Positions 1 to 64,000 of a stretch of 64,000 nt of DNA are shown here, in pieces. The stretch's first letter is position 1; the number at the start of each line of letters is the position of its first letter. This stretch comes from Nautilus pompilius (lineage: Eukaryota; Mollusca; Cephalopoda; Nautilida; Nautilidae), in NCBI GenBank assembly GCA_018389105.1, contig JACATO010000604.1:641213-705212 (forward strand), read 5' to 3'. The notes beneath the pieces were generated by a model. It saw only the letters and a program-made list of their open reading frames with translations. It made no database searches and was not told the DNA's origin. Both the position numbers and the translations under genes were made by a program.

Positions 1-987
1 GCCAAAGATGCAGTATGGTTGTGTTGCATGTGCTCAGAATTCTGTGTTGTCTGCTACACTTGAGAATACTTGATAGAATCTCTGGCCCACAGTGAAGATG
101 TTTGATGACAAGTGGCAAATTCCAAGGCTTTCATATGTTATCAATAAAAATGCGAGGTGTCGGAAATGCTGCGTTATGTGAAGGGAAATGAGTAAAGAGG
201 AAGTCAACCAGGATTTAAGAGAAAATAAAGTAGTAAATTGGACAGGGTGTGATAGTAATGTACCAGTTCATCAAAATAACTATGGATGAGGGAATAGTAT
301 TCTAACAGGCCATTTAATTCTTTTTTGTGAGGAAAAAAATCATTTATAACTCAAGAAATAATGCAACTTTACTGCATTCAGGAGAATGCTCTTTTTAAGA
401 AAGTATCAAGAGATTGTGCCCAGCAGTCTTTGTTTACTCAAAGCACTTCCCCTAGCACATCACTTGATGTTACAGAGTTTGAATTACTTCACTGTACATT
501 AAGTGGTATAGATGGTGACAATCCTGTGACTTCTGTCCATACACTTGATGAAATGCCTTCCTTACAGTCTTCTGTAGCCTCTACTTCTGCCACCACAACT
601 CTGCTATATACTCTCCTTTTATCTCAACATTCTCCCTCTAGGCTGCTGTTTTATGCTCATCACTCATGTTTACATTTTTCAATTTTTAAGCTGAGATATA
701 AATGATTTTTTTTTGTTAAGTAAAAATCATATTTCCTTTAAAATTTTTGGTTTTATTGATTTTTTATTTATGTGAATTAATTCTTTTTTAAAAATATACT
801 CCGTTTGTTGGTATTTATATAATGTATAAACGTTGAGGTAAATATAGAGGTGAAAAAATAAAGTTTGAATTCTGATCTATGCAATATCCAATTGACAGAA
901 ATAGGGATCCAAAAATTCCCTTTAAAGTTCTGGGTAATTGAGATCCTTTTGTAACTGAATAATCGAATTTTTTTTTTTTTAATGCAG
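1..987 (+). other. CRYZL1 intron, 5' edge of window
   Basis: No exon could be supported here. The stretch is AT-rich and ends in a poly-T tract and an AG acceptor just before position 988, so it is read as the 3' part of a CRYZL1 intron whose upstream exons lie outside the window. A short open frame at 361-705 is rich in Ser, Thr and Leu and has no recognisable domain; it is not called as a gene. Confidence 0.6.
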
Positions 988-3900
988 TGAAGCTGTTCAC
1001 AGATCCAGAAGACATTGCCTTAATGGAAGAAATGTACAAATATCCCACTCCGCATAAGTATAGCATCATTTCCTGTCTAGGAGCTTCTGGGAAGTGGCTA
1101 ACCTCCCAACATGACTTGCAGGTAGGTTGGCATATGATGTTAGCCAGTGCACTTAATTTACTCCTTAAATTTTTAAAAAATAATAATGTGATAACCATTT
1201 TTATCATTAATTTTGAGGGAATTTTAGTCAGTTTACACTTTTGATATTTTCTAGATATGTATGGGAAACACCCTAATTGTCCTCTCAAGATGCTGAAAAA
1301 TGTCATGTGCATCATAGTTGTGCTTAGTGCTGTATGACGTTTGGTTGTGCATAAAAAAGCTGTATGGTGCTTTTCTGTAACATTCCTCTGGGTTTTGATA
1401 TCACTACTATTTCTACCCACACTTCAAAAGAACAACAAAAAAAAAAACAAGATGGGTCTCAAAAGATGAGCATGATTAATTATTTCCTATATACATTTGC
1501 TAATTTTCTATCAAATTTAGCATTCAAAATGAATCAGACTGTGGACTTGATTTTGAATCTAAGAACCTGACAAATTTTGATGTTATAATTATGTAAATAT
1601 GTCATAAATACTACTACACCAGATAAAATGAGTTCTTGGTAAGTGTTCTAAAAAAGATATGCCACACACGCGCACACACAACACACACACTCTCTCTCTC
1701 TCTCTCCTTCCCTCTGCCTTTTTATCTGCATATCTTTTTCTTTTTAGTTATAACTGCATGATTAAAATCGCAGTGAAGTCTACATATTTGATAATTTTTT
1801 ATTTTTTTAAATTAAGAAATCAAGAGAACTGATATTTTAAGAAACTTTTAATTTTTAAAAAAAAATTTTTTATTTGACTTGACAAGTGCTACATCTTGAA
1901 AGTATTGTACAAAAATGTAGTTTTTAAAACCATTCTTTGATATTACAGCTGGATCCACCAGATTCCAGAGAGCTTTACCTTAGAAATGCCAGCGTCTGTT
2001 TCCTGTTCGAACATATCTGGACCCTGTCTTATTCTCAACATGGACGCTATCAACATATCCTTTTTATTTCAACGAGAGCAAACAAGCTCTTTCCCATTCT
2101 CTAAACTTTAGGGTCTTCAGAAAATTATTCCATAGTGGAATAAGCAATTATCTGATGATGTTTTTTAAAATAATAAAATTCTTTTATACAAAACAGGAAT
2201 TCTATTTAGAATAATTCTAACGTAAAATGCATGTATATTCTATATAGTCATGGATTATTTCCCTTTGAAATATTATTACTGTATTAGCAATTATTAAAAT
2301 GAATTCAATTGTTTCTCTGCTTGTATGGGAGATTTTAGGCCAGTTTCCAAAATGTCTATTTAATGTTATTTTGTTTAGGAATTCTATGATGAGTATCAAA
2401 GCAATTTTTACATTTATATGTTAATTTGTGTAGTATAATGAGAGGAAAATCGTGTAATCAAATTTCTCAATACATGAGCTTGGTTCAAATTATTCCTGCA
2501 GTGCTTTATTCTTTTTCTTGTGGCTGAATTGGTTCATCTCTGCTGTCTTGCTCAGCTTACATTACTACCTAACGTTTCCTGTAAAATGGCTGATTCCTGC
2601 CATTTTGAATAAATTACAGTATAATGCAACGGGATCATTGTAGTGGTTAGAATTATTTTACTTGGGAGTTGATAACTGTAATATTGGTGATGCTCACTCA
2701 TGGCCAGTAGAATCGCCATGGGAAGAAATGTCTGTAATTGGTTCCTGTCTAGGTAACAGAATATTTCAACAGTGAAACTGATTCATTAGCAGGAAGACAC
2801 AAAGTAAAAAGGAATATACATATTCTTCATTTTGCAAACGTGCTGATACACTTTTTATTACCTTCTAATTACGCAGAATTTTATATAAAAACTGTTTCTT
2901 TAACACTCCTTAGACATTCTCTCTGATGCTGTGGATAAACTAGACAGAAGCATCTTGAGGTAAGCTGCCTGGAAAAACAGATATAAAAGATGAAGTTCAT
3001 GCTGTTTCAATGGAGCATCTTTAAACGAAAGAGTCTGTCTTTTCTTTCTATCACTTATTTTTACAGAACACACCTAACTATATTTGGATAGTTATGCAAC
3101 ACCTCCACACCTACACAAACAGTTTACATGTGTTTTTAAAATTCTATTTTGGTAATAGAAAACATCATGCAGGAATCATTGTTCTAGTGATAGGAGGGAA
3201 AGTGAAACATCCAAAAATTCATTTCACTGTTATACCATAAAGTTACTTCTTGTAGTCAGTTGCTTATATCTCACAACCTATAACATTTGTGTTGATTGAA
3301 GGAAGTGTGCATACACAGGGAGTCATGAGGAATACATTTTTAGAGTTTGCAGGTTTTCCTACTGATACCACTCGCAGTATATTATGTTGTACTGAAATGA
3401 CCATGTTAGTTTTAAAAATGTTTCTTCTGAAATCAGTGTATAACTGCAGCAGAAAACAGTAAAAATATGAGACACCAATATATTGAAACGAAATTCTGTT
3501 GACATTTTTCCGAATTGGTTTAACATTTATGTCTGCTGCCATTCTCAGTGACAACTTGCAAACAGCACAACGTACATGTGACAGAATATTGTGGACAGCA
3601 AGACTGCGTTGCTGGATACTGACACGCTTTTTTCAGGATGAAGGGTGCCACAAAACCATCCTCTCATTACTTTCGTTGACATAGAAAAACCTTCCTCAGC
3701 AACCATGGAGAGAAGCTCTGTTACAGGCATCTCTATGGATAAATTGACACGCGTGATGAATCTTTAAGCTTGTATACTGAGGAAAAACCATCAGGGTAAC
3801 AGCAATATGTATCTATGATAAGGGGAAGGGATTCAAACCAAGGTTGACTGGACTATTGGTTAGAATTTTATTCTCAGTGGAAATTTCAGTGCCATAGAGA

Positions 3901-4394
3901 CAACATTCATCCAAATGAGTGTTAATGTGGTGCCTCCAGCTGGCAACGCAAGGTGACATTTTCGGGAGGAAAAAACAGCAACAATTTTAGCATGAGCTTC
4001 CATCTCCATGTTTGTGTGTTTATTCTTTCAATTTAAACTTATATTCAAGGATACAATAATATACCTGGTCTAGCAACCAGTGTTACATTATTATAATATA
4101 TATTTAAAATTTGTAAGATAGACAGAATTTACTGTTGAGGGAAATAAATTATTTACTTCAAAATAGCCTGTTAATCATTATGGGGTCTATAAGTAGCCTA
4201 TCACAACAAAGATCATGGGTCTATACTTGAAATGCTATAACAAGATTCTGTCTCCTTTTTGCAGACCAAAGATTTGCAAAGTTGTCACATTGGACAATGC
4301 AGTGCAGGCATTAGAGTCTCTGGCTGACCAGCGGATAGGGAAGATTATTGTTCAGATGGGATCCAACTATGACAGTAAAAACTGTTTAAATTAA
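988..4394 (+). CDS. CRYZL1: Quinone oxidoreductase-like protein 1 (CRYZL1-like), 3' part
   Basis: Four coding exons are seen: 988-1121, 1949-2054, 2914-2959 and 4265-4394 (stop at 4392). They join in frame to give VKLFTDPEDIALMEEMY at the start, LQLDPPDSRELYLRNASV in the middle, and a tail ending SNYDSKNCLN. The LQLDPPDS string, the block around FLFEHIWTLSYSQHGRYQHIL and the RPKI region match my recollection of the C-terminal third of CRYZL1, a zinc-independent medium-chain dehydrogenase/quinone oxidoreductase relative. Its cellular substrate is poorly known. The catalytic and cofactor-binding N-terminal part lies outside the window. Introns 1 and 3 here are GT-AG; intron 2 starts ATATCC and ends AG, a U12-type pattern. 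The exon at 988 starts in phase 1. Poly(A) signals follow within 70 bases. The gene appears intact over the visible part. The family call is from pattern recognition, not a search. Confidence 0.8.
1663..1708. repeat. (CA)n/(CT)n microsatellite
   Basis: A compound simple repeat of CA followed by CT dinucleotides inside a CRYZL1 intron. Confidence 0.9.
2055..2913 (+). other. U12-type (minor spliceosome) AT-AG intron of CRYZL1
   Basis: No GT donor lets the upstream exon (ending at 2054, codon CAA C) join the downstream exon. The sequence right after 2054 is ATATCCTTTT, the U12 5' splice-site consensus. TTTCTTTAAC at 2895-2904 is one base away from the U12 branch-point consensus TTTCCTTAAC and lies about 10 bases from the terminal TTAG at 2910-2913. 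Joining C to AC ATT CTC gives His-Ile-Leu in frame, which fits the family. Using AC at 2915 as the acceptor would give an early stop, so AT-AG termini are preferred. Confidence 0.8.
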
Positions 4395-4405
4395 TTTATT
4401 TGGAA

Positions 4406-4462
4406 AATAAAAAATAAAACAAAATGTCACCATATTGTATATAAAACAGAATTATCAATAAA
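4406..4462 (+). terminator. CRYZL1 poly(A) signals
   Basis: AATAAA hexamers lie at 4406-4411, 4413-4418 and 4457-4462, 12-63 bases after the stop codon. This implies a very short 3'UTR. Confidence 0.6.
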
Positions 4463-5228
4463 ACTATTAAAAAACAAAAATGTTTTGTAATGCATTGGTG
4501 TAAAAGTTTATTTAAGGATCTAGATTTTTTTTAAAATCTCTAGCACTGGAAATAAATCAAAAGAGCTGCTGAAGGTAGGATTATTTATTTATTTTTTAAT
4601 ATGATGGGAAGAGAATTTTAAAGGTAATCTTTACATTGCTTATTGTGCAGCAAAGTCAATAAGTGGAGTACATTATCCCATGTCTTTGAAAGGATGTGAG
4701 CAGCTGCTTATAAATGAGTATTACTGGTAGATCCCGAAATTGAAGGGTTAACTGATGTACAAGAAAGGTAACTCCTATTGCTTTAAGTTAACCTTTTGAA
4801 TTATTTGTAGTAAACAAGAGTTGTGATTGCTGAGAATTCCTTTCTTGATTAGATTTTAAAACACTTGCTAAATCACCCTTTACTAAAACTTATTAATGTA
4901 GATACTTTAAGGAAACTTTTGTGACTCTGATTAGCTGGATTTAAAATCTACCTTTTTAATGTATTTGTTAATTACACTGGTCAACAAAATTAAATGTATC
5001 ATACTCATTATGAATGCAAACCAACTTTTTTAGACTAATTTTTCATGCTGATTTCAAAATTTCACTCCATTTGTATGCAGCACGTATCAATTTTTCAGTA
5101 GATACATGCAAATATTTACATATTTGTAATATGAAAAATTAACGTACAAATAAGGACATAAGGAAATGAGTTTATTGAGTTAAATCATCACTATCATTCT
5201 ACAAAGAGTGAATACACAAAAAAATTGG
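4463..5228. other. Intergenic, AT-rich, no feature seen
   Basis: No exon, RNA gene or clear repeat is visible between the CRYZL1 3' end and the repeat-encoded relic at 5229. Confidence 0.5.
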
Positions 5229-6268
5229 TCAGACAAAACAGACAAAGTTAGAAACAACAGAGTTAGAAACATTGTGAGTTGGATTTCTGCGGTGTTCCTG
5301 ATCTGGTTGATCACGGTAAAGTGTCCAGCAGTAGTCAGCCAGCATACTGTCATTCCAGAAGCCTTGGTACCGTTTCCTCCATAGCACTAATGTCCTGGTG
5401 AAATCTTTCACCATGTTCATCAGACACTGCTCCAAGGTTATCTGCGAAGAAATCCAGATGGGAGTCCAAGAAGTGAACTTTCAGTGACATGTGACAACCC
5501 ATTGCTGAGTAACATTTCAGAAGATTATTGATGCCATCCTTGTAGTCCATTGCCTTCTTGTTGCCCAAGAAATTCTCACAGAACCAATTGAAAGCATTCC
5601 AGGCAGGCAGTTCCAGTTCATCCAGTGTTGTCTTGAAGTTGACATCTTTGAGTACTTCTCTAATTTGGAGTCCAACAAAGATACCCTCTTTCAACTTCGC
5701 CTGTGTGATTTTGGGAAACTTTTCTACAATATACTCAAACCCTCTGGCATTTCTCTTCCTTAGTGTCTTTACAAACTTTCATCAGTCCAAGCTTTATGTG
5801 CAAAGGAGGCAATAGGACATTACATGGATCTACAAGAGGTGTATTCTTGACGCTAGATAGTCCTGGCTGGTATGATGTTCTTGTCTGCCAGTTTGATTCC
5901 GAATAATGTCTGTCAGTTGCCCGACTATCCCATAGACACAAGAAACAACAGTATTTTGTGAAACCTGACTGCATTCCCATTAACATTCCAATGACTTTTA
6001 GATCTCCACATATTTTCCATGAGTATCTTTCATAAGCAATGGCATGAAGTAAAAGTTCCATATTCTCATATGATTCATGAAGATGAACTGAGTGTGCAAT
6101 AGGAATGGAGGGCTTCAAATTACCATTATGGAGAAGTATGGCTTTTAAACTTCGTCTTGAAGAGTCGATAAACTGGACAATTTGAGATGTTGAAATACCT
6201 ATTTCATCAGACAAAACTTGATTGGTTAATTTAAGATGATGAAATATTGCATCTGAACTATGCAGCAA
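5229..6268 (-). pseudogene. Frameshifted repeat-encoded protein (GERFHQD / ADYCW family)
   Basis: Three overlapping minus-strand frames belong to one protein broken by two frameshifts. Reading 6268 downward: KYCCFLCLWDSRATDRHY, then LLPPLHIKLGLMK; a shift near 5785; then KEGIFVG, MGCHMSLKVHFLDSHLDFF and SDEHGERFHQDISAME; a shift near 5400; then KRYQGFWNDSMLADYCW. This signature recurs as high-copy hypothetical proteins in many arthropod, nematode and mollusc genomes (my recollection) and is probably transposon-borne. The Cys pair (CFLC) and spaced Asp/Glu residues would fit a DDE-type transposase, but I cannot assign a superfamily. No terminal repeats were found. It is called a decayed copy because of the two frame breaks and the missing ends. 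Confidence 0.65.
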
Positions 6269-6628
6269 TGAAAATGTAGTTTATTTTAAAGGTATGTTCC
6301 ATGATGTAATGAAATACATGCATAGACGTCATTAATTGGAATTTCTATATAATGCATGAGCTAAAACCAAAAAACTTTCTCATCTTGAAAACTGTACATG
6401 ATGTCAAAAAAACCAATTGTATATTTGAAATCAGCATTAAGAACTACACTAAGTACACCTTGGCATATGCTTGATGGAAAATACTTGTTGAACCAGTGTT
6501 ATTTATCTTTTTAAGATAAAGTATTCCGACATAAGACATTATTAAACAAATTCCAGATCCTACTGAGAGAGCGCGCGATCTTGCAGTTAAATGTTTTATG
6601 AACATGTGTAATTTTAATAAGATCCCTG

Positions 6629-6682
6629 CATCATCATCATCATCATCATCATCATCATTATTATTATTATTATTATTATTAT
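6629..6682. repeat. (ATC)n(ATT)n microsatellite
   Basis: About nine CAT/ATC units run directly into about nine ATT units. The tract lies between the repeat relic and LAS1L. Confidence 0.95.
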
Positions 6683-7118
6683 CACCAAGGAGCCAAGCCA
6701 TTGTGGGATTACAGAAACGAGGGTCGCTTAAGAGCTGTAATCCTTTCATAGAATAACCAACAAAGAACTGGTGGACTTTGGTTCATATTTACCATCAGTT
6801 TTACAAAAATCTCTTGTCCGATATTGGTGAATTAGAATGAAGGGATTTAGTAGTGAATAATTACAATCAATTTTTTTTTTTTCTGTGTCGTACTGCATTT
6901 AACAACAAAAGCAAAAACCATGGAAACCACGGAGCCGACCGATAATTAATGCAGATTTATTTTTGTCGATTTATTCAGAAAGATAATAATTTTTAAAAAA
7001 ATCGCTATTATATGTAAATTATCATTATTTTTTTTTTGCAGTATTTTACGCTGAGCAAATAATCTATTAACTGCGGAAGAGATGCCTGAGATTCACTGCA
7101 GTACTCTACCGAGACAAG

Positions 7119-10100
7119 ATGTCTCTACCGATCGAAGTTCCGTGGTTTAGTCTGTGAGTGCAAACGCTAGCGCTTCGTGCAAAAAGTTATTCCACCATTT
7201 TTCTTGTTTTCGTCGCTTACTGATTCACTCCGGTAATCGGCCGAGTGGGTGCACACGGAGTCTTTTTTATTGCGGCGCACGCGCTACGAATGTTGGCAAC
7301 GATTTGCTCCCAGACTTAAGCTCCACGAGTTTGTTCTTCTTATGTACTTTTACTAGCGGTAACTCCCCCCTACTAATAGTAATGGTAAACTCCCCCCCTA
7401 CTAACGTAGGCGACTGGGTAACTAACGAATCTCCCCCCCCCTCCCCCTACTAGAGTAATGGTAACTCCCCCCTACCTAATGGTAACCAAATAGTAATGGG
7501 TAACGCTCCCCCCTACTAATAGTAATGGTAACTCCCCCCTACTAATAGTAATGGTAACTCTCCCCCTACTAACAGTAATGGTAACTCTCCCCCTACTAAT
7601 AGTAATAACAGTAATGGTAACTCTCCCCTACTAACAGTAATGGTAACTTCCCCCTACTAATAGTAATGGTAACTCCCCCCTACTAACAGGGTAACTCTCC
7701 ACTAACAGTCCCCCTACTAATAGTAATAACAGTAATGGTAACTCTCCTCTCCCCCGTTTCTGTTCCTAGACTAGAAACTACAGCAAACGTGTTAACATTG
7801 AATAATAACACTATTTCGGAGGCCAGTTTCTAGTTTTTTTGGAAGGTTGGATGGGTACAACTGATTTTTCAGTAATAGTATGGAACAGTCTGCCTAGTAG
7901 TCAGGTATAATGAGATAGATACATGGCTTTATTTTTTTTAAGTCCCCCCCCCCTCTCTCTCTCCCCCCTATACTCTGCATTTGATGCTGACTAAGGACAC
8001 TTCTTAGCCGGAATAGCTCTGACGACTACTTAGATCTGTAGGTGCTGAGGATAGAGTGAAAACTAAGCTGGTGTTGTGTTGTAGAGCTTAAAAAATCAGC
8101 TTGGTGTGGCTTGTAAATGTTTTTAGTGTGTGTTAATCGCGTGGTTTTAAATTTTTTTGTTTTTTTAAAAAAAACAAACTATGCTAGCTCATAATGTTTT
8201 ACTTTTGCTAATAAATTCATTGGGGAAACTTGCTTTTAAAATGAGTCGTCAAAGGGGCACATTGAATTAATTTGGTAGTTACTACATTTGAGGTTCTTGG
8301 CTTGTGCAAAGGACTCCAAAGAAGAAAAATGGCTATTGCTTCAATTCAAAATTGGTTAATACCATCACTGGTGATTTTATTCCACTCATTAACATTTTTA
8401 TTGCTAAATATATATGTATATATACTGATATCTAACCATGCTTGAATCTGAACCAATTTTTTATTATGACTTATTAATATTAGTGCCTTTAGGAAATCTA
8501 TCTTTGTCCACACTCAAAATCCCTAATTGTTTTTGGGGATTTTATATATGTTCCTGAAGAGTTTGTTTGTTTTTCTTTTCCTTAACTCTGTAGGTTAGGA
8601 AAAAAACTATTAATTTAAAACAGTTGTAGTGAATTAATCTGACTTTGTCACCTATTATTTATTGTTTTGCTGCTGCAGGCCACAAGTTGTGGCCAGGATT
8701 CATAATCATTGAAAAGACCCAGCACTATGGCCTGCCGAACTTGTAAAACAGCCACTTTGATTCGTTAATAGCAATTTTTTTATTACATAACTTGACCTTA
8801 CCAAAATTACCACTTTTATGTGCTTTACATTGAGAAAACTTAGCAGTGAAACAATTAGATTAAAATTGTTTTCAGGTTTAGTGAAAAATAGTATAGTAGT
8901 AATTTGGAAATGTCAAGCTGTAGTCAGTTGTATTTACTGCTGTCACCCTATCCAACTTGTTCTCTTTCATGTGCATAAGTTTTTTTAAAAAAAAATGAAA
9001 AGTGCTTCTGTATATTTATTTTCCACTTTTTTATTAGTGGTAACTTTTTAAAAATATATAGCTTTATCCAACTTTACCTTTTGTGTGAGCATGCATATTA
9101 TCATCTGAAAAATAACAAAATTAAAAGCATTAGTGTTTTTTCTTTAATTTTAAATTTGAGTTAATTTCGTATTAAAATTTTTGCTACTTTAGGTGGAATT
9201 GTTTTTAAATTTAAAAATGTCTTGATTCCTTTGTATTATTTGTACATATAAAGAAAAATTTGTTAGAATTGAACCTTATCACACGATATTAATTATAGTT
9301 TGCAGTTTAATTTCCAACTTTGTGTGAAGTATAACGTTTACATACAGAAGACATTGGCTGTAATAACAGCATCACGTTAAAATTCATGACAAAATTTGTG
9401 AGTTTTTGCTTCATTCACAGGTCACTGATCTGAGCAAGTGAAGTGCAGTGGAAGGATTAGAGCTAGATGTCTAATATGGAGTTTTAAACAGTCTATGAAA
9501 GAGCTTAGTATATGTTAATGAGCAGTTTTTTTGTTGATGGGTCAGTCTTCTGCGTCTGAGAATCTTGTTGTGATGTAACACTGCATTTTGAACTTTGCTT
9601 TTATCTTTATTCAGTTGTGAATTTCAAGAACTCTACCGGGAATTGTACAGCAATGATGTACAGAAACAGAAGCATGCTTTGAGCAGGGTCACTGCCTGGC
9701 GGTGCAGGTAGGTAATCCAATTTTCCACCAGGTTTTGTGGGATCAGAAGAGAGAGACCAGTTTTTTTTGTTTTGTTTTTGTCGAATTTTTAAAATCAATA
9801 GTACCTACTATGCATTGCCAATGGTTTGCATTGCATTTTAGAAAGTATGTAATTTCATTTAACTTGGGTTTCAAATTTGAAAATTTTCCAGTAATTTTTG
9901 TTGTTTTAGATTTTTTTTGTTTTTAATGAAATTTCGTTAAGTCCTTTGGACTTTATTCAATCTTTCTTTCTTTTCTTTTTTTTTTTAAAGCATCAACAAA
10001 AACCTTGTTTTCTAACTGAAGATAGACTGACATATTGGGTTTTACTTAACGATATTAAAATTACTAAACAGTTTTCTTTGTAATAGGTTTAATTCTTGGA

Positions 10101-13100
10101 GTTTTAAAGCATAACTCTAGATTGATTTTATTTTTTCAAAATAATAATTCTCATTAGTGTAATTTACAATGGCTTTGCAAAACCAATTATCTACTTGTAT
10201 GAGCAAATTTGCTGTAATTTCCTGGCAGCTGACCCCCTGTGAAGGCTCAAAACAATGTCTTAATAATGGACTTGAAGTACAATACAACAAAGTCAAATGA
10301 AAAAGTGTTGTTTTTTAATATAGTGAAAAGGTAATTTAATAGGGATAAACACTAGCTCACTTTTCACATCAGGCATTCTCTGAGTTCCTCATTGCACTCA
10401 GAATGGAGAGAAACCTACGTTGTTTTTTTAATTGTCATGTGTTCTTTTGAGGGGATTTTCTTGTAATAGCTGGATAGGCGTTGCTAGTTTTCCATTGCAT
10501 AACTAGGCAAGAAACTAACCTGAAACAAAGTAGAGGACCAAAGTCGATCACCTAATTTCATTGCAACAATTTGAGTGACCAAAAAATTTTGGTTGCTGTG
10601 GACAGATGCAAAGTATTTACTAGCTGCCTGTTTATCTCCTTTTATTAAACCCAAGAACATTTTGATAAAGTGGGCTGGTATTCCCTTTGCATTAAGGCAC
10701 ACACAAGGTGATAGAGCAGACTCTTCCCTTAAAATGCAGGAAATTGTTATTTTTTGCTTGAGTTATCAAAATTGTTCTGGAAAAGCATATACCCCTCTCT
10801 TGACTTTCTAACGAGTGGGTCTGAGTATTGCATGAACATTTGACTGGGTGGGAAGAGATTTTTGGTTGGCCAGTCCGAATGATCAAAATAGAACCTTGCA
10901 GCTCTTGATGATTTGCTATTTTGTGAATATGGTATGATGTTGCAACATGTGATAACTGCTAGTAGAACAATTACCATTGCTGTTAACTGCCAGATATTTT
11001 TCATGTTTTTAATGGAAGATGTACTCGGAGGTATGTCCAACAGTTATTTTCTCAGTTGTAGTTAAGGTTGGAATTTTAACAAAGAAAATGTCGTTTTTGT
11101 AATCATACTGGATAAAAAGTATTTTTGAATTTTTTTTTTTTTTTAAATTTCAGATGCAAATTTATTGAGGTGTCAATTGAATGTACAGCCACACTAATAG
11201 ATACCATGATTGCCTACAGCTCTGCTATGAATACTAATACACCCTCTGAAAGTGACCGCATGCTTAGGATAAATTTTGGATATGCTCTGAGCAAGTAAGC
11301 TTCTCTCTCTCTCTCTCTTGCTGAGTTTTGTAGTCTGTAGTATTTGAAGATGTAGTCAGTATTGTCACATGCTGATGAGTTTTCTATTCAGTCTTCTAAA
11401 GAAATTGATGCAGTCAGCTATTTATGTTAATAAATGCCTGAATACAATGGATATTAATAGATGTTTGTTAAAGTAATGATATTCTAGTAAAACAAACTTA
11501 GTGCCTACACTCTGGTATAACATGTCTATCAGTACGGTTTCTGTGGGTAGTGGCAGTTAAGGCCTAACAAAAGAATGTGTGCTGAGAATGCTCTTAGAAA
11601 TATTCCTGTTTTTTTTTAAATAAATAATGAAGAAAGGCAGCCAATAAACAGTGATTTTACAGTAGTTTACTTTGGTCAAGAGCTGTGATGAACAGTTTGA
11701 GGGTTCTGTTTGTCACATCTTATAGTTGGAAAGGACGTGGCCTCAGATTAGTTAAGGAAAGGCCTTTCCCGTTTTTTTAATCATTGCCAATAATAACATT
11801 TTGTATGTGTTTATAGAGTATTGTCCTTGACAATAAATGCTGGACTACTAAACATAATGGCTGCTGAATTTTGCTCTTGACAGGTTTGTTAACGACATCA
11901 CAGAAACACATCAGAAACCTCATGGCAATAAAACACTACAAGTAGTTGGGAAGTATGTACGTATCTTTTTCATGTTTTGTTTTTTAAAAAATTCCCCATA
12001 CATTTAGTTACAATATGTCAGAGCCTACACAGTAGAACTAACAACTTGGCACTATAAGTTTAAACCTTATTCTGTTCATTTTTTTAAAAAAGAAACAATT
12101 TTTTTTTTTTTTTGTCTGTAAACTGTTTTTATCAAAAAAAAAATATGTTGGTAAGATTTTAATTTTTGTTCTTCAAACAGCTTGGTATTCCTGAATGGCT
12201 GATCACATTGAGGCATGAAATAGTCCATGGCGAACTTCCATCTCTTGAGTTTCTCTTCAAAGGAGTGACCTGGGCTGTCAAATACCTGAAAGTAAGTGTT
12301 GGTCTATCTTACCTCTGAGTGGCTGTCAAATATCTAGCTTAAGGGAAGTAACTGTGTGCGACTTGCAGCATTTGATTACCTCATGAATGAAGAATAAACA
12401 AGTAAATAAAGTAAAGTTTGAATAAAAGCTGCCACATAAAATTTAATTTTCAATTTTTCTAGAAGCAAAACAATAAATTTAAACAGCAAAATTCCATATT
12501 TGAAAAAGTTACTCAACATTCAAAGGGAATAAGCAGGATTTAGTATGTTTAAGAACTGTATTGTTGTGAGCTACGATTAAAATAAAAAAAGCAACTTTAT
12601 ACTGTAATATATCTCTGATGCATTATCCAGTTTACATTGAAATCTAATTCTCTACCAAACGTGAACTGTCCGAGTTTATTATAAATATTTAAAAAATCAA
12701 GATTAGCGTTAACAGTAAGATCAAGTATCATTTGAGTAGCAAACCTACCTAATATTTAAGCAAATTTCAGTTTAATATTCTCAGCATTTAATATTACTAA
12801 TTTATTGTTGGTTGTAAGATTGATAACACATTCTTTAATAGATTTTATTTGTGACTGTATTTAGACCTCCTCATGCTACATTTTAAAATTTTTTCTAAAT
12901 GTTACTATTTCTAAAATGCTGCAAAAATAAAGTTTTATGTGATGAAATTAAATAATAAACTGCTAATAAAATGTTCTGCTCTGAGGAACAAATTTTAAAA
13001 ACTCAGTTTAATCTTGTACTACTCAATGGGTGGCTAAGGTTTTGATGATAAACAGTCAGAGTTCAAATCCCAGTCGGAATTGGCTTGGCTTGGTTTGGTA

Positions 13101-16100
13101 TACCCCTCTATCACTGTCTTCTCTTCCTTCACCTGCTGGCCAAGTTTTATTTAATACTTTGAGGTTTTGTTTCTTTAGTGACTATTAACTAAAAATATTA
13201 AATTAAAAACCTAACCTTTTCCCCATGATGCAGATCTTTGATGATTTGCTTTGTGTTTCAGCATGAGTTTTGGGAAAAACGTCTCAATTCCTTAATGATC
13301 CAACGCAGAAAGATGTTACCACAGTTGATGAACAGGTGGTCAGAGTTCTGATTGTGAACTATCAGCGTTCCAGGTTTAAAGTAAGACTTTATTTTTTTTA
13401 AATATGCAAAAACGCATCTTGTGAGTTTATTAAAAGAATAATGGTTGTTTTAAAGAACAAACATGTGAGCAATAATAATTAATAGGTGGGTATGGTAAAA
13501 AAAAAGTTGAGATTATCTGAACCATGGTTTGAAATTAACTCTCTCTCCTTATACACTGGGTCAGCTTCCAGCCAGTATGTGACAACAGGTGTGAATTACA
13601 ATCGAATAAGAATTGGATATTTCTTGTCTCAGTGTATTAGCCAGAAATGTATTTTAGCAGCTAGTTTAAGCATGTGTTAATCTTGAAACTACTTTTTCTT
13701 TTTGGTCTGTATATACAGGATTTAAACCATGGAGTCGGAACAGAAACCACGATGATTTTGAAGGATATTGATACTTCCTTTGAATTTATAAGGTCAGTAA
13801 GACTGTTCTCACCATCACTGTCAAGGTAGTTTGTCAGAAAAAAAATTAGTGATATTTTAGTTTTGTAAATCTTTTGTTGTACAGTTTTTGCTCTCTAGAT
13901 GTTATGCCTTTTTGAGTTGTGTTAAGGTTCATAGAGTGGATGGCATGTAGGGATGATAAAGAAATTCTGATAATTTTTCATTTACAAAATCTCCATATTT
14001 GGAAAAGTGTTTGTATACTATAATTTGGTTGGAATGGCTGGCAAATATTAGTAAGTCAAAGCATTCTGGAAACTAGATTGCCATAATTATTTGTGCTTAT
14101 TCTAGATGGATGCCAAAATAATAGGGAAATGCTACTTGTGGCCTCACAACACGTACCATGTTTGGCAAGTCAATTTTTACAGTATTGGTCTGATTTGAAA
14201 AATAACTAAAATACAGCACACAGTTACCCTCACAAATTGTACACGAAACATTATTTTAACATGTTTTTTTTTTTTTTATAAAAAGCGTCTTTTTAGTGCT
14301 GTTTTAATTTTGTTGTAGTTTGATCAATCAGACAAGAAACTGAAACTTCTTGATCAAAAGACAACACACTAGAAATCATCTGCATTCTCCATAAATAAAT
14401 TTTTAATGCTGTTTTGCCTTTGCTGACTGTCTTATTTCCGTAGCTATTTATTTTCAGCAATTTCTCTCTCTCCGTAATGATAGAAGATGGCTACCTGATA
14501 CCAACAGAGGAGCAGCTTTCATCCATTGGAGTGGATGCGAACAGTTGGTATCTACATCATTTACAAATGTTTAGTAATACCACTGCTAATAGCACCTTGC
14601 GAAAGTCTGTTTCTTGATATTGGTTCTTCACTCCATTTTACCCTCTCCGTTGCAGGATCAGATATTTCTTTGGTTGTCTGCTCGGAATTGGCAGCTTTTT
14701 TTGACACCATTTGTAACCACACCTTATCTGTATAACCTACTCTACCTGATCTGCTTTACAAAATTAGTACTGCCTGCAAATTTCTTTAAAATGAAACTTT
14801 GAGTTCTGCTGTTAGTGTCAACCTGCCTGGCTTTCCAGTAAGGTTGCCAATTTTTTATTTAAAATCTACAGTATACTTTAGGCATTAGTGGTCCTATATC
14901 CACGGTCATAAAACAACTTTTGCTGCTGACACCATAAAACCCCATTAACTAGGGCTTTATCTAGATTAATTGGGTTTATAACTGAAGAATGTTTTGAAAT
15001 TATACCAAACAGGAACTTTACTTAAATTTGAGCTCTTTCTAATTTGTAGTAAAAAAAAAACCTAACTAGTAACATCTTGATATACTAAAACAATTTACGA
15101 GAACAGTCAATAAATGACACATCCTCTTGTTTTACTTTCCCTGATGACTTAGCTTTCCTGAGAGGCCTGCATCTCTTTGGCTGTATGCAAAGAAAGCCGC
15201 AAGAAGAAAACCCAAAATTTGATGGAGTTTGCTTTTAACTAAGTCTGGAGAACAATGGTTCCTGTTTTCAGTCTACTTATTGATTATTGGTTAGAATGTT
15301 TACTTTACAAATGCATTAAATCCAGGCAGCACACTATAAGAGAACTAAAGTTTACCAGTTAGAAACAGGCATCAGTTTGCTAATTAGGTTATTTACTGAA
15401 AAATCAAACCCTTTGTCCAATTACTAAGGGCTGATTCATAAAATCCAAGTAAATCTGTTTTCACTTTTTTTCACATGCAGGTTGTATGTTTTTCAAAAAT
15501 TCTTTTGATAATACTTCAAAAAAAAAAAAAAAAAAACTCTTGTTGTACCAGCTTAAGGGGAGCGCATTGCGCTACCAGGGTTCGGCTAAACCAACTGACT
15601 CCGCTTCCAGAGATTTGACTGCATTTTAAAATATGCACCCAAGATTGTGAAAAGAGTTTAGGTGGATCTCAGCAATTACTGCTTCGTCTTTGTCAGCATT
15701 AAATACTTCTTTCAGGACAATCATTTATGCTCTCTAAGTAGCTGTTCAGAACCAGCCGATTTCTTTCAACAGGCATTGTCAAAGAGAACCACCTAGTAGT
15801 CACATGTTGCAGAGTTTCGTTCCATTTAAATCTGAATTCGAAAAATGTTAGAAGTCAGCTCTTTTGCTTCAGCTGAAAAGTGATAATATGCTTTTAACAC
15901 TAGTTTCACCGTCAACATCTGGTTTATTATGTATTATCAAGCATGTGAGCGGAGCAGTTGGCTTTATTATTTTGTCGTTTACATCAGTTAAAAGCTTATA
16001 TGCTGATTTATTCTCTCCATTAGCACTATACGATGTCCCTGAATTCAAATCTAAATTGATATTATTTTTTTTTAATGGTTTTTACCAAGTGATTAGATTG

Positions 16101-19100
16101 ATCCTGCCATTTCATCAGTCTTCAAATAAATCAGTTTGTTTTTCATACTTTCAACCTGGGTAGAAATATCTTATACAAATGAGTATTTCGTTTTGATTCC
16201 CTTTGTCAGAAGCATCTTCAGCAACTGAGCCTGCAAGACCAGCAACAAAATCATTTACACTTCTTGAAACTAAAACGTTTTCACTATTATTTCTAGTTGG
16301 CCAGCATCCATGAACATTTCCTTCAATGACTTATTTCTATAGTCCATACTTTGGTAGTTCAACTGGTGTTTTGCCTGTGTGGTGAATTAACGCCAACTCA
16401 CAACAGAAGCATTGTCAGCTTCAGTTTTAGTGAGAATGGTGGAATAGTTGCTTATTTTGAGAAATGCTTTACAGTACCCCTCTTCTGTGTCCTGTTAATG
16501 TGTACTGCTTTGCATCAGAATTACCTCCATGTGTAACACTGAACTCTTCACAACAAATGGTACAGGATGCTATTGACAGGCTAAATCCAATTGTAAGTTT
16601 TCTTTCATTTCTTTAAATAAACACATCAATTTTAACTTTTTTGGTAGAGATGCATGTGAAGAAAGTTTTTTTTTTTTAAGGTCTACAGAATTCGGATAGG
16701 CTAGACCTTCCACCTGAGCTAGTTGAGTTCTGGGAGCCGCTGCTGAAAGTGCTGCAGAAGAATGACGTCATAAAGCATTTGGTTGAAGCAATGTTAATGG
16801 CTTTGTCTCAACAGGACGGACTTAGAAACAGACTTATTGGTGGTTGGTTGATGGTCATCTTTAAAAGTATTGAACAGGCAGGTAGGATCCTCTTACCTGG
16901 TTAATGGTGCATGCATAGCTCCAATGTGGCTGTTGGTTTCTGTTGTCAGATAAACACCTGGGTATTAAAATATACAAAAGATGCTGCTGGTAAATTATGA
17001 CACTCCAAGTTTTTGTTCATACATTTAAGTCAATTAAGAGATTAAAAATATAAATCAGCAGCAGTTTCTTTCTTTTTTTAAAGAACATGACTTGGTAATG
17101 AAATGAAAATTTATTTAAAAGGTTAGCACCAGTAGAAAGGAATGTGTGCTGTAAAAAAGACAAGCTAATGAAATCCCATGATACAACTAACTTGCGCATA
17201 TGACCAGCAGAATGCACTAAAGTTCTGAAGCTGTTGTGATGTGGTTTTCATCTGTCACTATTTGTTTTTTGTAATTGCCATTTGTGTAGTATGTCCTTAA
17301 GGGTTATCTCCATTTGGCATTTTTAAAATATATTTAGAAATTTGAAGTAAAAAAAATAGTGTATAAAATGTTAAGCTAAAATAAATAATAATAATAATGT
17401 TTTTTTTTAATTTTAGTTAACTTTATTTTTATCTACACTTTACCTTTAATTTATTTAGATTCTGTATCATACAAGCCTGCTGACTGCCAAACTTTAGACA
17501 ACTTTAAATGCTGTATTTCATGGACACAGTGTTTCCAGCTTTGCATAAAAATAGGAGTTAATATTTCTATCAGATTAGCACATTGGTAAGATCTTTTTAT
17601 TGTCATTTTTATTAATTTTCTGTTCAAATAACCAACTTTCAAGTGTTTGTTGGTATCTTTTCATTCTACAATTCTTTTAGATTTTAACAAGGAGACAATC
17701 ATTGCAAAGGTTTTTACGTTTGCCTTCACTCAACATTAATTTGATTGACCATCCATCTACTGCTGGCCAGCTAGCTTTTTATTTTTTTAATCATCTCATA
17801 TTGTGTTGCATAAACTAAAAAAGTGGGAGTATTGGTGTCTTTATTTGATAAAATCCTTTCAGAGAGAAAAGTGTTTAGTCCAGTCCTTATTAGATTTAAG
17901 ATCTTGCAACACAATTCAGAATTTCCATATCATCATTGTTTTAGTTTAACTAAGTTATTTGAGGAAGTAGGGAGAGTAAATGCTTACTACTATTAAACTG
18001 AATTGTAGTTCAAAATTAAGAGCCAATTATTCCATTCATTTACAATTCTTTCACTGGAAATTTAGTATTTTAAATCTTAGATAACCAAAGAATTGCTATT
18101 TTTCAAAAGCTCAGATCCCTTGACTGTTTCACTACTAAGTTTTCTCAATGTATAGCATATAAAAGTAGTGGTTTAGGTACAAGTCATGTGGTAAGGAAAT
18201 TGCTACTTAATGAATCAAAATGGCCATTTTACAACACGTTTGGCAGGCCACAACACTGAAACAGCTAAACTAAGTCTGTGTGATTTTAAATTTTAACATA
18301 ACTGAATGAGTATGATTTTTACATTCTTGGCAAACTGCAGATATGTGGTGGAAGAAATCATTTAAAAGAACAATTTGTACTTCAGGATCTTACAAAATAA
18401 CAAGCCAAATCTGTCAAGCATACAGCGAGAAATCTTGAGACAATTGATCTCTGTCTATCTAGAAGAGGAGCTGGACAAGACTGAAGATAATGATGACCAG
18501 ATCTACACAGTCAATGGTAAGGCTGGTCACGTTCTGATCCACTTGCCAGAATTGCTGCTGCCACTGCCAATCAGTTTGTTTTTTTTTTTTTTAAACAAAC
18601 TTCCTTACTGATCAGATCTATACAATTAATTTTGATTGTTGGTTAAATGGCTTACTCCAAAATGAGGTAATATTAGACCTCAGCTAGACAAAATATAAGG
18701 AGATTACCTCAGTCTGTGCTCGCTTTGGCATTTGCTATGCATGCCAACAATGTAAGGAATGCAAATGGGGTTTGTATGGATGGATGCTCAGAATTCTGGA
18801 GATTAAAAATCATGTGCTTCTATTTAAATTTTGTTTGTGCAACAAAAAAGAAAAGCAAACAAATAGCTGAACAGGATAAAGGCTTAGTCTATCTTGCTGG
18901 AAATATCACAAATGCATTTCTATAACCAGTAGAAAAGTAATTTGTGCCGATTAGTTTGTTTTTTTGGAAACTGAGGTATGTTTCATGTTAAAATGCCTGA
19001 AATAAGTGACCACACTCACTGTGTGTGACTAATGCCCACCAATTTCCATGTCTCAAATGGAAAATTATCTTGTTTAAGCAACCTGAACCAATTACCGAGG

Positions 19101-22100
19101 TCTAATGCTTGCTGCTTGGTTTGTGCAACAGTTTAAATGTTGTAGTCTCTAGATTTAATTTTGTTAAGTATCAAATAAAGAATCAATTATGGATTGAGCA
19201 CAAGGTAATTATGCAAAGTAGGTAGATGGGTGGGCTACATGCATGCTTGCTCCTTATTGGTGTTCTTTCTCCCCTTATAAAGTATGGCGAACAAAGGGTG
19301 TTTTACTGTTTACAAGCTTCTCATTAAACTGGCTTATATCTTTTTAATTTATATTTACTGTTTCCAAGTTAAAAAAGAAATGTAGGCATACTTTGACACT
19401 TAAATGTTGTTTTTATTTGTTGACTTATGTGCTACATTACTAGAAAATGTGTAAAAGGTACTTTAACCATGTATAATAGTTATATAGCATGATAGTGAAT
19501 CAGCCGTTACAATAGTAATACCTCAGTATTTTAATTTGAACTGTCCAACAAAACCAACAGAGCATCCAGTTTGTGATTGAGAGGAGCATAAAGGTTCCTG
19601 CAGAATGACTGTGACAGTTTTTTTTTTTTAAAGAAAAAAATCTTCCACTTGTAAATGTCAGATGCTTTCTGCAAAGGGTTACTGAAGACCAGTTTAATAG
19701 TGTGTTGGCTGTCGCTGATGTCATTTCACAGGTGGCTTGCTTCCACTGGAAGACATTAGAAAGGACTCTGAAACCCTTGTGTGTAAGTGACTGGATGATA
19801 CCGCTACTTCACTGCTTTTCTTATTATACTTTCAGATGTACAGACACTCTTACTGCAGGAAAACGGATCAGTTCAATCTGATTTGATGAATTCTCCATGG
19901 CGGGTGTGCACAGGTAATTCATCAACTAATTAGACTGACATTAAAAGAACCACACCCAAAAACCCGCTGCTGCTTTCCTTGAATGTTTCTCAGGAAACAG
20001 AAACAGATTTCTTATTTGTCCATTATACATCACCATTGAAATTTATATGTACACCCTTTTTCAAAAAGATTTTTGATTATGTGTGTAATTAAATGTTCTG
20101 CTGCTGCTAGAGTGTCCATTTTACAAACTGAAAATAAGATGTTTGTACATTTTTTTTCTTTTGTTTGTTTAAATGTTGAAAACTAATTTAAGATTTAGGC
20201 TTGTCGCAGAAATGTTATGGATTTTTAATATAGATATTTAAAAGATTACTGATGAAATTGCTTTTCCTGGTGGAAATCTTAGATGGGTTGTTGGGAGAGG
20301 GGGAGTGTAGGTCCCTTCTGCCAAGACATCTTTCCTAACTGCTGTGGTAGACTTGGCACAGTAAGGGATATTTCCCCTGCTGGCCAAGCTGCTGCCACCT
20401 CCACTCTTCTGATGGGTACTTTTACTTTGTCTACCCTGTTTTCCTGCAAGTTTTATCCAACCATTTAGATTTTATCAGTTGGAAAACCTTCAAGGGTTAG
20501 TTACGTTTACGAGTCCAGACCTTATCTCCAAAGCTCTTCTGCTTAATGAGTTTGTGGCTATGACGACAACTCTATTTGACTGTCCGCCTTGTGAAACCGA
20601 AAAAATGTGGTTGGTTTGTTTAATTTTGAGCTGCTTTAAAACAACAACCTAGGCCTTTGTTTCTACAGATGCTGTGGAATGGGACAATTATCCAATTGGT
20701 TTACTGCCTAATCAGACCTTGACTTACACAAATTTGGAAATTTGTGATGCAATGGAAGATTACATTCAGCGAGACTGGGTTTCATTGGAGAGAAATGATT
20801 TGGTATGTACTGCTTCTATTTTTATAGAATTTTTTTTTTTTTTTCAGAATTGGGATGGATAAAGCTCTTCTTTTTCTTTTTTTTTTGTTTCCCTTAATCA
20901 TTAATGCGAGTCATGTGCCAGTGGTTGGTCACCTTTTTCTTGAAGGTAACCATTCCTTAAATATGGATGCCAGACTTGCTTACAGCTGGGGGATTACAGA
21001 GGTGTGACAGAAAAAGAAACTCTTACTTTGATCTAAAAGAACTAGAAGATTTAGGCCTAATATTATATAAATCTGATGGGGGGGACCCTTTTAATAAAAA
21101 TAGAATGCATTGACAAACTTTTGCACAAGTCTACACACAGAACTCCATGTTCACTGCCTGTCTTTTCCAAATTCTTTTCTTGGCTGTTTTTTTTTAATCC
21201 CTCATCACCAGCCAGTAGCAGCAGTTGTACATTATGGTATGTTACTAAGCTACTCTGTGCAATTTTTTTGATAGGAGGAAAATTGTAAGTGATGTCTACT
21301 GTAATTTTATGGTCTGTCTGTCTGCCAAAATTTGTTAACCTTTAGAGCATGAAGTTAAATGCTAATTTGGTGGTGATGTTGGCAGACATTCATTTCTAAC
21401 ATTAATTTTCTTAAGTTTTTAAAATTTAGCTTAGTTAACAAAGAAGCAAGAAGACATTTTACAGCTTATGCAAGGACTCCACTCGATATGCTTGTCCTGC
21501 CTTGTTGTTTTTGGTGCTATGGTTGAGGATATCCCACGAGTGCTCATTAGATGAGTTCATGTCTGGTGATTGGCAAGGAGATAGTATTGTGATGCTTTGA
21601 CACTTGTTCCATCTTGATCATCCAGTGACCTGAATCTCACCCACACCATGACAGACTCGTGAATTCTTATGCTGGGTGGTGACAACTATACACAACCACT
21701 CTAGTATTGTGAAAAACTGGGCTCATCAGATAAAAATTCTATTGTTCCAAGAGGAGGAGGGGGGGCATGGTGGTATCTGCTTTGCTCTTCAATATTTGCC
21801 TTATGCTGTGGAAGTAATGTCTTTTGGTTCTGGTGGACATCTGTGTACATCTTATCACATCTGTAGCTGATCATTAGAGGTTGGTTTTCATGCTCCTCAC
21901 AGCACAAAATTTGTTCTGTTTGCTTTGGGCATTCAGAATGTATGAATTTGCATGGCTTCTCTTAAACTAGGCAAATGGCCTATTAACAATTAACAGAATA
22001 TTTGGGGTCTGGAAGATCTCTTTCTGGTTTGTACCCTTGTACCACTGCCCAACTATGCACCTCTTTTCAAAGTTTGTCATTTCCCATAAATCTTTAGTTT

Positions 22101-25100
22101 GTAGGATGTGAGGCTTTTTCTCTGGCTTCTACATGTTCTTATAGCTTGAAATAATTTGCTTATCTGTGACTGAAATGTCCTCAGGTGGTATTTGTTTACT
22201 TTTGTCAAGTTTATTTGTTTTGTATACTTCAGCCAAGTTATGGACAAGGTTTGTGAAAGGGAGACAACCAAAACTGCGGTGAAATGGCAGTTCAGAATTT
22301 TTCTCACCAACACAGGGACTGTAAGGTTGCTTAACCATGACTCAGGAAAATAAGTCAGGAATAGATAGCATTAGCCACACACACATTGATAGATGGAAAT
22401 AAAATTTGTGCTGCACTTTCCAAAAAAGAGCTTTTTAATTGCTAAAGTTTTTTTCTGTTTACAAAATTTAAACTGACTAGTAGATTTGGGTTATGATAGC
22501 AATTTTAAATGATACTTTAAGCTTCTCTTCCACTGTTTACTAATGATACTGTAATGCCACAGTTGATTTGCTTCATAGACAAAGCAAAAATATTTTAGCT
22601 CATATCTACTTAGTGCCTAGGATAAATGTTGCATTTGACCATGGTTTCTGCATGTGATAATACCATGACAAAACCAGAGTAGATAGTTGGCTTACTAATA
22701 CCCAGAAAACTTGTGGTAATCTATTGTATATAGTAGTAGTAGTAGTAGGTGAGTCCTTTACCAAGGGTGCCAGAAAGCTAGTTGTGACATGTAATTCTGA
22801 GAGAGCATCACTTAGCCTTAGCCTGATAGGATGGCTTTGACTTTCCAGTTTAAATAAAACTACCTGTGAGAGATCTAATCCCTCTGGTTTAGGAACCTGC
22901 ACAAGCTGTTTGTGGGTGATGCATGTGTCCTCTTAGAAACGCTGGTCTTAAAATATGAATATTTTATAAACTTGTTTTCATTAATGACTGTTGCTACATT
23001 ATCTTGTGGTTTTTTTCTATTTGTTAGTTGAAAAAACATTGCTGTTCTAAGACTTGAGCTTTTGGCTATGAAGTTTTATTCATAAATTTAATTTCATATG
23101 ATTTCTCATGTTGGTAGTAAATCAAATCTCAGAATAAAATCACTTTTGTAGATGTACAGAGAAAAATTCACCCCTCTTTAGTACAGAAAGACAGCTAGAC
23201 AATGAATCCAGATAATTTTAACATACTTTGATACTAATTATGATTCAGTTTCATGCTAAGATGACAAATACTAAATTTTCACATGGTCACATCAATACTT
23301 CGTCAATCGCCAGCTTATATTGTTTTAGCTCTTTTGAAGTAAAAACAGAAATAACAGTAATGCCAAAAGCTGCACCTTTGCGTCTTTCTACAGCAGCTTC
23401 CTGTTTTAAGAAAAGAAATGCAATATCATTCTGTTCTATTTTTAATGTTGTATGACTTGAAATTTCTTCTGTGTGGCAGGTCTAGGTGTCTGACTAGAAT
23501 AATAAGGAAGTTTTCTATTACATATAACTGGAACATTTAAACGCACGAAACTTTCATTGAAAGGCATCGTCTCATTTTTGCATTTTTTTTTTTCTTACAA
23601 AGTTTGGTTTTGCAACCTGTCTTCAATTTTTTCTTTCCTTATGGTGCTTTACAAATTTTGTAGCTCTTATTAGGTTTGTCAGAAATCAGTTGCTTCCCTC
23701 TAGTGTTGATCTAAATTGACCAGCCAAGTTCAGCATGGTTAAACTTTGTATATCTAACAGTTTTGTTAGATTAACAACTCTTTTTTTCCCCTACTCCTTT
23801 ACTTATTAGACCAGGAAGCTAAAGTGATTTGGTTCAGTCTTAACCTTTCTCATGTTCCTCAATAATTGACTATAGACTAGGAAGAGTTGTCTTCTAAAAC
23901 TAGGTTACAATTTTACATTAATTTTTCTTGTTGTTGCCGTTCTGTTCCGTGTCACTTGATGAATTAGTACTTTGGTGTATGACAGCTGGCTTTGTGGGGT
24001 CTCATCACCCTTTAACAAAGGGCTAATGCCTCGTCAGATGGGCGGTGTCTTAGATTTTTTTATTTAAAAAAAAAAAGCCATTATTATAAATAGCATTTGT
24101 GATTAGTTACCTGAAATTTAAAATAGTTTATTTGCAGTTTATCCTTTTTTCAGGTTTTGGGTTTTGTCATAACATTTTAATTAGTTCAGGTATATGAACT
24201 GCATTTAGTCATTTTTATTAAAACTGAGTGGCCTAAAGATAGCACACTGAACAGCCACATGGGACTACCACATCCCTTCCCATGTGCTGACATTACATAC
24301 ACTAGTGAACAACAAGCAACAAAAAAAACTTCTAAAAGTGCATTGGTTTATATTTTAATTCCATATCCCTTGTACATTTTCAAAAGTTCCCTTAAACTGA
24401 GTGACTCACTAATTTCCAAATATGCTGCTTGCTGAAATTTAAGGTGTGGAATAATATAATAGATATATAATGAAGGATTCTCTCTCATTTTGTTTTTTCT
24501 GTTTGTCTTCCTCTTTTTCATCTCCCTCCCATCTTTTTTCCCTGATGGTTTGCTCTCTCAACAAATTGAAGTTGAGGTACATGTGGTCTTTCAGAAAGTG
24601 TTGAGAAATTCCTGATTGAAAAAAACAAAAATAATTGTATAAGATCTATGCCCCTGCTGCTTATTTTCTGAAGATGCCATACAAATTTTTTTAAGTTGAA
24701 AATTGTCTAGTTTGGAGAGGAGTGGGTTTCTTTCTTGGCAAATCTGTCATTCTGACTTTGAGGTCTTGACAACATCTCTCAGAAACGAGCTGAGAGTGAG
24801 AGTGGTGTGGGGCATCTGCCCTGATGATTGAACAAGTAGTCTGGGTATGGTTTGGGGCTCAGTGGTCTAGGTGCAAGCCAGTTGAGTTATCAGCAGAGCA
24901 TCTACTCCAGTATCTGGAAAACCCCTACTAAAACTTCTCTATGGGAGATAACCTGGAGAAACTCTTGGCTAAATCAGTACAGAAGAGTGAGAAGAAACCA
25001 TATCATGGGAGGTTTATCAAACCACCTTGGATCCCATTAGAAACCAAACTCAGGCCATCATCCACAAAAGGCTGACAAAAAATTTTTTCAGTTCTGATAC

Positions 25101-27149
25101 AAATCTTGTTTGTTCTTTGCTGGAACTGACCACAGTACAATAATAAGATGGACTGTTTAAGTGAAGTTTATCTAGAAACGTCTATTAAAAAAGATTAGTT
25201 GATTTAATCTATGTAGTAGCTGGTATCTTGAGGTTGTACTGGCTGAGTCAGAATATCATGGTCTGGAGGAGAGGATTTTCATTATATTCTGTGTTGGGAA
25301 TAGTGGTCCAGTGGTAGACTGCTAAGGTCAAGGACTGTACTTGTAGGGAGCTTCCTTGGTTTTACATAGGAGTGATTTCTTCTCTCACCAGCTGGCCGAA
25401 TGGCTTCCCTCCCACATCCAAAAAAAAAGCCACCACAAAACAATTTTAGGAAGGATTTCTGTCATAGCGGACAAGTGCAGCACAGTGCTTCCTCATTTGA
25501 GTTGTCTCCATTGTGGACATTAGCATATGAAAAAAGAAAATTATGTTCTGATGAGTCTGACATTAAGGTTGGGAAACATCCTGGTTCACTTTGCTTAAAC
25601 TTTTGAACTATGGAGGATCTCTGTGATCATGACTGGCTTCTAGACGAGATAATTTACCCGTCAAAATTTGAAAAAAATTTCATTTTAAATTTCGGGTTTT
25701 TTATTTTTTTAAGTGCATTTATCTTATTTTTCCCCAATTGACCGGCAACATGTCCCAGGCAAAAAAAAAAATTGTAACTGGTCCACCAGGAATAAAGGGA
25801 AGTAAAATGGCTACTTCACTATGTGAAGGTTTAGCGTCAGCTATGAATGAATTCCTTCCCTGCAGGGAACTGTTACTGCATTCTGATTCGTTGGGGGCAC
25901 ATGAATTCCAGCAGTTGACAGAAAGACACTTTATGGTATTGGTGTGATTGCCCACTTCAGTTGTTTTCCTTAAGGAACAAGTAGCTTAGTGGAGATGACT
26001 AATGCTGATAGCATTGCAAGTGAGAGAGTATGGAATGTGAAATGTACATGCTGACCAACCACCAACCAGAATGGTTCCTGCTGCAGTCGCTATAAAGACA
26101 CTTTGTGCTGATAATTTGGAATGTAGACTAATCATTAAATATTATCTTCAGTGAACAGAAGTAAAAAAGACTAGTTATTTTATTGGTAATTTTAAACTTA
26201 CTGGACTTGGACCTGTATTTAACTAATTACTAATTAATTTAAAGAGCTAGATATTCAGCCATTTTAGTTCATTTAATTTGTTTACTTTGGAGGTGTGGAG
26301 AACTGTCAATTTATCATCTTTGTCTGGTAAAGTAACAATGAAATTTTGTTATATAAACAATTGGTATTTTTAATAAATTTTATTACTTCACAAAAACATC
26401 TGGAAATTTAAAGTTATGCCCGACCACACCCTTCTGTTGCCAAACTGAATAATCTCTGGCAAAATCCAGTCTACTATCACTCATTCACTACCACACTTAT
26501 ATACTGTATTTGTTTATTTAGGTTTAACTTGTTTAAACAACTTAAAAGATTACTGCCAAGATTTCATTTAAATTTCAAAACCGAATTAGATTACATACTA
26601 CTAAATGTTCTGTTTTTTTTGGTCATCTTTAACTGCAGTGTTTGTTAGTAGTAGTGATGTCTAAGGACTGATATGGAGAAGTGATTAGTAACTACAGTAG
26701 GTGGGGAGGGCTTGTTTTGTCTTTAGGGTTGCACCCTGCCAAATCTTAAGTACAAGCTGTTTCAAGGAAGCCAGGACTTTGCATCTCATGTTTAAAGGAA
26801 GAAAAGGGCCTTAAAGTTTTATGGCAGAGTCGGTCACCAAACCAGTGAGTTAATCCAGCTGGTTGCCTCAGAAAAACGAAACAGTCCAGTCCAGTCTCTC
26901 CGTGGGGGTATTACCAAAAACTCACTTCGATGTCTACTTAGTCTGTCTTCAGTGGGAGCTTTGTAGTGTCTTCCACATTGTCGTTCTATGATTGTGTACA
27001 GTTACTGTGCAATCTTTCCTTTTTGTATGCTTCAGAATCAGTAGGATGAGAAAAGTGACAGTGAGACCAGTGAGGATGAAGCAGATGGCCACTACACTGC
27101 CAAGATACTACAATTTCTTTTTAAAGAGAAATTTGAGAACCAAACTTAA
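7119..27149 (+). CDS. LAS1L: LAS1-like pre-rRNA ITS2 endoribonuclease
   Basis: Las1 is the HEPN-family nuclease that, with Grc3/NOL9, cuts ITS2 of pre-rRNA in the nucleolus during 60S ribosome assembly. Supported exons: 7119-7153 (ATG; MSLPIEVPWFS), 9615-9707, 11154-11294, 11884-11956, 12181-12291, 13262-13380, 13719-13792, 14458-about 14547, about 16689-16881, 18386-18516, 19836-19913, 20669-20802 and 27045-27149 (stop at 27147). The first five join to ELYSNDVQKQKHALSRVTAW and, from residue 115, LGIPEWLITLRHEIVHGELP. That carries the HEPN Rx4H motif (R125, H130). Later parts include LPPELVEFWEPLLKVLQ, YPIGLLPNQ and the acidic tail SDSETSEDEADGHY. The 7119 ATG was chosen because it gives the VPW start typical of Las1 and the right splice phase. 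Oddities: exon 13262 shifts frame after HEFWEK and exon 18386 shifts frame after its first codons. Each is repaired by one extra A in an A-run, so either assembly error or decay is possible. The 14458-16689 junction is unresolved; a 27-base exon-like piece at 16566-16592 may belong there. Confidence 0.85.
7351..7757 (+). repeat. C-rich minisatellite in LAS1L intron 1
   Basis: About 15 imperfect units of about 24-26 bases start some 200 bases after the exon 1 donor. The typical unit is a run of 5-7 C, then TACTAAT or TACTAAC, AGTAATGGTAACT. Some units are shortened or fused. Each unit holds a branch-point-like TACTAAY, an AG and a GGTAA. Confidence 0.9.
13024..13150 (+). mobile_element. tRNA-derived SINE-like copy
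   Basis: A box-A-like TGGCTAAGGTT is followed by a box-B-like AGTTCAAATCC about 30 bases on. Next comes a GTCGG...GGCTTGGCTTGG stretch shared with the better copy at 31323. It lies in a LAS1L intron. Confidence 0.5.
15600..16540 (-). mobile_element. Decayed hAT/DUF4371-like transposase fragment
   Basis: Minus-strand fragments in broken frames include LQHVTTRWFSLTMPVERN (about 15755-15815) and NDFVAGLAGSVAEDAS (about 16209-16260). The TRWxSL motif is typical of hAT-related DUF4371/ZMYM-type transposase proteins. Frames are full of stops and no ends were found. It sits in the LAS1L intron where the exon join is unclear. Confidence 0.4.
21470..21910 (-). mobile_element. Decayed Tc1/mariner transposase fragment
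   Basis: Minus-strand fragments contain FLSDEPSFSQY (first catalytic Asp region), ESVMVW, and SPDMNSSNEHSWDIL (the SPDxNxxEHxWD motif carrying the last catalytic acid). The first and last motifs are closer than in an intact element, so the middle is deleted. No terminal repeats were found. Confidence 0.6.
25290..25440 (+). mobile_element. Possible tRNA-like SINE fragment
   Basis: TGGTCCAGTGG matches the pol III A-box consensus at all fixed positions. A clear B box is not visible, so this is a weak call. Confidence 0.25.
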
Positions 27150-27456
27150 AAAAAAATACATAGCACTACATAAAAACGAAACAGTTTAATAACTACTTTT
27201 AAAGCCTTTTGAGTTTAAAGTCGTAGGACTTGACTGGTTGTATGCTATGCTACCACAAAATCAAATGACAACATATTCTTTTGCATAACTGAACTGCAAG
27301 GTACCAAAGGTGGTTGAAATATGGAGAGGTTATCCTGTATGTAAGACTTTAAAATGGTCTTTTTATACACACAATGTATCTGTTGGCATAGTTACATGAA
27401 GTCAGATTTAATTTTGCCTAAATTTCTTAGTAGATACTTTATTCTTTTATTTATTA

Positions 27457-27462
27457 AATAAA
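27457..27462 (+). terminator. LAS1L poly(A) signal
   Basis: AATAAA lies about 310 bases after the stop codon and is followed by a T/GT-rich stretch, as expected downstream of a cleavage site. Confidence 0.5.
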
Positions 27463-28129
27463 TTCTAGTTTTGTTTTGGGTAATAGCGCATTGTGCTTAC
27501 TGCTACTGCACAATGTTTCTTTGCAATCAGACCCGCTTTTCCATATTGTGGATCCTTAAATGGCAGTTATTGCAGTGATGATAGTATTTTGGATATGAGA
27601 CAAAAATGACACTAAGGTCCTGGAGAAGTCACCTGGTTTCATCTTCTCTTTCTGTAACTGTTACTCTGCTGTATAGTTTTCACCTGCTATATGACATGGA
27701 TACTGCATGTAACCAGAGCAGTTGGTATTATTGCTGGTGCTCACATTCTATAATCCAGCAGAGACTCCAGGAAACAACAGGCTGTCTGGTTTAAGTGGAC
27801 AGCTAACTTCATTCTCAAACCAATCAGCTATTTGTATTATTGAATGGCTACATAAGTTATCATCACTGCAGGTTATATTAATTGAGTTTTGTTTTATTTT
27901 TTTGTTGTTTCACAAATCCCCCCCCCCCAAGTAATCTGTCAATTGGTGAACAATCTCGGTAGCTATCAAATATCAGACATTCACCAACAACACCAAAGAC
28001 TGACCCAAGGTCAATGATTACCAACTGATGGTACCATGGTCCACTGCGTTGGTAAAACGGTCTTTCATTGAACCCTAAAATGAACTGTTCTAGATTTGGG
28101 CCGAAAATGTTTAGAAATTCCGAATCGCA

Positions 28130-29600
28130 CCTTTTTTTTGCTGTTCATTTGCTAGTGTGAATGGAAGGATGGAAACGCCCACCCGTTCATTACTCGCTTG
28201 AAGGCGGCTAGGCTAACAATATTTCCTCCTAATTTAGTAAGAATGTGTTGTAGTCGTCGTCTCCTTTAATTCTGTGATACATTCTAGTGTCTAAAAAGTC
28301 TACAAGTATGTGTAATCGTTAAAAAAAAAAAAATCTGAGCAGCATATGGGCAGGAAGCGATTTACTACAGCAATGTCAGGGGAGATAACCAACTTTAAAA
28401 AAAAAAAATCAATCAGCGCCTAATATTCCGCACCCGTAACCTTGGGCTGTAGCTGGACCTTAACCGGTCGAGCGTGAAGTAGCTACCTGCATGGATTTGT
28501 GTGTCAGAGATTGGGAAGTGAAATAGAAGTCGGTGGGACAGCAGATGACGCTGCACTCGAGTAAATGCTACGTTAAAGTTTTTGGAAAGAGAAGGGAAAA
28601 ATCTACGAGTCGGTCCCGGCGAATACTTCTACCAAAAAAACCCCGTTGACCGAGATTTGCCGAATGAGGAAGTTACATCTCTTGACCGAATATTAAGTGT
28701 TTTTCCAGATGACAGACTTCGGTCCGATGATGGTCCATGGTTTGGCAAATTTCCCTGGTTAGGAAAATAACGACAATAGTTTCCGGCTGACCACGTGATC
28801 CGGTCAGGCGGGGCTCCGTGCTGGCAGTAGCCTCCTTCCTGCGCTAAGTGGCCTGGTTGTCATCGTACGTAGAAAGTGAATAAATGGAGGAAATTTTTTA
28901 AAAAAAATAAATAAATAAATTCCCGCGTAAGAGGTTTAGGAAAAAAAAAAAGGGGGCCACTTTCCGCAAGGGTCCAATCCCAAAGTCGCGACCCCAGTCC
29001 AGCGGCAGCGTTCTACCCTCTCGTCTACTTGGTCGGTGACCACCTCCCTCCACGGCGACCCTATTAACAAACAGGGTTGGGTCTTGTTTCTTCATTTCCT
29101 TATTTTAATTAACCTCGCGTGAACCTTATTCGGGGCTCATTAATTTAGATGTATTTCCATATCTTTTTTTTTTTTAATTTGTGGTTGGTTCAATCCAACA
29201 CAGCGCTTATCTCCCCTTTTTTTTTTGTTAACCAGCTCCTCTGAAGTGGTAATATCTGTCCGTAAGAGGTCTTAACTATTTTATTTCCTTGAAAAACCGC
29301 AAAGTGGGGGAAATGTTGTTGTTTTAAGGGCCGACACAGACTCAGGACTTGTCAGGGGTGGCACCGGACCCATCCCATCTGAGAGCTCGCGAGCGGATCC
29401 TGCCACACCAGATTAGCGACATGCGTCTGGTCAGTAGCATCAGGCCTCTCTGTTTTGAAGGATGAGCTGGCCACACGAGCGCCCTCTGTCGCAGTAGGAA
29501 AAGGGGGGGTGCCGTCTGACAGCTCATAATTGTCGTCGCTAAACATTAATGCACAACTCGTGCATCTTTTAGCTGATTTCGCGCGAATAACCAGATTTGA
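28130..29600. other. CpG-richer patch, possible unidentified promoter
   Basis: CpG dinucleotides are visibly commoner here than in the AT-rich flanks, and the patch contains the open frame at 28549-28770. No gene could be attached to it. Downstream are low-complexity AATA and poly-T tracts. Confidence 0.3.
28549..28770 (+). other. Unassigned open reading frame
   Basis: An open frame without an ATG reads LEREGKNLRVGPGEYFYQ and ends in GPWFGKFPWLGK and a stop. Its composition looks coding-like, with mixed charges and few low-complexity runs. I do not recognise it. It could be a terminal exon, a transposon fragment or chance. Confidence 0.25.
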
Positions 29601-29969
29601 ATACCGAGCAGATTGGAGGACTTCCTCCGTGTATTGTTAGTTTCTTTCCTTTCTAATTTTAGGACTACCCATTAACCCTCTGCATACCCACTGAGGTACT
29701 TTTGCACCTTACCACTTTTCAAATCTGTATTGCTCAGCACAGGTTGAGCCATGGAGAGAGAGAGGGAGAATGTGATTCTTTTGTAACAACAACTATATTG
29801 CTGAACCCTCTTGTGTTTTGACTGAATATACAACCAGTTGAACACAAATGCTAACTAATTGCCCCTAAGCTGGTGATGTAAGGGAGGTAAATCTAAGGTA
29901 TGCATAGGGTGAATGTTTTTTTTTTTTTAATTTATTTATTTTAAAGAATTTAATTGCTGCTTTTTTCAG

Positions 29970-30023
29970 AAAGTGATGACTCTGATAACATGATTCAATT
30001 CTCAATGAAGGTGTTGTGCACAG
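29970..30023 (+). pseudogene. LAS1L-exon-like segment downstream of the gene
   Basis: A 54-base segment is flanked by TTTTTTCAG and GTAATG. It reads ESDDSDNMIQFSMKVLCT in a phase 1-1 frame. Its 3' half and donor resemble the LAS1L exon at 19836-19913, which has the same phases: AATTCTC-ATG, then GGTG and TGTGCACAG|GTAAT. It may be a duplicated exon or part of an unidentified gene. Confidence 0.35.
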
Positions 30024-30054
30024 GTAATGGAAATTCTGTGTGAATCAGAAAGTA

Positions 30055-30150
30055 CAGGTGGCCCAGAGTCGGACAACTAAACTGCCATCATGAGTTGAGG
30101 GGGTGTCCTGAGTTCAGTTCCCAGTGGGGTTCAGAATCAGCGACACCTTT
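30055..30150 (+). mobile_element. tRNA-derived SINE-like copy
   Basis: TGGCCCAGAGT (A-box-like) is followed by GAGTTCAGTTCCC (B-box-like) at near-tRNA spacing. The tail is unclear. Confidence 0.4.
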
Positions 30151-31322
30151 TATTTATTATTAAGGATGTTCAAAATAAAATCCAGTCGGTTCCATTCCTG
30201 GCTGTGGTGTGTTTGCATAATTGTGTGCTACAGACATTTGAAAGTGGTGTTGGTCTTCCTGAAACTCTCTAAGGTTATTAAGCGGGTTGGAGGGGGGGGG
30301 GAGCAACTGCCTGCTCTGTTTGAGTTGAAGTCAGCTTGTGCTTGCTGGCAAGTCTGTCCCCTCCCCCTCCTCCATGCTGTATTGCCAGTAATTAAAGGTT
30401 TTGTGTTGAGTTGCACAAGTAATTTTTTAAGGCAACTTTTGTAATTTGGTGAAATATAGAAATTCAGGTTTTTTTTAATGCCTCATTAATTTTGTTATCA
30501 TTTCTTCCCAAGTTAATATACTGGAAGAAAATCAAGCATACTTAGAGGCTTATTTACCCACCTAAGTTTTGTTATTACACACACAAAGATGGCAGGTGAG
30601 GTGGTTGCAACGCCCCTATTTCCTCATGAACACTTTACGCAGAATTTGATCTGTTGGGGGGGGGTTGTTTTTTGTTCCTAAATAAAATTCTAAGGAATTA
30701 CACAACTACTCTTTTTTTTTTGTGGAGGGTGAAAAGATTTGAAGAAAGTTATTTGGAAAAATTCTCGGTATTACACAAATGGCGTTTGCTCGGCCCAGCT
30801 GATCCCTGTTTGTGCATGCATTTTGGACCTTACTTAGCCTACGTGCATGTATCTTATTGGTGATAGGCCAGTTCATTTACTCTGTAAATAACATGTTTCA
30901 GGGGGGGGACATTTTCTGTTACCATTATTGGGTTGTAGCCCCAAAGATGAGTGAATCTATAGCAGATATTTTTATTATTTTAAAATTGTACATTTGAATC
31001 CACAAGCTGTCAGTTGCTCTACAGGTTACCATCGTTGCATGAGTTCTTCTGTGGACTATACCCCCCCCCCCCCGACGATGGCAACGAGGGGAGACTGATG
31101 AAACATGAGTTTATTAGTTGGTTGTGATGCTGCTAACAAAGGAATGAAGAAAAACCTGAACTAACTTGTAAGCTAAACCTTGTACGTGTAGTTGACCTAT
31201 TGCAATGACATCACACTTTAATAAATTGCAGAAAGGGTTGATATTCTAGATTACAAGATGCTGAACTAAAAATGTTTTATTTCATTTACTTTAGGAAGGG
31301 TTTGACTTTTTGTAGTCTCCAA

Positions 31323-31660
31323 AATGGGGTGGCTCAGTGGATAGACCACCGAACTACTAAGATTGAGGGTTCAAGTTCAAATCTTGGTTGAGGTCGGCTT
31401 GGGTTGATGTGCTGCTTTTGCATGGTTTCTTCTTGCTGTTCACCAACCGACTGCATAGGCTTCCTACTGCATTTAAAAAAACGAAGATGTCCTGGCAGGG
31501 TTTTCTCGGTATGCATGGTATGGCAACTCTTACCTAGCTCGCACCTGGCCCGCTGCACAAGAGCTCCCAACCATACCTTAGTACCTACTTGCTTGGTCAT
31601 CAAGGCTGATAGCCCCACCAACTCCACCTGAGGGTTTGTTTACCAAGAACAAAAAATGAA
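31323..31660 (+). mobile_element. tRNA-derived SINE
   Basis: The head has TGGCTCAGTGG, matching the A box at every fixed position, and GGTTCAAGTTC, one base off the B box, with about 40 bases between starts. The body begins GTCGGCTTGGG and is shared in part with the copy at 13024. A C-rich tract precedes it at about 31063-31076. Confidence 0.6.
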
Positions 31661-33769
31661 ATATTTGCCTCTTTTTTTTTTTTTCAGAAACCTGAGTTTT
31701 AATATCCCTACACTAACAAGGTTCACCTGTATTGTCTATGTTATTTTCTTTTTTTTTAGCTACATGAGATTGCATTTTGATTGAGAACAAGGAAGTGTTA
31801 GCGATGACAAAGTGCTTCCCTGAAAGGAACTGCATGTAGTTCATGACAACAAAGAAACTTGACTAGAATAACATTTATAGTGCTGGAAGGCATTAGGATG
31901 CATTTTTCTGTCCAGCTTTCCTGGTGAGATCCACAAAGTCAAGGATTTTAAAATCAATTTAGTTTCATTATGAAACTGGGGGCACACAATTTCTCGACAA
32001 GACGAGGTTAACCCTTTAAGATGGTTGGCCTTTTCTTTCTTTTTTTTTTTGTTGCGCCATTGTCGACTTCTGGTTAATAATCACGAAGAACAGCCGAATT
32101 TTAAAAAAATAAAACCTCTTCGGAGAGCCTACTTGAAGTATTAACACCTAGAATATGAAACGCACTTCACTTTGTCCAGCCAGTAATAAGGGATTGCATG
32201 TTCCCTCAACAATGCATTATGCTTGAAGCTGATTTCATGCAGAACTTTTAAGTGTTTGTGCTCGTTCAGGTCGGATAACTGGGTGCGTAGGTTGACATTC
32301 CATAATTTCTCTCTATTCTTTTTGATCAGGGTTTTAGTGTTATTACCCATAGTTAATAAGTAGAATTAATCTACTCTGCATATACTTTCCTTCCCCCTCC
32401 CAGCTCTCCTGTCAAACAGACCTGAAAGTCCCTAAAAACGCCTTGAAAGCGTCTGTTTTGTTTTTTTTTCTACTCATTTGAAAAGAGCTCAAGCGCGGAA
32501 GATGACCATCTCTTGAGAATGGCCTGTTTTTCTAATACCACCTTGGCTGAACTTCTCCACAGGTTAGGCCATAGGGGCTGTGACTTCAGTAGTAGTAATC
32601 CATTTTAATATAGAGGGACAAAACGCAATCCATTGTAATTTTTGCAAGGTCTTTAGGATTAAAGAGAATCTGAGGATGTACTACATACACCCATGTTCAA
32701 TAATATTCCTAGTGTCTATATACTAAATCAGATAGGACCAGAGCCAAATGATGTTCGGTAACTTAGCAAGTTTTTTTTGTTTTTCAAATGTGCATCATAT
32801 CTGAGATGTGATTAAACTAAGCTCTTAGACGTGCACAAGAATTTGTTTTTGAATTTATAGTAGGGCAGGTTAACAAGTTTTATCTTTGATGTGAGTCAAT
32901 ATGGCTGACAGCAGCTTTCATGAAATTGGGCAGTGAATGTGTCTAATTTAAACAAACTTTCTCTTCCTTCCCCCTCTCAAATGTTAAATGAAAGTAGTGT
33001 TGAATGAATTCCAAAGAAATTCTCAGTACTGAAGCATAAATCTTAAATTGTAACAAAAACAAGAAAATGGTCAAAAAATTTACTAAGATCATCTGGCCTC
33101 AAACTATCTTTTCCTTAATTTAAACTTGAAATTTAATCTGAATGCTGTTAAGATGCTAACAGATGGAATCCTGGATCTGAACAAGTAAGTTGATACAACT
33201 TCATTAAAAATAGAAAAGGGAAGTGGATCAGCTATTATCAATCCATGCTTTTTATCCCTTTCCAACCTACCTTTGTACTGTTTGTCCCTTAGATCTTAGA
33301 ATTTAACTACAATGACCAGTCTGTGGTACATCATCATCAATACCTGATGTTTCTAGTAGTATTCATTACAATTCTATTTATGTAAAAGAAAAAAAATAAA
33401 CTTCTAACTCACTATTTCTGTAAGAAACAAATGATCTGGGTTTTTTGGAGTTAAAAAGCTTTAAGTACATTAAGGTTGAGCATAGTATCACAAAGTATCC
33501 AGCAAGGTTTCGTTATGCGCAACTGTGGATAGAGAGCTTCTGTACGTATTTCAATATCTGTCACACATCAGAACCTTTTATAGTTTCCAGAACCTGTGGC
33601 GGATTAACAGTTAGCCCTCTGGCCAGGGCTTGTAATAGCCTATAACAGCAATTTGATAAACAAAAACTACAAACTGCTAGGTATTTCTTTCTCTGGTGAA
33701 TTTTTTACAGGAAAGCTGCGTCCCTGGGATGAATAGGGGAAACCTTGTGCGATGGATCACAAAACAAGA

Positions 33770-36391
33770 GACCACTTATGTTTAAATCTTTTATTCTACA
33801 AGAATATTTACAGTGTTATACCACAAACCAGTTAACAGAACACTATCTTTGTACATCGCTGTTCTTATATCTACAGCCATTAATATACGCTACTGATAAA
33901 ATACTTCCCTGCTTGACAGTATTTCATCGGATAACCCTGTCAACTGTTTTAGTCACTGGGGGGAGGGGAGATTATCTATGTATTAAATTGAATCTCAACT
34001 ACACTTAAAAAAATTTACATGGATAAAGAGGAGAAAATCAAACTTCTTTGGTGGTATGTTATTAAAAAGACATGCAAACATCAAAACTGTTTTAACAGTC
34101 AAGCCTCACAAAGAGGTACTAAGCTGCTCACCTGATAGGTGACATCACAAGAAACAATCAACGTCAAGATGTGACGTGAACGACATTTAGTTCTTTGGGC
34201 AGGCCCCTAAAGGGGTCACACAAGGAAACCAAATTTCTGAAGCAACCAACTAGAGAATCTAGCAGTCGGTATGGATTTTTTTTTTTTTTTTTAAATATGC
34301 AAAAGTAATTTGCATGTTTGTTTAGGGTGAACCAAAATAGTCAGGCTGCATTTTGAAAGGTGTCTGAGTAAGTTCAAAGAACTCTCCCTCCAAGAGATTA
34401 AATGGATTGGCTTTGTAATTAAATAAACCCTCCCTTCTCTTAGTCACACTTCCCTCAAGACTTGAGAGAAGAGAAAGTTTTGCTGTCCCCACTGATTAAT
34501 GTACATTGGAAATAAATGCAATGAAAACAGGTGCTTTGGTACTTAGACCCCACACTGTGGCATTCAAATGACTGAGTCGTAAAAGGAAATAAGCAGAGGG
34601 GGGGGTTGTCATCACAAAGCTCTCCCATACCATAAATTACTCCTGCATCCCACTAATGAGCAAATGAAGTTAACCTATTTCTCTAAAGGGCTGATATTGC
34701 TGTTGCCAAATAAAAAAGTCTCAGGGGAAGAAATCAACCAAAAGTTTTACTCACAATTTTCTCTCTCTTCCCTTAAAAGTTATTTTAAAAAATTTAGAGA
34801 GCTGATGATGATCGAATATATTTGCTCCCTCAACATTGCCATTTTTTTTTTTTTTTAAACATTCTGAACCCAGTTCAGCTGGCTACGCAGTTGGTTTAGG
34901 ATTTGCTGCTGCACTCTAATGAAAGGAGGGTCCGTGTCGGTCTCTCCGAAAGGAGAGAGCTTCTGAAACCGCTGCGGCTGTTTTAGCAGGAATCTCTCAC
35001 CACCAGGACATATCTCTCTCTCAGTTATTGTTAAAACCTACACTGGCAATCCTAAATTTTAACTGGTGGGGTGGGGGATAAAAAAAAATTATATTTAATT
35101 AGAAGCCTATCAATAACAGGGAGAAGACTTCCTAATTTAATCTTTCACATCCTTAACAAGCAGCCATCAAAAACAACGCACGGGTTTTTAAAGTACCAGT
35201 AATCTGGCCGTGGCTGCTAAGGAGAAATAATTCAAACCTGTTCCATGTTCTTTTTTTTCTCTTTTAACTGGAATAAATAGATCTCAAGCAATTTAGAATG
35301 TCTAACATTTTGTTTAAAAAATCTTGGTTATATCCTAAAACTTTCCTGTTGTGACGACAATGTCCATTAGAAAAAAGAAACAAACAAGGATTTTTAATTA
35401 ATCTCTCTCCCAAGTTTTGGCAGTGCCTGAAGACCTCTCTCTCTGCAAATAAAGAGTTTTCCATTCCCTGCTGAAAAACAAAGTGTCAGCACACCACCCA
35501 CAGGACAAAGCCTGTCAGCAGTAACCACAACCATCCTCAGGTGTGTCATCGTCAGTGACGACGACGACGACGGGAGCTTTCTAACCTCTTCCTAGTCTTT
35601 TCCTTTAATACCCACATATATAAAACAACTTCCCAGAAACTTGTGTTGGTGGTACCCAGGGGCACTGATATGCAACATTAGATGTGGTACAAACTTGTGG
35701 AGGAGGAACAAAGTTACCCCTGCCAACCAAAATAAAATGGCGACCCAGAAGAGATACTCTGGATAACTTTCAAATCAAGAAGGGTTGGTGGGGGGGGGGT
35801 GATAAAAGGGAATTAAACATGACAAATGGACTGGGTAATTGGGTAACGGGTTCGACGGAGAGAACTGACATAATGTGGCATTCAATGGCAATTATTGTCC
35901 TGTTTAAAATTTTTTTCTAAAAATAGATTCGGGCAAACGCGGCGCATTCGAGCTACCAGCCCCCCAGAAGGTAATTCAATGTTGGGGTTTGTTTTCAAAT
36001 ATACCTTATGCAAAAAAAAATCTTCCTCTTTGTTAACGTAACTCATAAGAGTTTGACAATGCATGTAGGTACACATAAAAATCCAGGCATTATAGCAAAG
36101 TAACTGGGAGTTGTGAACTGTGTTCCAACACGAATATCAAAGTATTTGGCTTTAAAAATCAATCTCTGAAAACTTAATTTGCACACCTAATACCGGCCGC
36201 TCTCCAGCCATACATAAAAAACATTTAAAATTAAAACAAACATGAACAAAAACTGACAATATTTGCCAAAATGTTTGGCTACCGTAAATTCTCTTTTTCC
36301 AGTTAAATGTTTAACAAAAAAGGGGCACTTCCTTTCTCCCTACGCTTTCCTTTACTTTCACACTCCGATGAGGATAAAACTTCCGGAAGCC
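33770..36391 (-). other. Regnase 3'UTR (inferred)
   Basis: No other coding sequence is visible between the Regnase stop and the minus-strand AATAAA at 33790-33795. It contains CT-rich tracts, a run of GAC triplets near 35557-35570 and several poly-A/T runs. The extent is inferred only from the hexamer and the GT-rich sequence below it. Confidence 0.45.
33790..33795 (-). terminator. Regnase poly(A) signal
   Basis: TTTATT on the + strand is AATAAA on the gene strand. TG/T-rich sequence lies just below it (33745-33780), as expected for a cleavage site. Confidence 0.45.
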
Positions 36392-47716
<11,325 letters not shown>

Positions 47717-47960
47717 CTCCCTCCTCAGTAGTGGTCCGCGGCGATCGCTCGCCTCCTGGGGCGGAAGGGGTCATCGCTGGCGGACAGCAGCAGCAGCAGC
47801 GAGGCCGCCTTCCAAGCTTCCATATCGTCTCTGCTCCGCAAACGGCCGCGCGCGAGATCTCGCGAGACGTTGTGGTGGTGGTGGGAGGGGCGAGCTCTCC
47901 TTTTACTTCCTGGTTCGACTGGGTTGTAAGCCGCCATCTGATTGGTCGGCCAAATAAAGC
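47717..47960 (-). promoter_or_regulatory. Regnase CpG-rich promoter
   Basis: The region upstream of the start codon is CpG-rich and lacks an obvious TATA box. Going upstream it holds TCTCGCGAGA (47858-47867), an ETS-like CAGGAAGT (47905-47912), a YY1-like AGATGGCGGC (47930-47939) and a CCAAT box (47941-47945), all given on the gene strand. The start codon itself lies in GAGATGGCGGAAG, close to the YY1/TISU pattern, which would fit a short 5'UTR. The transcription start was not determined. Confidence 0.55.
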
Positions 47961-47999
47961 AACTATCTGGCTGTCGGTCGTGTGTACCTATTACCTCGG

Positions 48000-49832
48000 T
48001 TAACCCTTAAAGTTACATACAACGAAACTTCTAGAGCTAAGAAATATAAACTTAACAGCTCCCACGCCGAATGTGAATAATGGCAAAGGGTTAGAACTAC
48101 TTATCTGTTTATGTCTTCGCATTTCCCGTAAGTTTAACATTATTTTATTTAAGGAACTGAAGGAGGAAGTAGGAGTTTCTGTTCCGTGCGGTACCAAATT
48201 CTTTTTCGGTTAATTGTTCGCCGAATTGGGAAACGGAAGAATATATATATATATATGGGGAAGTCATTAGGATGAATGCAAGACAGATTCTTTCAACAAC
48301 AACAACAAAAAAAACCCCATCGAAAGGGAATTTAAACACCGTTCACAAGCACCTGAGCTTAATAGTTGCGAACACAGAGTTCAGCACCAGGCCATGAAAA
48401 CGATTCTTAAATTAATTAATTAATACTACAAGCACTGGCTACACTTGCTCGTGGTTCGCTCCACGCATCGATGAGTCTATTGCTGAATTTTTGTTTTTAA
48501 GTAATAATAATAATAATAATAATTGTGATATCTAACCCTCCTGGAATCGTGGCTAAGTATTTACTACTTAATGTCTGTAAGCTTGTCCTCTGTGCGTTTG
48601 CGATAGATTGAAAAACAAAGAGACGAAAACTCGTTAATATACACTCAATCAGCTCCCAGAATTAATCTAGTATCTCCATCGGCTTTGGCGAGCCGCACAG
48701 CTCGCCCTATAGGGCTCATAGCAATAATTCCGGGGTAGAAGCGGCTTGGAGAATGTCCAGATTTCTAGAATGCCGACAGACAGGGACAGCGTGGAATCGG
48801 GTTTGGCGAGGGATAGACTATCTGTGATCGAGCATTTCTTATCACCGTAACCAAAGTGACGGAGGAACCTTAGTGCTTCACCGCCACCGTAAGCATCTTA
48901 AGGGCTCCCGATCGCCAGCCTCCCGATGACAAAACTGACTGGAAGAGAGGGAACCAAAAACTAAATCGGAATTTAGAATCTAACAGATCGGGAAGGATCA
49001 GGATCTGGTAAATCGAATTACAATTCCCCCTCCACAGTAGTGACCAAACCGACACCTGGTGACAGGGGGCAATCTCGAGACACTTCTACTACTAATCACG
49101 CGAAAGATGGAGAAATTACCTTCTCTTCTGCCTTTTCACCGATAAACTCTCGGGCTGTGGTATCTAACCCTGACTCTCAATGAAAACACACACACACTGG
49201 CCCCCAGTCTGTAGGGTCTGGTCGGTCTTCTGTCTACGGCTGTTGGCTGAAGTAAGAAGTTCCCTGGGATGGCCGACGGTAGTAATAAAAAAAAGACCCA
49301 CATTAGCCGTAACTTTCTTAGAATTGACAACTCAGCGTTTTGTCCTACTAAAATACCTACAGGTTAATCACATGGACGAGAGTCCCCCTCGTTAACGCTT
49401 AGTCAACTTCCTCGTGACTGTCTGCAGAATGGAACGGTTTTTAGGAAGAAAACAAAAAAGGGTGTGGCTTTCTGTCATCGAACCCGCAGAGACCCCCTCC
49501 CAACTTGTGATGAGTTGGTAAATTCCCGAGTTGTTTGACGGTTAGGGCGCTGAGTGCGATGATGAGCCGGGTTACTAGCGTGGGTGAAGGACAGCTGACC
49601 GCGTTGGTAGGGGGGGATGCTCAGCTGCTGCCTACCCTTGCTAGAATCATTATTATTGTTATTATTAATTATGGGGGAGGGGAGAAAGTTGATTGTTGTT
49701 TCTTCTTCCTTTCAAATATCACTCAAATTTATATATTAAAATCCCTTATCTGATTATAATAATATTGTTAGATAACCTGACAGTACGCTCAGTAGATTTT
49801 TTTTAGCTCCCAAAGCAAGCAAATTCAAACTT
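48000..49832. other. Non-coding flank, no gene seen
   Basis: Only short simple repeats (AT at about 48241, AATT near 48412, AAT near 48505) and a short perfect hairpin near 48689-48708 (GGCGAGC/GCTCGCC) are visible. Confidence 0.5.
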
Positions 49833-49840
49833 TAATAATA

Positions 49841-49877
<37 letters not shown>

Positions 49878-49892
49878 TAATAATAATAATAA
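49833..49892. repeat. (AAT)n microsatellite
   Basis: About 20 TAA/AAT triplets with two small interruptions. Confidence 0.95.
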
Positions 49893-50341
49893 AGATCACC
49901 ACTTTCCTTTTCTGGCTAAAGGTAGCCTAGAGCGCCATCTGTCAGCCACAAGGGGAGAGAAAATACACGGAATAAACTGGGGAGGGGTAGGTTAAAAGTC
50001 GCACTTCCATCGGATATAGTTACAGACGAAGAAATCAAGGCGAACGGGACTAGACAGCAGCGGCTTCATGGAGGAAAGCTCACAGATGATCGTATCCGGG
50101 AGCCGCCGCTGTAAAAGTACGAGGACCCCGGGGGGGGGGGGGGGTGGTGGTGGAACTCACCGAAGCGTGGAATACAGAAGACGAGCTGCGACAAGAGACA
50201 TCAGCAAAAATTCCCCCGACCCTGGAAAGTTCCGAAGAAGAGGGTCCTCGCTTGGAACATTTCCTGTACATAGGAAGGATGCTTTCCAACAGTCAAACTC
50301 CGGCATTTTTGGATGGCCCCTAGATTGTTGCCGGGACAAGA

Positions 50342-50342
<1 letters not shown>

Positions 50343-50401
<59 letters not shown>
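50343..50401. repeat. (AAT)n microsatellite
   Basis: About 20 uninterrupted ATA/AAT triplets, followed by AAG-rich sequence. A run of 13 or so G lies 200 bases upstream. Confidence 0.95.
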
Positions 50402-51305
50402 GAAGAAAGAAAAGAAGAAGAAGATCGGTAATTGAAGAACTCGACAATAAAAAAAATGTCCATAAAGAAAAAAAAAAGACCCAAGTGTAATTGGAAATTA
50501 TTTAACATTTCACCAGTTCCGACTGCCAACCGATCCCCTCCTCTCTCTCCCCCTCTCCACTCCTCTCAAACGAAGGGTGCAGAGGGGTGGGAAAATTCCC
50601 TAAAAGAAGGCGTTGCGTCGTAGTTTGGTCAGAATCGAGAATAGCAACAGTAAAAACAAAGAGCAAGGGGAGATAACCTTTACAAAATCTTTTCTTACAA
50701 TTTGCGTCGCTAAGGTGCGAATTTTCCGGGAGGTAAAAATGATCAAAAGAGAGAATCGTCTTGTTTTTGTTTTCTTTGTAAGTTATGCACGCGCACAGTT
50801 TACGAAGCAATTTTGTTTTATTAAAAAAAAAAACTTATTTAAACGTAATATTTTTGTCGTATATTTAATCTTCGCATCATTTTTAATAATATACTGTTGG
50901 GTTTTCCCCTTGTTGTTGTTGTTTTTCTATAAAAACATTTTAAGGGAGCTAACTCTTGTTTCTTGAAAAAAAAATGCTGTTTATTCCGATCTGTATTGCT
51001 TGCCCTAATATCTCTTTTTCCAGTTTGTTCGAGATTTATTTTTTATCGAACAGTTTATCGATTTACCGACAATTTGCCCTTTGATCCAGATTTCTTATCC
51101 CAGGTGTGAGATTATTATTATTTGTTTAAACCTTAAGCACCGACATGCAGAAATAAGCGGATATTAACGAGGCCAGTGCGAGTCGGTTGGGTGAGCGAGC
51201 GAGTGAGTGAACGAATATTAATGGACCATGCGAGAAAGTAAGTCATACTACAGGACTGCGTGTGCATGCAGTTCTTCCTACTTGGTGGATCTCTCAAGGA
51301 TTTCG

Positions 51306-51425
51306 ATGTCGTCAGTGCGCATTATCCACAAACAAGACAGCAGGGCAGGAACGTTCTTTGTTCTTTCTCTGTTGTTGCTGTTATTTGAAGTGACAGCTGC
51401 AGATGCCGTAGATTTGGTTAATTGA
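51306..51425 (+). other. Possible signal-peptide open reading frame
   Basis: From ATG 51306 the frame reads SRAGTFFVLSLLLLLFEV followed by TAADAVDLVN and a stop. It has a basic N-region, a Leu-rich core and small residues suited to signal-peptidase cleavage. A donor-like GATTTG|GTTAAT lies just before the stop. No downstream exon was recognised; an isolated chance frame is the main alternative. Confidence 0.2.
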
Positions 51426-52078
51426 AACGGGCACTAATGAGGTTTTTGCCAGCCACTCTTAGGGAACAGAGACGGTCGGGAATTAAGGATATAAAAGCTA
51501 AAGAAGGGAAGAGCAGCTTTTGTGTAAAATAAATGGTGAAACTAACGCTTTTATTCTAAAGAATCGTCAGGGTCCGACCCCAGCTGTTTGTTATGCTCGC
51601 TTTCTTGGATGGGAAAAACAAAAACAAAAAAGAAAGCGTATTTGTTGATAAATAGGGTCGGTGTATAAATAACTGGATGAAATCGTAAATTTTACATATT
51701 TCAGGTTAAATCGGTTTTAAAAGTCTAAAACATGAAAGAAATACACACAGCACGTGCATGGATATAAGGTAAGAAATATTTAAAATAATGTTTTCGTGTG
51801 TGTGTGTGTGGCTGTACCAGTATGTGTTAGATGACGTAATATATAGCATTCAGAAGTATATTATGATGTGTTAAATCGACTGCACTGTCAGACTGCTAAA
51901 ATCCCCTCTTTAGGGATCCCGGTGTTCGTGGAATTGGTGTACAACTGTAACACTTACTTTATTGCGTACTCTTTTTTTTTTTTAAATTACTAAACAGATG
52001 CTGAATTTTAAGTTGTATGATAACTTCGTTTTCATGACGCTTTTGCCTTACCTGCGGAAAGCTTTTCCTAAACCGCTG

Positions 52079-52079
<1 letters not shown>

Positions 52080-52118
<39 letters not shown>

Positions 52119-52376
52119 TCCAATTCTCTCTCTCTATGTACCGACGTCATCTCTCTCTCTCTCTCTCTCCATCTCCAATTCTCTCTCTCTATGTACCGAC
52201 GTCATCTCTCTCTCTCTCTCTCCATCTCCAATTCTCTCTCTCTATGTACCTACGTCATCTCTCTCTCTCTCTCTCCATCTCCAATTCTCTCTCTCTATGT
52301 ACCGACGTCATCTCTCTCTCTCTCTCCATCTCCAATTCTCTCTCTCTATGTACCGACGTCATCTCTCTCTCTCTCC
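52080..52376 (+). repeat. CT-rich minisatellite with GACGTCAT core (array A)
   Basis: Five units of about 52-57 bases follow a long (CT)n tract. Each has CTCTCTATGTACCGACGTCA (one copy CTACGTCA), a (CT)n run and CATCTCCAATT. The core resembles arrays B-D. Confidence 0.95.
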
Positions 52377-53098
52377 ACATAAAATGAGCTGGAGAGTTAT
52401 GACATCATCTGCCCACGTCAAAGATGGCAGAGATGAGTAGAAGGGGATAAAAGTAAAGACAGTAAAGAGAACAGAAGCGACGTAGGTGCCACATTAATGT
52501 GCGATAGGAAAAACAAGAGACTTTTGAATAATTGATATAGATGCGAGGCGGAGGGAAGGAATCCATTTAAAGAAACCAGCAAGGCAGGCAGATTGTAATA
52601 TATTTTGAACATCATTTCTTCCGACGAAGGTGAACTTTCAGTCAAAGGAAAAAAAAAATTAACAATCGAGTAAAAATAAAGGGCTAACAAAAAATGGGGG
52701 GGGCTTGGAGTTGTCTCCCTTGGAAGGTAAAACGCACTACGAGGTAAAATGGCGTGAACGACTTGGAATTCCTTCACATGTAATCACAGGGGATCTCTTT
52801 GGAGAGAGGTTCTTGTTGTTGTTTCAGGTAAGTACACATAAATTAAGTACCTTGTGGCTGATGAAGCAGCCATCGTGGATATCCAGCCACTAAGTAGACA
52901 TTAAATTAATTCCCCGGGTAATTTTGTACAAACTGAAAACTAAATTTTATAAGCGTTTAATATTTCAGGTAGAAGACGATCGATTAATTGTTGTTGTTGT
53001 TGTTGTTTTGGGGGGGTCAGGGTGCATTGATGTGAGGTAGATTTCTAATTTCAAATCATCCGTGACCGATGATGGAGCCAAATTTTGAAACAATAGGG

Positions 53099-53230
53099 GC
53101 GTTCGAGTGAAACCCGGTCGGATGCTATTTCGGGCCGGGTCTCCTTTCGGGGAGGACTGGGGTACCGGAACTCCGGGTTTCTGGGAGCACCAGCCCCGAG
53201 TGAAACCCCGACAAGCGGGTCTTATGGTAC
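53099..53230. repeat. GC-rich imperfect inverted repeat
   Basis: GTTCGAGTGAAACCCGG near the left end faces CCGGGTTTCTGGGAGCAC near 53172-53190. A further GAGTGAAACCCC copy lies at about 53198. It resembles the inverted repeat at 63450 and may be a small dispersed element. Confidence 0.35.
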
Positions 53231-53961
53231 GGTCTGGGACCCTGCTGATGTTCGCTCGCCCCACCCCCATACAAACACACACACACCAGTTAAGGGGGGA
53301 GCTTATTAACAGACAAACAAAGAGAAAAGGAAGCATATAATTCCCACCCTGTCTATATTACACACACACACACATATATATATATATTGCGTAAGACTAG
53401 GAAGCGAATACATAAAAATTCGCAGTGTCATCCATTTTCCTGGAAATCATATTACAATCGATCAAAAGAGAATTAAAAAAAAATAATAATAGACAAAACA
53501 GTCGATAGAAATCAAAACAATAAATCTCTTTTACACATCGCTTATAAATGTCAATCTTCCACCCGTTGTGTTTGTTCTGATGAAAGAAGCTAATAAACCC
53601 ATATTTTCTAGGAATATTTGTATATGTGTATATATATGCGTGTATGCGTCTTTTATTCTAAGCTGTATTGAAACATCCATTGCTTGAATTTATTTCATGC
53701 TAAACTTATTTCAAAACGCTATAATATATATATATATATATATTCCCTCTAACACTTTCAGATCCGTCTCGTTCGGTCGTCATTGGAAAGGGCTGTTCGA
53801 ATAACGGAAGAAAAAGAGCTCGGCGAATGGAAATAGTGAAATGTACATGAAGCGAATAACTTTCTGGCGAAACAGACGGCGAGAAAATTAAAGATAATGA
53901 TCGAGAAAACTCCGCGATTAATTAACAGAGAGGTACAATCATGGCGACAATTTAACAGGCC

Positions 53962-54017
<56 letters not shown>
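53962..54017. repeat. (AAT)n microsatellite
   Basis: About 19 uninterrupted TAA triplets. Confidence 0.95.
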
Positions 54018-54706
54018 GCTGAACAGTGCATGAAGTATAAGAAGCGTTCTGAGTATTCAGGGACAGGAGGAATAGCGGGAGGGGAAAACTACTTCCAAAG
54101 TAATTCTAACGAGCTTAGGTAGGGGCCATGGCAGCTCTCCTGTCGAGAAAACCATAAACGGATCCGTGAGAGTCATTGCTGTACGGCTGGCTCCTAAGAG
54201 CTGGTCGGGAAGGATCGAGACACGTGGAAAAAAAAGTAAATAGATATTTCTTATGCGAACCCCCCTAATTGCCGACCGCGGCCGCCCCTATTCAACCCCC
54301 TGAAACCGAAATTTTTAAGTGACATGTTCAGAAAACCCCGCGGACTCCTGCGATCGTCCCACTTTACTGGTAGAAGTGGGGGACGAAGTTTGTTAAAGTA
54401 CCATCCGGTTGCCTGAGGTGGGCACAAACAAACATCCAATTGTGGCCGCTAATTAAACGAATTCCTGACGAGTTCTGTCTCGTGCGGTTTGCCAAGTTGT
54501 TTTAATGAAGCTTTTTTTTTTTTTTTTAAAGTGGAGGGGAAATTCATAGGCTTCGAATATAAACAGATACAACTTTCTGGGAATCCGAATAACGGGTATA
54601 AAAAACATTAAGCATCTTTTTTCCGGTACTTAACCTTACGCGAGAAGTTAATCCGCTCGTTTACCACAAGTTTTTGCATATTTGTAACTACGTTTGATTT
54701 CCTCTT

Positions 54707-54707
<1 letters not shown>

Positions 54708-54760
<53 letters not shown>
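54708..54760. repeat. (AAT)n microsatellite
   Basis: About 17 uninterrupted TAA triplets. Confidence 0.95.
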
Positions 54761-56461
54761 GTTTAGGCCGTTATTGGGTGGCGTTGGTGACATTTATCGT
54801 AAGAATATGGCCTACTTTCAAACTATTGGAATCGATATCATCAACAGCGCCAATATGAATAAATAGGAGAATCGTAGTTATCTTCCCTGTACGCTGGCGT
54901 ATCGACACGAAGGTACGTCCACCAGGTGGACGCAATACTACACCGCAATTTATCTTCCGGTGTGAGAATTCCCATTTCTCTTCGCTCCGAAGTACGGCTC
55001 CGTTATCAGAAGGATTTGCAGCAACCGAACGGATATATCCAGAATTTAGATAAAATTATATTTTTAAAAGCAAAATAGAAGAACGACGACACCACTTCTT
55101 TTGCCATTGGGTTGGATGATATCTTACAGACTTTGTGGAAAATGGGTTTGTTTTTTTTTTGTTTTAAATTATTTATGGTACTAAATAAATAATACATTTA
55201 TTCGTCGCATTTTTCACTCACTAAGAGAGTATCCTGATGTGTGTGATTGGAGTCACAAGGCAGTATTTGATTTTTTTTTCGTCCTCACCCTAATAAACTT
55301 GAATATTAATGTCTACAAATGCTATAGAGAAAAAAAAAGACATCGAGGCAGATCTGTCCCGTTTGCGTATTTTTTTTAGATAGACTGTTGAAACATTCTC
55401 AAACTTGTCTGACGAAAATACACATTTCTCCTTGAAACGTTGTTCCGGAAAAATAACTTGGAAGGATGCTACGTAATATTATAGAGAAAAACAAGAAACC
55501 TGCGGGGGGGGCGACGAGGAGGATGAACTATGGTATGCCAATTTGGAAAAGAGAGAAATGACATTGAAAACAAATAATTTATGAAAAAAAAAAGATAAAT
55601 GTATGTCTTTACTCTTTTTTTGGAAATTCAGACACGCTCCTAAAGGAATTTCTTTCTTTTTTTGTAAATGGCATTGGTATACACGAGGAGGGAAATCAGA
55701 ACAACACAAATTTTGAAGAAGAAGAAGAAAAAAAAAGCACTAGCCGTTACCTTGGTCAGGTTTGGCAACAGAAAATCTCTCCAGCGCGTCCGTCCAGGCA
55801 GCAAGAAAGTTGTTTGGTTGGTGGAGCCCTGCGGCCGGCTAATAAATACATGTGGTCGGGGGCTAGAGCAGAGGTAATTTTAACAACGGTTTCTCCAGTC
55901 ATCGCTGCATCATACGGAGGCTGTCCTGGGTCGTTGTGATTAGTGGTTTATCCTGTTCCCACGGTGTGATGGGGCTACCACTGCTTTGTTGTTGATGTGT
56001 TCTTTTGTCCCTTTTGTGTGTGTGTGTGTGTGGATTCTAAAAAGTCTGGAAGTCATATTGTATGCAGAGAAAGAACGAATGACGGGGTTGTTTACACTGA
56101 TACAGAGATGGAGGCTGCATGGTCGTGGTGGGGGGTGGGTGGTCGGGAGACAAACCCAGGGCGCTCGAGGAGGAGGGGGGGGCGGTATTTTGTGACTGTT
56201 ACTTCCGGAAGATTTTTTAATGACGCGTATCTTACGCAAAATCACTTCAGTAGCCACTCCTTCCTTCTCTGCTCCCCTCCTACTTAACCCTCGACATCCT
56301 TCTCAAGGACCACCACGCATATAAGACACTTGACAATTGCGCGCCATCTACCGGCTCACACTTCCGTTTATAGCGCTTTTTGATCGCCCGTCCGTCGCCG
56401 CCGACCGTTTCCCAGCCCTTTTTTGTTTTGTTTGTTTGCTTTCTTAATTCTATAATTTGCA
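54761..56461. other. Non-coding flank, no gene seen
   Basis: Only short simple repeats, such as the GT run near 56016-56031, and chance frames are present. Confidence 0.5.
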
Positions 56462-57135
56462 TTTGCTCTCTCTCTCGGTAATGACGTCATCTCTCCTTCC
56501 CCCCCTCTCTCTCTCTGTAATGACGTCATCTCTCCTTCCCCCTTCTCTCTCTGTAATGGCGTCATCTCTCCTCCCTCCCCCCCCTAATCTCGGTAATGAC
56601 GTCTCTCCCTTCCCCTTCTCTCTCTCTGTAATGGCGTCATCTCTCCTTCCCCCCTCTCTCTCTGTAATGACGTCATCTCTCCTTCCCCCTCTCTCTCTCT
56701 GTAATGGCGTCATCTCTCCTTCCCCCCTCTCTCTGTAATGACGTCATCTCTCCTTCCCCTTCTCTCTCTCTGTAATGGCGTCATCTCTCCTTCCCCCTCT
56801 CTCTCTGTAATGACGTCATCTCTCCTTCCCCCCTCTCTCTCTCTGTAATGGCGTCATCTCTCCTTCCCCCCTCTCTCTGTAATGGCGTCATCTCTCCTTC
56901 CCCCTCTCCTCCCCCCTCTCTCTCTGTAATGACGTCATCTCTCCTTCCCCTCTCTCTCTGTAATGACGTCATCTCTCCTTCCCCCCTCTCTCTGTAATGA
57001 CGTCATCTCTCCTTCCCCATTCTCTCTCTGTAATGACGTCATCTCTCCTTCCCCCCCTCTCTCTGTAATGACGTCATCTCTCCTTCCCCCCTCTCTCTCT
57101 GTAATGACGTCATCTCCCCCCTCTCTCTCTCCGGG
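56462..57135 (+). repeat. CRE-bearing minisatellite (array B, 18 units)
   Basis: Eighteen units of about 34-47 bases have the form CTCTCTCTGTAATGACGTCA followed by TCTCTCCTTCCCCC. Eleven carry the full CRE palindrome TGACGTCA, six carry TGGCGTCA and one is cut short (TGACGTCT). A- and G-type units alternate in the first half, giving a higher-order period of about 71 bases; the last six units are all A-type. Confidence 0.95.
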
Positions 57136-57571
57136 CGCGGCGCGGGTGGGGGGGGGGACGAAGGGACGGAGGAAGTGGAAAGTTAGGTTTTGGTGACCAC
57201 AACAGTAAACGTGGCGGGAATTAATGAACCGAGTGAAAACGAGAGAGTGGCATCCGGGTGACGGGAGCAGTGACAGGTCGACACGACCGTGTGTGTGTGT
57301 GTGTGTACCCCGTCCTCGTTCATATATATTAAAAAATTCAAGTTTCCGAGAGGGAGAGATAACTTCACCTTTGTTTCTAAAGGTCAATCGCCGCGTACCG
57401 ATATCTCGTTAGCGCACTCAGCGTTTCCCCGACGGACCTTTTCAAACTGTTACTCTCAGGTAATCGGCAAGACGCGAGCGACGCCCCCCGAACCGAGAGA
57501 ATGCCCGCAAATGTATTTCCAAACTTTTTAAAAAAAACAATTAAAAGTAACGGGCGGTGGGGTGGTCCCTC

Positions 57572-57577
57572 CCCTCA

Positions 57578-57609
<32 letters not shown>

Positions 57610-57611
57610 TG
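57572..57611. repeat. (CT)n microsatellite
   Basis: CT dinucleotides with one interruption. Confidence 0.9.
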
Positions 57612-58276
57612 TCTTAAAAGCAATACCTAGGTGTTGGGATTTGTATTTGCATCCATCCTTACTCACCTGCGCAGTTATTCGTATCGAGTCCCGCGGCTGC
57701 CTCGACAGGCCCAGCGAGCACGAGTGGACAATGGGAAAGCCGAACGAACTCGGGTACAATGCAGGCAGTGTCTTAACCAGGTGGACAAGTCGTTTTATTT
57801 ATAACACATTTGAGCACGAACGGCGTGCTTCCGGTGATCTGACCCGCGTGTCAGCTCTGGATTAGTGTTATAGAGGAATTTTAGGGCCCGGGGAACGTTC
57901 TCCTTTGTTATCCGTGTCTGTCTGGTTTGCGGGGTGGGGGGGATAAATAAATAAATATCTTTACATGGTTTCTCAGATGGAGGAGCTGCCTCGTGTCGGT
58001 GAGCGATTCCATTCTCTAATAATCATTTATCCCTTTAAAAAACAAAAAAATAAAAACAAAAAAAAAATATTCCCGGCGATATGAAGAGTTAATGGTTGGA
58101 AGTTTACGGCATCAAAGTAAATAATGGGGAGCGGTGGGAGGGCACCACGACACACCAGACAAAGCAAACACAAGATTATCGCGGTAATCATCTGGCCTGA
58201 TTCTGTTTCCACAGCCCTAGAAGAGCGGGTTCGTACGAGTCTAGCATCGTGACACACGGGACATTCTGTAGAGACG

Positions 58277-58545
58277 TGAGAGAGAGAGAGAGAGAGAGAT
58301 GACGTCAGTAGTACACACAGAGAGAGAGATGACGTCAGTACAGAGAGAGAGATGACGTCAGTACAGAGAGAGAGAGATGACGTCAGTACAGAGAGAGATG
58401 ACGTCAGTACAGAGGACGTCAGTACAGAGAGAGATGACGTCAGTAGTACACACAGAGAGAGAGATGACGTCAGTACAGAGAGAGAGATGACGTCAGTACA
58501 GAGAGAGATGACGTCAGTAGTACACACACACAGAGAGAGAGAGAG
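58277..58545 (-). repeat. CRE-bearing minisatellite (array C, about 10 units)
   Basis: Units of about 20-31 bases read GAGAGAGATGACGTCAGTAC on the + strand, some with an added GTACACACA spacer. Nine carry TGACGTCA and one GGACGTCA. Read on the minus strand the core is CTGTACTGACGTCATCTCTC, the same as array B apart from one or two bases, so the array is inverted relative to A and B. Confidence 0.95.
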
Positions 58546-58919
58546 GCGGGGGCGAGCATTTTCTTTTGTATCTAAGCGACCTCAGCGCTGGAGAAATCAC
58601 TCCGGCGGAGGACGCATCTGCAGCAAAAGCGGTGCGGGTCGAAGTCAGGCCGCTTGCAACCTTCATCTTATTTGCCAAACTTTAATTAGACTTCAGCTGT
58701 TTCTACCCGTTTTTTTTTCTTTCTTTCTTTCTTTACGACGATCACTGGCAATTCGACAATCAGTAACAAAAGAAAACGTTCCCATAATGCGACGCGGCGG
58801 AAGTGAACCTTTACCCGTTCGACTCTAGTGGAACATGGATAAACGTCGGCTTGTGACGACTGGCTCCACAAATGAAAACCGCAAATAGAACAATGTAAAC
58901 GATTAAAGCATAAAACAAA

Positions 58920-58921
<2 letters not shown>

Positions 58922-58971
<50 letters not shown>

Positions 58972-59180
58972 ACGTCAGTACAGAGAGAGAGAGAGAGGGT
59001 GGAGAGATAGAGATGACTTCAGTACAGAGAGAGAGAAGAGATAGGTGGATAGAGAGAGAGATGACTTCAGTACAGAGAGAGAGAGAAGAGAGAGGGTGGA
59101 GAGAAAGAGAGAGAGATGACGTCAGTACAGAGAGAGAGATAGAGAGAGAGATGTCGTTAGTACACAGAGAGAGAGAAGGT
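58922..59180 (-). repeat. CRE-like minisatellite (array D)
   Basis: A long (GA)n tract is followed by five units containing GATGACGTCAGTACAGAG or the variants GATGACTTCAG (twice) and GATGTCGTTAG. Spacing is about 35-56 bases. It has the same orientation and core as array C but is more diverged; two units keep a perfect TGACGTCA. Confidence 0.9.
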
Positions 59181-59283
59181 AGGTTAAGATGACTATTTAA
59201 ATGAAAACTGTCTTTATCTTGTTGTATGGTTCCACAAAACAAACTTATGGAGATACGTTTGTTTGAAAGCCGTTATATATATT

Positions 59284-60854
59284 CAGGTGCATCTCAAAAA
59301 ATTAGAATATCGTGGAAGAGTTCATTTTTTTCCGTAATTTAATTCAAATAGTGAAACTTTCACATATTCTAGATTCATTACACATAAAGTGAAATATTTC
59401 AAGCCTTCTTTTGTTTTAATTTTGAAGATTACGGCTGACAGTTCATGAAAATCAAAATCCACCGTCTCAAAATATTAGAATATTTCATAAGATCAATAAA
59501 AGGAAAAAGGATTTAATATAGAAAATGTCGAACTTCTGAAATAATGTTCATTATGCACTCAATACTTGGTCGGGGCTTCCTTTTGCACGAATCACTGCAT
59601 CATTGGGGCGTGGCATGGAGGCGATCAACCTGTGGCACTGCTGAGGTGTTATGGAAGCCCAGGTTGCTTTGATAGTGGCCTTCAGCTCATCTGTATTGTT
59701 GGGTCTGGTGTTTCATCTTCCTCTCGACAATGCTCTCTATGGAGTTCGGGTCAGGCGAGTTGGCTGGCCAATCAAGCACAGTAACGCCGTGGTCAGCAAA
59801 CCAGTTATTAGTAGTTTTGGCACCGTGGGCAGGTGCCGTGTCCTGCTGGAAAAGGAAATCAGCATCTCCATAAAGCAGCTTGTCAGCAGACGGAAGCATG
59901 AAGTGCTCTAAAATCTCCTGGTAGATGGCTGCGTTGACTTTGGACTTGATAAAACACAGTGGACCAACACCAGCAGATGACATAGCAACCAAAATCATCA
60001 CTGACTGTGGACACTTCACAATGGACTTCATCAAGCAACATGGATTCTGTGCCTCTCCACTCTTCCTCCAGACTGTGGGACCTTAATTTCCAAATGAAAT
60101 GCAAAACTTACTTTCATCTGAAAGAGGGACTTTGGACCCACTGAGCAACGGTCCAGTTCTTTTTTCTCCTTAGCCAAGGTAAGACGCGTCTGACGTTGTC
60201 TCTGGTTCAGGAGTGGCTCGACACTATGAATGCGACACTTGTAGCCCATTTCCTGGACACGTCTGTGTGTGGGTGGCTCTTGATGCACTGACTCCAGCCT
60301 CAGTCCACTCCTCGTGAAGCTCCCCCGAGTCCTTGAATCGGTTTGCTTGACAAATCCTCTCAAGGCTGCGGGTCATCCCTCTTGCTTGTGCACCTTTTCC
60401 TACCACACTTTTCCCTTCCAGTCAACTTTCCGTGAATATGCTTTGATGCAGCAATCTGCGAACAGCCAGCCCTTTCAGCAATGACCTTCTGTGGCTTACC
60501 CTCCTTGTGGAGGGTGTCAGTGAATGTCTTCTGGACAACTGTCAAGTCAGCAGTCTTCCCCATGATTGTGGTTGTCTGTACTGAACCAGACTGAGAGATT
60601 CGTGGTATTTACACCGCATAAACAGTGATTTACTCAAACTCGAAATGGGATATTCTAATATTTTGAGATACGTTTTTTTCTATTTTCATGAGCTGTCGGC
60701 CGTAATTATCAAAATTAAAATTAAAATATGCTTGAAACATTTTAGTTTACATTGTAATGAGTCTAGAATATATATACAACTTTCACTTTCTGAAATAACT
60801 GACGAAGAAATATCGAACTCTTCCACGGTGTTCTAATTTTTTGAGATGCACCTG
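59284..60854 (-). mobile_element. Tc1/mariner element with IR/DR-type long terminal repeats
   Basis: The element starts CAGGTGCATCTCAAAAAATT and ends with its reverse complement. The terminal repeats are about 200 bases (59284-59483 and 60650-60854). Each has an outer and an inner copy of a CTCAAAA-ATTAGAATAT motif, the IR/DR layout of Tc1 elements in which transposase binds twice per end. TA follows the right end; TT stands in its place on the left. The internal transposase frame is on the minus strand. Confidence 0.92.
59520..60563 (-). pseudogene. Tc1 transposase, frameshifted
   Basis: The start is MGKTADLTVVQKTF at 60563. The N-terminal helix-turn-helix part includes HKEGKPQKVIAERAGCSQ. 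The DDE catalytic region keeps SDESKF, FQQDTAPAHG and SPDPNSIES, but in different frames. Shifts occur near 60365, between about 60270 and 60140, and after the SDES block, so no active enzyme can be made. The overall length and motif order match full-length Tc1 transposases of about 340 residues. Confidence 0.85.
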
Positions 60855-62239
60855 TATGTCTTTTTTAAAAAAACTATATATATATGTGCAGCGAGACGCC
60901 ACTTTAGAAGGGAACACGGTTTGCATGAATCGTGAATCTTAACAACAAGAAGACAAAGAGTTCAATGGCCGCCTTGGACATTTCCAGATCTTTATTCCCT
61001 CTTTTTGCCCTTTTCTGTTTTTGCCGCTACCGCTACTCATTAGGCTTTTTATCTTTTAAAGAAATCGTTAAGCTTGCTTACATAAGATCTCCGAAAAGAA
61101 CGGTGGATGTACGTCGGTCAGAAATAAGACGGTGTCAGGTGGTGTTGCCATTTCCATTTCTTAGAAAATTAGTTAGAAAACAACAACAAGTTATTTCGTT
61201 ATGTTGATGGTTTACTTCTTGCTATCTATTTCATATCTTAACAAAAACTGATTTATAGTCGTTTTACTGTTGCTGTAGTCTTAGCAAAAATGTTCTTAAT
61301 TGACGCCTCTCCTGTCAGTTTTTTTTTTATTTATTGGAAATAAAGGTGTGTCTGGAGGTCAGGTGGCCAGGTGCGAGGAACAAGCGAGTGGAGTCTTGTT
61401 TTGCTCTGTGGTATCGTTAAGGTAAAGTTCTTAAGTTTGCTTACCTGAACATTCGGTAAGGTTCTAAAACGAGGGAGGTGAGGGGTGAAAGAAAAAGGGA
61501 GAGAGAGACTGGGGGATAAAAGGGGCGAAACACTAAAGGATGAGAAAAGAGTAAATATCCGTGACTTTCTCTGTGTAGGTTGTTGTCGACTGGTAGAGAC
61601 GGACAGATTCTTCGACAAGAATTGGAGAGGGGGTGGGGGACAGTTCTCTGTTGGCGCCAGTGGTCCAGTAGGCTACTGGAATACTACGGTCGACAGCCAA
61701 AGTTCGACTTCCGGTTGGGACTGATGCAGTTCTGGCATACGTACCGCTCTGGCTACGGGCTTCCTTTCGCTCTTCTTCAACGGCTGTCGCTCGGGTGCCA
61801 GGCTCCCCTGTGGACATCGTCGACGAGTCGTCGTAATGGCAAGAATTCTAAACCTGGGCGCGCCGAACTTGAGCGAGAACCTCTGGAAGATGGCTTTACC
61901 AGAATTGAGCGGAACGAGAGATCTCTCCTCCCCCAAACTGACGTCACGATGACGCAAAACTCATCTTAATTCGCAGGCAGCGTCTTTAAAACCCGAAGAG
62001 TTAATCCGGCATAATCCAGTTTCACCCTGTAACTTATCAGGATTTTTTGTTTCAGCATCTCTGGTTCCTGCCTTTGGTAAACTGTTCTCTTAATTGCCGA
62101 TCACTGGCGATGTAAAAGCGCTCTATATGTGCTAATAATTTATTCAAACAAAAATCACTAATTCGTCCATTTATACTCCGTCACGACTGACTGAATTAAC
62201 TTTAAAAATATTAAACTTTCTTTACTTTTCATGTTTTCA
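60855..62239. other. Non-coding flank, no gene seen
   Basis: Short chance frames overlap on both strands at 61480-61970, but none has a recognisable domain or splice context. Confidence 0.45.
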
Positions 62240-62880
62240 AAATCAAAAAGTGTGAGTGAGTTTATATGAGTGCGATTCCGCGTGAGTCTATGGGAATATG
62301 TGGGAATCTGTGAGAATATGCGAGAGTTCAGAGTGAGTGAGAAGTTGGCATGCGTATGGACGTGCACGAGTGTGAGTGCAGAGAATAACCGTTAGTGTTG
62401 GTGAGTTCATGTGTGAGTATGTCTGAGACTATGCGAGAGTGAGTGAGAGTTTGGTCTGCGGATATGCGGGAGTATGAGTGCGTGAAAGTATGCGAGAGTT
62501 CAGAGTGAGTGAGAAGTTGGCATGCGTATGGACGTGCACGAGTGTGAGTGCAGAGAATAACCGTTAGTGTTGGTGAGTTCATGTGTGAGTATGTCTGAGA
62601 CTATGCGAGAATATGAGTGAGAGTTTTGATCTGCGAATAGGCGGGGATAATGAGTGCGTGAAAGTATGCGAGAGTTCAGAGTGAGTGAAGAAGTTGGCAT
62701 GCGTATGGGACGTGCACGAGTGTGAGTGCAGAGAATAACCGTTAGTGTTGGTGAGTTCATGTGTGAGTATGTCTGAGACTATGCGAGAGTGAGTGAGAGT
62801 TTGGTCTGCGAATATGCGGGAGTGTGAGTGCGTGAAAGTATGTGTGAATCCGTGAGAGTGCTGAGTGAGTGAGAGTATAC
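62240..62880. repeat. 172-176 bp tandem repeat, about 3.3 copies
   Basis: The marker CGAGAGTTCAGAGTGAGTGA begins at about 62321, 62493 and 62669; a degenerate fourth copy begins near 62841. Units are themselves rich in GTGAGT/GAGTG sub-repeats. Small indels separate the copies. Confidence 0.92.
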
Positions 62881-63449
62881 TTTACTGCCAATGAATAGTT
62901 ATTATCTAGCACACCAGATAATTTTGGGGGTGAATCATTATTACGGCGTCTTTAAAAAGAAAATGCCCATTTTTAGAAAGACTTAATAATCTAATTAAAA
63001 CAGCAGTGTTCAGGTTTCCAGATAAGATAACAGGATATATAGGAGCAAAAGGCTTACAAATCAATATAAATATCTCAATATTCGTCGTCAGAACAGATTA
63101 AATGTCATGGGGATAGCCTTCGAACCGTAGCAGGGGATAATAACGCTTAACGTTTGTTGTTTGTTTTGTTCTGTAGAGATGACGAACCGCACATAGACCG
63201 GAGATAAGTTTCTAAAATATCCCTTAGTCGACACAAAGTCCGCGTCTTGGTTTCTACCAGAGTTTAAGATGGATTACGGTTTGTGTTTTTTTTTAAACTA
63301 GAAAACGTCAATTTATGAGACGGCCCCTTGTCGTTCCTGACTTCCCGAACCGAATCGAGTCGGTGAGGGGCGGTGGGTGGAGTGGATGACGGGGACGGGA
63401 AACGGGTCGTTAATTAAAGGTATGAACATGACACCTGCTGTACTTGGAG

Positions 63450-63522
63450 CGTGTTCATGGTCAAACCCGGCCACGAAATACCATCGACGTCAGGATGTCC
63501 GGCCGGGTTTCATTTGAACACG
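63450..63522. repeat. Inverted repeat (hairpin) with AAACCCGGCC arms
   Basis: CGTGTTCATGGTCAAACCC... at 63450-63472 faces GGCCGGGTTTCATTTGAACA... at 63501-63522. The arms match except for a central four- or five-base patch, with a 28-base loop. Confidence 0.7.
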
Positions 63523-63954
63523 GGTCGTCAAGGCAGAAACGAAGAGTTCCATCAAGCGGACGGGGACATTCCCAAAGAAACGGCTCCGTTCTCCTCGGTT
63601 TGCGCCTGGTTTTTGCTAAATCCTCGCTCGAGTTTGCTACAGTGGACGGACGTCATCCCCCTGTTCGTTAACGATGCGATGATCCCATATTGTTCCGCTA
63701 AAAGATCTTCCTTCCTTTTGCCTGGAACCGCCAGTTCTTGGTTCTTCAGTTGGTTCGAACAAACGGACTGCAGACCCCAACTCTCGCGACGGACGATTCT
63801 TTTAGATTTCGTTCTGAAGGCTTCTCGCCAGACGACATTCTGATTGACGAAACCTGGCGGGGAATGCGGGAACCTCTGGTGTTTGTGTCCGCCCAGCCAT
63901 GTTACTGAACCAACCTCGGGCGTTAGAAAAATACCGGTAGTAGTTTTCGCCTGT

Positions 63955-63956
<2 letters not shown>

Positions 63957-63989
<33 letters not shown>

Positions 63990-64000
63990 CTCTCTCCATC
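63957..64000. repeat. (CT)n tract at window edge
   Basis: About 20 CT units run to the end of the window and finish in CTCTCCATC, the same word found in the array A units. A further array may follow outside the window. Confidence 0.85.

What the first reader, a model, noticed from the sequence alone, without database searches (positions are those of the whole stretch)
52080..59180. Four related minisatellite arrays built around a CRE palindrome, upstream of Regnase
Seen: arrays at 52.1, 56.5, 58.3 and 59.0 kb share a core CTCTCTGTAnYGACGTCATC embedded in CT/GA repeats. About 22 units hold a perfect TGACGTCA, the consensus site for CREB/ATF-type factors. The arrays differ in spacers and unit length, so they look like separate expansions of one seed, not one broken array. 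Inference: they could act as a dense CREB/ATF binding platform or methylation-sensitive element 4-12 kb upstream of the Regnase start, or as a purely selfish repeat. The retention of the octamer while spacers vary is the point of interest.
Basis: partly seen in the sequence, partly recalled or inferred. Interest (0 to 1): 0.72.

Follow-up and report, generated by a model that had tools for sequence, protein, structure and literature searches.

The report
Genome-wide CT minisatellite carrying CRE sites
Four short repeat arrays near an immune-regulator gene turn out to belong to a large family of similar arrays scattered through this animal's genome, each built on the same binding-site-like DNA word, so that probably most copies of that word here sit in repeats rather than in gene switches.

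Summary
Four arrays (52,079-52,375; 56,466-57,132; 58,278-58,546; 58,922-59,179) hold 38 units, 22 with a perfect TGACGTCA.

They are not particular to Regnase. The own genome (727.6 Mb) holds 30,964 exact copies of the core GTACTGACGTCA against 250 for its reversed string, and 93,914 TGACGTCA. I extrapolate roughly 6,000 arrays.

The 28 arrays read share one plan: CT tract, units of GTACTGACGTCA(T/TA)+CT, CT tract, in unrelated flanks, without target-site duplication or shared carrier. The core is strand-locked: 0 reversed cores between CT tracts genome-wide against 18,592 forward placements.

Octamer retention is partly right. Genome-wide it changes about 7.5% per site against 14.8% for the adjoining GTAC, but on the first contigs the two are equal, and array 1 has no perfect octamer.

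Best reading: a CT-anchored, dispersed, probably selfish minisatellite family, copied between or with CT tracts and then expanded locally. A CREB/ATF role at Regnase is unproven. Recombination-driven (M26-like) spread through the CRE is the boldest open reading.

The parts
52079..52375 (+). Array A1: 5 units of about 53 bp, core GTACCGACGTCA (one unit GTACCTACGTCA), spacer CT plus CATCTCCAATT; no perfect TGACGTCA
56466..57132 (+). Array A2: 18 units of about 36 bp, core GTAATGACGTCA, spacer CTCTCCTTCCCC; 11 perfect octamers, 6 TGGCGTCA partly alternating with TGACGTCA (71-bp higher-order unit), 1 truncated
58278..58546 (-). Array A3: 10 units of about 15-30 bp, core GTACTGACGTCA (some TACTACTGACGTCA), 9 perfect octamers; the CT strand is the minus strand
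58922..59179 (-). Array A4: 5 units of about 32-55 bp, core GTACTGACGTCA, 2 perfect octamers, 2 TGAAGTCA; adjoins a long pure CT/GA tract
47500..64000 (.). CpG-rich domain (CpG observed/expected about 0.7-1.4, except about 0.5-0.6 over 59-61 kb, where a Tc1-like element lies) that contains all four arrays; the window ends at the contig end
36392..47716 (-). Regnase/ZC3H12 gene (UBA_6, NYN RNase, weak CCCH finger and Regnase_1_C exons). The start ATG near 47,716 is inferred from an open frame only. The arrays lie about 4.4-11.5 kb upstream of it

Best explanation
The four arrays are members of one genome-wide family of CT-anchored minisatellites. The module is a CT/GA tract carrying the 12-bp core GTACTGACGTCA, and core plus CT spacer is repeated in tandem. 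Shown: about 31,000 exact cores genome-wide and one fixed orientation of the core on the CT strand; in the 28 arrays read, ends in CT tracts, unrelated flanks, no consistent target-site duplication, array-specific spacers, and composite units shared by several loci. Inferred: pieces of array move between loci by copying that is guided by, or travels with, the CT tract. This could be ectopic gene conversion, template switching, or re-integration of excised circles at CT microsatellites. Each new seed then grows locally by slippage or unequal exchange. The arrays are most likely neutral or selfish DNA. The embedded CRE octamers may bind CREB/ATF-type bZIP proteins as a by-product, and as a genome-wide sink, rather than as a designed switch for Regnase.
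For: Strand lock: forward core between CT tracts 18,592 placements (some units counted twice); reversed core with the same gaps 0. Structure of 28 arrays (4 in the window, 24 in 20 loci taken from the start of the capped list): 28 of 28 start and end in a CT-rich tract, with no consistent target-site duplication. 3 of 56 flanks of up to 600 bp match other fetched DNA over 60 bp or more, none as a shared carrier. TCATATCTCTCCTGACGT, part of a composite unit, occurs in 5 of 28 arrays, so pieces longer than one core have moved. Within-array similarity exceeds between-array similarity. Of 20 arbitrarily placed 400-bp pieces, 2 (L061, L073) touch arrays of the family.
Against: The spread mechanism was not observed: no empty or pre-insertion site was found (one locus tried, right flank only). 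Core-free CT runs exist too (9 of 40 pure CT/GA runs of 20 bp or more in the window and 20 loci lie outside the arrays), so CT tracts are not always colonised. Genome-wide the octamer is kept about twice as well per site as GTAC, which a purely neutral repeat need not show. Array ends were drawn from CT runs and cores, so the CT ends are partly a matter of definition.
Confidence: 0.6

Rival explanations
1. The arrays are a regulatory platform: clustered CRE sites bind CREB/ATF factors and control Regnase (and, elsewhere, other genes), and selection keeps the octamer.
For: 22 perfect octamers about 4.4-11.5 kb upstream of the inferred start; CpG-rich, presumably open domain; genome-wide the octamer changes about 7.5% per site against 14.8% for GTAC.
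Against: The core occurs about 31,000 times in the genome. Array A1 has no perfect octamer, and 16 of 38 window units are broken. In the sampled units the central G is the most variable octamer position. On the first contigs octamer and GTAC vary alike. No expression or binding data could be consulted.
Confidence: 0.1
2. A non-autonomous transposable element carries the CT-core array, for example as the tail of a short retroelement or inside a Helitron, and transposition disperses it.
For: Many dispersed copies with fixed orientation of core to CT. Mobile elements with a conserved core beside a simple repeat are known (mini-me/DINE-1).
Against: CT-rich tracts abut unrelated flanks at both ends of 28 of 28 arrays, with no consistent target-site duplication. 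No shared carrier sequence beside the arrays in 56 flanks.
Confidence: 0.15
3. M26-like drive: a germline bZIP factor bound to the CRE opens chromatin and provokes recombination breaks, and repair against other CT tracts copies and expands the array, so the octamer powers its own spread.
For: Genome-wide the octamer is the better kept part of the core, and some units keep it without GTAC (93,914 octamers against 30,964 full cores). In fission yeast the CRE-like heptamer ATGACGT bound by Atf1-Pcr1 makes a meiotic recombination hotspot (PMC9775316, passages).
Against: No recombination data. PMC9775316 notes that a TGACGTCA inside ade6 is not bound by Atf1-Pcr1 and does not help recombination. 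No animal precedent appears in the listed papers (10 of 39 listed, 12 of 20).
Confidence: 0.12

Closest known systems
Dispersed euchromatic satellite TCAST1 of Tribolium castaneum (PMC3411249, PMC5844308, PMC4537270; search listing and abstract starts only)
   Same: A tandem-repeat family partly dispersed in euchromatin, with a proposed influence on nearby genes
   Different: TCAST1 is the major pericentromeric satellite; here the unit is a 12-bp core in a CT microsatellite, with a CRE octamer and strict orientation. Whether a pericentromeric source exists was not tested
mini-me / DINE-1 elements of Drosophila (PMC2374699; passages)
   Same: Dispersed sequence with a conserved core associated with a simple repeat
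   Different: mini-me/DINE-1 has subterminal inverted repeats, a core of 33 to over 90 bp and a preference for T-rich targets; I saw no common element sequence outside core and CT, and did not run a separate search for inverted repeats at the array ends
Micron, microsatellite-targeting transposable element of rice (title only, in the reference list of PMC2374699)
   Same: By its title, associated with microsatellites as targets
   Different: Called a transposable element; here no element beyond core and CT was found. Its details were not read
ade6-M26 / CRE meiotic hotspot of fission yeast (PMC9775316; passages)
   Same: CRE-type sequence; an example of a bZIP site that stimulates recombination
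   Different: A single heptamer in a yeast gene, not a dispersed array; hotspot activity is untested here

Membership tests
Dispersed minisatellite / euchromatic satellite | Head-to-tail units of about 10-100 bp in arrays | tested here: met
Dispersed minisatellite / euchromatic satellite | Same family at many unlinked loci with unrelated flanks | tested here: met
   for many places; for the flanks of 28 arrays
Dispersed minisatellite / euchromatic satellite | Units more alike within than between arrays | tested here: met
   0.56 against 0.36, 13 usable arrays of 14 given
Transposable element (TIR, SINE, Helitron, DINE-1-like) | Target-site duplication | tested here: not met
   28 arrays, 25-bp flanks; longest shared word 7 bp (once), no consistent one
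Transposable element (TIR, SINE, Helitron, DINE-1-like) | Shared element sequence beside the array | tested here: not met
   3 of 56 flanks match anything else fetched over 60 bp, not in a common arrangement
Transposable element (TIR, SINE, Helitron, DINE-1-like) | Terminal inverted repeats, autonomous partner | not tested
   no separate search was run
CREB/ATF cis-regulatory module of Regnase | Consensus CRE sites clustered upstream | tested here: met
   (22 of 38 units)
CREB/ATF cis-regulatory module of Regnase | Octamer conserved beyond its surroundings | tested here: inconclusive
   Genome-wide 7.5% against 14.8% per site, but 5.8% against 5.1% in the first 100 listed, central G most variable in the octamer, and A1 has none intact
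CREB/ATF cis-regulatory module of Regnase | Factor binding, open chromatin, effect on expression | not testable with these tools
   no functional data held
M26-type recombination hotspot | bZIP-bound CRE that raises recombination | not testable with these tools
   motif present; activity not measurable here

The most novel reading that the evidence does not exclude
The CRE octamer is the engine of the family. A germline CREB/ATF-type factor binds it, opens chromatin and provokes breaks, and repair against CT tracts elsewhere copies the array. The repeat thus spreads by hijacking a transcription factor and has come to hold most consensus CRE sites of the genome, acting also as a genome-wide sink or rewiring source for CREB/ATF signalling.
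Probability: 0.12. Interest if true: 0.85.

Novelty: new variant of a known kind. Interest (0 to 1): 0.52.

Why it matters
A transcription-factor consensus site has been multiplied by a tandem repeat until, by my estimate, most of its copies in a 728-Mb genome lie in that repeat. That gives a natural test of how a bZIP network copes with tens of thousands of extra sites. It also tests whether a protein-binding motif can drive the spread of a minisatellite, and how tandem repeats colonise microsatellites without a transposase. In practice, it warns that motif scans for CREB/ATF targets in this genome would mostly find repeats.

Tried and rejected
Search for the core in papers: the six core strings gave 0 papers. 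Four shorter strings gave 6 papers whose listings look unrelated. Terms for CRE minisatellites (12 of 20 listed), cephalopod tandem repeats (9 of 9), mini-me-like elements (7 of 7) and euchromatic satellites (1 of 1, 8 of 14) gave no listed paper that describes this family. That is not proof that it is unpublished.

Other collections: 9 stretches of IMG/VR contigs match GTANTGACGTCATCTC. Each has one match, without a CT tract before it, so I took them as chance. The bacterial/archaeal collection gave 0 matches to a longer pattern. No Rfam family at gathering score and no tRNA in the window, so no tRNA-derived SINE that these tools recognise.

Carrier transposon not supported, for lack of common flanks or target-site duplications. 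One attempt to find a paralogous empty site, with the right flank of L053, found only the locus itself and 7 weak partial matches of its far part. The left-flank query did not complete.

Preference for CpG-rich DNA, first taken as a finding, now left open. Arrays found by an intact core sit in CpG-rich loci (17 of 20, against 4 of 19 arbitrarily placed 400-bp pieces, one low-complexity piece, L070, dropped; Fisher p = 9e-5; with it counted, 5 of 20, p = 3e-4). The loci were judged on 10 kb or on 4 kb of flank and the pieces on 400 bp; cut into 400-bp pieces, the array loci give 78 of 100 rich. The bait contains a CpG, so survivorship may explain it. For survivorship: the 2 of 20 arbitrary pieces that touch the family without such a bait are both CpG-poor, and in L073 both cores read TGACATCA. 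Against it: the decayed core GTACTGACATCA counts 3,947 (control 161) against 30,964 intact. The other decay product was not counted, and the non-CpG control GTACTAACGTCA did not complete. Over 28 arrays the relation between flank CpG ratio and octamer decay was nil (Spearman 0.02), but only 3 arrays lie in CpG-poor DNA. In those 28 arrays one-step octamer variants were 42 CpG decays (2 sites), 19 other transitions (6 sites) and 36 transversions, against 229 intact; many are shared by descent.

Octamer test, first forms: local scans gave 0.067 against 0.104 (255 units) and 0.056 against 0.127 (350 units, bootstrap difference 0.016-0.122). Both are biased because units lacking most of the octamer are dropped, so the whole-genome counts are the better evidence.
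Full report
What was checked. The window holds four tandem arrays at the stated places. The octamer TGACGTCA is found 24 times against 0.41 expected, 22 of them in the arrays. Counting units by similarity to GTACTGACGTCA gives 38 units: 5, 18, 10 and 5 in A1 to A4, with 0, 11, 9 and 2 perfect octamers. A3 and A4 carry the core on the minus strand.

Genome-wide extent. The window lies in an assembly of 727,640,739 bases in 2,558 contigs. The 12-mer GTACTGACGTCA occurs 30,964 times against 250 for the reversed string. The octamer occurs 93,914 times, against 19,528 for the reversed palindrome of the same composition. Of the first 100 octamers listed, which lie in the first 161 kb of one contig, I counted by eye 91 in clusters of two or more. 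That contig is richer in the family than average (100 of the 12-mer in its first 0.73 Mb, against 43 per Mb genome-wide). I therefore put the share of the genome's consensus CREs that lie in arrays at roughly two thirds to nine tenths (estimate). The first 100 listed 12-mers form 20 clusters (by eye). About 5 per cluster suggests some 6,000 arrays with the canonical core (extrapolation from that contig). Of 20 arbitrarily placed 400-bp pieces, 2 touch the family: L061, a diverged array, and L073, the edge of an array with decayed cores.

Anatomy. I read 28 arrays: the four in the window and 24 in 20 fetched loci of 9.1-10 kb, which I took from the start of the capped list. All 28 begin and end in a CT-rich tract that abuts unrelated sequence. 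The marks I used to draw array limits were CT runs and cores, so an array could have ended at a core, but none did. The longest word shared between the 25-bp flanks was 7 bp, with no consistent target-site duplication. Of 56 flanks of up to 600 bp, 3 match other fetched DNA over at least 60 bp (E up to 1e-5, self-matches removed): a Tc1-like inverted repeat in the window, and two old repeats near L049 and L053, none in a common position relative to the array. The most widespread interruptions of CT tracts in the sample are GTACTGACGTCA (41 times, in 17 of 21 sequences) and GTACTGACGTCATA (39 times, in 11 of 21). The core is strand-locked: between CT tracts the forward core has 18,592 placements (overlapping placements counted) and the reversed core 0 with the same gaps.

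History. Units resemble each other more within arrays than between arrays (0.56 against 0.36; 14 of 28 arrays given, 13 usable). Parts of composite units recur in several arrays; for example TCATATCTCTCCTGACGT is in 5 of 28. So pieces longer than one core have moved between loci, and then each array expanded on its own. Pure CT/GA runs of 20 bp or more number 40 in the window and 20 loci (263 kb), 31 of them inside arrays; AC runs number 8 and AT runs 2. CT tracts without the core therefore exist, though these loci were chosen for their arrays.

Is the octamer specially kept? With the octamer left free, CTCTCTGTAC(8N)TMTC matches 17,034 times (control 269). With GTAC left free, CTCTCT(4N)TGACGTCATMTC matches 17,325 times (control 0). 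With both fixed there are 9,119 (control 0). So the octamer is intact in 53.5% of units with GTAC flanks (about 7.5% change per site over 8 sites). GTAC is intact in 52.6% of units with the octamer (about 14.8% per site over 4 sites). Large subfamilies count many times in such numbers. In the first 100 listed, 62 have an intact octamer and 81 an intact GTAC, which gives 5.8% and 5.1% per site, so no difference on the first contigs (by eye). In the biased local sample of 350 units, the octamer changes at 5.6% and GTAC at 12.7% per site, and the central G of the octamer at 15.4%.

Chromatin context. CpG observed/expected is 0.1-0.6 over most of 1-47 kb, apart from patches at about 6.5-8, 28-30 and 36 kb. 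It is about 0.7-1.4 from 47.5 kb to the end, except about 0.5-0.6 over 59-61 kb, where a Tc1-like element lies. Of the 20 array loci 17 lie in CpG-rich DNA, against 4 of 19 arbitrary pieces (one low-complexity piece dropped; Fisher p = 9e-5; with it, 5 of 20, p = 3e-4). This need not be a preference of the family, because the bait contains a CpG. The two arrays met without that bait, L061 and L073, are in CpG-poor pieces, and in L073 both cores read TGACATCA. On the other side, the decayed core GTACTGACATCA counts only 3,947 (control 161) against 30,964 intact cores, so most recognisable copies have not decayed in this way. I leave the question open. That CpG-rich means unmethylated in the germline is inference from general knowledge.

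Gene context. The minus-strand gene at 36-48 kb is a Regnase: UBA_6, Zc3h12a-like NYN RNase, a weak CCCH finger below its curated score, and Regnase_1_C. A start codon near 47,716 is inferred from an open frame, which puts the arrays about 4.4-11.5 kb upstream. With so many arrays elsewhere, this position needs no special explanation. I could not test whether the family as a whole lies near genes, since no annotation is held.

Species. Not given. A published Nautilus pompilius assembly of 730.58 Mb (PMC8257504, passage) is close in size to this one. I did not verify the species, and size alone proves little.

Mechanism and rivals. The fixed orientation of core to CT, the CT ends, the absence of duplications and of a carrier, and the shared composite units together favour copying that is guided by CT homology, or that moves core and CT together, over insertion of a transposon. 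Which process does it (gene conversion, template switching, circle re-integration) is not shown. Retention of the octamer leaves room for a role of bZIP binding, either in regulation or as a driver of recombination like the CRE-type hotspot of fission yeast (PMC9775316, passages). The same passages warn that a CRE in ade6 is not bound by Atf1-Pcr1 and does not help recombination.

Known or new. Dispersed euchromatic tandem repeats are known (TCAST1, listing only), as are mobile elements with simple repeats (mini-me/DINE-1, passages). I found no paper on this core, with the limits of that library and of the capped lists. I file it as a new variant of a known kind.

Noticed in passing
47,500-64,000: A long CpG-rich domain starting at the Regnase 5' end, against strongly CpG-depleted DNA on the other side; the CpG ratio falls to about 0.5-0.6 only over 59-61 kb.
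   Followed up: partly
59,281-60,857: Tc1/mariner-like element: inverted repeats of about 200 bp, 80% alike (59,281-59,483 and 60,650-60,857), and a DDE_3 fragment on the minus strand.
   Followed up: no
38,073-38,629: Three copies of a 186-bp unit, 97% alike, beside the CCCH-finger exon of Regnase.
   Followed up: no
7,441-7,747 and 62,310-62,842: Unrelated minisatellites: about 26/115-bp units, and 172 bp x 3.1.
   Followed up: no
G000:C7:150,339-151,820: 24 copies of the CpG-decayed core GTACTGACATCA in 1.5 kb; whether intact cores lie among them was not seen. L073 covers its edge and has no CpG in 400 bp.
   Followed up: partly
L061 (G000:C1:270,001-270,400): A 400-bp piece placed without regard to the repeat lies inside a diverged ATAC-type array of the family.
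   Followed up: partly
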